Positions 1 to 64,000 of a stretch of 64,000 nucleotides of DNA are shown in pieces (position 1 is the first letter of the stretch; every line of letters begins with the position of its first letter). A model generated the notes under the pieces. The model had not been told where the DNA came from, made no database searches, and saw nothing but the letters and a program-made list of their open reading frames with translations. The translations under genes were made by a program, and so were the position numbers. The DNA comes from Gemmatimonadaceae bacterium (GTDB lineage: Bacteria; Gemmatimonadota; Gemmatimonadetes; Gemmatimonadales; Gemmatimonadaceae): contig JADZAN010000019.1 in the NCBI GenBank assembly GCA_020852815.1, positions 62,001 through 126,000 of the forward strand, given 5' to 3'.

Positions 1-886
1 ACTGCGCCTCGAAGTCGGCGCGCATGCGCTGGCGGATGCGCGCCACGCGCGTGAGGTCCATCTCGAAGAACGTCGTGACGTGGGCCGACGTCTGCTTGGA
101 GTAGACCATGTGGCCGGCGGTGAGGCGCCGGATCTTGGACATCGGCTCGACCACGTCGCCCGGCCACGGCTGCACGACCGGGGGCTCGAAACCGAAGCCG
201 CCCGGGGCATACATCGACGCCATCGGCGCCGGCGCCGCCCCTGGTCGCAACCCCGGCGCGCTGGCCGCACTCGGCGTCGTCACTCCGGCCTCGATGGCCT
301 GGAGGATGTCCTTCTTGGTGACGCGCCCGGCGATCCCGCTTCCCTGGAGGCCAGCGATCTGGATCCCATGCTCGGCGGCGATCTTCCGCACGAGCGGCGA
401 CGACTTGGTGCGGAGGCGATCCTCGAACGAGCCGGACGATGCGCCTGGCGCCGTCGAGGCGCCGAGTGGTGCCGTGGCGCCGGCTGCCGCTGGAAGGATG
501 GGGTGCGCGGTGGAATGGTTGGGTACCGACGCGCGCTCGGCGACAGATTCGATAGCGGGGGGGGCCCCCCCGCCGGCTGCCGCCGCCGGCCCGCTCGCCG
601 CCGGCTCGCTCGGCGCCTGCGCCGGCATCGCCGCCGCGGCACTCGCATCAGTCTCCAGGCGCGCCACCACCGCCTGCACCGGGACCGTCTGTCCGTCCGT
701 CACCAGGATCTCGACGAGGATCCCTGCCGACGGCGCCGGGATCTCCGCGTCGACCTTGTCCGTGGAGATCTCGAACAGCGGTTCGTCGCGCTTGATGGTG
801 TCGCCGACCTTCTTGAGCCAGCGGGACATCGTCCCCTCGGCGATCGATTCCCCCATCTGGGGCATGACCACGTCGATGCGAGCCAA
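1..886 (-). CDS. Dihydrolipoamide acyltransferase (E2) of a 2-oxo acid dehydrogenase complex, C-terminus cut by window edge
   Basis: E2 subunits carry acyl groups on a lipoyl arm and transfer them to CoA in pyruvate, 2-oxoglutarate or branched-chain dehydrogenase complexes. The first ~76 residues form a lipoyl domain opening with PQMGESIAEGT, with the lipoyl-lysine at K44 in STDKVDAE. An Ala/Pro-rich linker follows, then a peripheral-subunit-binding domain (SSPLVRKIAAEHG to GRVTKKDIL, about residues 158-195), a second linker and the start of the acyltransferase domain (about residue 245 on). I chose the TTG at 886 because a GGGAG ribosome site lies about 7 nt upstream; an in-frame ATG at 865 is the alternative. 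The catalytic HxxxDG motif lies outside the window, so substrate class (pyruvate, 2-oxoglutarate or branched chain) cannot be decided. The 224 bp upstream, up to the next gene, look non-coding. Confidence 0.9.
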   Translation of the reverse strand, partial: MARIDVVMPQMGESIAEGTMSRWLKKVGDTIKRDEPLFEISTDKVDAEIPAPSAGILVEILVTDGQTVPVQAVVARLETDASAAAAMPAQAPSEPAASGPAAAAGGGAPPAIESVAERASVPNHSTAHPILPAAAGATAPLGASTAPGASSGSFEDRLRTKSSPLVRKIAAEHGIQIAGLQGSGIAGRVTKKDILQAIEAGVTTPSAASAPGLRPGAAPAPMASMYAPGGFGFEPPVVQPWPGDVVEPMSKIRRLTAGHMVYSKQTSAHVTTFFEMDLTRVARIRQRMRADFEAQ

Positions 887-1109
887 AGGATCTCCCTCTC
901 GTCTATCCGGTTCGCGGCGCGAGCGCCGACTGGTTCAGGGCGTGAACGCCGACTGGTACACGGCGCCCGGTGATGCGCGGCGCCCGAGCGTCGGCGCCGG
1001 ACGCGCAAGCGGCGCCCCCTCTCCCGGGCAGGTCCCGTCGAGGCGCGCCGCTCTCAACTTATGCCGCCGCGCGCTGCCGCTGTAGCAGCGCGCGCCCCAT
1101 CGATCCCGT

Positions 1110-1433
1110 CTACTTCCGCTCCTTCTGGGTCAACCGGCGAAGTACCAGCGTGGGCAACGAGACCGCGCCGAGCACGCCGCCCACGCCGACGTACAGGAGC
1201 CAGTTGCAGATCGGGAGCCCCTCACACGACGGCGCCTTGGTGAAGAACGCCACGATGCGCCCGATGAGGACCGCCACCATCCCGCCGCTGAAGAAGCCGA
1301 CGATGAAGGTGAAGCACCCCAAGCCGAACTTGCGCCCGAAGGCGATCGCGTCCTCGTTCTCCGCCGCGGTCGGGGCCCGCTCCTTCCCGGACGACCACCC
1401 TCCATCATCGGCACCCCCGTTCCCCGTCCGCAC
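1110..1433 (-). CDS. Small membrane protein of unknown function
   Basis: A 107-residue protein with a hydrophilic, Gly/Glu-rich N-terminus (about 35 residues). Two hydrophobic stretches follow: FTFIVGFFSGGMVAVLIG and LLYVGVGGVLGAVSLPTLVL. Between them lies a short loop with two cysteines (SCEGLPIC) that could form a disulfide if periplasmic. It ends in a basic tail. The GTG start directly abuts the TAG stop of the upstream gene, so it is probably translated with it as the last member of the inositol-lipid operon. I do not recognise the family. Confidence 0.65.
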   Translation of the reverse strand: MRTGNGGADDGGWSSGKERAPTAAENEDAIAFGRKFGLGCFTFIVGFFSGGMVAVLIGRIVAFFTKAPSCEGLPICNWLLYVGVGGVLGAVSLPTLVLRRLTQKERK

Positions 1434-1745
1434 CTAGAACGCCGCCTGCAGCGAGTAGCGCGGATCGTCCTGGCCCTTCAGCTGCACGAAGAACTTCTTC
1501 ACGTTGCGATCCAGCCGACTCTCGCCCATCTGGTCAGTGTGGACCTCGACGAAGGTGTAGTGCCCTCCCTCGGGTTTGGCGCTCAGCTTGAGGCGGGCCG
1601 GCACCTCGGGGGTCCCGACCGCGCCCTGAAAGAGGCGGCTGCGCGCCGTCGACGACAGCGTCTTGAGCCCTAACGAGGAAAAGAAGACATCGGCCGAGTC
1701 CATCACCTCGGCCGGCGTGAGGTGCGTGCGAAAGAAGTGGCGCAT
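1434..1745 (-). CDS. Conserved-looking small protein of unknown function
   Basis: A 103-residue soluble protein with no signal peptide or membrane segment. Its composition is ordinary (mixed charged and hydrophobic), with a beta-rich central part (ARLKLSAKPEGGHYTFVEVH) and a basic segment near the C-terminus (RNVKKFFVQLKG). It starts 4 nt after the stop of the lipoprotein gene and its stop abuts the next start, so co-translation with the ino1 cluster is likely. No function can be assigned from sequence alone. Confidence 0.6.
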   Translation of the reverse strand: MRHFFRTHLTPAEVMDSADVFFSSLGLKTLSSTARSRLFQGAVGTPEVPARLKLSAKPEGGHYTFVEVHTDQMGESRLDRNVKKFFVQLKGQDDPRYSLQAAF

Positions 1746-1749
1746 GTGG

Positions 1750-2202
1750 CTATCGTTTGCAGTTCTGCCCGGGCGGGGCCTCCGCCATGATTTCCTGCAT
1801 CCAGTCGTTGGCCCGCTGCAGACGCTGGGTGGAGTCGCGGCGGAACTGGAAGCCGATGGCCCAGGTTCCGGCGTTGACGAACATCAGCTTGCTGTAGTAC
1901 GTCCCCAGTTCCTTCCCGGGGGTGAGGCCGTTGTCGGTGCTCTTGCGGTCCTCGTTGGTGGCGAAGAGGCGTCCCTCGCCCCCCTCGATCGGTTCGCCGG
2001 TCTTGGCGTCGCGCACCACGATCCTGAACTCCACCGGCTCCAGCGCGCACGGCGGCGCAGGGTCGAACGAGATGGCGATGGAGTAGTCGTCCGTGTACAA
2101 CCGGACCTGCGGCTGCGGCCCGGTAGGGGCACACGCCGTCTCTCCCATGACCACCGCCGCCACTGCGAGCGCCGCCAGGGCGCGCCGGAGCCGTTGCGTC
2201 AT
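1750..2202 (-). CDS. Lipoprotein with YtkA-like beta-sandwich domain
   Basis: A 150-residue exported protein. Residues 1-24 form a signal peptide (two Arg, then an Ala/Val core) ending in GETAC, a plausible lipobox, so the mature protein is probably lipid-anchored at Cys24. The remainder (EFRIVVRDAKTGEPI..., GTYYSKLMFVNAGTWAIGF) resembles the YtkA-like immunoglobulin-type fold found in small exported bacterial proteins. The first bases overlap the ino1 stop (ATGA), showing translational coupling. Its role in the inositol-lipid cluster is unknown. Confidence 0.7.
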   Translation of the reverse strand: MTQRLRRALAALAVAAVVMGETACAPTGPQPQVRLYTDDYSIAISFDPAPPCALEPVEFRIVVRDAKTGEPIEGGEGRLFATNEDRKSTDNGLTPGKELGTYYSKLMFVNAGTWAIGFQFRRDSTQRLQRANDWMQEIMAEAPPGQNCKR

Positions 2203-3536
2203 GATGCGTAGTATTCGAGGCCAAGGTGCGTGATCTGCTCTTCACCCATGAGGTGACGCAGCGTGTTCTTGAGCTTTGTCTGCTGGATGAACAGGTCGTG
2301 CTCCGGCTGCAACCCGGGCGCCGCCATGGGACTCTTGTAGTAGAACGAGAGCCACTCCTGGATCCCCTTCATCCCCGCGCGATGCGCAAAGTCGGACAGG
2401 AGCGCCAGGTCGAGGACGAGCGGCGCCGCCAGGATCGAATCGCGGCACAGGAAGTTCACCTTGATCTGCATCGGGTAGCCCATCCACCCGACGATGTCGA
2501 TGTTGTCCCACCCTTCCTTGTTGTCGCCGCGCGGCGGGTAGTAGTTGATGCGCACGACGTGCGAGAAGTCCTTGTACAGCGCCGGGTACTGCTCGGGCTG
2601 CAGGATGGTGTGCAGCACCGACAGCTTGGACTCCTCCTTGGTCTTGAACGACGCGGGATCGTCCAGCACCTCACCGTCGCGGTTGCCGAGGATGTTGGTC
2701 GAGTACCACCCGGCCAGGCCGAGCATGCGTGCCTTGAGCCCCGGCGCGATGACGGTCTTCATCCACGTCTGCCCGGTCTTGAAGTCCTTCCCCGAAATGG
2801 GGACCCCGCGCTGGTTGGCGAGCTCGATGAGCGCCGGTGTGTCGACGGCGAGGTTGGGGGCCCCGTTGCAGTAGGGGACATCCTCCATGATGCAGGCCCA
2901 CGCATACAGCATCGACGGTGCGATGGCATCGTCGTTCGCTTCCATCGCGCGCTCGAACTGCTCGACAGTCGCGTGCTGCGGCCCCGGCTTGATGAACGTC
3001 TCGGTCGACGCACACCACACGGCGACGACGCGCTCGCAATCGTTCTTCGCCTTGAAGTCGCGAATGTCCTGGCGCAACTGCTCCGCCAGGTCGCGCTTGG
3101 TCTTCCCCGACTTCACGTTCGTCGTGTTCGTGAGGCGCGTGACGTAGCGCGACTCGAACACCGCCGGCATGGGGACGATCGACGAGAGGAAGTCCTTCAG
3201 CGGTTCGAGGTCGCGATCCTCGAGGACGCCGGCCTTGCGCGCGGCGGTGTAGGCGTCGTCGGCGATGGGATCCCAGGCGCCGAAGACGATGTCCTTCAAA
3301 TCGGTGAGGGGGACAAAGTCCTTGATGAGCGGCGCGCGATGTTCCGTGCGCTTGCCAAGGCGAATGGTCGCCATCTGCGTGAGCGAGCCGATGGGCTGGC
3401 TCATGCCGCGGCGTACGCTCTCCACCCCAGCCATGAACGTGGTCGCAACGGCCCCGAGCCCCGGGGTCAGAATGCCGAGCTTGCCGGTGGCCGGACGAAC
3501 GGCGACACGGGGCGTGGTAGCGGACGAACCCTGCAC
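2199..3536 (-). CDS. ino1: Inositol-3-phosphate (myo-inositol-1-phosphate) synthase
   Basis: Converts glucose 6-phosphate to 1L-myo-inositol 1-phosphate by an NAD-dependent oxidation, aldol cyclisation and reduction. The 445-residue length is normal for the family. The N-terminal NAD-binding loop reads LGILTPGLGAVATT. Diagnostic blocks are VDTPALIELANQRGVPISGK, DFKTGQTWMKT, STNILGNRDGEVL and VNFLCRDSILAAPLVLDL; the lysines of the second and third blocks belong to the catalytic cluster in this family. It lies 24 bp downstream of a CDP-alcohol phosphotransferase gene. In actinobacteria and some other bacteria that pairing supplies inositol phosphate for phosphatidylinositol phosphate synthesis. 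Downstream it overlaps a lipoprotein gene by 4 nt. Confidence 0.96.
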   Translation of the reverse strand: MQGSSATTPRVAVRPATGKLGILTPGLGAVATTFMAGVESVRRGMSQPIGSLTQMATIRLGKRTEHRAPLIKDFVPLTDLKDIVFGAWDPIADDAYTAARKAGVLEDRDLEPLKDFLSSIVPMPAVFESRYVTRLTNTTNVKSGKTKRDLAEQLRQDIRDFKAKNDCERVVAVWCASTETFIKPGPQHATVEQFERAMEANDDAIAPSMLYAWACIMEDVPYCNGAPNLAVDTPALIELANQRGVPISGKDFKTGQTWMKTVIAPGLKARMLGLAGWYSTNILGNRDGEVLDDPASFKTKEESKLSVLHTILQPEQYPALYKDFSHVVRINYYPPRGDNKEGWDNIDIVGWMGYPMQIKVNFLCRDSILAAPLVLDLALLSDFAHRAGMKGIQEWLSFYYKSPMAAPGLQPEHDLFIQQTKLKNTLRHLMGEEQITHLGLEYYAS

Positions 3537-3560
3537 GGACAGTTCTCCTGGAAAGTCGAA

Positions 3561-4286
3561 TTAGCGCGCGGCGTGCCCCGCCGAGGCGGGGTGCTGCGCG
3601 TGGGCGCCGGTGGCCGGCGCGCTGGGGGCGCTCGAAGCCTGGTCGGCGTCGATAGCCGGCTTCGTCACGCGGTAAACGTAGAGGATGCGCTGCACCGCGG
3701 TGATCCACGCCGTCACCGACAGCAGCACGCAGATGGTGATGAGCACCCACCCGTTGAGGGCGAGTCCGAAGAATGCCTGCGGCGCCGAGAGCAGGGTGAT
3801 ACGCTCCGGACGCTGCAGCATCCCGACCTTCGCGTCGATCCCGAGGCTTTCCGCACGCGCCCGCGTGTACGACGTGAGGAACGTCCCGATGCCGCCGAGA
3901 ATGAGCACCGCCACCATCGGCGTCCCCATCAACGGCGGAATGCTCTGGTGAACGTTGTTGCGCGCGAAGAAGATCGTGAGGCCGCCCAGCAGCGCGCCGT
4001 CAGCTACACGATCGAGCGTGGAGTCGTAGAACGCCCCGAACACGGTGGAGCGCCCCGTGCGCCGAGCCACAGTCCCATCCAGCACGTCGAACAGTGCCGT
4101 GAGCCCCAGGACCCACCCCGCGGTGCGGATGTGTCCGGCGGCAAAGATCGCCCCTGCCGCCATCGAGCAAAGGGTGCCGACCGTGGTGATTGTGTTGGGA
4201 TTGATGCGATGCCGAACCATCCAGTCCGCCACGGGGGCGATCACCTTCAGGTACCCGCGTATGATCGCTTCCCAGAGACTCTTCAT
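3561..4286 (-). CDS. CDP-alcohol phosphatidyltransferase, probably phosphatidylinositol phosphate synthase
   Basis: An integral membrane enzyme that moves the phosphatidyl group from CDP-diacylglycerol to an alcohol. The family signature D-x2-DG-x2-AR-x8-G-x3-D-x3-D is complete: DVLDGTVARRTGRSTVFGAF followed by YDSTLDRVAD, placing four metal-binding aspartates near residues 66-91. About six hydrophobic helices are visible. The C-terminal ~40 residues are Ala/Pro-rich and hydrophilic. The adjacent ino1 gene makes inositol 1-phosphate the likely acceptor, giving phosphatidylinositol phosphate. That substrate choice is inferred from context, since phosphatidylglycerophosphate or archaetidyl synthases share the motif. 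Its ATG at 4286 is the first gene of the inositol operon. Confidence 0.88.
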   Translation of the reverse strand: MKSLWEAIIRGYLKVIAPVADWMVRHRINPNTITTVGTLCSMAAGAIFAAGHIRTAGWVLGLTALFDVLDGTVARRTGRSTVFGAFYDSTLDRVADGALLGGLTIFFARNNVHQSIPPLMGTPMVAVLILGGIGTFLTSYTRARAESLGIDAKVGMLQRPERITLLSAPQAFFGLALNGWVLITICVLLSVTAWITAVQRILYVYRVTKPAIDADQASSAPSAPATGAHAQHPASAGHAAR

Positions 4287-4344
4287 GCGTGGCGTGAGGA
4301 GATGGCGAGCGGTTCGGTCACTGTGGGAACGCGGCGGCGCAACA

Positions 4345-4370
4345 AGAAGGGCTCGGCAGTCTCCGAGCCC
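4345..4370 (-). terminator. Rho-independent-type terminator after the small lipoprotein gene
   Basis: An 8-bp GC stem (GGGCTCGG / CCGAGCCC) with a 6-nt loop. On the minus strand it is followed by a T-rich stretch (CTTCTTGTT). It lies 43 bp past the stop of the lipoprotein gene and separates it from the downstream phospholipid operon. Confidence 0.65.
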
Positions 4371-4412
4371 CTGAAAGTACCGCTGTCGGCTGGCACGTAC
4401 AACCCTCTCAGG

Positions 4413-4745
4413 CTACGGCACTTGCCACTCGAAAACGCCCGTGAGGACGACGCCATCGCGGGTGTACGAACGCGAGCCATCGGCGAGTGCGGCACGCAAC
4501 CGCACCGTGCTTCCCGCGCTCACGCCGCGTACCGGAATGAGCTCCGTCGAGTTGGCGGCGACGACCTTGAGCTGCTGTTCCGCCCCGCCGGCGGTCAGGA
4601 AGACGGTCACCGCCTGCGACGTCGTGTTGGTCACCTTGAGCGAGACCTCGGCCGCCGCACTTGGCGCGGACTGGACCACGACCTGGCGCGAGCAGGCGGC
4701 GAGCGGCGTCAATGAGAGCAGAGCCACGAAGATGAATCGGCGCAT
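4413..4745 (-). CDS. Small lipoprotein, unknown function
   Basis: A 110-residue exported protein. The signal peptide MRRFIFVALLSLTPLAAC has a clean lipobox (LAAC, Cys18). The mature part is a compact beta-rich domain (AEVSLKVTNTTSQAVTVFLT, STVRLRAALADGS) resembling small immunoglobulin-like exported domains, ending in FEWQVP. The upstream in-frame extension has coding-shadow composition, so I place the start at this ATG. It is divergent from the serine hydrolase gene with 130 bp between starts, and a hairpin terminator follows it. Confidence 0.75.
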   Translation of the reverse strand: MRRFIFVALLSLTPLAACSRQVVVQSAPSAAAEVSLKVTNTTSQAVTVFLTAGGAEQQLKVVAANSTELIPVRGVSAGSTVRLRAALADGSRSYTRDGVVLTGVFEWQVP

Positions 4746-4875
4746 GATGAAGTGGGGTATGTGGAATGGGCGCGCCCTCTCGCGCCACGCCTGCCGATTG
4801 CACAGACTTGCGGGCGAAGCTGGACAGGCACGCCACGTCGCGCAACACCCCACATCACACTCCCCGCGCACCACG

Positions 4876-6207
4876 ATGTTCCATTCGCCGTCGTCCCGGA
4901 CACTCCGCGCCGACCACGTCTCCGGCCTCGCTCGCGCACGCGCGGGCGGGCTCACGCGTACGTTCGCGGGCACCGTCGCGCTCGCGCTTCGTGGGGCGCT
5001 GCTCGCCGTGCTCCTCACCGCGTGCCGCGTAGGTGGACAGGGGCCCTCCCCCGCCCCGCTCCCCCGCATCTCGGCCGAGGCAGCCAGCGCACGCGGCGTC
5101 GACCTCGCCACGCTGCAGTCGCGCCTGGATGGCGCGGTGCGGGACGCAGTGCGGGATGGCGCATTTCCCGGCGCGATTGCCGTGGTGGGGAGCAAGGACG
5201 GGATCCTGGCCATGTCGAGCGGCGGCCAGCTCGACGCCAACGATCCCAGCGTGCCTAACGAACGCACCATCTGGGACCTGGCCTCGCTCACCAAGGTGAT
5301 CGGGATGACGTCGGCCATGGAGCGCCTGGTGCAAGGCGGCAAGGTCGACCTCGAGGCACCGGTGCAACGCTACCTCCCGGACTGGACCGGTCCGGGCAAG
5401 GACCAGGTGCGCGTGCGCCACCTCCTCACGCACTCGGCGGGACTCCCGTCGTGGCGTCCGCTGTACAAGGAGGCCACGACGCCGGCGCAGGCCATGGCGC
5501 TCGTCCTCGCCACGCAGCTCGACACCATCCCCGGTGCGCGCATGGTCTACAGCGACCTGGGGGCGATCCTGCTGGGCGAGATCGTTCGCCGTGTGTCCGG
5601 CGCGCCGCTGGATGTCTTCGTCACGCGCGAGGTCTTTGCGCCGTTAGGCATGCGCGAGACGGGGTGGCGCCCAGCGCCCTCGCTCAAGCCGCGCATTGCC
5701 CCCACCGAGATCGACCCATGGCGCCAGCGTCACCTGCGCGGCGAGGTCCACGACGAGAATGCCTATGCACTGGGCGGGATGACCGGGCACGCCGGGCTCT
5801 TCTCCACCGCCGCTGACCTCACACGCCTGGCGCGCATGTACCTGGGCTACGGACAGTTGGACGGCGTGCGCGTGCTCGACTCCACGACGATCGCGCGCTT
5901 CACGTCACGCCCCGAGTCGTCGCTCTCCAACCGGGCGCTGGGGTGGGAGAAGCCCAACGGGTCGAACTCGGCCGGTCACCGCATGTCGCCGGCCGCGTTT
6001 GGTCACACCGGCTTCACCGGGACGTCGGTCTGGATCGATCCCGGGAACGATATCTTCGTCATCCTGCTAACCAATCGTGTGAATCCGACGCGCGAGAACC
6101 GGAAGATCGGGCAGGTCCGGATCGCCGTTGCCGACGCCGTGATGGGGGCGCTTCAAGGGTGCGCCGCGGGCGCGTCATTGCTTGAATGCCCCGCTGGCGG
6201 GCGATAG
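4876..6207 (+). CDS. Serine hydrolase of the beta-lactamase / DD-peptidase (class C-like) family, lipoprotein
   Basis: About 443 residues. A long basic N-region precedes a lipoprotein signal (LRGALLAVLLTAC). The catalytic domain carries the SxxK motif in DLASLTKVIGMTS (nucleophile Ser, general-base Lys), a YxN-like element (YSDLGAILLGE, with Asp in place of Asn) and the third motif HTGFTG. Such periplasmic enzymes include esterases, D-amino-acid peptidases and class C beta-lactamases; the substrate cannot be read from sequence. The ATG at 4876 is preferred because earlier in-frame codons run antisense to the divergent lipoprotein gene. A putative promoter for the next gene overlaps its stop region. 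Confidence 0.88.
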   Translation: MFHSPSSRTLRADHVSGLARARAGGLTRTFAGTVALALRGALLAVLLTACRVGGQGPSPAPLPRISAEAASARGVDLATLQSRLDGAVRDAVRDGAFPGAIAVVGSKDGILAMSSGGQLDANDPSVPNERTIWDLASLTKVIGMTSAMERLVQGGKVDLEAPVQRYLPDWTGPGKDQVRVRHLLTHSAGLPSWRPLYKEATTPAQAMALVLATQLDTIPGARMVYSDLGAILLGEIVRRVSGAPLDVFVTREVFAPLGMRETGWRPAPSLKPRIAPTEIDPWRQRHLRGEVHDENAYALGGMTGHAGLFSTAADLTRLARMYLGYGQLDGVRVLDSTTIARFTSRPESSLSNRALGWEKPNGSNSAGHRMSPAAFGHTGFTGTSVWIDPGNDIFVILLTNRVNPTRENRKIGQVRIAVADAVMGALQGCAAGASLLECPAGGR

Positions 6208-6210
6208 ATT
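6182..6210 (+). promoter_or_regulatory. Candidate sigma70-type promoter with palindromes upstream of the Fe-S carrier gene
   Basis: TTGAAT and TAGATT are separated by 17 bp and could be -35 and -10 boxes. The -10 overlaps a perfect 13-bp palindrome CGATAGATTATCG, and 14 bp further on is a second palindrome GTCGCATTTGCGAC (6223-6236). The arrangement suggests a regulator site over the promoter; which protein would bind is not evident. Confidence 0.35.
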
Positions 6211-6258
6211 ATCGACTATTCAAGTCGCATTTGCGACCATACGTAACCGGAGGCAATC

Positions 6259-6615
6259 GTGAGCACCAACGTCTCGCCCGAAATCGTCGTCACCGTGACC
6301 CCGGTCGCCGCTGTCGAGGTCAAGCGTTTCATGGACGCGGAGGGCGTGTCGCCAGACGTCGGCGGTCTTCGCGTGAGCGTCCAGCCCGGTGGCTGCAGCG
6401 GCTTCAAGTACGGCCTGCTGATCGAGGACCAGGCGGCGGAGGACGACTACATCCTGTCGCAGGAAGGGTTCCGCATGTTCGTCGACCCGTTCTCGGCGCA
6501 GTACATCAACCAGGTCACCATCGACTACGTCTCGTCGATGCAGGGTTCCGGGTTTACCTTCAAGAACCCCAACGCCACCGGTGGCTGTGGCTGTGGTAGT
6601 TCCTTCACTGCCTAA
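6259..6615 (+). CDS. A-type iron-sulfur carrier protein (IscA/ErpA/HesB family)
   Basis: Small A-type carriers bind a [2Fe-2S] or [4Fe-4S] cluster between three conserved cysteines and pass it to apoproteins. All three are present: Cys in PGGCSGFKYG and two in GGCGCGSSF at the C-terminus. The 118-residue length is typical. The GTG start has a strong GGAGG 5 nt upstream, and two palindromes in the leader hint at regulation. It stands alone between a serine hydrolase and a terminator, not in an isc or suf operon, which favours an ErpA-like role; subtype is inference. The TAA stop lies inside a CCTAACG word. Confidence 0.93.
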   Translation: MSTNVSPEIVVTVTPVAAVEVKRFMDAEGVSPDVGGLRVSVQPGGCSGFKYGLLIEDQAAEDDYILSQEGFRMFVDPFSAQYINQVTIDYVSSMQGSGFTFKNPNATGGCGCGSSFTA

Positions 6616-6675
6616 CGAACCATGACCCCACCGGCCCCCGACGTGATGCACACGCCGGGTGCCGCCGCGAAGTCC

Positions 6676-6713
6676 GAGGCCCGCGAGTCGTTGTCGACGA
6701 ATCGCGGGCCTTC
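6676..6713 (+). terminator. Strong hairpin terminator between the Fe-S carrier and nagB genes
   Basis: A perfect 10-bp stem (AGGCCCGCGA / TCGCGGGCCT) closes a 15-nt loop. Only a weak T-run follows (TTCGTATT). It sits 60 bp after the carrier stop, and a nagB start upstream of it (6622) would place the hairpin inside the coding sequence. This supports the ATG at 6733 for nagB. Confidence 0.65.
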
Positions 6714-6732
6714 GTATTCCCCGGCTCTCCCC

Positions 6733-8622
6733 ATGAGCGACGCCCACTCCAAAGAGCGCATCCCCACCATCGTCGTCGACGAACACGAGGACATCGCCCG
6801 TGTCGTCGCGGCCCGCATGGCCACCCTCATCCGCGAACGCGCGGCCGCCGGACGCCCCCTGGTGCTCGGCCTCGCCACCGGCTCCACCCCCATCGGCGTC
6901 TATCGGGAACTCATCCGCATGCACCGCGACGAGGGGCTCTCGTTTCGTCACGTGGTGACGTTCAACCTGGACGAGTACTATCCGATGGCGCCGGACAGCG
7001 TGCACTCCTACCACCGCTTCATGTGGGAGAACCTGTTCTCGCAGATCGACATCGTGCGCGAGAACGTGCACATCCCGCGCGGCGACGTTCCCCGCGACGA
7101 GGTCGACGCGCACGTGCGCGCCTACGAGGCGGCGATCCGTGCCGCCGGCGGGATCGACTTTCAGATCCTCGGCATCGGCAAGACGGGGCACATCGGCTTC
7201 AACGAGCCGGGGTCGGGCGCCGAGAGTCGCACGCGGCTCGTGACGTTGGACATGATCACGCGCCGCGATGCGGCGGCGGACTTCTTTGGCGAGGACAACG
7301 TCCCGCGCGAAGCGCTCACGATGGGCGTGGCGTCGATCCTCGACGCGCGCGAAATCGCCATCCTCGCCACGGGCGAGCACAAGTCGGCGATCGTGCGCCG
7401 CGCAGTGGAAGGCGCCATCGCGACCGATGTCGCGGCGACGTTCCTGCAGCGCCACCCGGCCACCACGTTCTACATCGATCGTGCCGCCGCCGCCGACCTT
7501 ACGCGCATTTCCACCCCGTGGCTGCTGGACGAGGTCACGTGGAGCGAGGAGCTGACGATTCGCGCCGTGGTCTGGCTCTCGCTCACGGAGCGGAAGGCGA
7601 TCCTCAAGCTCACGCAGCGCGACTACGCCGAGCATCACCTGTCGTCGCTGGTGGCGCGGTTCGGGAGCGCGGGGGAGGTGAACGGTCACGTCTTCAACGC
7701 GTTAGGCGCGAAGATCCGCGGGCGGTCCAAGCTTCCGGTGAAAAAGCGGATCCTCTGCTTCTCGCCGCACCCCGACGACGACGTGATCTCGATGGGCGGG
7801 ATCCTGCGCAAGCTGGTGCTCAACGAGAACGACATCACCGTGGCGTACATGACGAGCGGGAACATCGCCGTCTTCGACCATGACGTGCGCCGCTACGTCG
7901 ATTTCCTGGCGCGCCTGGCCAACGATCGACAGCTGGACGTGGAGGCCATCGAGGCGATGCGCGACCGCGTGTACGGCTTCCTTGCCGCCAAGCATCCGGG
8001 CGACGTGGACACGGCCGAGGTGCAGGACATCAAGCGCATCATTCGCGAATCGGAAGCGATCTCGGGGATCGAGACGATGGGGCTCGACGCCACGGCGGCG
8101 CGCTTCCTCAACCTCCCCTTCTACCAGACGGGGAAGGTGCGCAAGGACCCGATTGGCCCGGCCGACGTGGCGATCGTGAAGGCGATCCTCCTCGAGAAGC
8201 AGCCGGACATCATCTACGTGGCGGGCGACCTGTCGGACCCGCACGGGACGCACCGGATGTGCAAGGAGGCCATCGAGGGAGCGCTCGCGCAGTTGGCAGA
8301 AGACGAGAGGACGAGAAGACGAGAAGACGAGGGGGCTCCACCTTCCTCGTTGCTGCCTGAGGTTTGGCTGTATCGGGGGGCGTGGCAGGAGTGGCCGATC
8401 ACGGAGGCGACGTACCTCGTGCCCATCTCGCAGGACGAGCTCAAGCTCAAGATCCAGGCGATCTTCAAGCACCAGTCGCAGAAGGACTCGGCGCCCTTTC
8501 CCGGGCAGGACGATCGCGAGTTCTGGCAGCGCGTCGAGGCGCGCAACAAGGACACGGCCGCGCTCCTGGACCAGCTCGGCCTGGCCGAGTACTTCGCGAT
8601 GGAGGCCTATGTCGTCATGTAA
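6733..8622 (+). CDS. nagB: Glucosamine-6-phosphate deaminase fused to a PIG-L/LmbE deacetylase-like domain
   Basis: About 629 residues in two domains. Residues ~40-310 are NagB-like: LGLATGSTPIGVY binds phosphate, FNLDEYY carries the proton-transfer Asp (D80), and GIGKTGHIGFNEPGS carries His153 and Glu158. The Asp of the classical DGH triad is Thr151 here. Residues ~337-620 are a LmbE/PIG-L zinc deacetylase-like domain with SPHPDDDV (from ~346) and DLSDPHGTHR. The combined protein could deacetylate and then deaminate amino sugars, giving fructose 6-phosphate; this reading of the fusion is inference. Residues ~522-534 (Glu/Arg/Asp-rich) are encoded by an AGAAGACG tandem tract inserted in the second domain. 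A symporter gene follows with a perfect Shine-Dalgarno. Confidence 0.93.
   Translation: MSDAHSKERIPTIVVDEHEDIARVVAARMATLIRERAAAGRPLVLGLATGSTPIGVYRELIRMHRDEGLSFRHVVTFNLDEYYPMAPDSVHSYHRFMWENLFSQIDIVRENVHIPRGDVPRDEVDAHVRAYEAAIRAAGGIDFQILGIGKTGHIGFNEPGSGAESRTRLVTLDMITRRDAAADFFGEDNVPREALTMGVASILDAREIAILATGEHKSAIVRRAVEGAIATDVAATFLQRHPATTFYIDRAAAADLTRISTPWLLDEVTWSEELTIRAVVWLSLTERKAILKLTQRDYAEHHLSSLVARFGSAGEVNGHVFNALGAKIRGRSKLPVKKRILCFSPHPDDDVISMGGILRKLVLNENDITVAYMTSGNIAVFDHDVRRYVDFLARLANDRQLDVEAIEAMRDRVYGFLAAKHPGDVDTAEVQDIKRIIRESEAISGIETMGLDATAARFLNLPFYQTGKVRKDPIGPADVAIVKAILLEKQPDIIYVAGDLSDPHGTHRMCKEAIEGALAQLAEDERTRRREDEGAPPSSLLPEVWLYRGAWQEWPITEATYLVPISQDELKLKIQAIFKHQSQKDSAPFPGQDDREFWQRVEARNKDTAALLDQLGLAEYFAMEAYVVM
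8298..8332. repeat. AGAAGACG 8-bp tandem tract inside nagB-lmbE
   Basis: Four and a half tandem 8-bp units (AGAAGACG, one AGAGGACG variant) lie inside the coding sequence. They encode a charged, low-complexity loop in the LmbE-like domain. The same unit recurs at 13277-13312, 44070-44130 and 46235-46274. Confidence 0.9.
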
Positions 8623-8634
8623 GGAGGAGTGCGC

Positions 8635-10170
8635 ATGAGTGCACGGTTCACGGCGCTCGACGCCATCGTCCTCCTTGCCTACCTGGCCGGGACCACCGCG
8701 TTAGGCATGTGGGTGGGACGGCGGCAGAACGACGCGCGCGACTACTTCGTCGCCGATCGCGCGATTCCGTGGTGGGCGGTGATGTTCTCCATCGTTGCCA
8801 CCGAGACCAGCGCCCTCACCTTCATCTCCATCCCGGGGCTGGCCTACACGGGGAACCTGGGCTTCTTGCAGGTGGCGGCCGGGTACATTCTTGGGCGCAT
8901 CGTCGTGGCGTACGCCCTCCTCCCGCGCTACTACCAGGGGGAGCTGGTCACCGCCTACGCGCTGCTGGAGAAGCGCTTTGGAAGTGCCACGCGCCGCCTG
9001 ACGTCCATCGTCTTCATGATCACGCGCGCCATGGCCGACGCCGTGCGCGTCTTCGCCACCGCGATCCCGGTCGCCCTCATCCTGGGCGACCGCGTCCCCA
9101 AGTCGGCGCTCATGCCGTCGGCCATCCTCATCCTCGGCGTCCTCACCATCATCTACACGTACCGCGGCGGGATGAAGGCGGTGGTGTGGACGGAGCTGGT
9201 GCAGGCCGGCGTCTACATCTTTGGCGGCGCGTCGGCCATCGTCCTCCTCGGACAGTCGGTCGAGGGGGGATGGTCGGCGATCCTGGCGCAGGCCGGGGCG
9301 CAGGGCAAGCTCACCGTCCTCGACTGGTACACCGGGATCGATCGCGCGCACACCGTGTTCGCGGGGCTCATTGGCGGGGCGTTCCTGGCCATGGCATCGC
9401 ACGGCGCCGACCAACTCATCGTGCAGCGCCTCCTCTCGTCGCGGTCGCTCAAGGACGCACAACGGGCCATCATCGGGAGCGGGATCGCCGTCTTCTTCCA
9501 GTTCACGCTCTTCCTGTTCATCGGCGTCGGATTGTTTGTCTTCTACGGCGGCAAGCCGTTCGGCGCACCCGACGCCGTCTTCCCCACCTTCATCGTGGAG
9601 CGAATGCCGCCGGGGCTGGTGGGGCTCCTCATAGCCGCGATCGTGGCGGCCACGATGAGCACGCACTCCGGGGCCATCAACTCGCTCGCGGCCGCCACCA
9701 CGCACGACATCTATCTCCCCCTCACGGGGCGCAAGCCTGACGAGGAGCGCACGCTCAAGGCCGGGAAGCTCTTTGCCCTGGGGTGGGGCATCGTCCTCAC
9801 CGGCGGCGCACTCCTCTTCAAGGAGCAGGGGACGCCGGTCGTGGTCGTCGCACTCGGCATTGCGTCGTTCACGTATGGCGGGCTGCTGGGGACCTTCTTC
9901 CTGGGGAACTTCTGGGCGCGCGCCAACCAGCGCGACGCCATCACCGGGCTCGTGCTCGGGATCGCGGCGATGTCGTTCGTGGTCTTCGCGAAGCAGCTGT
10001 CGACCGCCTATCCTTCCCTGGCCGACACGCTCGGTCCGCTCTCGCGCGTCGCGTGGCCCTGGTACGTACTCATCGGAACTTCCATCACCTTCGTCATCGG
10101 CATGCTGTCGTCGCTCACTCATCCTGCCCCGCCTTCGCTCCCCGCCACCTCCACCGCCAAGGGCGCATGA
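8635..10170 (+). CDS. Sodium:solute symporter (SSS family), probably for an amino sugar
   Basis: A 511-residue integral membrane protein with about 13 hydrophobic helices and family features: VADRAIPWWAVMFSIVATET in the sodium-site region and YTYRGGMKAVVWTELVQ in the middle helices. SSS transporters couple sugar, amino-acid or organic-acid uptake to sodium. It starts at the ATG 12 nt after the nagB stop, with AAGGAGG ideally placed. Its stop overlaps the start of a GlcNAc-type kinase gene (ATGA). The operon context makes N-acetylglucosamine or a related muropeptide sugar the likely substrate; the sequence alone does not prove it. Confidence 0.92.
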   Translation: MSARFTALDAIVLLAYLAGTTALGMWVGRRQNDARDYFVADRAIPWWAVMFSIVATETSALTFISIPGLAYTGNLGFLQVAAGYILGRIVVAYALLPRYYQGELVTAYALLEKRFGSATRRLTSIVFMITRAMADAVRVFATAIPVALILGDRVPKSALMPSAILILGVLTIIYTYRGGMKAVVWTELVQAGVYIFGGASAIVLLGQSVEGGWSAILAQAGAQGKLTVLDWYTGIDRAHTVFAGLIGGAFLAMASHGADQLIVQRLLSSRSLKDAQRAIIGSGIAVFFQFTLFLFIGVGLFVFYGGKPFGAPDAVFPTFIVERMPPGLVGLLIAAIVAATMSTHSGAINSLAAATTHDIYLPLTGRKPDEERTLKAGKLFALGWGIVLTGGALLFKEQGTPVVVVALGIASFTYGGLLGTFFLGNFWARANQRDAITGLVLGIAAMSFVVFAKQLSTAYPSLADTLGPLSRVAWPWYVLIGTSITFVIGMLSSLTHPAPPSLPATSTAKGA

Positions 10171-11099
10171 GCGCGATCGTGGTCGGCGTCGACGCCGGCG
10201 GCTCGCGCACGCGCGTGATGGTCGCCGACGAAAGCGGCAAGGAGATCGTGACGGCCGAGGGGGGGCCGAGTGCGGCACGCCCCGGCGAGATCGAACGCGC
10301 CGCCGACACCATTGCGGCGACCATCAGGGACGCGCTGGCCGCCTGCGACATGAGCCACATCGTCCCCAAGGTCCTGTGCGTGGGCGCCGCGGGCGCTGGG
10401 CGCGAACCGGAGCGCGAAGGGCTGTGGCAGGCGCTGATGGGGCGCGACGTGGCAGAGGATATCGTCGTGCATCCCGACGCGATGATTGCCCTGGACGATG
10501 CGTTTGGCGAAGGGGCCGGCCTCATGGTCATCAGCGGAACGGGATCGGTCGGCTTCGGGCGCGGCCCCGCCGGCGCCTTCGCGCGCTGCGGCGGCTGGGG
10601 CCCGGTGTGTGGCGACGAGGGGAGCGGGGCGTGGATCGGTCGCAAGGCGCTGAGCATCGTCACCGCGTCGCACGACGGGCGCGAGCCCGAGACGCAGCTC
10701 GTGGGTGCCGTGCTCACCGCGGCGGAAGTGAACGAGGTTGCCGACCTCGTCGCCTGGGGAGCGCAGGCCACGCCGGCGACGCTGGCGACGCTGGCCCCGG
10801 TGGTCCTGAGCGTAGCCCAGGGGGGCGACCTGCGCGCCAACTCGCTGGTGACCATCGCGGTGGAGGAACTCGTCCTGCACGCCCGCACCCTCGCCCGGCA
10901 GCTCTTTGGCGACGAGCGCGCGGCCGTCCCGTTGGCGCTGGGTGGTGGGCTCCTGGCCAAGGGGTCGCTCCTGCGCAAGCGCATGGTGAGTCGGCTCAAG
11001 ACGGCGGTTCCCGGAGCCCAGCTCCGTGAGGAAGACGTGGTCCCGGTGCGCGGTGCCGTTCGCGGTGCACTGCGCCTGCTGGGCGCCGAAACCCCGTAG
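10167..11099 (+). CDS. N-acetylglucosamine-type kinase (BadF/BadG/BcrA ATPase family)
   Basis: A 310-residue ASKHA-fold kinase. Phosphate-1 motif VVGVDAGGSRTRVMVAD starts at residue 4. The phosphate-2/adenosine region is MVISGTGSVGFGR, followed by GGWGPVCGDEGSGAWIGRKAL, characteristic of eukaryotic-type GlcNAc kinases and bacterial MurK/NagK-like enzymes. The C-terminal adenosine motif is PLALGGGLLAKGS. The start overlaps the symporter stop by 4 nt, so the two are coupled. In the operon it would phosphorylate the imported amino sugar before deacetylation and deamination by the NagB-LmbE fusion. Substrate is inferred from context. Confidence 0.88.
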   Translation: MSAIVVGVDAGGSRTRVMVADESGKEIVTAEGGPSAARPGEIERAADTIAATIRDALAACDMSHIVPKVLCVGAAGAGREPEREGLWQALMGRDVAEDIVVHPDAMIALDDAFGEGAGLMVISGTGSVGFGRGPAGAFARCGGWGPVCGDEGSGAWIGRKALSIVTASHDGREPETQLVGAVLTAAEVNEVADLVAWGAQATPATLATLAPVVLSVAQGGDLRANSLVTIAVEELVLHARTLARQLFGDERAAVPLALGGGLLAKGSLLRKRMVSRLKTAVPGAQLREEDVVPVRGAVRGALRLLGAETP

Positions 11100-11205
11100 G
11101 CTTTCCGTCGCCCCCGTCGATCGCCAGACGGCGGTCGTGGGCGCGGGTCGCCACGTTGGCGGCCCGCGCCTTGCACTTCCCCCTGCGACCCCCTCTCCCT
11201 CCGTC

Positions 11206-11868
11206 ATGGACCTGATCCACACCTTCATCGACTACGTCCTGCACCTGGACCAGCACCTCACCGCACTCGTGGCGTGGGCGGGGGTGTGGACCTACGTAGT
11301 GCTGGCGCTGATCATCTTCGCCGAGACCGGGCTGGTTGTGACGCCGTTCCTGCCCGGCGATTCGCTCCTCTTTGCGGTGGGGGCGCTCGCCGCCGCGACC
11401 GGGACGCTCAGCGTCACGCTGATGTTCATCCTGCTCGCCGTCTGCGCGATTGTCGGCGACGCGGTGAACTACTGGCTGGGGAGCAAGTTCGGCGCGCAGG
11501 CCGCGGCGGGGAAACTCCCGCTCGTAAAGGCCGCGCACATCCAGCGCACGCACGAGTTCTACGAGCGGCACGGCGGGAAGACGATCATCCTGGCGCGCTT
11601 CATCCCCATCATCCGCACCTTTGCCCCGTTTGTCGCCGGCGCGGGCTCGATGTCGTACCAGCGCTTTGCGCTTTACAACGTCGCCGGAGGGACGGCGTGG
11701 GTGGGCATCATGCTGTTCGCGGGATACTTCTTCGGCAACATCCCGGTGGTGAAGAGCAACTTCTCGCTGGTGGTGCTGGGAATCATCATCGTCTCGATCA
11801 TCCCCGGTGTGGTGGCGGTGTGGCAGGAGCGGCAGCGGATCGTGGCGGAGAGGAGCCGTCGTCCATAG
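11206..11868 (+). CDS. DedA-family membrane protein
   Basis: A 220-residue protein with four to five hydrophobic helices and the DedA signatures FLPGDSLLF (residues ~48-56) and RFIPIIRTFAPFVAGAGSM (~140-158), which holds the conserved arginines of the family. DedA proteins are proton-coupled membrane transporters or lipid scramblases needed for envelope integrity; the exact substrate here is unknown. An upstream in-frame extension overlaps the kinase gene and lacks membrane character, so I start at the ATG 11206. A hairpin separates it from the convergent symporter gene. Confidence 0.92.
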   Translation: MDLIHTFIDYVLHLDQHLTALVAWAGVWTYVVLALIIFAETGLVVTPFLPGDSLLFAVGALAAATGTLSVTLMFILLAVCAIVGDAVNYWLGSKFGAQAAAGKLPLVKAAHIQRTHEFYERHGGKTIILARFIPIIRTFAPFVAGAGSMSYQRFALYNVAGGTAWVGIMLFAGYFFGNIPVVKSNFSLVVLGIIIVSIIPGVVAVWQERQRIVAERSRRP

Positions 11869-11927
11869 AGTCGATGCAGACCGGAGAATCGACGAGCGCC
11901 ACGCGTTGCCCCTCCCGAACGCACGTC

Positions 11928-11954
11928 GGGCGCCGATCCCATGGACCGGCGCCC
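11928..11954. terminator. Bidirectional hairpin between convergent dedA and symporter genes
   Basis: A perfect 8-bp stem GGGCGCCG / CGGCGCCC with an 11-nt loop lies midway between two convergent genes (stops at 11868 and 11983). No clear T-tract is present on either side, so termination would rest on the stem alone. Confidence 0.45.
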
Positions 11955-11982
11955 GCTGTGCACCTGACGGCTGCGTCGCTCG

Positions 11983-13272
11983 CTACGCCGACGGCACGTG
12001 CAACGTATCGCCCTCGATCTTCTCCATCTCGGGGAGCGACTCCTTGCGGAACTCCCCTTCCCAGCGCGCCATCACCGCCGTCGCGAGGCAGTTCCCCACC
12101 AGGTTCACCGACGTGCGCGCCATGTCCATCAGCGCGTCGACGCCAAGGATGACGGCCACGCCCTGCAGCGGGAGGCCAAACGACGACAGCGCCCCCGACA
12201 GGATCACGAGCGATGCACGCGGCACGGCGGCGACTCCCTTGGACGTCAGCATCAGCGTCAGCATCATGATGAGCTGCTGGCTGAGCGGCATGTCGATCCC
12301 CGCCGCCTGCGCCACGAAGATGGAGGCGAGGGCGAGGTAGAGCGTGCTCCCGTCGAGGTTGAACGAATACCCGGTCGGCATCACGAAGGCGACGATGCGG
12401 CGCGGGACGCCGAACTTCTCCATCGCCTGCATCGCTTGCGGGAGTGCCGCCTCGGACGACGCGGTGGAGAAGGCGATCAGCGCCGGCTCGCGCACCGTCT
12501 GCAGGAACTGCTTGAGCGGGATGCGGAAGATGAGGATGATGGGGATGAGGACGATGAGGATGAAGACGATCAGCGCCCCATACAGCGTGAGCACGAGGAT
12601 GCCAAGGTTCTTGAGCACGCCGAGCCCGCTGTTGGCGACCGTGACGGCGATGGCGGCCCCGATGCCGAAGGGCGCGAAGGCCATCACGATCCCCACGAAC
12701 TTGAACATCACCTCGGACAACGACTCGAGGACGCTCAGCATGATCTTCTTCGGCTCGCCCTTGACCCGGGCCAGCGCCACGGCAAAGAGGATGGAGAAGA
12801 AGACCACCTGCAGCACCTCGTTGGTCGCCGCCGCCTCGAAGAAGCTCTGGGGGACGGTGTGCTCCAGCACGCCGCCTAACGTGACCTTCTTCGACGCGAA
12901 CTGCTCGCCCATCTCCGCCGACGCCCCTTCGAGCGTGATCCCCTGCCCCGGCTTGACCCAGTTGACCGCGATGAGCCCCACGGCGAGTGCCAGCGTGGTC
13001 ACGACCTCGAAGTAGATGATCGAACGCAGCGCCAGTCGCCCGACCTTCTTCATGTCGTCGCCGTGCCCGGCAATCCCGATCACCAGCGTGCTGAAAAGGA
13101 GCGGGACGATCAGCGACTTGATCATCCGCAGGAAGATGTTGGAGATCGGCTTGAGTTCCTTGCCGATATCCGGGAGGAATGTCCCCACGACGATCCCGAT
13201 CACCATCGAGATCATGATCCAGTGCGTGAGGGTCAGCCCTTTCTTGGGGGCGGCGGCCGGCGTCGTTGCCAT
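11983..13272 (-). CDS. gltP: Dicarboxylate/glutamate:cation symporter (DAACS family)
   Basis: A 429-residue transporter of the GltPh/DctA fold that imports glutamate, aspartate or C4-dicarboxylates with protons or sodium. About eight hydrophobic helices plus two re-entrant hairpins are present. Hairpin 1 carries a serine-rich stretch (IAFSTASSEAALP). The family motif TGYSFNLDGSTLYLALAS includes the conserved N-x3-D-like site, and VNLVGNCLATAV corresponds to helix 8 with the substrate-binding Asp/Asn/Thr region. Gene symbol is by family only; glutamate versus dicarboxylate cannot be separated by eye. The leader upstream of the start contains an AGAAGACG repeat tract. Confidence 0.93.
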   Translation of the reverse strand: MATTPAAAPKKGLTLTHWIMISMVIGIVVGTFLPDIGKELKPISNIFLRMIKSLIVPLLFSTLVIGIAGHGDDMKKVGRLALRSIIYFEVVTTLALAVGLIAVNWVKPGQGITLEGASAEMGEQFASKKVTLGGVLEHTVPQSFFEAAATNEVLQVVFFSILFAVALARVKGEPKKIMLSVLESLSEVMFKFVGIVMAFAPFGIGAAIAVTVANSGLGVLKNLGILVLTLYGALIVFILIVLIPIILIFRIPLKQFLQTVREPALIAFSTASSEAALPQAMQAMEKFGVPRRIVAFVMPTGYSFNLDGSTLYLALASIFVAQAAGIDMPLSQQLIMMLTLMLTSKGVAAVPRASLVILSGALSSFGLPLQGVAVILGVDALMDMARTSVNLVGNCLATAVMARWEGEFRKESLPEMEKIEGDTLHVPSA

Positions 13273-13276
13273 CGGG

Positions 13277-13312
13277 GAGAAGACGAGAAGACGAGAGGAC
13301 GAGAAGACGAGG
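13277..13312. repeat. AGAAGACG 8-bp tandem tract in the gltP leader
   Basis: Four 8-bp units (one AGAGGACG) sit 5 bp upstream of the gltP start. They read as CGTCTTCT on the gltP sense strand. It matches the tract inside nagB-lmbE and those around the act operon. Confidence 0.9.
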
Positions 13313-13411
13313 GATTGCGCCTGCAGCCTCGTCCCTGACTGGGGGGAGCTACTTCGTCTTACGTGCGAGGGGTGCGGGACTGCTGGAAACAGGGCGGCGT
13401 GTGCGCGACCA

Positions 13412-14998
13412 TCAGTGACCGCCGCCTGACACCGGCTCGATGTGCGGGCGCTTGCCGGTCCGCAGGACCGAGTGCCGGTAGCCGTACAGGAAGTAGAACA
13501 CCAGGCCGACCGCGAGCCAGATCCCGAAGCGGATCCACGTCACCAACGGCAGCTGCACCATGAGGTAGAAGCAGGCGCCGATGGAGATGAGCGGGGTGAA
13601 CGGGACGCCGGGGACGCGGAAGGGGCGCGGGCGATCGGGGTCGGACTTGCGCAGGAAGATCACCCCCGCCGAGACGAGCACGAAGGCAAAGAGCGTCCCG
13701 ATGTTCGTGAGGTCGACGACCTCGGCGATGTTCGCGAACGCGGCGAAGGTCGCCACGAACGTCCCCGTCAGGATCGTCCCCACGTAGGGGGTGCGGAACT
13801 TCGGGTGCACCTTGGCCATCACCGGCGGGAGCAGGCCGTCGCGCGCCATGGAGTAGAAGATGCGTGGCTGCCCCAACTGGAACACCAGCAGGACGCTCCC
13901 CATCGCGATCACCGCGCCTAACGCGATGATGAAGCGCGAGAAGGTGAGCAGCGCCGGCGGACCGTCGGCATACTGGAGTGCGGTGATCATCGGCTCTGGC
14001 GTCCCGAGTTGCTTCCACGGCGCCATCCCGGTCATCACGATCGACAGCAGGACGTACAGCACGGTGCAGATCACCAGCGACATGATGATGCCGAAGGGCA
14101 TGTCCTTCGCCGGGTTCTTCGCCTCCTCGGCGGCCGTCGACACCGCATCGAAGCCGATATAGGAGAAGAAGATGATCGCCGCGGCGGCGCTGATCCCCTT
14201 GAAGCCGTTGGGGGCAAAGCCGCCCAGTGCGGGGTTGTTCCAGTTGTCCGGCTTGATGAGGAAGGCGCCGACGGCGAGGAAGAAGACGATGATCCCGATC
14301 TTGAGGACGACCATCGCGTTGTTCGTGTTGGCCGACTCCTTGATACCGATTACGAGGATGGTCGTGATGGTGAAGACGGCCAGCGCCGCCGGGAGGTTCA
14401 TGATCACCGGGAGGCCGAACAGGTGCGGCGCCTCGCTCCACGCCGAGGCGAGGTACTGCAGCGACGGGTCGACCGCCCCGCCAGCTGCAGCGCCCAGCGC
14501 CGTGAAGGCGTCGTGTGCCGTGCGGTAGTCGGTGGCCAGCCACGCCGGGAGGTGCAACCCGAAGTGGGAGATCAGCTCGCGAAAGTGCCCCGACCAGCCA
14601 ATCGCCACGCCGATGTTCCCCACCGCATACTCCACGATGAGGTCCCACCCGATGATCCAGGCCACGAACTCGCCAATGGCCGCATAGGCGTACGTATACG
14701 CCGACCCGGCAATAGGGACCATCGAGGCAAACTCGGCGTAGCATAACGCGGCGAAGCCGCAGGCCACCGCCGTGAGGAGGAACGAGAAGACGATGGCCGG
14801 CCCCGCGCCGGGACGCGCCGCGTCGCCGACGATCGCCGTCCCGGTGGTGGCGAAGATACCGGCGCCAATCGTGGCCCCGACGCCGAGCGCCGTCAGGTGC
14901 CACCGGGTGAGGTGGCGCTTGAGCCCACCGCCCAGCGAGGACTCGGCCTCGCAGTCGGCAACGGATTTCCTGGCGAAGATGGACGTGTTGGTCGACAT
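13412..14998 (-). CDS. Cationic amino-acid permease (APC superfamily, CAT/YfnA type)
   Basis: A 528-residue protein with 12 or more hydrophobic helices. The helix-1 substrate loop reads GVGATIGAGIFATTGTA, and the Glu/Gly-containing GSAYTYAYAAIGEFVAWIIG is typical of CAT-type permeases such as Bacillus YfnA. These import amino acids by proton coupling or exchange. The N-terminal SSLGGGLKRHLTRWHL is also characteristic of this subfamily. I take the ATG at 14998, with AGGTG just upstream; an 18-residue longer form is possible. It lies between the gltP-like symporter and the membrane pyrophosphatase on the same strand, with a hairpin separating it from the latter. Confidence 0.92.
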   Translation of the reverse strand: MSTNTSIFARKSVADCEAESSLGGGLKRHLTRWHLTALGVGATIGAGIFATTGTAIVGDAARPGAGPAIVFSFLLTAVACGFAALCYAEFASMVPIAGSAYTYAYAAIGEFVAWIIGWDLIVEYAVGNIGVAIGWSGHFRELISHFGLHLPAWLATDYRTAHDAFTALGAAAGGAVDPSLQYLASAWSEAPHLFGLPVIMNLPAALAVFTITTILVIGIKESANTNNAMVVLKIGIIVFFLAVGAFLIKPDNWNNPALGGFAPNGFKGISAAAAIIFFSYIGFDAVSTAAEEAKNPAKDMPFGIIMSLVICTVLYVLLSIVMTGMAPWKQLGTPEPMITALQYADGPPALLTFSRFIIALGAVIAMGSVLLVFQLGQPRIFYSMARDGLLPPVMAKVHPKFRTPYVGTILTGTFVATFAAFANIAEVVDLTNIGTLFAFVLVSAGVIFLRKSDPDRPRPFRVPGVPFTPLISIGACFYLMVQLPLVTWIRFGIWLAVGLVFYFLYGYRHSVLRTGKRPHIEPVSGGGH

Positions 14999-15030
14999 CA
15001 CCTGCGGTCGCGATAGGGACGGAAAGCCGA

Positions 15031-15070
15031 CCGCGGGGCTTCGGAGGTGCAACGCCCCGAAACCCCGCGG
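15031..15070 (-). terminator. Hairpin downstream of hppA
   Basis: A long imperfect stem (CCGCGGGG with inner TTCGG pairing to CCGAA and CCCCGCGG) starts 13 bp past the hppA stop. On the minus strand it is followed by CGGCTTTCC. It probably ends the pyrophosphatase transcript. Confidence 0.5.
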
Positions 15071-15082
15071 TGGAGAACGAAC

Positions 15083-17656
<2,574 letters not shown>

Positions 17657-17807
17657 GCCGTGCTCTCCATGAAAGTTCGGGGTCTCCGCCAGGATCCCTT
17701 CCGGGTCACCCTCGGCGGCGCCCGGTGTTTCGTTGCTGCGAACCAGGTGCAACACTTCGCGTACTTCACCAGCAACCTGCAACTGCTCTCGTCAGGCAAT
17801 CTCGCCA

Positions 17808-17872
17808 GGCGCTCGCTTCGGACGCTCACGTCAGACGCTCACGTCAGACGCTCACGTCAGGCGCTCACGCCG
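17808..17872. repeat. 13-bp tandem repeat between permease and hppA
   Basis: Three perfect copies of GACGCTCACGTCA (17821-17859) are flanked by one diverged copy on each side. The last copy contains the stop codon of the downstream permease gene (17865-17867). Each unit has a short internal inverted repeat (GACG/CGTC). Confidence 0.9.
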
Positions 17873-19367
17873 CGCTCGCGGAGCCGCGTCCCAGCGACCG
17901 CCAGAGGAAGTAGACCGGAATGCCGAGGACGACGATTGCCGCCCCGGCCATGGCCTGCGCCCGCGTCTTGTCGGCAATGAGGAGGATGATCGCCAGCCCG
18001 CCCGCCAGCAGCACGTAGAGCCCCGGGAGCACCGGGTAGCCCACCGCGCGATAGGGGCGTTCAGCATTCGGCAGCTTGGCCCGCAGGATGAACAGGCCAA
18101 TCGTCGTCAGGCAGTAGAAGACCAGCGCGGCGAAGATCACGTAGTCCAGGAGCTGCCCGTACGTCCCGGTGAGGCAGAGGAGCGAGATCCAGACCGACTG
18201 CACGATGAGGGCATAGCCCGGGACGCCGCGCGACGTCAGCGCGCCAGCCTTCGCGAAGAAGAGACCGTCGCGCGCCATGGCCCAGTACACGCGCGCCCCG
18301 GCGAGGATGAGCCCGTTGTTGCAGCCGAAGGTCGAGATCAGGATCGCGATCGCCATCAGCGTCGTCCCGCTCGACCCGAACACCGTCTCCATGAAGGCGG
18401 TCCCCACGCGATCCTGCGTGGCGTACTGGATCCCGCGCGCCATCGTCGTCGCCCCGTTGGGGTCACCCGCCATGGGAAGCGTGTGGAGGTACGACACGTT
18501 GGCCAGGATGTAGAGGAGCGAGACCAGCCCCGTTCCCAGCAACAGCGCCAGCGGGAGGTTCTTCTGCGGGTTGTGCACCTCGGCCGCCGCGAACGTCACG
18601 TTGTTCCATGCGTCGCTGGAGAAGAGCGAGCCGACCATCGCCGCGCCAAACGCCAGGACGAGCGCCGAGCCGATCGGCGGGCTCCCCGCGAAGTTGGCGC
18701 CGAAGTTGGCGGCCAGCGCGTCGGCGTTGCGCCCGATGGTGAGTCCAACGACGATCAGCAGGGCGAGCGCGGCGGTCTTGATCACCGTCAGCGACGTCTG
18801 CAACGCCTTCCCTTCCTTCACCCCGCGCAAGTTCACCCAGGTGAGGATCCAGACGGAGACGAGCGCCACCAGCCGCTGCGGGCTGAGCCCGAGCTGGAAC
18901 GCCTTGGCCGGCACGTCACACCCCAACGCGGAAATGCAGAGATCGGCCTGCGGGAACCAGGCAAAGCGATCGGCGCCCACCGCCGGGACGAGGACGCCGA
19001 GGAATCGACCGAAGGCGACGCCGACCGCGGCGATCGTCCCGGTCTGGATCACAAGGAAAAGGGTCCACCCATAGAGAAATCCCATGAGTGGACCCATCGA
19101 TTCGCGGAGGAAGACGTATTGGCCCCCCGCCTTGGGGTACATCGCCGCGAGTTCACCGTAGGCCAGCGCGCCAAGCACGGTGATGACGCCGGTGGCGAGC
19201 CAGGTGATGAGGAGCCACAGCGGCGAGTTGAGCGTTCGGGCAATGTCGGACGAGACGATGAAGATCCCCGACCCGATCATGGAGCCCGCGACGAGCATGG
19301 TCGCGTCTGTCAGCGTCAGCGCGCGGACAAACCCCGAGCCGGAGCGTGTGTCGTGTGAGTCGGCCAC
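17865..19367 (-). CDS. Amino-acid permease (APC superfamily, LAT-like)
   Basis: A 500-residue permease with about 12-14 hydrophobic helices. The helix-1 loop TDATMLVAGSMIGSGIFIVS contains the GSGIF signature that binds the amino-acid backbone. AGGQYVFLRESMGPLMGFLYG and RVYWAMARDGLFF are typical of LAT/exchanger-type APC members. Substrate unknown. The ATG at 19367 lies at the head of a leader of about 150 bp without other genes. It is the most upstream of three minus-strand cation-coupled transporter genes flanking hppA, so the region looks like an amino-acid uptake block. Confidence 0.92.
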   Translation of the reverse strand: MADSHDTRSGSGFVRALTLTDATMLVAGSMIGSGIFIVSSDIARTLNSPLWLLITWLATGVITVLGALAYGELAAMYPKAGGQYVFLRESMGPLMGFLYGWTLFLVIQTGTIAAVGVAFGRFLGVLVPAVGADRFAWFPQADLCISALGCDVPAKAFQLGLSPQRLVALVSVWILTWVNLRGVKEGKALQTSLTVIKTAALALLIVVGLTIGRNADALAANFGANFAGSPPIGSALVLAFGAAMVGSLFSSDAWNNVTFAAAEVHNPQKNLPLALLLGTGLVSLLYILANVSYLHTLPMAGDPNGATTMARGIQYATQDRVGTAFMETVFGSSGTTLMAIAILISTFGCNNGLILAGARVYWAMARDGLFFAKAGALTSRGVPGYALIVQSVWISLLCLTGTYGQLLDYVIFAALVFYCLTTIGLFILRAKLPNAERPYRAVGYPVLPGLYVLLAGGLAIILLIADKTRAQAMAGAAIVVLGIPVYFLWRSLGRGSASAA

Positions 19368-19519
19368 GCGTATCCCTGTTTCGCGACTGTGGAAGGGCTG
19401 GGTATCGGCAGGAGGTCGTCATGCCGAACCCGGTTGGGTGAAAGCCGCGAAAAGATATTCCTGCGTGTCCGCTTCGGCCAGAGTATTCATTGCGCCAAAG
19501 GGTCATGCGCGGGAAGCAC

Positions 19520-20500
19520 TTACGAGCGCGGGGCCTCGGCAGTCACGATGGCCGTATCCAGCACCGGGCGCCCGTCGGGGCGTGTCGCCGGGCGGAAGCG
19601 AATCTCGCTCAGCATCTCGCGGATCCGCTTGTTGTAGCCGCCGTCGTTGGACGGGTTGAAGGCGAGCAGTCGCGAATTCCCCAGCGTGTCGACTTCGAAG
19701 TAGGCGACGAGTTTGTACGGCCGCACCTTGCCGGGGACCGGGAGCGGGAGGATGGGGAGCGAGACGACCGACGGCGGATAGATGGCGTCGTTGCCGCCGC
19801 CTGTTCCCGGCCCCACCCCCGAGCCGCGCCCGGTTCCGACGCCCGATCCGACGCCGCCGCCGCTTCCGGGACCACTCCCCGCCGTCCCGTCCTTTCCGGA
19901 GCCGCCGCCGGTCCCGGCCACGACGCTCGCGTCCTTGACGTCCGTGGCCGTGGCGGCGGGGGCGGTAGCCTGCGGGGTGGGATTGGGTGGAGGCGGCGGC
20001 GGTGGCGGCTTGACCGGGTCGGGCTTGGGGGGCTCGACCGGCTTGGGCGGCGGCGGGACGACCGGCGGCTGCACCGCGGGCTGCGCCTGAGGCGTCACCA
20101 CCTGCATGTAGCGCAGCCGCTCGCGCAGCATGCGCCCGCCGCTCCCCCCGGTACCGCCTCCGCCGCCCCCCGCCGGGCCGGGGCCGCCCGCTCCCTGCTT
20201 CCCCACGTAGTCGAGCTTCGTGGCGAGAAAGACCGGAGGCGAGAGCACGAGGAAGACGACGAGGGCGTGCAGGAGGACTGAGATGAGCGTCCCTTCGCGC
20301 CGCGAGCCGCTGCGGTCGGGAATCCCGACTGGCGGGCGCAGCGGCGGTCGCTTGGGATGCGTCGCCGGAGTCCCGTCCGGGTTCGCGTCGTTTGGGAAAG
20401 GATTGGGACGAGCCAGCGTCACGAGTGTCGAGCCCGCGTGGGATTCGGGGGGTGTCTCAAGGCTGGAAGTTATACGACCGCGTGGGCGGAAAGGGTTCAT
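19520..20500 (-). CDS. TonB-like energy-transducing protein with long Pro/Gly-rich linker
   Basis: About 326 residues. A basic, Pro-rich cytoplasmic segment (~50 residues) precedes one membrane anchor (SVLLHALVVFLVLSPPVFLA). A very long periplasmic linker follows, first with Pro/Lys runs, then an extended Gly/Ser tract. The C-terminal ~80 residues (RPYKLVAYFEVDTLGNSRLL, IREMLSEIRFRPA) form a TonB-like two-beta-alpha domain. It would contact TonB-dependent receptors or another outer-membrane partner. A strong terminator separates it from exbD upstream, so it is probably transcribed on its own. ATG 20500 is preferred over a GTG 17 codons earlier. Confidence 0.8.
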   Translation of the reverse strand: MNPFRPRGRITSSLETPPESHAGSTLVTLARPNPFPNDANPDGTPATHPKRPPLRPPVGIPDRSGSRREGTLISVLLHALVVFLVLSPPVFLATKLDYVGKQGAGGPGPAGGGGGGTGGSGGRMLRERLRYMQVVTPQAQPAVQPPVVPPPPKPVEPPKPDPVKPPPPPPPPNPTPQATAPAATATDVKDASVVAGTGGGSGKDGTAGSGPGSGGGVGSGVGTGRGSGVGPGTGGGNDAIYPPSVVSLPILPLPVPGKVRPYKLVAYFEVDTLGNSRLLAFNPSNDGGYNKRIREMLSEIRFRPATRPDGRPVLDTAIVTAEAPRS

Positions 20501-20555
20501 GCAGTGGGTGACCCGGGCGCTCCCTGCCGTGACGCCCTGGTCGAGACACACGAAA

Positions 20556-20584
20556 GCGGCGGGCTCCCTGAGGGTGCCCGCCGC
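20556..20584 (-). terminator. Terminator of the tonB-exbB-exbD-exbD operon
   Basis: A perfect 9-bp stem GCGGCGGGC / GCCCGCCGC with an 11-nt loop. On the minus strand it is followed by TTTCGTGTG. It starts 28 bp after the second exbD stop and lies upstream of the TonB-like gene. Confidence 0.75.
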
Positions 20585-20611
20585 CCGTGGTGCGCTGCCG
20601 CGTGAAACGGC

Positions 20612-21040
20612 TTACTGCGGCGCTGGTGCTGCTTCCTTCGGCGTGACGCCGATGACCTTGACGCCGGCGCCGCGCGCCTGGTCCATCGCGTAGATCACCG
20701 ACTGGTATTTCACCTTCGGATCGCCCTTCACGAACATGATCTTGTCGGGGCGCGGGTCGTAGATCTGCTTGAGGCGGATCAGGAGCCCATCCTTGGTGAC
20801 CGGTTCCTTGTTGATCGCGAACTGGTCGCCCGGGAGGACTTCCAGGACGATCTGGTTCGAGACCGCGTTGGCGGCCGCGACCTGCGGCGTCGGATCCGGC
20901 AGCTGCAAGTCGATAGCCTTGCGTGCCATCGGCTGCATGACCATGAAGATGATCAGGAGCACGAGGAGCACGTCGATCATGGGGACGACGTTCGGCTCGT
21001 TGTTGAGCCCACCGCCTTTACCCCCTACGGCCATTCCCAT
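20612..21040 (-). CDS. exbD: Biopolymer transport protein ExbD/TolR (second copy)
   Basis: A 142-residue protein. After a short Gly-rich cytoplasmic tail it has the family signature EPNVVPMIDVLLVLLIIFMV, with the membrane Asp (PMID) that carries protons in the ExbB-ExbD motor. The periplasmic domain (about 95 residues) ends in the conserved GVKVIGVT strand. It follows the first exbD by 11 bp and precedes the operon terminator. The two ExbD proteins differ in their periplasmic domains, so they may form mixed pairs or serve different TonB proteins. Confidence 0.93.
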   Translation of the reverse strand: MGMAVGGKGGGLNNEPNVVPMIDVLLVLLIIFMVMQPMARKAIDLQLPDPTPQVAAANAVSNQIVLEVLPGDQFAINKEPVTKDGLLIRLKQIYDPRPDKIMFVKGDPKVKYQSVIYAMDQARGAGVKVIGVTPKEAAPAPQ

Positions 21041-21051
21041 GTCGGATCTCC

Positions 21052-21519
21052 TTATTTCTTCGCGGCAGGGTCGGGGGTGTCACCGGCGACGGTCGATTCC
21101 GTGCCGGGGACCTGGTCGGAGACGGCGCCAACGACGCGCACGCCGTTCCGTGATGCGATATCCATGGCGTCGAGGACCTTGCTGTACTCGAGGTCCTTGT
21201 CGGCCTTGATGTAGAGGATCTTGTCCACGGTGCGCGCGTCGTAGATCGACTTGAGCGTTTCGGCCAGCTTGTCGTTCTGCAACGGACGCTTGTTCAGGTA
21301 GTACTGTCCCGCCTTGTCGATGCCGAGGACCTGGTCGGTGTCTTCCTCGGGGTGGGTCTTCAGGTTGATCCCGGCGGGCGGGACGGCCTGGAAACCCGCC
21401 GCCAATGCTGGCGTCACCACCATGAAGATGATGAGGAGCACCAGCATGACGTCGATCATTGGCACGACGTTCGGTTCGGACTTGACGGCTTCGGCGCCGG
21501 AGCCCACGGACATGCCCAT
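21052..21519 (-). CDS. exbD: Biopolymer transport protein ExbD/TolR (first copy)
   Basis: A 155-residue ExbD with the single membrane helix EPNVVPMIDVMLVLLIIFMV, including the proton-carrying Asp. The periplasmic domain is larger than in the second copy, with an acidic insertion (HPEEDTDQV) and a C-terminal acidic/Pro tail. It lies 45 bp after exbB and 11 bp before the second exbD, so the four genes form one operon with tonB. Confidence 0.93.
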   Translation of the reverse strand: MGMSVGSGAEAVKSEPNVVPMIDVMLVLLIIFMVVTPALAAGFQAVPPAGINLKTHPEEDTDQVLGIDKAGQYYLNKRPLQNDKLAETLKSIYDARTVDKILYIKADKDLEYSKVLDAMDIASRNGVRVVGAVSDQVPGTESTVAGDTPDPAAKK

Positions 21520-21564
21520 TGCGAGTTCCTCGTCTGAGGGTAGAGAAGTGCGGCGATGACCCTA

Positions 21565-22299
21565 TCAGGTCATCGGCCCGCCGCTCTGGGCCTGCGTGTT
21601 GAACTCACGGGTGAAGCGCGACCGGCCGAACTCGCCCGACACGCCCTTGATGAGGTAGTCGATCATCTCCTTCGAGGTGTAGGTCATCTCGGCGGAGAGA
21701 TTGTCGATCTTGGTCGTGAAGTAGTTGTAGAACCACACGGCCGGGATGGCGACGATGAGGCCGAAGCCCGTCGCGATGAGCGCCTCGGCGATACCGGCGG
21801 CGATGGCGGTGATGCCGCCCGACCCCGACTTGGCCATCCCTTCGAACGCGTTGATGATGCCGAACACCGTGCCGAGGAGCCCGACGAACGGCGCCGTCGA
21901 ACCCACCGTGGCGAGCACCGCGTTGCCGCGCTTGAGGGCGACCATCTCCATCAGCATTTCACGCTCGACCGCACGCTCGGCGGTGTTGATGTCCGCCACC
22001 GTGACCGACCCGTCCATGATGAGCGGCTTCACTTCGGCCAGCGCGCCACCGAGGACGCGGGCGACGTGCGAACGCTTGTAGCTCTCGGCGAGCTTGATCG
22101 CTTCGCCCAGGTTGTCTTCCTCGAGGAACTGCGAGAACTCCGGGGCGAACTTCACCGTCTCGCCCTGCGCCTTGCGCAGCTGCCAGACCTTCGAGATACC
22201 GGTCGAAAGCGACCACACCGACATGAAGGCCAGCACGGCCCACAGGAACTTTCCGAAGGGAGGCGTCGACGCCCAGATTTCCGCGAAATTCAGATTCAT
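21565..22299 (-). CDS. exbB: MotA/TolQ/ExbB proton channel protein
   Basis: A 244-residue membrane protein that, with ExbD, turns proton flow into movement of TonB. Three hydrophobic helices: one near the N-terminus (FLWAVLAFMSVWSL) and two in the conserved C-terminal half (APFVGLLGTVFGIINAFEGM and EALIATGFGLIVAIPAVWFY), which is the MotA/TolQ/ExbB signature. It lies 39 bp downstream of tonB and 45 bp upstream of exbD. Confidence 0.95.
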   Translation of the reverse strand: MNLNFAEIWASTPPFGKFLWAVLAFMSVWSLSTGISKVWQLRKAQGETVKFAPEFSQFLEEDNLGEAIKLAESYKRSHVARVLGGALAEVKPLIMDGSVTVADINTAERAVEREMLMEMVALKRGNAVLATVGSTAPFVGLLGTVFGIINAFEGMAKSGSGGITAIAAGIAEALIATGFGLIVAIPAVWFYNYFTTKIDNLSAEMTYTSKEMIDYLIKGVSGEFGRSRFTREFNTQAQSGGPMT

Positions 22300-22338
22300 A
22301 CCGTTGATCTCCCGAACGTGGGATGTGGAGGAGGACGA

Positions 22339-23067
22339 CTACTTCGAGATCGCGAAGGAGAACGGCTGCTGGACGAGCTGACGCACCTTGCGGCCGCCAA
22401 CTTCCGCCGGGATGAAGCGCATCCCCGGGAGGGCCTGCTTCACCGCGTTGCCGAACAGGTCGTGCGTGGTCTTCAGCACCTTGTACGAGTTCATTTCGGC
22501 GCGCCCCGTCGTGTCGACGACGAACTGCGCGAGGACCTCGCCTTCCACCCCGGCCTGGCGCAGGATGTCGGGGTAGCGCGGCGACGATCCGCCGGGCAGC
22601 GCCTGCACCGGCTTCTCGACCTGGAACTCGAAGAACGGCTGGTCGGCGCCCTTGTCGGAGACGAGCTGCGGCTTGCCGCCCTCGACACCCTTGGAGGTAC
22701 CGCCGGCGACGCCCTTGCCCGTGAAGTCCGCTTCGTCGGTGACCTTCTTGGAAAGGTCGATGTCAGGGAGCACGTCCGGGATTTCCACCGGGGCCGTCAG
22801 GATCTGGAATCCCTTGGGCGGCGGCGGCGCTGCGACCACATCTGGAGGTGGCGGCGGAGGTGGCTCGTTCTTCGGCGGAGGCGGCTCATCCTTCTTGACC
22901 TCCACGAAGTCGACCTGCTCCTGCTTCGGCTTCTCGAACTTCTCCGCGGCCTGTCCGCCCGCCACGACCACCAGCGTGATCAGGACGGCGTGCGCCACGA
23001 AGGAAGCGAGAATGCCGGCAGGACTCCGCTGCTTCTTGCGCTTGGACTCGACCAGGTTGTTGAACAT
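22339..23067 (-). CDS. tonB: TonB energy-transducing protein
   Basis: About 242 residues. A basic cytoplasmic start (MFNNLVESKRKKQRS) leads to one membrane anchor (ILASFVAHAVLITLVVVAGG, which contains the SxxxH-type His seen in TonB anchors). A Pro-rich periplasmic linker (~residues 45-85) follows. The C-terminal TonB domain begins at about residue 170 (RYPDILRQAGVEGEVLAQFV, with the YP signature, and MRFIPAEVGGRKVRQLV). I start at this ATG; a GTG seven codons earlier is possible. First gene of the tonB-exbB-exbD-exbD operon. Confidence 0.92.
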   Translation of the reverse strand: MFNNLVESKRKKQRSPAGILASFVAHAVLITLVVVAGGQAAEKFEKPKQEQVDFVEVKKDEPPPPKNEPPPPPPPDVVAAPPPPKGFQILTAPVEIPDVLPDIDLSKKVTDEADFTGKGVAGGTSKGVEGGKPQLVSDKGADQPFFEFQVEKPVQALPGGSSPRYPDILRQAGVEGEVLAQFVVDTTGRAEMNSYKVLKTTHDLFGNAVKQALPGMRFIPAEVGGRKVRQLVQQPFSFAISK

Positions 23068-23412
23068 AACCCTCGACCGTCGGGACACGTTGGCAGAACA
23101 GCGTCTGTGGTGAACGGGGCGATTCTACGATCCGTGGATGTTCGCGGAATAGCAGTTTGATTAAGAATCGATGAAGCCAAGGTTAGATTTTCCCGTTCCC
23201 TCACAGAAGCTCAGCCGCGAGTCACGGTCACCTATCACGCGAGACCGCACGCGCCAAGCGTTAGCTCACCAACGTGTTGACTCGCGCATCGCACTCACGT
23301 TGGAGCGCCTCGCGGCGAGCAGATCGGGAAGTCCCCTACATGACGGCGCTCGTCGTTCGTAGCGTCGTATAGTCCCGATTGAGAGCCGCGGCCAGGCGAC
23401 CGCCTAACGAAC
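23068..23412. other. Intergenic region, leader of the tonB operon
   Basis: 345 bp between the tonB start and the stop of the upstream histidine kinase gene. The part nearest tonB (about 23125-23195) is clearly less GC-rich than its surroundings and contains TTGGCT and TTAATC-like boxes on the minus strand, so it probably holds the operon promoter. I see no convincing gene, terminator or operator palindrome. A CCTAACG word lies at its far end (23403). Confidence 0.4.
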
Positions 23413-25086
23413 TCAGGGAGACGTCGCGGCGGGATGCGATGACGCGCTCTGCGATGACGCAGCATGCGTTGCCGCGGGGGGCGAGGTGGCAGCGCTGGGC
23501 GAAATCGACGCGCCGGCCACTGGCGACGGGACCGCCGAGTCGGCGGGTGCGGGCGGGCGCGAGGTGGCACTCCCCTCCTCCGCTCCATGCTCCAGCTCGG
23601 GCGGAGGCGCGCCGGCGATGGGAAGCATTACGGTGAAAGTGCTGCCACGGTTCAAGCGCGACTGCACCGTCAGTTGCCCGCCATGCGCCTGCGCGATCCA
23701 CTGCGATATCGCCAACCCCAGCCCGAAGCCGCTCCGCTCCGACGAGCGCGAGCGTACACGATCGGCGCGCCAGAATCGCTCGAAGATGTACGGCAGGTCG
23801 GCGGCCGAGATCCCGATGCCGGTGTCCTTCACGCTGAAGTGCGCGTGGCCGTCCTCGTGGCGCAGGAGGTTGATCTCCACCTTCCCGCCGCGCGGCGTGT
23901 ACTTGATGGCGTTCGTGATGAGGTTGAGAAAGAGCTGCCACAGGCGGGTGCGGTCGCCGTTGACGGTCAGCTCCTCCACGGTTGGCATGGTGACCTCCAG
24001 CCCCGCGTCCTCGCCAAGAATGAGCGCCGTCTCCAGCGCCTCGCGCGCCAACGGACCAAGGGCCACCGGCTCCCGGTGCAGGTCAAAGCGCCCCTCGTCG
24101 GCGCGCGCCAGCGTCAGGAGCGAATCGACCAGGTCGGCCATGCGCGTCGTCTGCTGCAACGCCTCCTCGAGCGCTACCAGCTGCTCGGTGGACTGCGGCG
24201 GCGACTGCATGGCGCGCTCGACGTCGGCACGCATCACCGCGAGCGGGGTCTTGAGCTCGTGCGAGGCGTCGGCGGTGAAGCGACGCAACGCGCCGAACGA
24301 CGATTCCAGCCGCGCGATCATCGCATTGAGCGTCGTGACCAGTCGCGTCAGCTCGTCGCCGCTGGCCTCGATCGCCAGCCGGCGGTGCAGCGAGCGTCCG
24401 TCCGAGATGTCGCCGACTTCGGTGGTGATGCGGTCGATGGGGCGGATGGCACGACCGGCAATCAGGTACGCGCCGCCGGCGGAGAGGAGGAGGAGGAAGG
24501 GGAATATCATCAGCGCGCTCCCCAGGATCTCGCGCGCCGACGAGTCGTAGTCGCTCACCATGACGCCGGCAATCACGCGCCGCTGCCCGAAGGTAGGGTC
24601 GGTGCCGCGACGCTCGACGAGGACCACCTCGCCGATGCTCATCGCCACGCGCACGGCGCGGTCGGAGTTCTGCACCGAGGCAATGGCGTTCTCGAACGCC
24701 TCGGCGTCGCCCTGGGCAATCTCGCGCTGCGCCAGGCTTCCCGGCCGGAAGTAGAGGTCGTCGACAGAGCGCGAGGTGAAGACGCGTCGCTCGGTCGCGT
24801 CGTCGATGACGATAAGGTAGCCCGGGATCTCGACCAGGAGGCGCGCCACCTCCTGGTTGAGCACCGTCCCGATGAGCGAGTCGGAGACGATGATTTGCGG
24901 TGCACCGGCGCGCTGCGTGGCGCGCAGGACGGCCACCGCCAGGTCGCCATGCGTCACCGCCTGCTGCGCCGCCTCGCGCCGCACCCCCGCCTGACGCGCG
25001 AAGTACACCGCCCCGGCAAACGTCACCATCGACGCCAGCAGGACGAGCGTGTAGCGCAGGGTGAGCTTGGTGCGGATGGAACGCAT
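23413..25086 (-). CDS. Sensor histidine kinase (EnvZ/QseC-like, HisKA family)
   Basis: A 557-residue membrane kinase partner of the OmpR-type regulator upstream. Two helices (residues ~10-30 and ~192-212) bracket a ~160-residue periplasmic sensor domain of unrecognised type. HAMP follows (AGRAIRPIDRITTEVGDISD), then the HisKA box ADASHELKTPLAVMRADVER with phospho-accepting His276. The ATPase domain has FLNLITNAIKYTPRGGKVEI (N box), DTGIGISAADLPYIFERFWR (G1/F) and GFGLGLAISQWI (G2). The last ~70 residues are a Pro/Ala/Ser-rich disordered tail, longer than usual. The leader between the regulator stop and this start is a G-rich tandem repeat. Confidence 0.94.
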   Translation of the reverse strand: MRSIRTKLTLRYTLVLLASMVTFAGAVYFARQAGVRREAAQQAVTHGDLAVAVLRATQRAGAPQIIVSDSLIGTVLNQEVARLLVEIPGYLIVIDDATERRVFTSRSVDDLYFRPGSLAQREIAQGDAEAFENAIASVQNSDRAVRVAMSIGEVVLVERRGTDPTFGQRRVIAGVMVSDYDSSAREILGSALMIFPFLLLLSAGGAYLIAGRAIRPIDRITTEVGDISDGRSLHRRLAIEASGDELTRLVTTLNAMIARLESSFGALRRFTADASHELKTPLAVMRADVERAMQSPPQSTEQLVALEEALQQTTRMADLVDSLLTLARADEGRFDLHREPVALGPLAREALETALILGEDAGLEVTMPTVEELTVNGDRTRLWQLFLNLITNAIKYTPRGGKVEINLLRHEDGHAHFSVKDTGIGISAADLPYIFERFWRADRVRSRSSERSGFGLGLAISQWIAQAHGGQLTVQSRLNRGSTFTVMLPIAGAPPPELEHGAEEGSATSRPPAPADSAVPSPVAGASISPSAATSPPAATHAASSQSASSHPAATSP

Positions 25087-25093
25087 GGACTAC

Positions 25094-25128
25094 GGACGGG
25101 GGACGGGGGACGGGGGACGGGGGACGGG
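25094..25128. repeat. G-rich 7-bp tandem repeat in the histidine-kinase leader
   Basis: Five perfect copies of GGACGGG on the plus strand begin 8 bp upstream of the kinase start. They are followed by long G runs (25151-25173). The plus strand of this 80-bp gap could form G-quadruplexes, and copy-number change would alter the leader length. Confidence 0.9.
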
Positions 25129-25197
25129 AGTGCGCGCCGCGGGGCGGCGCGGGGGGGGGTGGGGGGCGGGGGTCCCCCGTCTTCTTACCCGGTTTCC

Positions 25198-25862
25198 TCA
25201 GCCTTTGACTACGTAGCCTACGCCGCGAACGGTGGTGATGAGCTTCTTGTCCTGCTTCGCGTCGATCTTCTTCCGAAGGTGATTGATCACGACGTCCACG
25301 ATGTTGGTGCCGGGGTCGAAGTGATACCCCCAGGCGTACTCCGTGATCAGCGTTCGGCTCATGACGCGCCCCGTGTGGCGCATCAGGTATTCGAGGACGG
25401 CGAACTCCTTGGGGGTGAGTTCGATCGCGTCGCCGGCGCGGTGGACCTCGCGCGTGTCGCGGTTGAGCTCGAGGTCGGCGACGCGAAGGATGGGCGACTG
25501 CATGGCGCGCGGACGGCGGGCGAGCGCCTCGACGCGGGCCAGGAGTTCCTCGAAGGCGAAGGGCTTGGTGACGTAGTCGTCGGCACCGGCGCGCAGCGTG
25601 CGCACCTTGGCATCGACGGCGTCCTGCGCCGTGAGGACCAGCACCGGCTTCTCGAAGCCGCGCGAGCGCAGTCCCTGCAGGACGTCCAACCCGGACTTGC
25701 CGGGGAGTCGCATGTCGAGGATGATCACGTCGAACGTCTCGGTCGCCGCGACCTGCTCCCCCTCTTCGCCATCGGTGACGAGCTGCACTCCCCACCGCTG
25801 CTCCTCGAGTCCGCGCTTGATGAACGCGCCTACGGTGGGATCGTCCTCGATGACCAGGACCT

Positions 25863-25866
<4 letters not shown>
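25198..25866 (-). CDS. OmpR/PhoB-family response regulator
   Basis: A 222-residue two-domain regulator. The receiver domain has acidic residues at the start (VIEDDP), phospho-acceptor D51 in ILDMRLPG, Thr in LVLTAQD and Lys in YVTKPF. The C-terminal winged-helix DNA-binding domain (residues ~125-222) contains ELTPKEFAVLEYLMRHTGRV and ends VRGVGYVVKG, typical of the OmpR class. Its ATG overlaps the TGA of the sigma54-type regulator gene (ATGA), so the two are translationally coupled. The histidine kinase 111 bp downstream is the probable partner. Confidence 0.96.
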
Positions 25867-27277
<1,411 letters not shown>

Positions 27278-27281
<4 letters not shown>

Positions 27282-28894
27282 GCGCCCTGCTCAGCGGGAA
27301 GGAGGATGCGGAAGGTGCTCCCCGCCCCCACCGCACTGTCCACCTCGATGCGTCCGCCGTGATCGGTGATGATGCCGTAGCAGATCGAGAGCCCGAGCCC
27401 CGTCCCCCGCCCCGGCGCCTTCGTGGTGAAGAAGGGGTCGAAGATCTTGGGGAGGTCGGCGCGGGCAATCCCCTGCCCCTCGTCGATGACTTCGGCGACC
27501 ACCGCCTCGTGCCGCGAGATCCCGCGCCGCGTGCGGATGGTGATGGTGCCGTCCACGTCGTCCATGGCGTCGGCGGCGTTGATCATCAACGCCATGAACA
27601 CCTGGATGAGCTGCTCCGAGTTTGCCCCGATGGCGGGAAGCTCGGGGTCGAGCAGCGTCTTCAGCTGCAACTTCTTGAAGCGGCGATGATGCTTGACGAG
27701 GAAGATGGACTGCTCCACCACGTCGTTGAGGCGCGTCGTGACCTTGGTGGCCGGGCGCGGGCGGGAGAAGTCGAGCAGGCCGTCGATGATCTTCTTGCAG
27801 CGCTGGATCTCGGTGTCGATGATGCGCAAAAACTCGCCGGACTGCGCGGGGACGTCGCACCCCTGCTCGCGCATGTCGTCCAGCCGCAACCCCAGGCTTT
27901 CCGAACAGGCGGAGATCGTCGCCAGCGGGTTGTTCACCTCGTGCATCACGCCGGCGGCCAGCTGGCCGATGGCGGCGAGCTTCTCCGACTGCGCAAAGCG
28001 CTCCTGCGCCACCGTCCAGTCGGTGATGTCCTCGCCGATGGTGATCACGTGCGTGGTGGCGGCGTCGCTCAGGCGCATCGGGATCTTGGTGATGCGATAG
28101 GCGCGCAGTTCGCCCGAGGCGCGCGACTCCATGTTGAACTGCTGGATGCGCCCGGTGCGGAAGACCTCGTCGAACTCGGCGCGCAGCGACTCGGCCGGCG
28201 CGCGATGCAGGATCTCGAAGATCGTCCGCCCCAGCGCCTGCTCGCGCGAGATCCCCTGCATCCCCGTCTCACGCTTGCGATTCCAGGCCTGCACGCGGTA
28301 CTCGCGATCGATCACGTAGAGGCCAACCGGCAGCGAGTCGACGATCTGCTCGGTGAATCGCTTCTCCTCGTCCAACTGCCGAGTGCGGCGCTCGACCTCG
28401 CCCTCCAGATGGCGCATCTGCTCGGCGCGCGACAGTTCCGGGGCGAGCATGTTGGCCACGGTGCCAAAGGCCAGGAGCGCATCGGCCCCCAGCGGCGGCC
28501 CGGGGCGCATGGCGAGGGCGCCCAGACGGCGCGTCCCCGCCACCAGGCGGCGCACGCTCAACGTCTCCCGGCTCCCCCCTCCCGCCTCGAGGAGCGCACT
28601 CACATCGTCGGCGGTCATCTCCGACTCGCCCGCGCGCAGCGAGCACACCAGCCCCGTGGCGCCGTACAGCCAGAGCGCCACTTCGTGCGCCTGGAACGCG
28701 GCGTGGAGGTGATCCAGCACACTGGCCGTCTTGGTGACGACGTCTTCGCCAGATGCAAGGCGCACCGCGATGTCGGAGACGACCGCGAGGGGATGCACGG
28801 CGGTGCTGACGTCCGAGGGAGCCATGGGAGGTTCGGCGGGAAGGGAGCGAGGGACCGCGGTGGCGTTCATGGATGGGACCGCCTTCGGACACAT
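27278..28894 (-). CDS. NtrB-like PAS/GAF histidine kinase
   Basis: A 538-residue cytoplasmic kinase with no membrane helices. Residues ~35-160 look like a GAF-type sensor. A short coiled-coil (LEGEVERRTRQLDEEKRFTE) leads to a PAS domain (~183-295, with GLYVIDREYRVQAWN). The HisKA box AAGVMHEVNNPLATISAC has His318. The ATPase domain contains MALMINAADAMD, DEGQGIARADLPKIFDPFFT and GTGLGLSICYGIITDHGG. The layout matches NtrB-class partners of NtrC regulators, and the next gene overlaps it by ATGA. A second ATG eight codons in (28870) is also possible. It heads a four-gene regulator operon. Confidence 0.92.
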
Positions 28895-28981
28895 TGACCG
28901 ATCAGCCCCCCCTCAGGTAACGCACCCCTTTGGGCCAGTATCGGCCGGAACGACCGTCTTCCCGACTCCCTCCGAGCGCGA

Positions 28982-29809
28982 CTAGCGGATGCCGGCGAGC
29001 TGGATCCCTCGCGTGAAGAAGCGTTGCGACGCGAGAAAGGCGATGAGGACAGGGACGAGCGCGCTCACCGCGGCCGCCATCTGATAAGGCCAGTTGGCGT
29101 AGTAGAGTCCGTGGAACGAGGCGATCCCCACCTCCACGGTGCGCATCTCCATTGACTGCGTGACCACCAGCGGCCAGAGGAACGACTTCCAGGCGTCGAT
29201 GAAGGCGAAGAGCGCCAGCGTGGCGAGCGCGGGGCGCGCCAGCGGGAGGGCAATGCGCCAGAAGATCGTCCACTCCGACGCACCGTCGATGCGCGCGGCG
29301 TCCTCGGTCTCGCGCGGGAGGGAGAGGAAGAACTGCCGCATCATGAAGATTCCCCACACCGAGACGACCTCCGTCGAGACCAGCCCGGCGATGGTGTCGA
29401 CGCCGCCGAGGGCATCGATGAGGAGGAAGCGCGGGATGAGGAGGACGATTCCCGGGATCATGAGCGCGCCGAGATAGGCGGCGAACACCCGTCCTCGCCC
29501 CGCGAAGCGGAAGCGCGCGAAGGCATAGCCACCTAACGCTCCGGTAAAGGTCTGCCCCACCACCATGGCGAGGGCGAGGATCCCGCTGTTGAGGAAGAAG
29601 CGCGCGAACGGGAGCTGCGTGAGGGCGTTGGGGAAGTTGCGCCACTGCGGCTCGGCGGGGAGGAGCGGCGGGGGATACTGGAAGACCTCGAACTCCTCCA
29701 TGAGCGCGGTGGAGAGCATCCACGCGAATGGGAGGAGCATGACTGCCGCCAGGAGCAACGCGGCGCCATACCCGGCCACCTTCCGCCGCGCGGTCACCTC
29801 ACGCGACAT
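28982..29809 (-). CDS. Sugar ABC transporter permease, MalG type
   Basis: A 275-residue inner-membrane permease with six hydrophobic helices. The binding-protein-dependent transport signature is EAA-like: EDAARIDGASEWTIFWRIAL, with LPLARPALATLALFAFI following, which docks onto the ATPase. The N-terminal helix (GAALLLAAVMLLPFAWMLST) and FFLNSGILALAMVVGQTFTG are typical of CUT1 MalG-like proteins. Its start overlaps the stop of the MalF-type gene by 11 bp. It is the last gene of the oligosaccharide operon; 87 bp separate it from the next operon. Confidence 0.93.
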   Translation of the reverse strand: MSREVTARRKVAGYGAALLLAAVMLLPFAWMLSTALMEEFEVFQYPPPLLPAEPQWRNFPNALTQLPFARFFLNSGILALAMVVGQTFTGALGGYAFARFRFAGRGRVFAAYLGALMIPGIVLLIPRFLLIDALGGVDTIAGLVSTEVVSVWGIFMMRQFFLSLPRETEDAARIDGASEWTIFWRIALPLARPALATLALFAFIDAWKSFLWPLVVTQSMEMRTVEVGIASFHGLYYANWPYQMAAAVSALVPVLIAFLASQRFFTRGIQLAGIR

Positions 29810-31508
29810 CGTCGCCCCGCCGGTTGAGGACGCGCCATTGCAGCAGCGTGAGGGCCAGGAGGATGGCGAAGACGATCCAGCTCATCGCCGACGCGTAGCC
29901 CATGCGCCGGAACTCCCAGGCATTCTGGTAGATGCGGTAGACGAGGACATCGGTGGCGTGCACCGGCCCTCCTTCGGTCATCACATACACGAGGGTGAAG
30001 ACCTGGAACGACCAGATGATGCCGGTGACGAAGAGGTAGATGGTGACCGGACGCAGGAGCGGAATCGTGATGTGTCGAAAGCGCGCCCACGGTGCGGCGC
30101 CGTCGAGCGTGGCCGCTTCGTGCAGGTGCGCCGGGATTCCCTGCAACCCGGCGAGATAGATGACCATCTGGTAGCCGAGTTGCACCCACGCCGAGACGAT
30201 CATCACGGCGATGAGCGCCGTGCGGGGATTGCCGAGCCAGTCCACAGCCGGCAGGTGCACGGCGCGCAGGAGGAAGTTGAGCAGCCCGAAGTCGAGGTTG
30301 AACATCCACTGCCAGACCACGGCGATGGCGACGTACGAGACGACGGTGGGGAGGAAGACGATGGCGCGCAGCACCTTCATCCCCCGCAGCGGCTGGTCGA
30401 GGACCAGCGCCGCGCCTAACGCCAGTGCCATGCTCACGGGGACGTAGAGCGCATAGAGCGCGGTGTTGAGCAGGGCGCGCCAGAAGAGCGGGTCGCGCAG
30501 GAGCTCGGCGTAGTTGCCAAGCCCCACCCAGGGGCGCACGGCGCTGAGCAGGTCCCACTCGTGCAGCGACACCCAGAGCGTGAAGGCCAGCGGTCCGGCG
30601 GTGAAGATGAGGAGGTGCAACGCACTCGGCGCGAGGAAGGCCCAGGCGGCGAGCGTCTCGCGACGGTCCACCGGCCGGCGGCGCGCCGAGGCGATCCAGG
30701 CCGCCGCGGCGATCGCCATGGCGGCGAAGCCCCAGAGCAGGACAACCGCCAGCTCCGCCATGGGGGCGGAGGGGAGCGGGAGGGTGAGGGCGTCGAAGCG
30801 GGCGAGCGCCGTGGCCGCCGGGAGCGAGGCGGCGGCGGCGGCGACGCGCCCACGCAGCTGCCACGCGACGGCGAGTGCGGCGGCGGCAAGGATCGCCAGC
30901 GCGGGGGCGATGCGCGCCAGTGGCGACAGGGTGCCATCCTCCGCCAGCCGCAACACGGCGCGGCGCGTCAGGGTCCCGGCCGCGAGCGCCGCGACCGCCA
31001 GCCCCAACGCCCACCACAGCATACCGTCCCACGGCGAGACGGCGACCGCGACCACACCCACGATGTCCCAGGCATCGACGTCCTTGATTGGGACGGTCAC
31101 GGCCGCGCGCCAGGTGCCCGTGTGCACGAGGGCGCGATCGTCCGCGTCGAGTGCGCGCACGCGGCGATTCAGATAGCGCTCGAGCGCCGCTCGGGCGTCG
31201 GCCAGCGGTGCGCTGGCGATCACGGCGAATGTGGACAACGATGCCGGCGACTGGGGAGCCGCGGTGGATTCCGGCCTCGCGATCGCGTTGTCGCGCGAGG
31301 CGAGCGCGCGCGCTTGGTGGGCGGCGAGCGTACGCGCCGTGTGAGCGGCGAGCGCATAGGCCGTGTGGGCACGCGTTCGCTCGAGGACGCCGATCGTCGC
31401 CGCCGCCCACGCCACGAGTACGGCGACGATCCATCGCAAGGCGGCGCGTCCGACGCGAGCGCCTTCGCTTCCGCTCCCCTTCCCCCCGGCCGCAGTGGTC
31501 GCGGTCAT
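29799..31508 (-). CDS. Sugar ABC transporter permease, MalF type, with a ~280-residue N-terminal membrane extension
   Basis: About 569 residues against roughly 290-310 for a usual CUT1 MalF permease. The C-terminal half is standard (FLAPSALHLLIFTAGPLAFT; EAA loop HEAATLDGAAPWARFRHITI). The N-terminal half adds a helix (ALRWIVAVLVAWAAATIGVL), a ~120-residue extracytoplasmic segment (ALERYLNRRVRALDADDRAL...) and three more hydrophobic helices. That helix, loop, helix layout resembles membrane sensor domains. It has no match I can name. The ATG at 31508 overlaps the binding-protein stop (ATGA), which fixes the long start well. It may gate or sense transport, but this is inference. Confidence 0.88.
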   Translation of the reverse strand: MTATTAAGGKGSGSEGARVGRAALRWIVAVLVAWAAATIGVLERTRAHTAYALAAHTARTLAAHQARALASRDNAIARPESTAAPQSPASLSTFAVIASAPLADARAALERYLNRRVRALDADDRALVHTGTWRAAVTVPIKDVDAWDIVGVVAVAVSPWDGMLWWALGLAVAALAAGTLTRRAVLRLAEDGTLSPLARIAPALAILAAAALAVAWQLRGRVAAAAASLPAATALARFDALTLPLPSAPMAELAVVLLWGFAAMAIAAAAWIASARRRPVDRRETLAAWAFLAPSALHLLIFTAGPLAFTLWVSLHEWDLLSAVRPWVGLGNYAELLRDPLFWRALLNTALYALYVPVSMALALGAALVLDQPLRGMKVLRAIVFLPTVVSYVAIAVVWQWMFNLDFGLLNFLLRAVHLPAVDWLGNPRTALIAVMIVSAWVQLGYQMVIYLAGLQGIPAHLHEAATLDGAAPWARFRHITIPLLRPVTIYLFVTGIIWSFQVFTLVYVMTEGGPVHATDVLVYRIYQNAWEFRRMGYASAMSWIVFAILLALTLLQWRVLNRRGDDVA

Positions 31509-32853
31509 CGGGCGAGGATCTCGTCGATGCGGCGCGCCACGTCGCGCGCGACGCTGGCCACCGCTTCGTTGCGGATCACCACGCGGTCGATGATGTCGGG
31601 CAGTTGCGCCTCTACCTCGCGAAAGCGCTCGATGCGCGAGCCCCACGGCGCGCGGCCGGTCGCCACCTGCCGCAGGAAGGCCTCCTCGAGGCCGAGCGTG
31701 TCGCGCGAGGCAAACTCGCGCTGGATGGCCGGCATCGTCGCCAGTTCGAGCCCGGCCGACAGCCGCTGTCGCTGCGCCTCGGGGCCCGACAGCGCCGCCG
31801 CCAGCTGCACCGCGAGCTTGCGGTGCGCGCTGTTGCGCGGCACCGCCCACCCGGAGGCAAAGAGCGGCGTCGACGCCCGGGCGTCCGGCGCGCGCGGGAA
31901 CGAGACCACGCCGAGCGAGAGCTTCCCCTTCGTGAGCTGCGCCCGGATGTTGGGGATGAGCCAGTGTCCGCTGGGGAGGAGCGCCAGGCGCCCCGAGTAG
32001 AAGAGCCGCGTCTCGTTGCCGGACACGGCACGGAAGGCGTTGGGGCGCGGCGCGACACGGTGCGTCGTTGCCAGCGACGTGAGGAACTCGAGCGACCGGA
32101 GCGACGCCGGTGCGTCGAGCGCCCCGGTCGATCGCTTCCCGTCAGGCGCAAGAATGTCCCCCCCGCCGCTCCACACCATCGCCTGCCATGTGTGGAACCG
32201 CCGGTCCACGGCCGTCCCCCATTGGTCCGGTGTTCCGTCGCCGTCCCGATCGATCGTCAGCGCCTTCGCCGTCTGGAGGAACTCGTCGAAGGTCCACCCG
32301 TCGCGCGGATAGGCGACGCCGGCCGCATCGAACAGGGCGCGGTTGTAGTAGTAGACGACCGGCGAGAACCCCTTGGGGAAGGCGAGCACCGTGTCGCCGC
32401 GCGCGAACATCGCCAGCACGTTCGGGAAGAAGTCCTGCACCGCGATCCCTACGCGCTGGGCAAAGGGGGCGAGGTCGAGCAGCACCCCCGCCTCGGCAAA
32501 CGAGGGGACGTCGATGCCATCGAGGAGGAGGACGTCCGGCGGCGCCCCAGATGCAATCGCGGTGATCACCTTCTCGCGATACTCCGCCTGGTTGCTCACC
32601 GGTTCGTTGACGACGCGCACGCCAGGGTGCGCGCGCTCGAACGCCTGGATCGCCGGGAGGTCGAGCAGGTTCTCCTGCGGCGACTGCCAGGAGGTCATGC
32701 GCAGGACGACCTCGTCGTCTCCCGCGGCGCGGCACGCCGTGGCGCTGGCGGCGAGCGACAGGCAGGCGAGCGTTTGTGCCCAGGCGCGCAGGCGCGCCAG
32801 TGGACGCATGCCCGCGGGCGCGCGCCCAGCGGTGCGCAGCGACGGTCCGGCGT

Positions 32854-32857
<4 letters not shown>
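31505..32857 (-). CDS. Extracellular sugar-binding lipoprotein (family 1 solute-binding protein)
   Basis: 450 residues. After ~20 leader residues, a signal peptide ends in SLAASATAC, a plausible lipobox. The mature protein has family 1 traits: MTSWQSPQENLLDLPAIQAF, YREKVITAIASGAPPDVLLL, and an aromatic-rich middle (VVYYYNRALFDAAGV, WTFDEFLQTAKAL, WQAMVWSGGG) that lines sugar sites. Ligand unknown; neighbouring glycosidases suggest an oligosaccharide. It overlaps both the ATPase gene before it (32854-32857) and the permease gene after it by 4 nt, an extremely tight operon. Confidence 0.93.
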
Positions 32858-33913
<1,056 letters not shown>

Positions 33914-33927
<14 letters not shown>

Positions 33928-36889
33928 CGGGACCGCCAGCGTGGGAGACGGTGATGACGTGCGGTGCGTCGTTATCCAGCATGACGGTCGCCACGCCATC
34001 GGCGTGGGCCAAGGCCACGGCGATCGCGTCGCCACTCTCGCGCTGCAGCGTGTACTCCACCGTCTCCTCCCCTGGTGCGCGGCGCATGGCGATCGAGAAG
34101 CGCGACGCGCCCACGCGCACGCCGTCCACCCGTGCCGCGCGCCACTCGGGCGGCCACTGCGGGGCCAGCGTGCAGCCACGTGCGCTGGCCATCGGTTGGA
34201 TTCCCAGCATACCGTGCATGAAGGGGGCGATTGCCATGGCGGCGGACCACGCCTGGTCGGGACAAATCCCGGCGGCGGCGCCAGTGTCGCCGTCGAGCAC
34301 CTCGTCAAAGGCGCCACGCTCTCGCAAGAACGCGCACGCCGCCACCGAGGCAAGATGTTGCCACCCCGCGCGCGCGTCGCCGCGGCGATACGACGCGAGC
34401 GACGCCCACCCGGTGTAGAGTGGCCAGACGGCGCCGCAATGGTAGCCCCGCGGACGGTATCGCGCATCGCTGGCGGGGATCATGCGCACGCCCCACGGTG
34501 TGGCGAAGTCGCTCGACGCGAGGGCGCGCACGACCGCGTCTCCCCCTGCGGTATCGTCGACGCCGAGCAGGACAGGGACGGCCGAGAGCGCCGTGAGGTC
34601 GGCGGCGGCGCTCCCGTCATCCGACAGCTGCAACACGACGCGCCCGGTCGCCGCGTCGCGCAGGCGCGACTCGAAGGCGCCGGTCGCGCGCGCCTGCGCA
34701 TCCGCGATGCGATCGAAGAACTGGTGGTCGCCTACCAAACTGGCGAGCGGCGCCAGACGCCGCAGTGCATCGATCCAGATCGCCGCCACGTAGGACGTCA
34801 CCGCGCCGCCTCCCAGCGGACCGGATTCGACCCACCCGTGCCCCACCCCGACGTTCTCCGGCAGGCCATCTCCATCGCGATCGGTGGCGACGACACGGTC
34901 GAAGGCGGCGCGCACGTGGTCCCAGAGCGCTCGCACCGTCGCCAGGTCGCCTGTCCACTCGGCGTACGCTGAGACAAAACGCAGCCAGAGCGGTGTCGAA
35001 TCGGCAGCGTCGTAGTGCACCACGCCGCTCGTCGTGACCTCGTGCACGATCTTCCCCGTCACGTCGGCGGTGGCGGCGAGAAACTCGAGCGCGATGCGCG
35101 CTTCGCCGAACATCCCTGCGGCCAGCAGCGCGTCGCCGCACCAGCAGGCGTCGCGCCCGAAGAACCAGGCGTAACCGGGGCGCGAGTCGCCCCACCCCGG
35201 GCGCGAGGCGGCGTACCCCGCGACGAAGCCGCTCCCGATGCCGGGCACATCCACCACGCACGCCGCCAGGCGTGCCTTGGCCCACTCCCAGGCGGCGTCG
35301 AAGGCGACGGACGGCGTGGTGAGGCGCACCGTGGCCTGGCGCCGCTCGGCGTCGCGGCGCGATCGATCTTCGAGGACGACGTCCAGCGGCCGCTGCGCCA
35401 GCGCTGCCCACTCCGCCTGCAGCCGGGCGTCGCTGCCGGCCGAGGCAACAGCCGCCAGGCGCAACCCCCGCCCGGCGTGCCCAACCACCCGCAGCGCTGG
35501 TGCGGCCTCGTCCTCACTGGCGGTAACTTCAGCGGCGCCCGCCACCGCCAGCCGCAATCCGGCGCGGCGCTCGACCGCGGCGACGGACACGCAGTAACGG
35601 CCTTCCTCCGCACGCTGCACCGACATCGCGAGCGGTTGGAGCGCCTGGCCGGGAAAGGGCCACTGCAGCCGCAGCCGCAACGCGCCCTCGAGCACCAGCA
35701 CTCCTCCCGCCGTCGCATCGAGCGGCGCGATGTCCAGGTGAATGATCGCGCGCGCCGCATCCGTGGCCACCACCTCGCGCCAGGCACGCGCGTTCGCGTC
35801 GCGCAACGTGCGCTCGACCCCGCCTGGCGTCACGCGCACCCTGGTCGCCGTCAAGGGGGCGCCGTCCACCGTCAGCCGCAACCCCTCCGAGAGGACGCAC
35901 AACGGGTGCATCCACCACTCGCGCGACCCGTTCGCCTCATCGCCGACCACCAGCGTTCGTCGTCCGGCGACGGTGAACGGGGCGCCCTCCCGCGCGTCGC
36001 CTTCCATCTCCAGCACCGACGACAGCCGCGTCGCCGCGGGAGGCAGCGCCGGCACGCCCCCACCATCGCACATCGCCACCGCCGGCGCGCCGCGGCGTGG
36101 CCACGAGGACCGCCACCCTCCTGCACCACGCCCGCTGCGCCCCTGCGCGCAACCCTCAGCGCGCCCCTCCGCGCGGCGCCGAGCGCGATCGAGCGAGGCT
36201 ATGGCGTTGTGGAGGTAGCGGTCCCGTTGCGCTGCGAACTGTTGGTCACGCGCGGCGAGGGCAACGTTGGCCCCCAGGCAGAGGATGCGCCCATTGCCCA
36301 CGTCATACTCCCACGCCACCGCGGTGTCGGCATCCAGCCGCACGTACGCGCGGTCGACCGCGATCACGCGCCCGCGCGGCCAGTGCGGGGCGCGGAACAC
36401 GGTGCGCGCGACTCCCTCCCCTTCCCTCGCCCGCCAGGTGAACGTGCCGCGTGGCAGCCCATCGAACAGCGGGTGCCGGCCCCACCCCTGCGCACCGCGG
36501 ATGTGCGGATAGTCGGGCCAGTCACGGAACCCCTCATCCCACAGCGGGTCGTCGGCGTGGCGCCAGGCGGCGATGCGTTGCAGCTGTGGCGACTCGTCAG
36601 GCGCGCCCAGCGCCCCGGCCAGCGGCGTGGCCAGGGCGGTGAGAAGGAGCCCCCCGCCACCTGCAATCCACGACGACAGGGCATCGCGCCACGCGCTCGG
36701 GAGCGTCGGTACCGCCTGGCCGGCGTGGCACCACGCCACGTCATCGTCACCCAACGCGCCTGGCCGCGACTCGTCGAGCCGCTGCACCGCCCACGGCCAC
36801 CCGCTCGCCGCCACCCACGCAGCCACCGAGTGCACCTCGGGATCGTCCCCCGCATCCGAGGCCGACGGCACGATCAGGACGAGGCGCAT
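33914..36889 (-). CDS. Large two-domain protein: GATase/ThuA-like domain plus six-hairpin glycosidase (debranching-enzyme-like)
   Basis: 991 residues with no signal peptide, so probably cytoplasmic. Residues ~1-230 resemble a glutamine-amidotransferase/ThuA-like fold (SWIAGGGGLLLTALATPLAG; VGNGRILCLGANVALAARDQ). The middle (~280-560) is beta-sandwich-like. The C-terminal ~400 residues form an (alpha/alpha)6 glycosidase resembling amylo-1,6-glucosidase C-domains: PGYAWFFGRDACWCGDALLA, GKIVHEVTTSGVVHYDAADS, DRDGDGLPENVG. It probably hydrolyses the oligosaccharide imported by the ABC system; linkage is unknown. It shares one base with the upstream stop (TGATG) and overlaps the ATPase gene. Confidence 0.85.
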
Positions 36890-39195
36890 CAGCGCGGGAT
36901 GACGATCGCTTCGCCCAGTCGCGTCATGCGCAATTGATCGTTGGCCGTCACCGTCACATACCCTCCGTCGAGGCGCACCGCGAGGTCCATGCCGGCCACG
37001 CGCACGCCGCGCAGCTCGAACGATTCGAGCTCCATCGGGATCGGATCGATCACGATCGCGTCGTCTCGCACGCGCACGCCGCAGGCATACTGGATGATGA
37101 GGTCGGCCACCCACGAATGCTGATAGTCGTCGATGCCGCGATAGACCGACGCCGCCCCGGTCAGCGGGTTGTAATGCTCGAAACAGTTAGGGCGATCGAG
37201 GTCCCCGTCGTGGAACATCATGCGGACGAAGCGCGGGAGAAACGCACCGGCCGCCGCGCGCAGTCGCGGGTGCGCGGCGTCGCCCCATCGTCCCAGTGCT
37301 TCCATGATGTGCGAGTTGGTCATGGGCCACACGCGCCCGTTCCATGGGCACACGTGCCGCTTGCCCTTCCACTCGGCGATCGCGTTGAACAACGGATCGT
37401 CCAGCGCCGACGACGGGACCGGGTACGCCGTCCAGAAGCGCGACGGATCCAGGAGGTTGCGCTCCAGCCCCGCCACGTGCTCCACTGTCGCGAGATCGGT
37501 GAAGTACGGATAGAAGCAGACCGCGGCCGCCACGCGCGTGCGCTGCATCGTGCGCGGGTCGACGTCGGAGAACATCGCCTGGCCCGGGTCCCACATCACC
37601 TCGCGCACGGCGCGCATGGTGCGCGCGGCGAGCGCCCGCCAACGCGACGACTCCTCCGCGACGCCGGCGCGCGCCGCCAGGCGCTCCAGGGCGCGAAAGA
37701 GCGCGTAGGCGTACACCGTGACGTCGATCCCCTTGAGGCGAATGCGGTTCTCCCATCCGTACGCATCCGCCCGGTCGTCCACCGCCTGGTAGCGCGACAT
37801 GTACTCCTGCCCCGTCTCGTACTGATCGACCACGTCGATCATCCCCGTGGCATCGGCATCGCGCGTCGAGACGAGCCACTCCGCATGCTGCGCCAGCTTA
37901 GGGTACAGCTCGGCGACGAAGGGATCGTCGGGGTGTACCGCGTCGAGCGCCAGGAGCGCGTCGCCCCAGTTGGCGTGGTAGAAGTCGGTCCCTTGCAGGT
38001 GGTTGACGTAGATGCGCCCGTGAAGCGCCCCGTCGGGCTTGATGTGGTCGAAGATCGTGCGCAGTACCCCGCGGGCATGCGACGCGTCGCGCATCCAGCG
38101 CAGCTCGCGGGCGTGGCACTGCGCGCTGTACGTGATGGGCTCGTGGAAGAAACCGATCCCTTCGCAGACCGTCGGCCACCGGTAGTTGCCGATCCCGGGC
38201 TGGATGCTGTTGAGCCAGAGCCCGTACCAGCGGTACCAGTAGTAGCGCTCGAGATACGGGTCGGAGCAGGAAAAGGACGGGACGCTGGCGAAGAAGTCGC
38301 GCCACCGCCGGCGCGAGGCGCGGGCGAGCGGCATCGAGGCCGCGGCGCGCGGGGCCGGCGCGTGGTGGACGGCCCCCACGGTCGCGCCAACGGCGTCGCT
38401 CGCCAGCGGCGTGGGGGCGCCGCGAGCCGCAACGATGCGCGACGCGAGCGGTGTGGCCCCGCGCCCGCCGCGCAACGCATCGTCGGCCGCCGTCAGCCGC
38501 AACGCGAAGGCAAACGTCGCCTCGGTGGCCCGGCGGGGGAGCGCCGTGTGCACCGCCCCGTACAGCAGGCCCTTCGTATCGATCCCTTGCAGCCGCACCG
38601 CGCGCGAGAGCGACTCGGCCTCCCACTGCTCCGCAAACGGCGTCAGCCGCCAGTGCGGCTGCACCGCGCTCCGCTCGCTCAGCGTGGCCGACCAGCTCGA
38701 CGCCTCGCCGATCGCCGCGAGCTCCATGCGCGCGCGAAGCTGGACATCGCGTCGATCGGTGGCGTGGCGGATCCAGGCGAGCGAACCGGCCCAGCCAACG
38801 GTGCGCAGCTCGAGCGACGACGTCTCCTGTATCGTCCACGCCACCGCATGCCACGACACCGGGTTCGGCGATCGCACGAACCATTCGCTGGCAAAGACGC
38901 CTCCCGGCTGCACCGAGCGAATCTCCGTCGCCGTTGCACCTCCCGGGAGGTCGTACGAGACGGTCAGGTCGGCCGGCGTCCATCGTCGCGAGCGCGCCAC
39001 CAGCGGCAACTCGCGCCCGTCGTGGTCGAGGATGGTCACCGTGAACAGCGGCCCCACGGCATACTGGTAGATCTGGGCCTCGTCCCAGAATCCCGGCGCG
39101 TCGAGCCAGGTGGGAAACGGCGGGGCGAAGATGATGCCGTCGCCGCAGCCGAGGTACCACTTGTCAGCGCGGGCGAGCGCCTCGATGGGATCCAT
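36889..39195 (-). CDS. Glycoside hydrolase of the MGH1/GH63-like (alpha/alpha)6 superfamily
   Basis: 768 residues without signal peptide. An N-terminal beta-sandwich-like part (~1-290) precedes an (alpha/alpha)6 barrel. Recognisable blocks: RYYWYRWYGLWLNSIQPG, YRWPTVCEGIGFFHEPITYS, WGDALLALDAVHPDDPF, and CPWNGRVWPMTNSHIMEALG with CFEHYNPLTGAASVYRGIDD near the end. Related barrels occur in mannosylglycerate hydrolases, GH63 alpha-glucosidases and trehalases, and they invert the anomeric configuration. Specificity cannot be read. It opens the six-gene oligosaccharide operon 15 bp after the peroxiredoxin gene, so all seven may be co-transcribed. Confidence 0.87.
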   Translation of the reverse strand: MDPIEALARADKWYLGCGDGIIFAPPFPTWLDAPGFWDEAQIYQYAVGPLFTVTILDHDGRELPLVARSRRWTPADLTVSYDLPGGATATEIRSVQPGGVFASEWFVRSPNPVSWHAVAWTIQETSSLELRTVGWAGSLAWIRHATDRRDVQLRARMELAAIGEASSWSATLSERSAVQPHWRLTPFAEQWEAESLSRAVRLQGIDTKGLLYGAVHTALPRRATEATFAFALRLTAADDALRGGRGATPLASRIVAARGAPTPLASDAVGATVGAVHHAPAPRAAASMPLARASRRRWRDFFASVPSFSCSDPYLERYYWYRWYGLWLNSIQPGIGNYRWPTVCEGIGFFHEPITYSAQCHARELRWMRDASHARGVLRTIFDHIKPDGALHGRIYVNHLQGTDFYHANWGDALLALDAVHPDDPFVAELYPKLAQHAEWLVSTRDADATGMIDVVDQYETGQEYMSRYQAVDDRADAYGWENRIRLKGIDVTVYAYALFRALERLAARAGVAEESSRWRALAARTMRAVREVMWDPGQAMFSDVDPRTMQRTRVAAAVCFYPYFTDLATVEHVAGLERNLLDPSRFWTAYPVPSSALDDPLFNAIAEWKGKRHVCPWNGRVWPMTNSHIMEALGRWGDAAHPRLRAAAGAFLPRFVRMMFHDGDLDRPNCFEHYNPLTGAASVYRGIDDYQHSWVADLIIQYACGVRVRDDAIVIDPIPMELESFELRGVRVAGMDLAVRLDGGYVTVTANDQLRMTRLGEAIVIPR

Positions 39196-39210
39196 TGCGC
39201 GATCGCCTCG

Positions 39211-39687
39211 TCAGGCGAGCCTGGCGATCTCGGCGAGGATCTCGGCGTTGTCGCGTCGCTGCCCCGGCTGCGCCTCGACGTGCACCCATCGCAGCATCCC
39301 CGCCTTGTCGACCAGGAAGTACGCGCGATTGGCGACGAAGGATGGGAGCAGGACGCCGTACGCCGTCGACACCTCGCGCCGCAGGTCGCTCAACAGCGTC
39401 ACCGGCATTTCGTACTTTGCCTTGTACTCGCGCAATGAGGGGACGTTGTCCACGCTGATCGGCAGGACGACGACGTCGCGGCCGCCGAATGCGCCGTAGT
39501 CGTCGCGAAACGAGCACATCTCGGTGGTGCACACCGAGGTGAAGGCGGCGGGAAAGAAGGCGAGGAGGACGTTCTGCTTTCCCCGGAACGACGAGAGCGT
39601 CACCGGCTCGCCCGCCGTGGACGGGAGCGTGAAATCGGGAGCGACCTCGCCAACGGCGGGGACGCGAGGCGTGGTGCTCGACGACAT
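39211..39687 (-). CDS. Peroxiredoxin (AhpE/BCP-like)
   Basis: A 158-residue thiol peroxidase that reduces peroxides. The active site [15 protein letters not shown] has the conserved P-x3-T-x2-C with peroxidatic Cys at about residue 53. A second Cys five residues later is typical of some BCP/atypical 2-Cys proteins and could act as resolving residue. The thioredoxin-fold lead strand ([20 protein letters not shown]) and [12 protein letters not shown] near the end match the AhpE-type group. A thioredoxin gene at 42.6 kb could recycle it. It sits just upstream of the glycosidase operon on the same strand; a functional tie is not evident. Confidence 0.92.
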
Positions 39688-39791
39688 GTGCGGGGCGGAT
39701 TTCAGGGTGAACGGCCGGGGGCAAGCTACGGAGCGCCCGGAGGGCGGGCAAGCAACGCGACCGCGGCGCGCAACGCCGCCAGCCGCGCCCC

Positions 39792-42284
39792 CTACCCCGT
39801 ACGTCGCCCCACAGCGGCGGCGGGAGTCGCCAACCTCTGCGCATCCAACCCTACGATTCCCACCACACGCTCGAAGCGGGGATCGCTGCGCACCAGGTCG
39901 AAGACGGGCGAGGCCATCGATTCGTGCGCGAAGAAATCGTCGCGCGCTGCGGTGGCCCAGGTGAGGGCATCGATGGCCCAGTCCCTGTCGCCGAGCCCGA
40001 GGTAGACCTTGGCCAGCGCCGGATAGACGCCCGAGCGGCGCGTGTCGCGTTCCAGCCCCGCCACGATCGACTTTGCCTCGGACGTGCGCCCGGCGCGCGC
40101 CAGCGCATAGCCTAACGATCCGAGCACCGCGGGCGACTCTGCGTCGTCGCCACGAATCGCCTCCAGCATGCCAACGGCCTCGGTGGCGCGCCCCGCCTGC
40201 AGCAGGACGGTTGCCATGGCGAGCCGCGCCGCCGGCGACGTCGAGTCGCGCGCCAGGGCCACGCGCATCGTCTCCAGCGCCGCGGCGTGGTCACCGGCAA
40301 TCCCTTGCGCGATGGCCAGCAGCCGCGCCGACTGTCCGCCGCCGGCGCGCCGCGACGCCTGCTGCAACCAGCGCACGGCGACCGGCACGTCGCCGTTAGC
40401 CAGGCGGTTCATCGCCAGCCACTGCATCGCCGTGACATTCGACGAGTCGAGCGCGATGGCACGCTCCAGCGCGCTGCGCCCCTCGGCCCAGCGCCATTCG
40501 AGCATGTGGATGTTGCCCAGCGCCGCGTACGCCGCCGAACTCGTCGAGTCCAGCGCCAAGGCACGCTGGGCGGCGAAGGTCGCCTTGTCGAGCGCATCGG
40601 CGCGTGCGCTGGCCGAGGTCGTGGGAAGGATGGAGTAGGCCTGCGCCAACTCCGCGTAGGCGCGCGCGAAGGCGGGGTCTCGGTTCACCGCCGACTCGAA
40701 TGATGTGACCGCCCGTGCCAGCGACTCCGGCGTGCGCTTGGTGAGGAGATAGTGCCCGCGCAGGTAGTCGTTGTAGGCATCCGGGTCGCGCGCGCCATTC
40801 ATGTCCAGCGACGCTCCCGCCCCCGCGTTCACGTCGCTGGAGACCGCCGACGCAATCTGCGAGGCGATGTCGGCCTGCACCGCCAGCAGGTCGCCGGTTG
40901 GGCGTTCATACACCTGCGACCAGGCGCTGAAACCGTCGCGCGCCGTCACGAGACGTACGGCAACGCGGATGCGATCGCCATTGCGCTGCACCGTCCCTTC
41001 CAGGAGGTAGGGGACGCCCAATCGGCGCGCGACCTCGGCCGTGGAACCGCCCGCCGCCTGCGCCGCCGCCGACGCACTCCGCGAGGCGACGCGCAACCCG
41101 GGAACGCGCGACAGTGCGCTCGTGATCTCGTCCGACATCCCGAGCGCGAGATAGGCGTCGCTGGAGTCGGGCGAGACGCTCACCATTGGCAGGACCGCCA
41201 CCCCGGGAGGAAGCGCGGCGTCGGCGAATGACGGAGCTGTCGCCGACCCCGCCGCCACCCCTCCCTTCCCTTGCAACGCGATCACTGTGGCGACGATGGC
41301 CACGACGACCGCGGCGCCACCCATCCACCACCCCAGCGATGCGTGCCGCGCCGGTCGCGCCAGCGCACGCGCCGACGACGACGAGACCGCCCCGCTCACC
41401 ACCGCCGGATCGTCGAGCACGGCGAGGATCGCCGCCGCATCCTGCGGACGGTGCGCCGGGTCCTTCTCCAGGCAGCGCATCACCAGGTCGGCCAGCACCG
41501 CCGGCGTCGTCGGGCGCAACCGCGTCAGCGCCTCCGGAGGCTCCACCAGGTGCGCCTGCATCGTCTCGCGCACCCCGCGCCCGGCAAACGGGACCTGCCC
41601 CGCCAGCATCTCGTACGCCATCACCCCCAGCGCGTACAGGTCGGCGCGGTGATCGGTCGTCGGGTCGCTCGCCACCTGTTCGGGCGCCATGTAGGCCGGC
41701 GTACCCAGCGACAGTCCCGCGCTGGTGAGCGTCCCGTGCGGATGGTCCTTCCGCGCGCGCGCGCTCGCCACCGCCTTGGCCACGCCGAAGTCGGCGACGA
41801 TCGCCGCGCCGCCAGCCAGCAATACGTTGTCCGGCTTGATGTCGCGGTGCACGATCCCGCGTTCGTGCGCGAAGGCGAGCGCGCGCGCCACGTCGCGCAG
41901 GATGCTGACCGTGAGCGGGACGGAGAGCGCGCGCCCACTTGTGAGGCGCGCACGCAGCGACTCTCCCTCGACGAACGGCATCACGAAGTACGGCAAGCCG
42001 TCCGCATCGCCAGCTGCAATCACCCCCACGATGTTGGGATGTTGCAGCGTGGCCGACGTCAGGACCTCGCGGCGGAACCGCTCCCGCGACAGCCCCTCGG
42101 CAATGTCCTCGCGCAGCACCTTCACCACCACGTCGCGCGACAACGACCCCTCGTGCGCCACGAAGACGCGCGACATCCCGCCGCCGCCAATCTCCCGGTC
42201 GATGCGGTACGCGCCGCCGAGCGCGCGCTGCACGCGCTCGGCGACGCTGTCGGTGCCGGGTGGTGGGGAGGGGGGATTCGTCAT
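39792..42284 (-). CDS. Membrane-anchored Ser/Thr protein kinase with TolB-like and TPR C-terminal domains
   Basis: About 830 residues. Residues ~25-285 are a Hanks-type kinase: glycine loop [13 protein letters not shown], catalytic Lys in [29 protein letters not shown] and [11 protein letters not shown]. One membrane helix ([19 protein letters not shown]) follows at about 335. The outer part has a TolB N-terminal/FlgO-like segment ([40 protein letters not shown]), then TPR-like helical repeats to the end. This architecture is common in Gemmatimonadota and Acidobacteria. Substrates are unknown. The ATG at 42284 is chosen because the 18 residues before it have no family similarity. Confidence 0.93.
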
Positions 42285-42413
42285 GATGTGCTTCTTCGAC
42301 ACCCGTACGGCGCCAAGGGATTGCCGGATTCCAACCACCCCCGATTGCGCACACGTAGGGCGTTGGCCGCTGGAACTGTCGCGGTGAGCGGCGACAGATT
42401 CCCTACACGCACC

Positions 42414-42446
42414 CGCGCCCCCCGATCCCGTGGATCGAAGGGCGCG
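42414..42446 (-). terminator. Hairpin downstream of tRNA-Ala
   Basis: A two-part stem (CGCGCCC/GGGCGCG with inner CGATCC/GGATCG) lies 55 bp past the 3' end of the tRNA. A second hairpin (CTGTCGC/GCGACAG, 42376-42397) follows on the same strand. Together they probably end the tRNA transcript. The rest of the 216-bp gap holds no gene. Confidence 0.45.
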
Positions 42447-42500
42447 TGGAGTTCATCCAATGGCGAGCGCGACGGCAGAACAAGACGCGACACACGGCGA

Positions 42501-42573
42501 TGGAGCGGAGGGGAATCGAACCCCTGACCTCATGCTTGCAAAGCACGCGCTCTCCCAACTGAGCTACCGCCCC
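42501..42573 (-). tRNA. tRNA-Ala, anticodon TGC
   Basis: A 73-nt cloverleaf reads on the minus strand. The acceptor stem GGGGCGG pairs with CCGCTCC (one G-U), the D arm is GCTCAGTTGGGAGAGC, and the anticodon arm is CGTGC-TTTGCAA-GCATG with anticodon TGC. The variable loop is AGGTC and the T arm AGGGG-TTCGATT-CCCCT. The discriminator base is A and CCA is not encoded. The acceptor G-U pair (G3-U70) is the alanine identity element, which confirms the assignment. It is solitary here, not inside an rRNA operon. Confidence 0.98.
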
Positions 42574-42620
42574 GGTGCACGGGGCAATATATCCGACCGA
42601 CCGCAGCCGAGGAAACCGCA

Positions 42621-43076
42621 ATGATCCCCGCTGGCCAAAGCCTCACGCTCCGCTGCCAATTCTGCCAGACCTGGAACCGCGTCGACGGAACGCGCGCCGC
42701 CGAGCGCCCCAAGTGCGGGAAATGCGCACGCTTCATCCTGCTCGATCGCCCGTTCACGCTGTTCGAGGACACCTTCGAGCGGACGATTCGCGAGTCCGAA
42801 CTCCCGGTGTTGGTCGACTTCTACGCCGATTGGTGCGGCCCCTGCAAGATGATGGCGCCGGCGGTAGACGAACTGGCGGCGCGACACGCGGGGAATGCGC
42901 TCGTCGCCAAGCTCAACACCGATCACGCGCCCAACACGTCGGGGGCGTTCAATATCCGCGGGATCCCGACCAGCATCGTCTTCAAGGGCGGTCAGGAAGT
43001 GGCGCGCCAGAGTGGGGCGCTCCCGCTGTCCGGGCTCGAACAGCTCCTCCAACAAGCGCGAGGCAACGCCGCCTAA
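42621..43076 (+). CDS. trxC: Thioredoxin 2 (TrxC-type) with N-terminal zinc ribbon
   Basis: A 151-residue disulfide reductase. The N-terminal ~35 residues form a zinc ribbon (CQFC and CGKC pairs), the hallmark of TrxC. The thioredoxin domain carries the redox motif DFYADWCGPCKMMAP and the cis-proline loop RGIPTSIVFKGG. TrxC proteins are cytosolic and often oxidative-stress linked; here it may serve the peroxiredoxin encoded 3 kb away. ATG start; the TAA stop lies in a GCCTAACG word. It is divergent from the tRNA gene, and the DsrE-like gene follows after 82 bp. Confidence 0.95.
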   Translation: MIPAGQSLTLRCQFCQTWNRVDGTRAAERPKCGKCARFILLDRPFTLFEDTFERTIRESELPVLVDFYADWCGPCKMMAPAVDELAARHAGNALVAKLNTDHAPNTSGAFNIRGIPTSIVFKGGQEVARQSGALPLSGLEQLLQQARGNAA

Positions 43077-43158
43077 CGCGTTGCGACGCAAGCACTCACG
43101 AGACGCAGGCTGCACTGGTTTCGCAGCCACTCCCACTCCACGCCGACTCACGACCGCC

Positions 43159-43953
43159 ATGCCGCAGCGCCCTTCTTCCCCGCCCCGCACCAGCAACACC
43201 GCCACCAACATCGCCACCAACATCGCCACCAACACCGCCGTGCAGCGCCGCTCCTTCCTCGCCCGCGTTGGAGCAGGGCTCGCCGCCTTCTCCGCCGCCG
43301 CGGCCGCCCCTTCGGTGGCCCCGTCTGTCGCGCTGGCCCAACCCGTCACTCCCGGCGGCGCCAACGCGCAAGGGAGCGGCTTCCAACCGGCGCGACACGC
43401 GCAGGACGACTGGTTCGATCAGATCCCCGGGGTGCATCGCTTCTTCTTTGACGCGACTTCGCCCACCGGCGTGGGTGACGCGATCACCTTCGCCAGCAAC
43501 TACTACGTCGCCAACAAGTCGGGGTACGGGCTCGAGGCCAAGGACCTGGCGGTGGTCATCTGCCTGCGTCACTGGGCCACGCCGTTCGCCTTCTCGGACG
43601 AGATGTGGGCCAAGTACGGCGCAGCGCTCGCCGAGCGCATCAAGTTCGCCGATCCCCGGACCAAGGCGGTCCCCACCGCCAACGTGTACCAGGCCGACGA
43701 CTACGGACCGCTCCTCACCAACCGCGGCACGACGCTCGACGCGATGATCAAGCGCGGAACGCACTTCGCCGTCTGCGACATGGCCACGCGCGCCTTTGCC
43801 GGCATCGCCGCAACGAAGACGGGGGGGAAGGCGGAGGACATCTACCAGGAACTCAAGGGGACCGCGATCCGCAACGCGCACTTCATGGCCGCGGGAATCG
43901 TCGCCGTCAATCGGGCACAGGAGCGCGGATACTCGCTGCAGTACATCGGGTAA
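43159..43953 (+). CDS. Tat-exported DsrE/F-like protein
   Basis: 264 residues. A twin-arginine signal (QRRSFLARVGAGLAAFSAAA) follows an N-region built from a 12-bp tandem repeat encoding T-N-I-A units (43189-43236). The mature domain resembles the DsrE family: DLAVVICLRHWATPFAFSD, a conserved Cys in HFAVCDMATRAFAG, and AAGIVAVNRAQERGYSLQYI at the C-terminus. DsrE-fold proteins relay sulfur or act as redox modules; this exported type has no settled role. The start ATG has no clear ribosome site, and an earlier in-frame stretch overlaps trxC and is rejected. It converges on the act operon. Confidence 0.82.
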   Translation: MPQRPSSPPRTSNTATNIATNIATNTAVQRRSFLARVGAGLAAFSAAAAAPSVAPSVALAQPVTPGGANAQGSGFQPARHAQDDWFDQIPGVHRFFFDATSPTGVGDAITFASNYYVANKSGYGLEAKDLAVVICLRHWATPFAFSDEMWAKYGAALAERIKFADPRTKAVPTANVYQADDYGPLLTNRGTTLDAMIKRGTHFAVCDMATRAFAGIAATKTGGKAEDIYQELKGTAIRNAHFMAAGIVAVNRAQERGYSLQYIG

Positions 43954-44011
43954 GGGCAAACGGAAGACGGGGACGGGCGACAGCGTTCAGTCGTCGCCCC
44001 CCCCACACGCA

Positions 44012-44042
44012 AGCGGGCCCGGAGATCATCTCCGGGCCCGCT
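44012..44042. terminator. Bidirectional terminator between the DsrE-like gene and act operon
   Basis: A perfect 15-bp inverted repeat (AGCGGGCCCGGAGAT and its complement) is separated by a single base, an exceptionally stable cruciform or hairpin. It lies between convergent genes ending at 43953 and 44146 and could stop transcription from both sides. Confidence 0.65.
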
Positions 44043-44130
44043 CGTCCCCAGCCTTCGCTGGGGCAGGCTTCTCGTCCTCTCGTCCCCAGCCTTCGCTGGG
44101 GCAGGCTTCTCGTCTTCTCGTCTTCTCGCA
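44043..44130. repeat. 38-bp hairpin-bearing tandem repeat running into an AGAAGACG tract
   Basis: Two copies (44043-44080 and 44081-44118) of a 38-bp unit, each with the hairpin CCCCAGC-CTTC-GCTGGGG. Between and after them are CGTCTTCT/CGTCCTCT units, the complement of AGAAGACG. The array lies in the 3' region of actF and may add termination or mRNA-stability signals. Confidence 0.9.
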
Positions 44131-44145
44131 GCGAAGCGAAGCAAC

Positions 44146-45480
44146 CTACTCGTGCGCCGGGAGCGGCTCCATCGTCTTCGCGTCCACCGGGACCTGCATC
44201 TCGTCGCGGTGCTTGGACGTCATCCACACCACGCGCATGCGCGGGAAGGCGTCCATGAAGCTGAGGTAGCAGAAGCCCCACAGCCCCAGGTAGCCGAGCG
44301 TCGTCCCGATCTCCCAGATGCCAAACGGCGCCGTGGTGACGGTCTGGACATAGATGGGCGGATAGATCTCGAGGTAGCGGTGCAGCCAGATCCCGATCAT
44401 CGAGCAGGCCGCGAAGAAGCTCATGGTCGGGAAGAAGAGCTTCGGTGCCTTGCCCAGCAGGCCGAAGAACGGCGCGAGGAAGGCGAGGAAGACGACCGCC
44501 ACGCTCAGGTTGGTCCACGGCTGAATGAGGGAGAGGCGCAGGCGATGCGTTTCCTCACCCCAGTTGCCGTACCAGATGACCAGGTACTGCGAGAAGGTCA
44601 GGTAGCCCCAGAACGCGGTGAAGGCAAAGCACAGCTTGCCGATGTCGTGGAAGTGCGTCTCGGTGATGACGGCGTCGGCGCCCATGTAGTCGCGCCACCA
44701 GCGCACGATGAGCGCGAAGCACATCAGCATGACGAGCCAGCCACCCATGAACACCTGCCACCCCCACATCGTCGACTGGAAGTGGTAGTCCATCGACATC
44801 GACAGGTCCCAGGCCAGGACCGTCCAGCCGAAGCCGAACGTGAGGGCGAGGAAGACCGCGAGCTTTCCCTGCAGCGAGTGTGTGGAGTGCAGCTCGCGGC
44901 GTTCCTCGCCGAAGCCGCGACGCATCCCGTCGCGCAGTCCCTTGGCCCACCCCGCGCCCCACTCGGGGAGGAGGCCGACGTCCACGCGCACCGACGTGTA
45001 GATGTACCACACGCTCAGCACGGTGAGGAGGCCGAAGACGACGAGGTCCCGGACCACGAAGAAGGTCGGTTCCAGCCACTTGGCCTTCTCGGGAACGGCG
45101 ATCGTCTCGTGCATCCACGGGAAGATGTGCCCCTTTCCTGCCAGCAGCGTGACGAGCAGGAGAACGAACGCCACGGGGAGGAAGGCGACGAACCCTTCCA
45201 CGAGGCGGATCACCGCGCGCGACCAGCGCGCCGTGGTGATGCGCTGCACCGCGGCCAGCATCACCCCCGCCGACGACGGGATCGTGAAGAAGAGCCAGTT
45301 GACGTGGAAGGCCTGCCACGCGCGGTCTTCACCCATGACCGCGCCGGCGATGAAGATGCCGAACCCGATGACCGCGAGGACGAGCGAGATCGTCTTGAGA
45401 TTCTTCGGGACCGGCTTGCCCTGGATCATGGTGACCAGGTCCTGCCGGGACGGCGTATGTGCTCCGTGATGTGCGCTCAC
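44146..45480 (-). CDS. actF: Alternative complex III, quinone-binding membrane subunit ActF
   Basis: A 444-residue integral membrane protein with about ten helices, homologous to ActC/NrfD-type subunits. Alternative complex III oxidises quinol and passes electrons to cytochrome c or directly to a haem-copper oxidase. Features: an early helix (ISLVLAVIGFGIFIAGAVMG), a loop GKGHIFPWMHETIAVPEKAK, FTAFWGYLTFSQYLVIWYGN and WEIGTTLGYLGLWGFCYLSF. The C-terminus is a short hydrophilic tail. Its start overlaps the actE stop (ATGA). It is the last act gene, followed by hairpins; no terminal-oxidase gene follows in this window. Confidence 0.93.
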   Translation of the reverse strand: MSAHHGAHTPSRQDLVTMIQGKPVPKNLKTISLVLAVIGFGIFIAGAVMGEDRAWQAFHVNWLFFTIPSSAGVMLAAVQRITTARWSRAVIRLVEGFVAFLPVAFVLLLVTLLAGKGHIFPWMHETIAVPEKAKWLEPTFFVVRDLVVFGLLTVLSVWYIYTSVRVDVGLLPEWGAGWAKGLRDGMRRGFGEERRELHSTHSLQGKLAVFLALTFGFGWTVLAWDLSMSMDYHFQSTMWGWQVFMGGWLVMLMCFALIVRWWRDYMGADAVITETHFHDIGKLCFAFTAFWGYLTFSQYLVIWYGNWGEETHRLRLSLIQPWTNLSVAVVFLAFLAPFFGLLGKAPKLFFPTMSFFAACSMIGIWLHRYLEIYPPIYVQTVTTAPFGIWEIGTTLGYLGLWGFCYLSFMDAFPRMRVVWMTSKHRDEMQVPVDAKTMEPLPAHE

Positions 45481-46232
45481 TCGTGTTCTCCCGTCTTCGC
45501 GGGGTGCGCCGCCCCTTCAGTCGTCGTCGATTCCGCCGGCCTCGCTTCGGCCGGGCGCGCCGTCACACCCGACGTCCCGTACAGCGACGCCGGCACGTGC
45601 GGCACCCAATGGTTAGGACCCAGCACCGTGGCGCCCGGGACCTTGTTGCCATTCACCCCGGGCAGGGCAATCGGGCCCGTCGCGAACTTCACGTCGGTCA
45701 CCTTCCCCTGCAGCGCGCGGAGGTAGTTGACCACGTCCCACCGATCGGACTCCTCGATGCGGTTGTACGACGGCATGAGGCCACGCCCGTTGCGCATCAT
45801 CCCGAAGATGTAGCCATCGGTGCGGTTCTTGGTCATGTCCATCACGATGTTGATGGGGGGGACGCCGTAGCGCATCGTCTTCCCCATCCCGTCGCCCTTG
45901 TCGCCGTGACAAACGGCGCAATTGATCTGGTAGTACAGGTGCCCGTTGGCCAGCGACGCCTCGGTCACCGGCGTCGGGTTCTGCGCCAGCATCCCGATCG
46001 TGTCGATCTGGAACGGGAGGTTCTGGTAGGAGACCTGCATCGCGCTCACCGCGGTCCCCGAGCGCGGCACCGACCCCTGCGGCGCCCCTCGCACCGACTT
46101 GAGGATGGAGTCCTGTTCCCAGGTGGTCACCATCGGCATGCGCTTGAAGTCGGTGAACCACTCGCACGCCGTGAGCGACAGGATCGCCGGGGCGATGAGG
46201 ATCGTCCGACGGAGTCCGCGAATGACTGGCAT
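45477..46232 (-). CDS. actE: Alternative complex III, mono-haem cytochrome c subunit ActE
   Basis: A 251-residue exported cytochrome. The signal sequence ends in ILSLTAC, a lipobox, so it is lipid-anchored like known ActE. One haem site CAVCH (in YQINCAVCHGDKGDGMGKT) is present, with a likely axial Met in RNGRGLMPSYNRI. The C-terminal ~60 residues are Ala/Pro/Thr/Glu-rich and low-complexity. The ATG at 46232 is set by the signal peptide. The 47 nt between actD and this start are almost entirely an AGAAGACG tract, which supplies the purine-rich ribosome-binding region. Confidence 0.94.
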   Translation of the reverse strand: MPVIRGLRRTILIAPAILSLTACEWFTDFKRMPMVTTWEQDSILKSVRGAPQGSVPRSGTAVSAMQVSYQNLPFQIDTIGMLAQNPTPVTEASLANGHLYYQINCAVCHGDKGDGMGKTMRYGVPPINIVMDMTKNRTDGYIFGMMRNGRGLMPSYNRIEESDRWDVVNYLRALQGKVTDVKFATGPIALPGVNGNKVPGATVLGPNHWVPHVPASLYGTSGVTARPAEARPAESTTTEGAAHPAKTGEHE

Positions 46233-46234
46233 CG

Positions 46235-46274
46235 AGCTCTCGTCCTCTCGTCTTCTCGTCTTCTCGTCTTCTCG
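46235..46274. repeat. AGAAGACG 8-bp tandem tract between actD and actE
   Basis: Nearly five 8-bp units (AGAAGACG with one AGAGGACG) on the minus strand fill the gap between actD stop and actE start. The nearest unit, AGAGGACG, sits 8-15 nt before the ATG and can act as Shine-Dalgarno. Confidence 0.9.
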
Positions 46275-46279
46275 AATCA

Positions 46280-46780
46280 TCACGATTCCCCCCGCACGTC
46301 GACCGCGCCAAACTTGCGCAGCGTCGCTTCGGCTTCCTTGAGGCGATCGGGCGCTGCCTCGACGTAGATGCCGTAATCGCCATGCGTGAAGCGCGGGTCG
46401 AACCCCGTGGTCGCCGTGATCTTGGGGATCCGCGAGTGAATGAACATCGCCGCCACCGTCGTGAGCGCCCCGACCAGCACCATCACCTCGAAGCCGATGA
46501 TGGTGTACGGGATCCAGCTCCCGATCGCCTTGCCCCCCACGACCATCGGCCAGTACTCGGACGTCCAGATCGGGATCCAGTACCCGAAGGTCACGCCCAG
46601 GAGGCCGGCAATGAGTGTGTAGCGCCGCACCGGCGACATCGGCGGCTCGAGCGCGTGCTCGATCTCGTGCCGCGGCGTCGGCGTGTACACGGTGAAATCG
46701 TACTTGGCCTTCTTCAGCGCCACGATCGCGTCGCACGTGGCGTCGAGTTCCCGAAACGCTGCTACCAGTCCGCGCCGCAT
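46280..46780 (-). CDS. actD: Alternative complex III, membrane subunit ActD
   Basis: A 166-residue protein with a cytoplasmic N-terminal domain (LVAAFRELDATCDAIVALKK, YDFTVYTPTPRHEIEHAL) and two helices (YTLIAGLLGVTFGYWIPIW; YTIIGFEVMVLVGALTTVAA). This matches the DUF3341/ActD family that bridges ActC and ActF in known structures. The C-terminal domain contains DPRFTHGDYGIYVEA and ALRKFGA-like sequence. Its start shares one base with the actC stop (TGATG). Upstream in-frame sequence is antisense-like and rejected. Confidence 0.94.
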   Translation of the reverse strand: MRRGLVAAFRELDATCDAIVALKKAKYDFTVYTPTPRHEIEHALEPPMSPVRRYTLIAGLLGVTFGYWIPIWTSEYWPMVVGGKAIGSWIPYTIIGFEVMVLVGALTTVAAMFIHSRIPKITATTGFDPRFTHGDYGIYVEAAPDRLKEAEATLRKFGAVDVRGES

Positions 46781-48222
46781 CAGTCGTGTTCTCCCGGCGT
46801 TTCCGTGCCATAGGGGAGGTGGTGCCCTTCCGTGTCGATCCCGTGCCCGCGCGCATGGCTGCGCAGCCTGGGCGGCACGACTTCCTTCACCTCGGCAATC
46901 GCCACCACGGGCAACTGCTTGATGAAGAGGAGGAACCACATGAAGAACCAGCCGAACGACCCCACGAGGATCGCCATGTCGACCCAGCTCGGCGCGTACG
47001 TCCCCCACTGCCACGGCTCGAACTCATGCGAGAGCGAGGGGACGATGATGACGAAGCGCTCGAACCACATCCCGATGTTGATGAAGATCGAGAGGATCCA
47101 CAGCCAACTGGGGTTGCGGCGCAGCTTCTGCGAGAAGAGCGACAGCGGGAAGATCATGTTGCACGTCAGCATGATCCACGCGGCCCACCACCACTCGCCG
47201 AAGACGCGGTTCCAGAAGTAGTCCTGCTCGACCTTCACGCCCGAGTACCAGGCGATGAAGAACTCGATCAGGTACGCGCACCCGACCACCATCGACGTGA
47301 AGAGGCAGAGCTTGGCCGCCGCGTCGAGATGGTTGATGGTGACGTAGTGCTGCAGCTTGAAGAACTTCCGGATGGGGATGATGATCGTGAACACCATCCC
47401 GATCCCCGAGAAGATCGCGCCGGCCACGAAGTAGGGCGGGAAGATCGTCGCGTGCCACCCCGGCGTGAGCGCCATGGCGAAGTCGAACGACACGACCGAG
47501 TGCACCGAGAGCACCAGCGGCGTCGAGAAGGCCGCCAGGAACAGGTACATCTTCATGAAGTGACGCCACTCCGGCTCGGAGTTCCGCCACCCCAGCGACA
47601 TGACCGCCAGGATCCGCTTGCGCACCGGGTTGGTCTCCCGGTCACGGAGCACCGCGATGTCGGGAATGAGTCCCACGTAAAGGAACGTCGCCGACACGGT
47701 GAGGTACGTCGAGATGGCGAACACGTCCCACACCAGCGGCGACTTGAAGTTCGGCCACAGCAGGCGCCAGTTGGGGTACGGCACCAGCCAGAAGAACTTC
47801 CACGGGCGCCCGATGTGGATGATCGGGAAGAGCCCCGCCGTCATGACCGCGAACACGGTCATCGCTTCGGCGCATCGATAGATCGTCGTGCGGAAGCCGG
47901 CGCGGAACAGGAAGAGGATCGCCGAGATCAGCGTCCCGGCGTGGCCGATACCGACCCAGAAGACGAAGGTGATGATGTACACGCCCCACATCACCGGCGG
48001 CGCATACCCCGCGTTCCCGAGCCCCCAGTAGATCTGGTAGATCCACGTCGCGGCTCCCATCAGGAAGAGCGCCACCGCCACCCCAAAGGCGGCGAACCAC
48101 CCCTTGGTCGGCTTGAGCGTCCCGATGATCTCGTTGTCGACCTGCTCGTAGTCCCGGACCCCCGGGAGCTGCACGTCGGCCGACGCGATGTTCGGCCGCA
48201 GCGGTTCAGCGAAGGAGGCCAT
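46780..48222 (-). CDS. actC: Alternative complex III, NrfD-like quinone-binding subunit ActC
   Basis: A 480-residue integral membrane protein with about ten helices, of the NrfD/PsrC family. It contains TYVYIITFVFWVGIGHAGTL-like sequence (read here as VYIITFVFWVGIGHAGTLIS), RAAEAMTVFAVMTAGLFPII-type helix 3 with HIGRPWKFFWLVPYPNWR, and VLSVHSVVSFDFAMALTPGW with the conserved His/Asp of the quinone and proton-path region. It would form the main quinol-oxidising site with ActB iron-sulfur clusters above. Start and stop share single bases with the neighbouring actB stop and actD start. Confidence 0.95.
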   Translation of the reverse strand: MASFAEPLRPNIASADVQLPGVRDYEQVDNEIIGTLKPTKGWFAAFGVAVALFLMGAATWIYQIYWGLGNAGYAPPVMWGVYIITFVFWVGIGHAGTLISAILFLFRAGFRTTIYRCAEAMTVFAVMTAGLFPIIHIGRPWKFFWLVPYPNWRLLWPNFKSPLVWDVFAISTYLTVSATFLYVGLIPDIAVLRDRETNPVRKRILAVMSLGWRNSEPEWRHFMKMYLFLAAFSTPLVLSVHSVVSFDFAMALTPGWHATIFPPYFVAGAIFSGIGMVFTIIIPIRKFFKLQHYVTINHLDAAAKLCLFTSMVVGCAYLIEFFIAWYSGVKVEQDYFWNRVFGEWWWAAWIMLTCNMIFPLSLFSQKLRRNPSWLWILSIFINIGMWFERFVIIVPSLSHEFEPWQWGTYAPSWVDMAILVGSFGWFFMWFLLFIKQLPVVAIAEVKEVVPPRLRSHARGHGIDTEGHHLPYGTETPGEHD

Positions 48223-51200
48223 TATGCCGCACCTCCCGCCGGATGATTGACGCGCTTCAAGTAGACCACCGCGGTGTAGGTACTCAGTTCCTCGAACACG
48301 TGGTAGGCGCGCGCATCGAGCGCCGCCTTGGCCACCGACCAGCTCTCGTCGGCCGCGTCACCGAAGACGATGGCCTTGGACGGGCACGCCTGCGCGCACG
48401 CCGTCGTGAACTCGTCGGCCTTCAATTCGCGCCCCTCGACCTTGGCCAGGTTCTCCGCCTCGCGGATGCGCTGCACGCAGAACGAACACTTCTCCATCAC
48501 GCCCTTGCCGCGGACGGTCACGTCCGGGTTGAGCTGCAGGTGCAACGGCTCGGGGAAGGCGTACTGGCGACGCTCCTTCTCGCCGTACCCGTGCCAGTTG
48601 TAGTAGCGCACCTTGTAGGGGCAGCCGTTGGAGCAGTAGCGCGTGCCGACACAACGGTTGTAGACCTGCACGTTGAGACCGTCAGGTGCATGATACGTCG
48701 CATACACCGGGCACACCGGCTCGCACGGCGCGTTGCCGCAGTGCTGGCACATCATCGGGACGAAGCGCGCCTCGAAGTCGCTCGAGCCGTCCTCCCCACC
48801 CTCGAAGTACCGCTCGATGCGCAACCAGCTCATCTCGCGCCCCTTGAGGATGTTCGCGCCGGGACGCGTATCCCATGCACTGTCGTCCGAGGCCGAACCG
48901 GGGCGCAGCGACCGACCCTGCCAGCGCGCCCCCACGGTCGGGATGTTGTTCTCGGCGTAACACGCCGTGACGCAGGCCGAGCACCCCGTGCACCGCGCGA
49001 GGTCGATGGTCATCGCCCAACGGCGCTTGGCCATCCCGCTCCAGTGCTTGGGGTCGTACATCCCAAGGTCCTTCGCCGTCGAGTCCGTGAGATCACCCTG
49101 CGCATCCGCCGCCAGCGGCGAGCGGAGCCCGGGAAGGAACTCGTGCGACGCGTCGCCCGGGAACTTGTGCTCCTCTTCCTTGAAGCGCCCCGCCACGACG
49201 TCGGCCACGGTGAGCGCCTGCGCGATGCCGCGCCCGTGCTGGCGCGCCGAGCCCTCGGTCGTGATCAAGTCGGACCGCTCGCCCGCCTTGCTGACCTTGG
49301 CCCTCGACTGCGTGAGCGCGAGGGCGCCGGCACCATTGTACGTCCCGCCTAACGCGCCGAGCGCGTTGATGCCGATGTCCTTCGCATACCGCCCGTAGGC
49401 GGTGTGCCCCTGCCCCAGCGCCACGGCAACGGTGTCCTGCCGGATGCCCAGGTAGATGAAGGCCGGCGCCGTGATGCTCCCGGCCGCCGTCTGCACCGTC
49501 ACGTGATCGCCCGCCACGACGCCGAGCTTCTTCGCCGTCGCCGGGTGCAATTCGATCCACGACTGCCACACGACCTTGGCCACGGGATCGGGGAGTTCCT
49601 GCAGCCACGGCTTGTTGGCCCCGGCACCGGTACCGAGCACCGCGTGCGGATACGTGACCAGGAAGTACTCGCCGTCACCGCCGATCGCCGCCGGCGCATC
49701 GGCCGAGAGCGACACGCTGGCCGTCCCCGAGGCGCGCGGGGCGATGCTGCCGTTGGACATCCCGTTGCTGAGCGCCTGCGTGAAGGCCGACGTCCCACCG
49801 GCGAAGTTGGCAATGAGGTAGTCGCGGTAGCTCTTCCACGGGAAGCGCGCCGACACCGTGGGGTCGCCCTGCGCAACCGCCAGCAGCACATCGGACGTGG
49901 CCTTGGTGTCGAAGATGCGCTCCATCACCGGCTGCTGGAGCGAGACGATCCCCGGCTTGGCCGGCGCGTCGCCCCACGACTCCAGCGCGTGATCGCTCGG
50001 GAGGACGAGGTCGCACAGCTCGCTCGTCTCGTCCGGATAGCAGGAGAACGACACCTTGAACGGGATCTTCGCCATCGCCTCGGCGAACTTCACCGACTTG
50101 GGTGTGTCGTAGGCCGGGTTGACGCCGCGGACGAAGAGAAGCGGAACGCTCCCTGCCTCGGCCTGGCGCGCGACCTCGGCGATGCGCGCCGCCCCAACCA
50201 CGCCGTCGAAGCCACTCAGCGGCTCGCCCGGCTTCACCGTCACGCCGACGTTGCCGGCCGCCTTGTTGATCTCGGCGGCGAGCGTCGCCACCACGCCAGC
50301 GTTAGGCGTGGAGACACCGGAGAGGACCAGGCTCGGGCGCGCCGAGCGCAGTTCATCGGCCAGGCGCTGCAGCGTCGCCTCGGTGACGCCGGAGGCGTCG
50401 GAGGCCTCCTTCACCGTGGCGCCGCCCGCACCACCAACGGCGGCAAGGAGCGCCCTGGCAATGGCGTCCTCGCTCCCCGGCTTGCAGGCAATCCACTCGT
50501 CGGCGTTGAGCCCGGTGAGCGAACGGCGCGGGCCGACATAGATGAAGCGCGGCGCGTGCTGCAGCCTGGCGCGGGCATCGGCAAAGGCCAGTTGCATCGG
50601 GACCGAGGCCTCGCGCCCATCCAGGAAGTCGGCGCCTAACGAAATCACCAGCGAGGCCGCCGACATGTCGACGCCGGGCATCGCCGTTCCGTAGGCCGCG
50701 ACATTGGCCGCACGCAGCGCCAGGTCGGCGCCCGAGTCGTATTGCAGCTGCGGGCCCAGGCCGAGCGCGCCGAGCCACGTGTCCACGAAGGCACCAAACG
50801 AACCGCCGTCCTGTTCGGTAAGGAAGACGGCGTTCTGCCCACGCCCCGTAGCCTTGGCCTCGCCGATCTTCTGGCGCAGGAGGGCAAGCCCCTTGTCCCA
50901 CGTGGTGGGGACGAGCTTGCCCCCCTCGCGAACGAGCGGCTGCCGGTAGCGATCGGGATTGTAGAGCCCCTGCAGCGCCGACTGCCCGCGCGCGCACAAT
51001 GCGCCGCGGTTCACCGGATGATCCGGATTCCCCTCGAGCTTGATGGCGCGCCCGTCGCGCACCTCGGCCACCACGCCGCACGCCGTCGCGCACTCGCGGC
51101 AGGTGGTGCTGTAATAGGTCGAGACCCCCGGGACCGTCTGGTCTGGCGAGACCAGGTACGGAATCAGCTTCTCGACCTTCTCCTGGCTACACCCGATAGT

Positions 51201-51281
51201 GGTCGTCACGGCGCTGGCGGCGCCCAGGACCTTGAGGAACTCGCGGCGCTTGACGCCCGCGGACCCCGTCGACTGGCTCAT
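48222..51281 (-). CDS. actB: Alternative complex III, iron-sulfur subunit ActB (molybdopterin-oxidoreductase-like fused to ferredoxin domain)
   Basis: A 1019-residue Tat-exported protein (KRREFLKVLGAASAV, residues ~11-25). Residues ~45-700 resemble a complex iron-sulfur molybdoenzyme catalytic chain with one N-terminal Cys group (CRECATACG, then CARGQ); in characterised ActB this part binds no molybdenum. The C-terminal ~270 residues are a four-cluster ferredoxin domain: CTGCSACVTACYAENN, CQHCGNAPCEPVCPVYATYH, CVGTRYCSNGCPYKVRYYNW, and CSFCVQRI with CAQACPSKAIVFGD. These relay electrons from ActC to the haems of ActA/ActE. The start follows actA by 90 bp. Confidence 0.95.
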   Translation of the reverse strand: MSQSTGSAGVKRREFLKVLGAASAVTTTIGCSQEKVEKLIPYLVSPDQTVPGVSTYYSTTCRECATACGVVAEVRDGRAIKLEGNPDHPVNRGALCARGQSALQGLYNPDRYRQPLVREGGKLVPTTWDKGLALLRQKIGEAKATGRGQNAVFLTEQDGGSFGAFVDTWLGALGLGPQLQYDSGADLALRAANVAAYGTAMPGVDMSAASLVISLGADFLDGREASVPMQLAFADARARLQHAPRFIYVGPRRSLTGLNADEWIACKPGSEDAIARALLAAVGGAGGATVKEASDASGVTEATLQRLADELRSARPSLVLSGVSTPNAGVVATLAAEINKAAGNVGVTVKPGEPLSGFDGVVGAARIAEVARQAEAGSVPLLFVRGVNPAYDTPKSVKFAEAMAKIPFKVSFSCYPDETSELCDLVLPSDHALESWGDAPAKPGIVSLQQPVMERIFDTKATSDVLLAVAQGDPTVSARFPWKSYRDYLIANFAGGTSAFTQALSNGMSNGSIAPRASGTASVSLSADAPAAIGGDGEYFLVTYPHAVLGTGAGANKPWLQELPDPVAKVVWQSWIELHPATAKKLGVVAGDHVTVQTAAGSITAPAFIYLGIRQDTVAVALGQGHTAYGRYAKDIGINALGALGGTYNGAGALALTQSRAKVSKAGERSDLITTEGSARQHGRGIAQALTVADVVAGRFKEEEHKFPGDASHEFLPGLRSPLAADAQGDLTDSTAKDLGMYDPKHWSGMAKRRWAMTIDLARCTGCSACVTACYAENNIPTVGARWQGRSLRPGSASDDSAWDTRPGANILKGREMSWLRIERYFEGGEDGSSDFEARFVPMMCQHCGNAPCEPVCPVYATYHAPDGLNVQVYNRCVGTRYCSNGCPYKVRYYNWHGYGEKERRQYAFPEPLHLQLNPDVTVRGKGVMEKCSFCVQRIREAENLAKVEGRELKADEFTTACAQACPSKAIVFGDAADESWSVAKAALDARAYHVFEELSTYTAVVYLKRVNHPAGGAA

Positions 51282-51371
51282 GCAGTGCTTCCTCGATCGT
51301 CGAGACGAACCGCGGCGCTTGGGTCCTGAACCGTCAGGGCCGGCACTCGCGGCGGCGGCGATGCTACGTGA

Positions 51372-52013
51372 CTAGTAGTGGCAGATGGCGCAGTCGTACC
51401 GCGCCTTCTTCGGGGGCTCGTTGGCGACCGCCTTCGCGCCCACCGTGTCACCGGCAGCCAACAGCCCATCACTGAGCTTGTAGCCGTCCACGTGACACCG
51501 CACGCACCACCCCATGTTGAGCGACGCAACCTGCGACACCTGCGCCATGTTCTGCACGGCACCGTGGCACGTCTGGCACGTCACCCCCGCACTCACGTGC
51601 CGCATGTGCGGGAAGTGCACGTACTCGGGGACCTTGTGGATGCGCTCCCAGGGAATGCCCTGCCACTTATCCGGCTGCCCGGGAGGGGCGAGCTTGAGCA
51701 GCTTCGTGAGTTCCGCGCTCACGCGTGCCGGCTTGCCATCCATGGCCGGGCGATTCGGGCCGACCACCGTATGGCAGCCCATGCACGTGCCCACCGCCGG
51801 TAGCCCGGGATCGGGCGACTTGTTGGCGCTGTAGTGGCAATAGAGGCAGTTCATCCCCAGCGTCTGGACGTGCACCGGATGAGGGAACTGGATCGGCTGC
51901 ACGGGGGAGAACCCCTGCGACGACGACGCGCCGCTATACGCCGAGAGGAGGGTCGCCGCCGCCGCGATGGCGAAGAACGCCGGAACGAGCGTCCACTTGC
52001 GCCTGCTCGTCAT
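51372..52013 (-). CDS. actA: Alternative complex III, pentahaem cytochrome c ActA
   Basis: A 213-residue exported or membrane-anchored cytochrome with one N-terminal helix (FFAIAAAATLLSAYSGA). Five haem-binding motifs are visible: CLYCH, CMGCH, CQTCH, CVRCH and CAICH, the last only one residue from the C-terminus. This is the pentahaem ActA pattern known from Rhodothermus and Chloroflexus. The ATG has AGGA 5 nt upstream. First gene of the operon, with a near-perfect palindrome 40-60 bp upstream of the start. Confidence 0.95.
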   Translation of the reverse strand: MTSRRKWTLVPAFFAIAAAATLLSAYSGASSSQGFSPVQPIQFPHPVHVQTLGMNCLYCHYSANKSPDPGLPAVGTCMGCHTVVGPNRPAMDGKPARVSAELTKLLKLAPPGQPDKWQGIPWERIHKVPEYVHFPHMRHVSAGVTCQTCHGAVQNMAQVSQVASLNMGWCVRCHVDGYKLSDGLLAAGDTVGAKAVANEPPKKARYDCAICHY

Positions 52014-52053
52014 CGAGTCCTGAGGTGGAGGGAAGCCGACTGATTGACTCGGC

Positions 52054-52073
52054 CTTGTGAATCATTTCACAAG
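52054..52073. promoter_or_regulatory. Rex/CRP-type operator palindrome upstream of actA
   Basis: A perfect palindrome CTTGTGAA-N4-TTCACAAG is centred about 50 bp upstream of the actA start codon. TTGTGAA-N4-TTCACAA equals the published Rex (NADH-sensing repressor) consensus. The same bases also contain TGTGA-N6-TCACA, the CRP core, so the two readings cannot be separated by eye. The position suits promoter control of the respiratory operon. The surrounding 225-bp gap (52014-52238) holds no gene and is locally AT-richer, as expected for a promoter. Confidence 0.65.
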
Positions 52074-52238
52074 AATCCGAAACAGCGGCGAAAAATGACC
52101 ACGCCGATGCCTACGTGCAAGAGTGGGGAACGCTGAGCGTTGCCCCGTTTCGCGCTCGTCAGGCACCAGCCGCGCCCCCGCATCTTGGCGACGCGACGCG
52201 AATCCGACAACTCCTCTGCATTCACTTTTTCAACCGCA

Positions 52239-53153
52239 TCATTCTCGCGCGCTCCCCACCCGTCCAATCGAGGCGCGCGCCTCGCCGAGGGGCGCGTCAC
52301 GAACATCCGCGGGGAGGAGCGCGAGATTGGCGCGCGCCCCCTGCGTCAGGCGAAGCGGCCACATGGTGCCGTACACGAAGCGCGCGCTGCCAATCGTCCT
52401 GAACAGCGTTGCCAGTTCATCGCTGGGGGGGCCCCAGATCCAGCTGAAGTCGAAGAGCACTGCCTCGCGCTCCACGGGGGTGAGCCCCCAGTACACCTCC
52501 TCCACGAAGTCGCGTCCGCCGGCGGTGACGACGATTTGCGCCGCGTGCGGTCCCGAAGGCGGTCCCGCGTATCGCCCAGCGTGCGACGCCACGGTCGCGC
52601 GCACGAGCTCGCGTACGAGCTCGCGCACGTGCGCCGCGCTCAGGTCGCCGGCCACGTCGAGCGCATGCCGCTGCCGAACGTCCTCGAATCGAACGGTGAG
52701 GAGGAGCGGGAGCCCTGCGTGGCCGCACGCGGTGGCGAGCTGCGTCAACCGTTCATCCCCCGGTGCGAATCCCCACAGCTGCGGGTATGCGCGTATGGCG
52801 CCGGCGCCGGCGTCGGCAAGCTGCTGCAGCGCATCGCGCCACCCCGGCCAATCCGGGCGGACGATTGGCGCCGGGATGAGGACGTCATGATGCGGCGCCA
52901 GGCGCTGGAGCAGCTCGGCGTTCCCCGCCGCGGGATCGCGGTGGAAGGCGGAAGGGAGGTGGCCAACCCAGGCGTGCGCGATCCCCTCGCGCGCGAGCAC
53001 CCGCACCAGGACCTCGGGATCGGGGTGCGGGAGGTGGCGAAACGGATAGCCGCCAATGAAGGTACTGACGTCGAGGGCGACGGGGCTCGGCGCGGATTGG
53101 CCCGCGCCGGCGGCGTCGGCGCGGGGCGATGGGAGGGGGGCGGCGTTAGGCAT
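52239..53153 (-). CDS. Amidohydrolase-like TIM-barrel protein
   Basis: 304 residues, no signal peptide. A TIM-barrel of the amidohydrolase-2 type is suggested by DVSTFIGGYPFRHLPHPDPE at the N-terminus, GAIRAYPQLWGFAP in the middle, AQIVVTAGGRDFVEEVYWGL, and SARFVYGTMWPLRL near the end. The usual HxH metal motif and the late Asp are not obvious, so it may be non-catalytic or use an altered site. Its start overlaps the stop of the next amidohydrolase gene by 8 nt, so the two are made together and may form a pair. Function unknown. Confidence 0.75.
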   Translation of the reverse strand: MPNAAPLPSPRADAAGAGQSAPSPVALDVSTFIGGYPFRHLPHPDPEVLVRVLAREGIAHAWVGHLPSAFHRDPAAGNAELLQRLAPHHDVLIPAPIVRPDWPGWRDALQQLADAGAGAIRAYPQLWGFAPGDERLTQLATACGHAGLPLLLTVRFEDVRQRHALDVAGDLSAAHVRELVRELVRATVASHAGRYAGPPSGPHAAQIVVTAGGRDFVEEVYWGLTPVEREAVLFDFSWIWGPPSDELATLFRTIGSARFVYGTMWPLRLTQGARANLALLPADVRDAPLGEARASIGRVGSARE

Positions 53154-54000
53154 GGACCAGCTCCGAAAGCCCGGGGAACGCCCCCGGGGGAAAGAGGCGT
53201 GCCGCGTTGCGCCATCGCACGTCGTGCAGCGCCTCGTCGGAGGCGATCACCAGGTCGAGCGCCCAGAGCTTGGCCAGGCCGGTGCACAGCGTCAGGTCGC
53301 CCCCCCACAGCAGCCGGCGTGCCCCGACGGCGTCGAACGCACCATCGAGCATCCCGCGGTCAATGCCGCTCCCCGACAGGTCGAGGTGGATGTTGGGGAC
53401 GTCGCGGACGGCGTCGAAGGTGTGCGCGTAGTCCCCTCCCCCGCCAATGTGCGCAAGGATGAACTGGACGGTGGGAAAGCGCGACGCCAGTTGCGCCAGG
53501 TCGGCGCCGTCGGAGATGTCCTGCCCGGGCCAGTGACGGCGCCGGTGCTGCCAGATGTGATGGAGGACGGGAAGGCCGTACGCGCGCGCTCTCTCGATCA
53601 CGGCGTCGAGCACGGCATCATCGCAGCGGCGCGCGGCGGCGAGCTTGAGCCCCACCGCGCCGTGCGCCACGCAGCGCTCGATCTCGCGCACCGCGAACTC
53701 ACCATCGTTGGGGTTCACCGCAACGTAGGCTCGCACGTGCGCCGGGTGATCGGCGTGCATGCGCAGGGCGAAGTCGTTCCCCTGCACCGTATCGTTTGGG
53801 GACTGGAAGTACGTGGGCGACGTGGCCCCCCACGTTCCCAGGACCGACGTCACGTGGTAGCGAATCCCGATCGCTGCGCCCGCCTCGAGGCGGCGCGCAT
53901 TGAGCGTGGCCCAGTCGCCCTTGCCGGCGTCGGGCTGGAAGAAGTGCGCATGGACATCGATGAGCGGCGCGCTCCCGCCGTGCGGTGCCGGGACGCTCAC
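53146..54000 (-). CDS. Metal-dependent amidohydrolase (amidohydrolase-2 / ACMSD-like)
   Basis: 284 residues. The metal motif LIDVHAHFF (HxH) is at residues ~14-22, PVLHHIWQHRRRHW supplies a barrel His, FILAHIGGGGDYAHTFDAVR a second, and LLWGGDLTLCTGLAKLWAL near the end carries an Asp. Relatives include ACMSD decarboxylases and lactonase- or hydratase-type enzymes. It overlaps the aminotransferase gene (ATGA) and the second amidohydrolase gene (8 nt), implying a single pathway. Substrate unknown. Confidence 0.86.
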   Translation of the reverse strand: MSVPAPHGGSAPLIDVHAHFFQPDAGKGDWATLNARRLEAGAAIGIRYHVTSVLGTWGATSPTYFQSPNDTVQGNDFALRMHADHPAHVRAYVAVNPNDGEFAVREIERCVAHGAVGLKLAAARRCDDAVLDAVIERARAYGLPVLHHIWQHRRRHWPGQDISDGADLAQLASRFPTVQFILAHIGGGGDYAHTFDAVRDVPNIHLDLSGSGIDRGMLDGAFDAVGARRLLWGGDLTLCTGLAKLWALDLVIASDEALHDVRWRNAARLFPPGAFPGLSELVHA

Positions 54001-55340
54001 CGCGCTTCCGCCTCCAGGACGTCAACCAGCGCGGTGCTGGCCACACGCTCCACCTCGAGCAGGATCGCATCGTCGTCGTGGGCAACCGCTGCGTAGTTGT
54101 AGGGGCCGCGCTTGAACAGCACGCCGTGCGCCGCGGCGCGCTCCAGGAATGCGCGCTGACGCCCCTCGTCCTCGAAGTCGATGGTCCACATCGGGTCGAT
54201 CCCGGAGACCGAGACTCCCGGAAGCCCGCTGGCCGCGGCGGCGGTCGCCACGCTCTCGCGCATCTGCTTTCCCACCCGCCACAACGTCGCGCAGACGTCC
54301 ATCTCGGCGTGGATGTCGAGCACCGCGAGCGCCGCCGACAGCGCGACCGACTCGCCCGCCAGCGTCACCGAGATCCAGGTCTGCTCGGCGGCCTCCATTA
54401 CCGCGGCGCGTCCAACCACGGCGGCGAGAGGATAACCATTCGCCATCGCCTTGCCGAACGCCGCCAGGTCGGGATCGATCCCGGCAAACTGCTGGTAGCC
54501 GCCCGTGGCGAGGCGAAACCCGGTCTTCATCTCATCGAAGATGAGGACGGCGCCGGTGGCGTCGCAGATGCGCCGCGCGGCGCCAATCCACTCGGCCGTC
54601 GCCAGCTCGTTGACGACCGGCTCGATCGCGATCGCGGCGAGGTTGCGCCCGGCGGTGCGCCCGGCGAGTTCCAGGGCGCCGATGTCGTTGAAGGGAACAC
54701 GGACAAAGTCGCCGCTCGCGCCAGCGGGAATGCCCGCCCCCTGGCTGCACCAGTCCTGCCAGCCAAAGTAGCCGCTCCCGATCACCGTGGACCGCCCCGT
54801 CGCGGTGCGCGCGATGCGCACCGCCGCGGCCATCGCCTCGCCCCCCGACTTGAGGAAGCGCACCTGCTCCGCGCAGGGGATCACCTCACACAGGCGCTCC
54901 GCCAGCTCCACCTCGGCCGTGCTGGAGAGGCCGCACACGTTGCCGCTGGCGACCGCCGTCAGCACGGCGCGGTTGATGGCCTCGTCGCCGTAGCCGATCG
55001 CCACCGAGCCTAACGCCATCGTGCAGTCGACCATCGTCCGGTTGGACGGCGTGACGATGCGGCATCCCTGGGCGGAGGTGAAGTGGGCGGCGCCATCGAC
55101 CGAATCGGGACCATAGATCGATTCGGGGCGCTTGCTCCCGGTCGACGCCCCGCCTGGAATCGCGATCGCCGCGCGATCGCGCCAGTCGCGGTCGATCTCG
55201 TCGGCGCCGAGTGCCGCCTCGGGGTGGAGTCCCTCGTCGTCGCCGTCATCGTCCGCTGGCGAGTCGTCGTCGACGTCCTCGTCGCTCGGGGGTGGAGGTG
55301 GCTGGTCGTTGCCGCGGCCGAAGAATCGCTTGAAGGGCAT
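53997..55340 (-). CDS. Class III PLP-dependent aminotransferase (glutamate-1-semialdehyde aminomutase-like)
   Basis: 447 residues. After a ~45-residue acidic, Pro-rich N-tail, the fold-type I domain resembles GSA aminomutase and related aminotransferases: LKSGGEAMAAAVRIARTATG binds phosphate, LIFDEMKTGFR contains the PLP-contacting Asp, and AFGKAMANGYPLAAVVGR holds the Schiff-base Lys. A haem-pathway HemL is unlikely because the cluster holds no haem genes and the N-tail is unusual. It could transaminate an amino or keto sugar, or a polyamine, in the cluster with the amidohydrolases. That is inference. Confidence 0.88.
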   Translation of the reverse strand: MPFKRFFGRGNDQPPPPPSDEDVDDDSPADDDGDDEGLHPEAALGADEIDRDWRDRAAIAIPGGASTGSKRPESIYGPDSVDGAAHFTSAQGCRIVTPSNRTMVDCTMALGSVAIGYGDEAINRAVLTAVASGNVCGLSSTAEVELAERLCEVIPCAEQVRFLKSGGEAMAAAVRIARTATGRSTVIGSGYFGWQDWCSQGAGIPAGASGDFVRVPFNDIGALELAGRTAGRNLAAIAIEPVVNELATAEWIGAARRICDATGAVLIFDEMKTGFRLATGGYQQFAGIDPDLAAFGKAMANGYPLAAVVGRAAVMEAAEQTWISVTLAGESVALSAALAVLDIHAEMDVCATLWRVGKQMRESVATAAAASGLPGVSVSGIDPMWTIDFEDEGRQRAFLERAAAHGVLFKRGPYNYAAVAHDDDAILLEVERVASTALVDVLEAEAR

Positions 55341-55384
55341 GGAACGAATCCGTGGGAAGGCGTGACGGGGGATGTGCCCCGGGA

Positions 55385-56278
55385 TTATGGAGACGTGTCG
55401 CGGTGCTCGTCAGCGTCGCGAGGTAATTCGGCCGGCGAACTGTCCGCGGCGGTGAGCGCGTTGTCCGCGGCGGTGAACGCGTCGACCGGTCGGGCGCCGA
55501 CCTCCACCGGGTTGGGGCGCGCCGCCGTTCCGAACTTGAGGAAGAGGCGGTCCATGTTCCGCACGACCTCGATGTGCACGGCCCGCAGGAGCTGGATCTC
55601 GCGTCCGTCGGGGGCCGCGCGGTAGTAGATCGAGCGCAGGCTGCGCATGATGTGATCGCGGTAGCGGGTCTTGAAGAAGTCGATCGCGACCAGCGCACGC
55701 TCGATGTCCTGGTACAGCCGTTCGAACTGCTCCGCGGTGGCGGGCGGGGCGTCGTGGCGCGGCGGGGCCACGTCGCGCGTGGCGTCGCCAGCCGCGAGGT
55801 GCAACTCGTACAGCGCCACGAGCACCGCCTGCGCCAGGTTGAGCGAAGCGTGATTGGTGGTGGGAATCGTGACGGCGGTGTGCGCGCGATCGAGCGCCTC
55901 GTTGGGGAGGCCATGGTCCTCGCGACCGAAGAGGAGCGCGACACTCCCATCGACGGAGCGCTCCACGAGACGCGCGGCCATCTCGCGCGGCGTCGCCAGC
56001 TCCCACTTGTGGCGACGCCGGCGCGCCGTGAAGGCGGCGACATGCACGCAGTCGTCGAGCGCCTCGCCCAGGGTCTGCACGACACGAATGCGCTCGATCA
56101 CGTCGAACGTATCGTGCGCGATCCCCTCCAATCGATAGGCGGTGAACTCCACCGGTCGCACGAGGAAGAGGTCGCGCACGCCCATGTTCTTCATCGCCCG
56201 GACGGTCGCGGCGATGTTCACGGGATCCTGCGGTTCGAACAGCACCACGCGCACGCGGTGCAGGGTGGTATCAGTCAT
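55385..56278 (-). CDS. SpoU/TrmH-family RNA methyltransferase (TrmJ-like)
   Basis: About 297 residues. SPOUT motifs are clear: VRVVLFEPQDPVNIAATVRA and KNMGVRDLFLVRP at the N-terminus, then ALLFGREDHGLPNEAL and TTNHASLNLAQAVLVALYEL, the trefoil-knot SAM-binding motifs. TrmJ-type enzymes make 2'-O-methyl groups at position 32 of tRNA. A C-terminal helical extension of ~130 residues ends in a low-complexity acidic/Ala tail with a short tandem repeat (AADNALTAADSS). The ATG 56278 is chosen over a 65-residue longer start because the N-terminal beta strand begins there. It overlaps the preceding gene stop by 8 nt. Confidence 0.92.
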   Translation of the reverse strand: MTDTTLHRVRVVLFEPQDPVNIAATVRAMKNMGVRDLFLVRPVEFTAYRLEGIAHDTFDVIERIRVVQTLGEALDDCVHVAAFTARRRRHKWELATPREMAARLVERSVDGSVALLFGREDHGLPNEALDRAHTAVTIPTTNHASLNLAQAVLVALYELHLAAGDATRDVAPPRHDAPPATAEQFERLYQDIERALVAIDFFKTRYRDHIMRSLRSIYYRAAPDGREIQLLRAVHIEVVRNMDRLFLKFGTAARPNPVEVGARPVDAFTAADNALTAADSSPAELPRDADEHRDTSP

Positions 56279-59153
56279 CGGTGATGCGAAACGGGAGGGC
56301 ACGCGCGGACTCCTGCCGGTCGCCGCGCAGGTAGACCCATTCGCCGCGGCCGCCGCTGAGGACGAGTTGTCCCCGCCGGCGCTCGCGATCGGGCGTAATC
56401 TCGTTGACGACGACGTCCAGGGTGAAGTCTCCCGCCCCGTCGAGCGCGAGCGCCGAGCGCGGAACGGCGACACGCAACGCCCACCCGTCGCTCGTTAGGG
56501 CGGCACCCGCGTGCGGGGTGATGGGGGGGCCGAACGCCGCCCGCGTGGACACGCGCACCGTGCCGCGCTCGGGCTCCGGGACCATGATCCAGGCATAGTA
56601 ACGCGGATCGCCGAGCCCCGACCCCAGATAGAGCTGCACACCGTCGGAGTTGGTGTCGGGATGCTCGTTGTCGAGCGGGTTCTGCTCTCGCGCTGGGGCA
56701 AAGACCACCGGGCGCTTGCTCACGGCAATGTCGACGACGATTTCGCCCTCGGTGGCGACAACGGCCACGCGCGCCGTCGGGCGCCCGGCCGCTTCCCAGT
56801 CCAGTTCGGAGCGGCGATAGTGCGACGCATCGAGCACGAAGCGTGCGGCAGTCCCCGATTGCGCTGCACCGTCATCGTTGGCCAACGCTCCGGGAGCGGA
56901 CGGGAGGTCGTGTCGCGCGCGGAGCGTCGTCGTCGCTCGCGGAGTCGGCGCCGGCGCAGGGCGGCCGGCCCATGTCGCGCGCCCAGGCTCGCGCCCCTCA
57001 TCCACCGTCTCGTTGGCCAGGTCATCCGCCAACGGCTCGGCCGACTCGTCAGGCGACCGCACACCGAACGCGACGTACTCGTCAGGCGGCGCGTCGAAGT
57101 CGATCGACGAGTCGGCATCGCCCATGTCGAGCTCGATGCTCCAGCGATAGGCCTCACGACGGTGGACGTGCCGCGCCCAACTGCCGAAGTGCACGATCGC
57201 GCGCTCAGCTTCGAAGGTGGACGACATCACCTCGCCGGTCCAATTCCACACGCTCCTGATGACGCCCGAACGGCCGCGCGTACGCAGCAGGAGGAATCGA
57301 CGGCGCGCGCCGCCCGGCGGGCCCGGGGCCACGCACCTCCACCATTCGTGCGGCGTGTCGCAGTGCATCCAGGTGCGCGCTTCGACGTCGTCTACGCGGG
57401 TGGAGAACCAGGTGCCCGGCACGCCGGGGATGTATTCGCTGGCGGAGACGAAGTCGAAGCCGTCCTCGAGCCCCTTCCCTCCCGCCAGCGTCGTGTGGCG
57501 CCATCGCGAACCGGTGCCGAGTTCGGGGTCGATGTGAAACGGGAGGTCGAAGGTCACGATGCGATCGGCGCGCCAGCGCACATCGTCGACGAGGTAGTTG
57601 GACATCGCGACGACCGTGCGTTCGACGACGACGCCCGGCGCGATCTCGGCGCGCGCCGACACGAGCCCCGATTCGCCGCGGTCGTCGAAGGCGAGCACTG
57701 TCCCAGCGGCCCGCCACTGCGAGCGCCCGTCCACCAACGGTGCGTTGTGCGCGAGAGTGCTGCGGTACCAGTGGAGCGTCGGGTCGACATACGACCCGGT
57801 TCCCACGTCCTCCAGCAAGCGGGCAGCGCCGACGACGAGCCAGAGGTTGAGCCGGTCCGGGTGCCCGTGGCCGCCGCCCGACTCGCCATAGTCGAGGGCG
57901 ACGTACGTGCGCCCCTGGTCGCGCCGCAGGACGGCCAGCCCCTGCCCCGCCAGCTGCACCGACGCCTGCCGTCGTCGCTCCAGCGCGGGGAGTAGTGTGC
58001 GGGCAAAGAGCAGCGACTTCCACCCTAACGACGATCGCGAGAGCGGCACCGGCGGGAGATTGCGCTCGGCCTCCGCGGTGGAGCGTGCACGTCCCGTGTC
58101 GCCCTCGTCTGCTGCGGGGCGGTAGAGTTCCGCCAGCGCCGCCGCCAGCCGCGGGTCGTCGCCCCGCGCCAGCCCCAGTTCGCAGCTCTCGGCCATGCGC
58201 CACTGTCGGAGCGAAACGCGATACTGCGAGTCGCGCCGCGACGGGAAGGTGAAGTCGGGGAGCGCGGTGGCGAAGGGGGTGGCGAACCCCTCCCGGAAGC
58301 GGCGCACGCCCTCGCGCGGCAGCGCCACGCCCAGCGCCTCGGCGGTGGTCACGCCGTACCACAGTCCGCGATGGGCGAACAGGTGGTAGTTCTCCCCCTC
58401 GTACCACGTCCCGTCGGCGAGGAGCGCGCCGGTGAGGTGCGCGGCGATCCCCGATGCGCCCTCGATGGCCTCCCCCACCATGGCGTCGTCGCCGAGGAGC
58501 GCCCCGGCCGCGGCCAGCGCTGCGTTGTTGTAGACCTGTCGGTTCGAGCTCCCCTCGTCATACGACGCGATGAGCGACGCGCTGGGACGCACCAGGCGCT
58601 CGCGCACCTCGACGCCGAGTGCGGTGCGCCCGCCGCACGACTCGAGGAGGTCGAGCGCGGCCGTCAGTTGCAACAGCCAGATGGATTCGAGGTAGGTGGA
58701 GAAGAAGGGGCGCGTGGGGCCGAGGACGTTGTCGCGATTGGGATACGTGTCGTAACGTGCGGCGTACCCCTGAAGGATGGCCGTTGCCAGCGCGCCGCAC
58801 GCCGCGTCGCCGGTGAGGACGTGGAGCGACGCCGCATGGACCGCGCGCTCGGCCAGCCAGAGCTGGTAGTTCATGATCCACCAGCGGTAGTGCGCCTCGT
58901 CCTCGTACACTGTCCCGCACACTGGGCAGCGATGGCGGCGCGGCTGCCAGGGATCGAAGTCGAGGAGCGCGCCATGCGTGGGACAGCGCCCCCCCACGCG
59001 CGTGAGGCGCGCCTTCTCGGGCGGGAACCACGGCTCGCCCGCCGCCAGAAGCGGCTCGAGGTCGGCGCGCAGCGACTGCGCCAGCGGGGCAAGCGCGCCG
59101 CGCGCGGCCGCGCCGCGCGCGCGAACGGCGTCGCTCGAGAGGAGGATCGTCAT
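56271..59153 (-). CDS. Heparinase II/III-like polysaccharide lyase with C-terminal CBM9-like domain
   Basis: About 960 residues with no clear signal peptide. Residues ~1-400 form an (alpha/alpha)-toroid of the alginate/heparinase type (RWWIMNYQLWLAERAVHAAS, YDEGSSNRQVYNNAALAAAG, DGTWYEGENYHLFAHRGLWY). A heparinase II/III beta-sheet domain follows (GESGGGHGHPDRLNLWLVVG, SYVDPTLHWYRSTLAHNAPL). The last ~200 residues resemble a CBM9-type sugar-binding or cellobiose-dehydrogenase-like sandwich (NSDGVQLYLGSGLGDPRYYA, DFTLDVVVNEITPDRER). An N-terminal CPTHG...CPVCG pair looks like a zinc ribbon. ATG 59153 is preferred; a GTG at 59207 would add 18 residues. Substrate, probably a uronic-acid polymer, is inferred from family only. 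Confidence 0.86.
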   Translation of the reverse strand: MTILLSSDAVRARGAAARGALAPLAQSLRADLEPLLAAGEPWFPPEKARLTRVGGRCPTHGALLDFDPWQPRRHRCPVCGTVYEDEAHYRWWIMNYQLWLAERAVHAASLHVLTGDAACGALATAILQGYAARYDTYPNRDNVLGPTRPFFSTYLESIWLLQLTAALDLLESCGGRTALGVEVRERLVRPSASLIASYDEGSSNRQVYNNAALAAAGALLGDDAMVGEAIEGASGIAAHLTGALLADGTWYEGENYHLFAHRGLWYGVTTAEALGVALPREGVRRFREGFATPFATALPDFTFPSRRDSQYRVSLRQWRMAESCELGLARGDDPRLAAALAELYRPAADEGDTGRARSTAEAERNLPPVPLSRSSLGWKSLLFARTLLPALERRRQASVQLAGQGLAVLRRDQGRTYVALDYGESGGGHGHPDRLNLWLVVGAARLLEDVGTGSYVDPTLHWYRSTLAHNAPLVDGRSQWRAAGTVLAFDDRGESGLVSARAEIAPGVVVERTVVAMSNYLVDDVRWRADRIVTFDLPFHIDPELGTGSRWRHTTLAGGKGLEDGFDFVSASEYIPGVPGTWFSTRVDDVEARTWMHCDTPHEWWRCVAPGPPGGARRRFLLLRTRGRSGVIRSVWNWTGEVMSSTFEAERAIVHFGSWARHVHRREAYRWSIELDMGDADSSIDFDAPPDEYVAFGVRSPDESAEPLADDLANETVDEGREPGRATWAGRPAPAPTPRATTTLRARHDLPSAPGALANDDGAAQSGTAARFVLDASHYRRSELDWEAAGRPTARVAVVATEGEIVVDIAVSKRPVVFAPAREQNPLDNEHPDTNSDGVQLYLGSGLGDPRYYAWIMVPEPERGTVRVSTRAAFGPPITPHAGAALTSDGWALRVAVPRSALALDGAGDFTLDVVVNEITPDRERRRGQLVLSGGRGEWVYLRGDRQESARALPFRITDD

Positions 59154-59162
59154 CGTGAGCAA

Positions 59163-59206
59163 CCGGGAACATCGGTCACAGAGTACACCGGGAACATGGG
59201 GTGACA
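59163..59206 (-). repeat. IS481-type end-like sequence, left copy
   Basis: A 44-bp stretch with two tandem units of the form CCGGGAACAT-N-GGTNACA. Its reverse complement matches the sequence at 59352-59397 with several mismatches, so the two look like degenerate terminal inverted repeats. Such repeated units are seen at the ends of IS481-family elements; that comparison is from memory. No transposase remnant is visible between them. Confidence 0.45.
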
Positions 59207-59207
59207 C

Positions 59208-59821
59208 GGCGGAGGGGTGAGGACGTGTGCCGGGTCAGTCGTGGAGGACGAGATCTCATTCGTCGAACTTCGCGAGCGGGCCCGTGTTGGTGAAGAGCAA
59301 TCCAATGCCGCCTCCCTCCTCACCACGGGGGAGGTGATGCCATTGATCGAATGTCACCCATGTTCTGCCCGATCGGGGCTGTTACCTATCTACCCCGTTT
59401 CTATCCGCACGCCAGTCAACTCCGGTTGCGGCAGGCAAAGGCATTTCGGACCGCGGCCTTCGGCCGCATTCCGTTTGGTGCCCTGGCTGCTGATCGGAAG
59501 TCGCTCGACAGGCCTGTAGCGGGCCATGGACTCTCGACGCGGCGAGGAGCGACGCGCAGAATCGCTGCCAGCCCAGACCCGAGTCGCGGCCCCAGGTTCC
59601 GAGTCCACACGGCGAGTGCCGCGGGACCTATCCTGCAGCTTCGTTAGGCAGGGCGCTCACCCCTTGCGAATTCGACGTGCCCCGTGGGAAAGACCTGTCC
59701 GCATCGCGCTCAGGTATCCCCAGCAAGACCGCGTGAAGGTTGTCACAGCGTTTTGCGCTACCGTGCAGGTATCTCTACCGGAAACAGGGCGAAGACGAGT
59801 GTATCTCAACCGGAAATTCGT
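59208..59821. other. Long intergenic region upstream of the propeller lipoprotein gene
   Basis: 614 bp that I read as non-coding. It contains the right-hand IS481-type end-like sequence (59352-59397), a GCGGCC-TTC-GGCCGC hairpin (59453-59467) and a CGTTAGGC word (59642). Small open frames here lack ribosome sites and family features. GC content is lower than in the flanking operons. Confidence 0.5.
59352..59403 (+). repeat. IS481-type end-like sequence, right copy, sharing a 36-bp core with 61698
   Basis: Two tandem units (TGTCACCCATGTTCTGCC and GTTACCTATCTACCCCG) read on the plus strand, opposite in orientation to the left copy. The core from GCCCGATCGGGG to GTTTCTA recurs at 61698-61733 in the same orientation with few differences. 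CCCCGATCGGGG is itself a perfect palindrome. Confidence 0.5.
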
Positions 59822-60844
59822 GTGTGGCTGAACATTGGTCGCCTGGGGTTGGGGAGTATCCTTGTGACAACGGCGTTGTCGTGCTCGCCCGCAAAGGAGC
59901 GCCCGGACATCGAGTCGACCGTGGTCTGGCTGGGCCGAGTCCAGCTGGAAGAACCGCCGGGAGTGCTCAATGTAGGCCCGATACTGTCGCCGGATCCGAA
60001 CCGTGGAGTGCTCGTTGTCGATGCGCGAGAGTCGCAGGTTCGGTCATACGCTGACGATGGCAAGCTCCTGCTTCGGCTCGGCCGGAGTGGAGGAGGTCCG
60101 GGAGAGTTCAGCGGACCGCCACTCGCAGGTGCGCGACTGCACGACGGCAGGCTCGTAGTCTCCGATGCGACGGGATCACTTCACGTGTTCGATTCGACCG
60201 GCGCCTTCGTCTCCAAGCACCGCATCGCAACGGCGCCAGTAATGCGTCTTCTGCCATTTGGCGACGTCGTCATTCTTGCCACTCAGCGCCGGATAGGAGG
60301 CGGCGTCATGCTGCTTCACTCGTGGAGGGTTGGTTCAGATAGCCTCTCTTCGAGCTTCTTCCCAGCGCCTTCCGTCGTTCGGGGCTCGCCCGCGCTAGTA
60401 GCCAGCTCCGGTTGGGCCAACGCTGACGTGCGGGGTGACACCATCTTCGCCACGTTCAGCATGTGCGATACACTCTACCTCTTCTCGAAAGATGGACGCC
60501 ACCTCGGGAAGCGACCACTGAACCTTCCGTATTTCAAGTACCATCGTACGGATCCACCGACGAGTGCCTCGTCGCCGGCAGAGCTCAACGCCTGGATGGG
60601 CGATGCGAGCAGGGTTGAGCGACCGTACGTAGCGCAACACGGCACCTTGCTCGTGCAGTACTTCCGCCTGGGTAAACCAGGGCCGACGTGGATGCTTGGT
60701 ATCCGCAGCGCGGCCAACTCGGTCATCCTGGACGCGGAGGGAACTCCTCAGTTGTTAGGGGTGCGAGGTGACGGCGCGCTACTTTTTGCGGACACCACAG
60801 GGTCGCCGAGTAGCTGGCGGATCGCCAACCTCGAGCGCCGATGA
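59822..60844 (+). CDS. Beta-propeller-like lipoprotein, unknown function
   Basis: About 340 residues. The GTG at 59822 begins a short signal peptide (WLNIGRLGLGSILVTTALSC) with a lipobox-like ALSC. The mature protein has repeated four-stranded blade-like units typical of 6-bladed propellers: RGVLVVDARESQVRSYADDG, LVVSDATGSLHVFDSTGAFV and TIFATFSMCDTLYLFSKDGR. An earlier GTG (59684) would give an N-terminus without signal features. Codon use is visibly less GC-biased than in the neighbouring operons, suggesting a recently acquired gene. Its stop overlaps the start of a 66-codon ORF (ATGA). Confidence 0.75.
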   Translation: MWLNIGRLGLGSILVTTALSCSPAKERPDIESTVVWLGRVQLEEPPGVLNVGPILSPDPNRGVLVVDARESQVRSYADDGKLLLRLGRSGGGPGEFSGPPLAGARLHDGRLVVSDATGSLHVFDSTGAFVSKHRIATAPVMRLLPFGDVVILATQRRIGGGVMLLHSWRVGSDSLSSSFFPAPSVVRGSPALVASSGWANADVRGDTIFATFSMCDTLYLFSKDGRHLGKRPLNLPYFKYHRTDPPTSASSPAELNAWMGDASRVERPYVAQHGTLLVQYFRLGKPGPTWMLGIRSAANSVILDAEGTPQLLGVRGDGALLFADTTGSPSSWRIANLERR

Positions 60845-61041
60845 CCTCTCGTCTCCGCCGCTCCAGCACCACCGTCATGCTGTTTCTGATGGCCGCGCAA
60901 CAGGCATGTTCAGAATCCCCCGGCTCGTTGCCACTTCCGGCACGAAAGCCGGGTCATCGAAAGCACGGTACGCCGCGAGAAACTGGATTCCGTCCCCGCA
61001 TGCATCATGAGGCCGGCCATACAAGTACTCACGTCTCGTAG
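60841..61041 (+). CDS. Possible 66-residue exported peptide
   Basis: The ATG overlaps the stop of the propeller lipoprotein gene (ATGA), suggesting coupling. The N-terminus is signal-like (basic start, then TVMLFLMAAQQAC). The rest is Pro/His/Arg-rich with no fold that I recognise, and it runs 35 bp into the start of the PDZ gene. It could be a real small lipoprotein, a truncated remnant or chance. Confidence 0.3.
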   Translation: MTSRLRRSSTTVMLFLMAAQQACSESPGSLPLPARKPGHRKHGTPRETGFRPRMHHEAGHTSTHVS

Positions 61042-61411
61042 CAGACGGCTCCGAGCCCTATACGCTATCGGGGCTGCCGTCGCTCTCGCGAGTCCAATCC
61101 GCTCGTACGCGCAGCCGTCAGCTCCCCGTGCACAACCATCGGGGAGCTTCGGAATGTCCATTGCTGTGTGTATGCAGCCGGCGTGCGCTCACCATCGAGG
61201 CGGGTGGGTAGTCAAGGTGGACAGTGGCTCAGTCGCATGGGATGCTGGCCTACGTGAAGGAGACACTGTTCTGACAGTGAACCGCGTTCCATTGTCGAAA
61301 GCGACCGCGGCCAGGGTGCTGAGATTCGAGGCGGACCAAGCGGTCGCGCTCGAGGTACGCCGTGGAACGAAAGCGATACTGATTTCCGGCCGCGCCCGCA
61401 AACGGACCTGA
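61007..61411 (+). CDS. Secreted single PDZ-domain protein
   Basis: 134 residues. A signal peptide (RALYAIGAAVALASPIRSYA) leads to a PDZ domain: GGWVVKVDSGSVAWDAGLRE is the carboxylate-binding and helix region, followed by GDTVLTVNRVPLSKATAARV. PDZ domains usually dock C-terminal peptides in proteases or assembly factors; this one has no protease attached. Starting at ATG 61007, it shares the islet and the less GC-rich composition with the propeller lipoprotein. Partner unknown. Confidence 0.75.
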   Translation: MRPAIQVLTSRSRRLRALYAIGAAVALASPIRSYAQPSAPRAQPSGSFGMSIAVCMQPACAHHRGGWVVKVDSGSVAWDAGLREGDTVLTVNRVPLSKATAARVLRFEADQAVALEVRRGTKAILISGRARKRT

Positions 61412-61712
61412 ACCGTTTGCGGTTGGCAATGAAGCGCAGTGTGGCAGGCGCGATCGATTGCGTTCGCACGCACCCCTACCACATGAGTCGCCTAACCAAC
61501 TGTTGCAACCGTCATTCGCCTTGGTGAGTACTCGTCACGTTCGCTCTATCGGAGCACCCGCAACTGAACGGTTCAAGGCAGTTCACGAATGGTCGACGGC
61601 CCCTGGCCGGCGCAGGACGCCGGCGCGCCGGCGCGCCGGCGACCATTCATGAGATGGCTTCTAGCGTCAAGGATGTAGGATAACCCCGGTGGGCACCGCC
61701 CGATCGGGGAGG
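61412..61712. other. Intergenic region with direct-repeat end
   Basis: 301 bp between the PDZ gene and the convergent binding-protein gene. It holds a CCTAACC word (61490), a CG-rich run built on GCCGGCGC (61610-61650) and, at its end (61698-61712), the start of the second copy of the 36-bp core, which reads into the stop of the next gene. I see no gene. Confidence 0.5.
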
Positions 61713-61733
61713 TTACCTATCTACCCGGTTTGT
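61698..61733 (+). repeat. Second copy of the 36-bp IS481-end-like core
   Basis: GCCCGATCGGGG, then GTTACCTATCTACCC and GTTTGTA. It matches 59367-59403 in the same orientation with 4-5 differences. It overlaps the 3' end of the binding-protein gene, contributing its last residues and stop. Confidence 0.6.
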
Positions 61734-63521
61734 ACCGCGCCCCACCCCAACGGCCGTTGCAGCTGCCGACCGGAGGACCGACGGGAGGGCGGCACTGGTC
61801 GTCGTCGCCTCGCCCGGCGGCGCCGACGCGTCGAGCGACAAACCGTCGAGCGACCAACCGGCGAGCGTCGCCAGCTCTCCGCGCAGGTCCATGCGCACGC
61901 CATGCAGCCGGCGGCGCATCCCCTGCACCCCGCGCGCGTGATAGAGCCACGCCACCGGCGCCTGTGCCTCGAGCTCGCGTTGCACCTGGTGCCATGCCTC
62001 GCGCGCCGCCGCGACCGTTGGCGCCGCGCGCGCGCGTGCAAACGCAGAGTCGAGCGTGGCCTCGTGAAAGCCGGCGTAGTCGAGTGCACCTCCGCGCAGC
62101 GCGCCGTCGAACATTCCGGCCAGGTGGGCCAGCGAGAGGTCGCCGGGAACTCCGGTCACCAGCGCATCGAACCGCTTGACCTTCGCGCGCGCCTCGATGA
62201 GGAAGGCGCCGAGCTCCATCTGGCGAATCTCCATCGCGATTCCCTGCCGGCGAAGGTCCGCCTGCACCAGCTGTTCGAGGGCATTGTCGCCGCTCCCGAC
62301 GGAGAGGAGCGTGAAGCGAAGCGCCTCGCCGCGGCGACGCCGAAGCCCGTCGTCGCCGCGCGTCCAGCCGGCCTCGTCGAGCAGGCGGGAGGCGGTCGCG
62401 TCGTCGCGACGTCCGTCAGCCGCAAGCGCCGACGGGAGGGCGAACGGGTGCGTCGGCGACACGGCGCCGCCAGCCGGCGTCCCGTAGCCGGCGAGCGCCA
62501 CGCGCACGATGCGTCCCCGATCGATCGCCGCGCGCACCGCCCGCCGCACCCGCACATCGTCGAACGGCGCACGCGACGCGTTGAAGACCATCGCGTAGGC
62601 AAAGGTGATCGGATACGTGACGACCGCGAGCGTTGGATCGCGCGACACGAGGGCGGCCATGCTGGGCGAGATCCCCGCCAGGTCCAACTCCCCGCTCACC
62701 AAGCCGGCAAACTTGGTCGTGGCCTCGTCGACCACCGCGACGATGACGCGCCCCACGCGCGGCGCTCCGCCCATCGACGCCGGAAAGGCATCGTTGCGAT
62801 CGAAGATCCAGCGCTCCCCTGGGCGCCGCTCGACGAACCGGAACGGGCCGTTGCCTAACGGCGCGGTGGCGAAACGGTCGCGACGGAAGTCGGCGCGCGA
62901 GACATGCGCCAGGCGATGCGCAGGAACGATCGGCAACTCGCAGAGGATGGCGGGGAGGTCGGGGAGTGGCTGGCGCGCGACCAGCGTCACCGTGCTGTCG
63001 TCGCTCACGTCGACGCGCTCGAGCCACGACAGGTCGGCGGCGCGCGGCGACGCGGTGGCGGGATCGCGCGCCGCCTCCAGCGTGAAGGCCACGTCGCGGG
63101 CCGTTGTCAGCGTCCCGTCGTGCCAGCGAAGCGTTGGCTCGAGATCGAGCGTCAGGGCGCGCCGATCGTCGCTCCACCGCCAGCGCCGCGCGTAGTACGG
63201 CACGGGGTGCAGCGCCGAATCGTAGCGCGCCAGCGTGACGAAGAGGGCGAAGCGTTGCACCTGGCGCGCCATGGGGTGCACCGTCACCAGCGGGTTCGCC
63301 GACTCCAGGTCGGCCCCCGACGCCACCACCACCGTTCCGCCGCGGGGCGCCTTGGCGACGGCGTCACCGCCGCACGCCGCGACACCGGCGAGCACGGCGA
63401 CGGCGCCCGCGCGCGCCAGCGCACGCGCAAACGCGCGAGAGGCCAGGCGCGCGCCATCCTCCGCGGTCCTCACAAGGGCGCGGCTCGATTCGGGCGTTGA
63501 CGGCGCGTGTTTGCGGGGCAT
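61713..63521 (-). CDS. Peptide/oligosaccharide ABC-transporter binding lipoprotein (family 5)
   Basis: About 602 residues. A lipoprotein signal (AGAVAVLAGVAAC) is preceded by ~50 N-terminal residues, so a later start such as the GTG at 63473 is possible. Family 5 traits: WRWSDDRRALTLDLEPTLRW, HDGTLTTARDVAFTLEAARD, NGPFRFVERRPGERWIFDRN and the YAMVFNASRAPFDDVRVRRA block. It binds peptides, nickel or oligosaccharides for a Dpp/Opp-type importer. The gene points away from the permease gene; their starts are only 9 bp apart. The last residues lie in the IS481-end-like core repeat. Confidence 0.9.
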   Translation of the reverse strand: MPRKHAPSTPESSRALVRTAEDGARLASRAFARALARAGAVAVLAGVAACGGDAVAKAPRGGTVVVASGADLESANPLVTVHPMARQVQRFALFVTLARYDSALHPVPYYARRWRWSDDRRALTLDLEPTLRWHDGTLTTARDVAFTLEAARDPATASPRAADLSWLERVDVSDDSTVTLVARQPLPDLPAILCELPIVPAHRLAHVSRADFRRDRFATAPLGNGPFRFVERRPGERWIFDRNDAFPASMGGAPRVGRVIVAVVDEATTKFAGLVSGELDLAGISPSMAALVSRDPTLAVVTYPITFAYAMVFNASRAPFDDVRVRRAVRAAIDRGRIVRVALAGYGTPAGGAVSPTHPFALPSALAADGRRDDATASRLLDEAGWTRGDDGLRRRRGEALRFTLLSVGSGDNALEQLVQADLRRQGIAMEIRQMELGAFLIEARAKVKRFDALVTGVPGDLSLAHLAGMFDGALRGGALDYAGFHEATLDSAFARARAAPTVAAAREAWHQVQRELEAQAPVAWLYHARGVQGMRRRLHGVRMDLRGELATLAGWSLDGLSLDASAPPGEATTTSAALPSVLRSAAATAVGVGRGTNRVDR

Positions 63522-63530
63522 TATGTCGTC

Positions 63531-64000
63531 GTGCGCGCGCTCATCCGCCGTGGCGCCGAGTCGCTCGTCCTGTTCTGGCTCGTCGTCTCGCTCACCTTTC
63601 TCCTCGCCCACTTCGCCCCTGGCGATGCGGCCGACCTGCTGGTGTCACCGTCGGCCTCGCCCGACGACGTGGCACGCCTGCGGCGCACGCTCGGGCTCGA
63701 CGCCTCATTCGCCGAGCAATATGCACGCTGGATCGGCGGGGCGCTCTCTGGCAATCTCGGCGACTCGTTTGCCCTGCGCGAGCCGGTGGCAACGGTCCTC
63801 TGGCGCGCGCTCCCGGTCTCGCTCGCGCTCGGCGCCGCGTCGCTCACGCTGACCTTTCTCGTCGGCGTGCTCGCGGGGCTGTACCAGGCGTCGCAGCGCG
63901 GGCGCTGGCCCGACCGAGTACTCACCGCGCTTGGCATCACCGTCTATGCGGCGCCGTCGTTCTGGCTCGCCCTGTCGCTGGTGGCGCTCTTCACTGCGGG
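63531..64000 (+). CDS. Peptide ABC-transporter permease, DppB/OppB type, cut by window end
   Basis: 156 codons visible. The N-terminal helix ESLVLFWLVVSLTFLLAHFA and PGDAADLLVSPSASPDDVAR, then LGLDASFAEQYARWIGGALS and GNLGDSFALREPVATVLWRA, are the standard DppB N-terminal domain. Two more helices follow. The EAA loop lies beyond the window. GTG start at 63531; no clear Shine-Dalgarno. It probably continues into a dppC-type gene and works with the divergent binding protein. Confidence 0.88.
   Translation, partial: MRALIRRGAESLVLFWLVVSLTFLLAHFAPGDAADLLVSPSASPDDVARLRRTLGLDASFAEQYARWIGGALSGNLGDSFALREPVATVLWRALPVSLALGAASLTLTFLVGVLAGLYQASQRGRWPDRVLTALGITVYAAPSFWLALSLVALFTA

Follow-up and report, generated by a model that had tools for sequence, protein, structure and literature searches.

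The perfect inverted repeat in front of the actABCDEF operon is best explained as an operator for Rex, the repressor that senses NAD(H); Rex is predicted here to control the act genes, rex itself, and two ATP synthase operons. From sequence comparisons, we put the probability of this reading at about 0.88. The repeat lies in a stretch of 64,000 nucleotides (here, the window) from a Gemmatimonadaceae genome of 5.38 Mb in 47 contigs (G000). Alternative complex III, the product of the act genes, stands in for cytochrome bc1 in many bacteria. With a Rex operator at this locus, quinol oxidation and ATP synthase would both follow the NADH/NAD+ ratio as parts of one small regulon.

The act operon and its operator

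The operon runs on the minus strand from 52013 to 44146, with actA as the first gene. The subunit set of alternative complex III, including ActD, is complete, with ActA to ActE assigned by Pfam matches and ActF by position (Table 1); a Pfam search of actF at a threshold of 0.001 returned no match. ActA is encoded in 235 of 246 genomes sampled across the class. Upstream of the operon (window 52239 to 55340, minus strand), the translations suggest two adjacent amidohydrolase-fold-like genes and an aminotransferase-like gene.

The repeat has the form CTTGTGAA-TCAT-TTCACAAG with arms of 8 bp, in which TTGTGAATCATTTCACAA (52055 to 52072) is extended by one further paired base on either side. The Rex consensus has been published as TTGTGAANNNNTTCACAA (PMC5317091; PMC5355995); the generalized motif is that of Ravcheev et al. 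2012, quoted here after PMC5317091. The initial annotation had described the repeat as an exact Rex consensus before actA that also holds a CRP core, and both descriptions were borne out. All 14 fixed positions of TTGTGAAN4TTCACAA are matched with 0 mismatches, the operator edge lies 41 bp upstream of the actA ATG, and TGTGA-N6-TCACA is contained within the operator (52054 to 52073). A scan of the window allowing up to three mismatches gave 2 matches, compared with 0.34 expected. The match at 16297 was rejected as a further operator, as its 3 mismatches place it at chance level.

Table 1. Predicted features of the act locus (window coordinates)
Feature	Position	Strand	Basis
Rex-type operator, predicted	52054..52073		Exact consensus match; conserved before actA in 44/60 family genomes, ≤1 mismatch
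Putative -35 element TTGCAC, act promoter (inferred)	52115..52120	-	Element common to 11 loci
Putative -10 element CATTTT, act promoter (inferred)	52092..52097	-	Element common to 11 loci
actA, multihaem cytochrome c subunit (cytochrome c7 type)	51372..52013	-	PF14522 3.4e-11
actB, molybdopterin-like and 4Fe-4S subunit	48222..51281	-	PF04879, PF00384, PF12838
actC, NrfD-like membrane subunit	46780..48222	-	PF03916 9.3e-29
actD	46280..46780	-	PF11821 ActD 2.9e-41
actE, monohaem cytochrome c subunit	45477..46232	-	PF13442 8.8e-11
actF, last operon gene	44146..45480	-	Position and membrane-protein character

Conservation of the operator

The site is retained by most relatives that carry the same operon. 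The window's family was sampled with 60 genomes from 22 genera; an operator with at most one mismatch precedes actA in 44 of these genomes and in 18 genera, and it is perfect in 37 genomes. The four genera without an actA site are g4, g11, g21, and g16, the last of which lacks rex. At some loci the ActA match starts inside a longer protein; in those that were checked, in-frame ATGs occur 37 to 48 bp after the site, so the spacing between site and start is unchanged there. Outside the family, 30 sampled genomes, most of which have rex, yielded an actA site with up to one mismatch in one genome and with up to two in one. Among public records, many assemblies labelled Gemmatimonadaceae or Gemmatimonadetes also have a perfect site in front of actA.

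Across the 18 genera, the arm sequence of the actA sites is fixed, while the four central bases vary; constant arms around a variable center are the mark of a protein-binding site. An inverted repeat in a probable 5' leader could also be a chance palindrome or an RNA hairpin to which no protein binds. However, a hairpin would tolerate compensatory arm changes that keep pairing and lose sequence, and none were seen. Furthermore, the reversed-pattern control is absent from all 246 genomes of the class sample, and the identical sequence type recurs before rex and the atp genes. We therefore regard a chance or hairpin origin as highly improbable.

Rex-type sites in the genome

The question of further copies, also raised in the initial annotation, was answered by a scan of G000 with up to two mismatches, which found four sites only (0 for the reversed-pattern control): the act operator and three others, before rex, atpAG, and atpZIB. 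The second perfect site ends 13 bp before rex. TTGTGATAATTTTCACAA ends 45 bp before atpA of the atpAG operon, and TTGCGAAAAATTTCACAA lies directly before atpZ, in a cluster with atpI, atpB, atpF, and atpH on a different contig. Given this placement, each of the four sites fronts rex or respiratory/ATP synthase genes. These promoters form a short list for binding tests. The ATP synthase genes themselves are split over contigs C14 and C46 of G000 (L038, L039), atpZ, I, B, F, and H versus atpA and G, with a Rex-type site for each group.

Two looser matches, at C17:38180 and C24:78783, were set aside; by eye, no respiratory gene is evident nearby. The sequence GTGTGATGCATATCACAA at C17:38180-38197 (L137, 1501 to 1518) is CRP-like and deviates from the Rex consensus at inner positions, and judged by its sequence it is possibly a real CRP target. 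A cupredoxin homologue of G000 (C9:125536, L139) has no Rex site, the best match having 6 mismatches.

The Rex and CRP proteins

Homologues of both candidate regulators, for which the initial annotation had suggested looking, are encoded in G000. The rex gene is single copy (one PF06971 match; locus L002, 841 to 1488), and its product of 215 residues matches only Rex proteins among solved structures (best E value, about 1e-46). Twelve DNA-contact residues have been described in T. maritima Rex, among which Arg48 and Lys49 read the major groove (PMC8836258). Eleven of the 12 are identical in the G000 protein, and both groove-reading residues are among these. One clear CRP-type protein with a cNMP-binding domain was also found.

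In the G000 Rex, the GxGxxG motif is kept, as is the residue equivalent to Tyr100. In most Rex proteins of the class, including that of G000, T. maritima Asp191 is replaced by Asn. In NADH-bound T. maritima Rex, Asp191 pairs with Tyr100. Moreover, the Tyr100 counterpart is His in the Rex proteins of G093 and G127. Because of these two replacements, the NADH response of Rex in this lineage may differ from the textbook one. It is thus conceivable that Rex binds the operator but responds to a signal other than the NADH/NAD+ ratio. We consider this unlikely, since the GxGxxG motif and Asp114 are kept, as is Tyr99 of the NAD site in the G000 protein.

Rex or CRP as the reader of the site

The initial annotation had left open whether Rex or a CRP-like protein reads the operator, and the distribution of sites bears on this question. 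In the class sample, rex is present in 220 of 246 genomes and absent from 26, six of the latter having been assigned by elimination. The perfect pattern occurs in 182 of the 246 genomes, and the reversed control occurs in 0. Perfect sites were found in 180 of 220 rex-bearing genomes versus 2 of 26 rex-less genomes (Fisher P = 5e-14, a value that ignores kinship among these related genomes). An assembly gap is possible in the 2 rex-less genomes with a site, as other members of their genera have rex.

Alternatively, a CRP/FNR-family protein might read the site, alone or together with Rex, so that act would answer to a cyclic-nucleotide signal. The TGTGA-N6-TCACA core and the CRP-type protein of G000 agree with this possibility. 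Sites would then be expected in CRP-bearing genomes regardless of rex. However, among the 26 rex-less genomes, 24 encode a CRP-type helix-turn-helix (13 above the curated cutoff), yet 24 are without a site. The sites track rex and not CRP, which favors Rex. Likewise, all 14 Rex consensus positions are kept, beyond the CRP core, the second perfect site fronts rex, and the operator probably lies downstream of the putative transcription start, a position that would not suit an activator. Control by a CRP/FNR-family protein is therefore quite unlikely. Overall, the operator of rex itself, the co-occurrence, and the repressor-like geometry appear to settle the earlier ambiguity toward Rex.

Promoter geometry and proposed mechanism

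Eleven loci with a site share a TTGNNN-17 bp-[CG]ATT[TA]T element whose downstream end is 16 to 19 bp from the operator. At act, the putative promoter elements are weak consensus matches (Table 1). With a start about 7 bp past the -10 element, the operator would span about +14 to +31. The act operator thus probably lies just downstream of the transcription start, which fits a repressor. In S. avermitilis, Rex sites occur both over promoters and downstream of them (PMC5355995).

Following known Rex biology (PMC8836258, PMC5355995), we propose that Rex with NAD+ would sit immediately past the act promoter and prevent transcription of actABCDEF. At low NADH, the same Rex would also repress its own gene and the two ATP synthase operons. 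A build-up of NADH, under low oxygen or carbon excess, would then release Rex from act, atp, and rex, and more quinol-oxidizing complex and ATP synthase would be made. The operator type seen at act also precedes rex and the ATP synthase genes and has been retained among relatives, so the respiratory chain of this bacterium is probably adjusted to the NADH level.

Rex-type sites in related genera

A site with up to two mismatches precedes rex in all 20 loci read, which represent eight families. Sites before atpA were found in G039, G140, G221, G063, G060, and G093, and sites before atpZ-I-B were found in the same genomes with the exception of G060. In genera g4 and g21, sites were detected before nuoA (called from the protein itself and a nuoB-like gene downstream), an etfB-like gene, a cupredoxin gene, and a type II NADH dehydrogenase gene (ndh2). 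The g4/g21 cupredoxin is of the plastocyanin/azurin type (PF00127, 2.2e-17). In family f2, a second site lies on the same contig as actA at a distance of 13 to 17 kb; in the three genomes examined there, the gene behind it likewise looks like a cupredoxin gene of this kind. A cupredoxin lipoprotein gene with a Rex-type site was observed in other genera as well as in family f2 (L104, L111, L113, L109, L117 to L119). This cupredoxin may be an electron carrier acting after alternative complex III.

Rex control might slide along the respiratory chain between genera, resting on act in most and on complex I, NDH-2, ETF, or cupredoxin elsewhere, with the rex and ATP synthase operators fixed. Lineages would thus choose which step is gated by NADH. 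We give this generalization an even chance of being correct; it would exemplify a regulator that acts on different respiratory targets in related genera.

Most genomes of genus g51 (family f7) contain 3 to 17 perfect sites, compared with one or two in most members of the class. In one of them (G006; L120 to L136), the genes behind perfect sites do not look respiratory. Either the Rex regulon has grown in this genus or a different factor shares the motif.

Comparison with known Rex regulons

Respiratory genes and ATP synthase are already known as Rex targets. In the literature covered, which does not extend to the survey of Ravcheev et al. 2012, we found neither an account of Rex controlling alternative complex III nor a Rex regulon described for Gemmatimonadota. 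Alternative complex III would thus be a newly recognized target within a regulon of known type, although an earlier prediction in Ravcheev et al. 2012 is possible.

The generalized Rex motif TTGTGAANNNNTTCACAA is matched by the act operator at all 14 fixed positions. The CRP site TGTGA-N6-TCACA shares its core with the act operator, which differs in its rex-linked distribution, its extended arms, and a position that fits Rex repression. Caldithrix has both alternative complex III and Rex, with the reported Rex site located before a rex-hydrogenase cluster.

The Rex regulon of S. avermitilis comprises atpIBEFHAGDC, cydA1B1CD, nuoA1-N1, rex-hemAC1DB, hppA, and ndh2 (PMC5355995). The regulon proposed here resembles it in the operator consensus, in rex autoregulation, and in ATP synthase as a target, the latter two predicted here from sites. 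Likewise, nuo and ndh2 have sites in relatives of G000. In contrast, the quinol-oxidizing target is alternative complex III here and cytochrome bd in S. avermitilis, rex is without attached hem genes in the stretch read, and ATP synthase is encoded by two operons with one site each.
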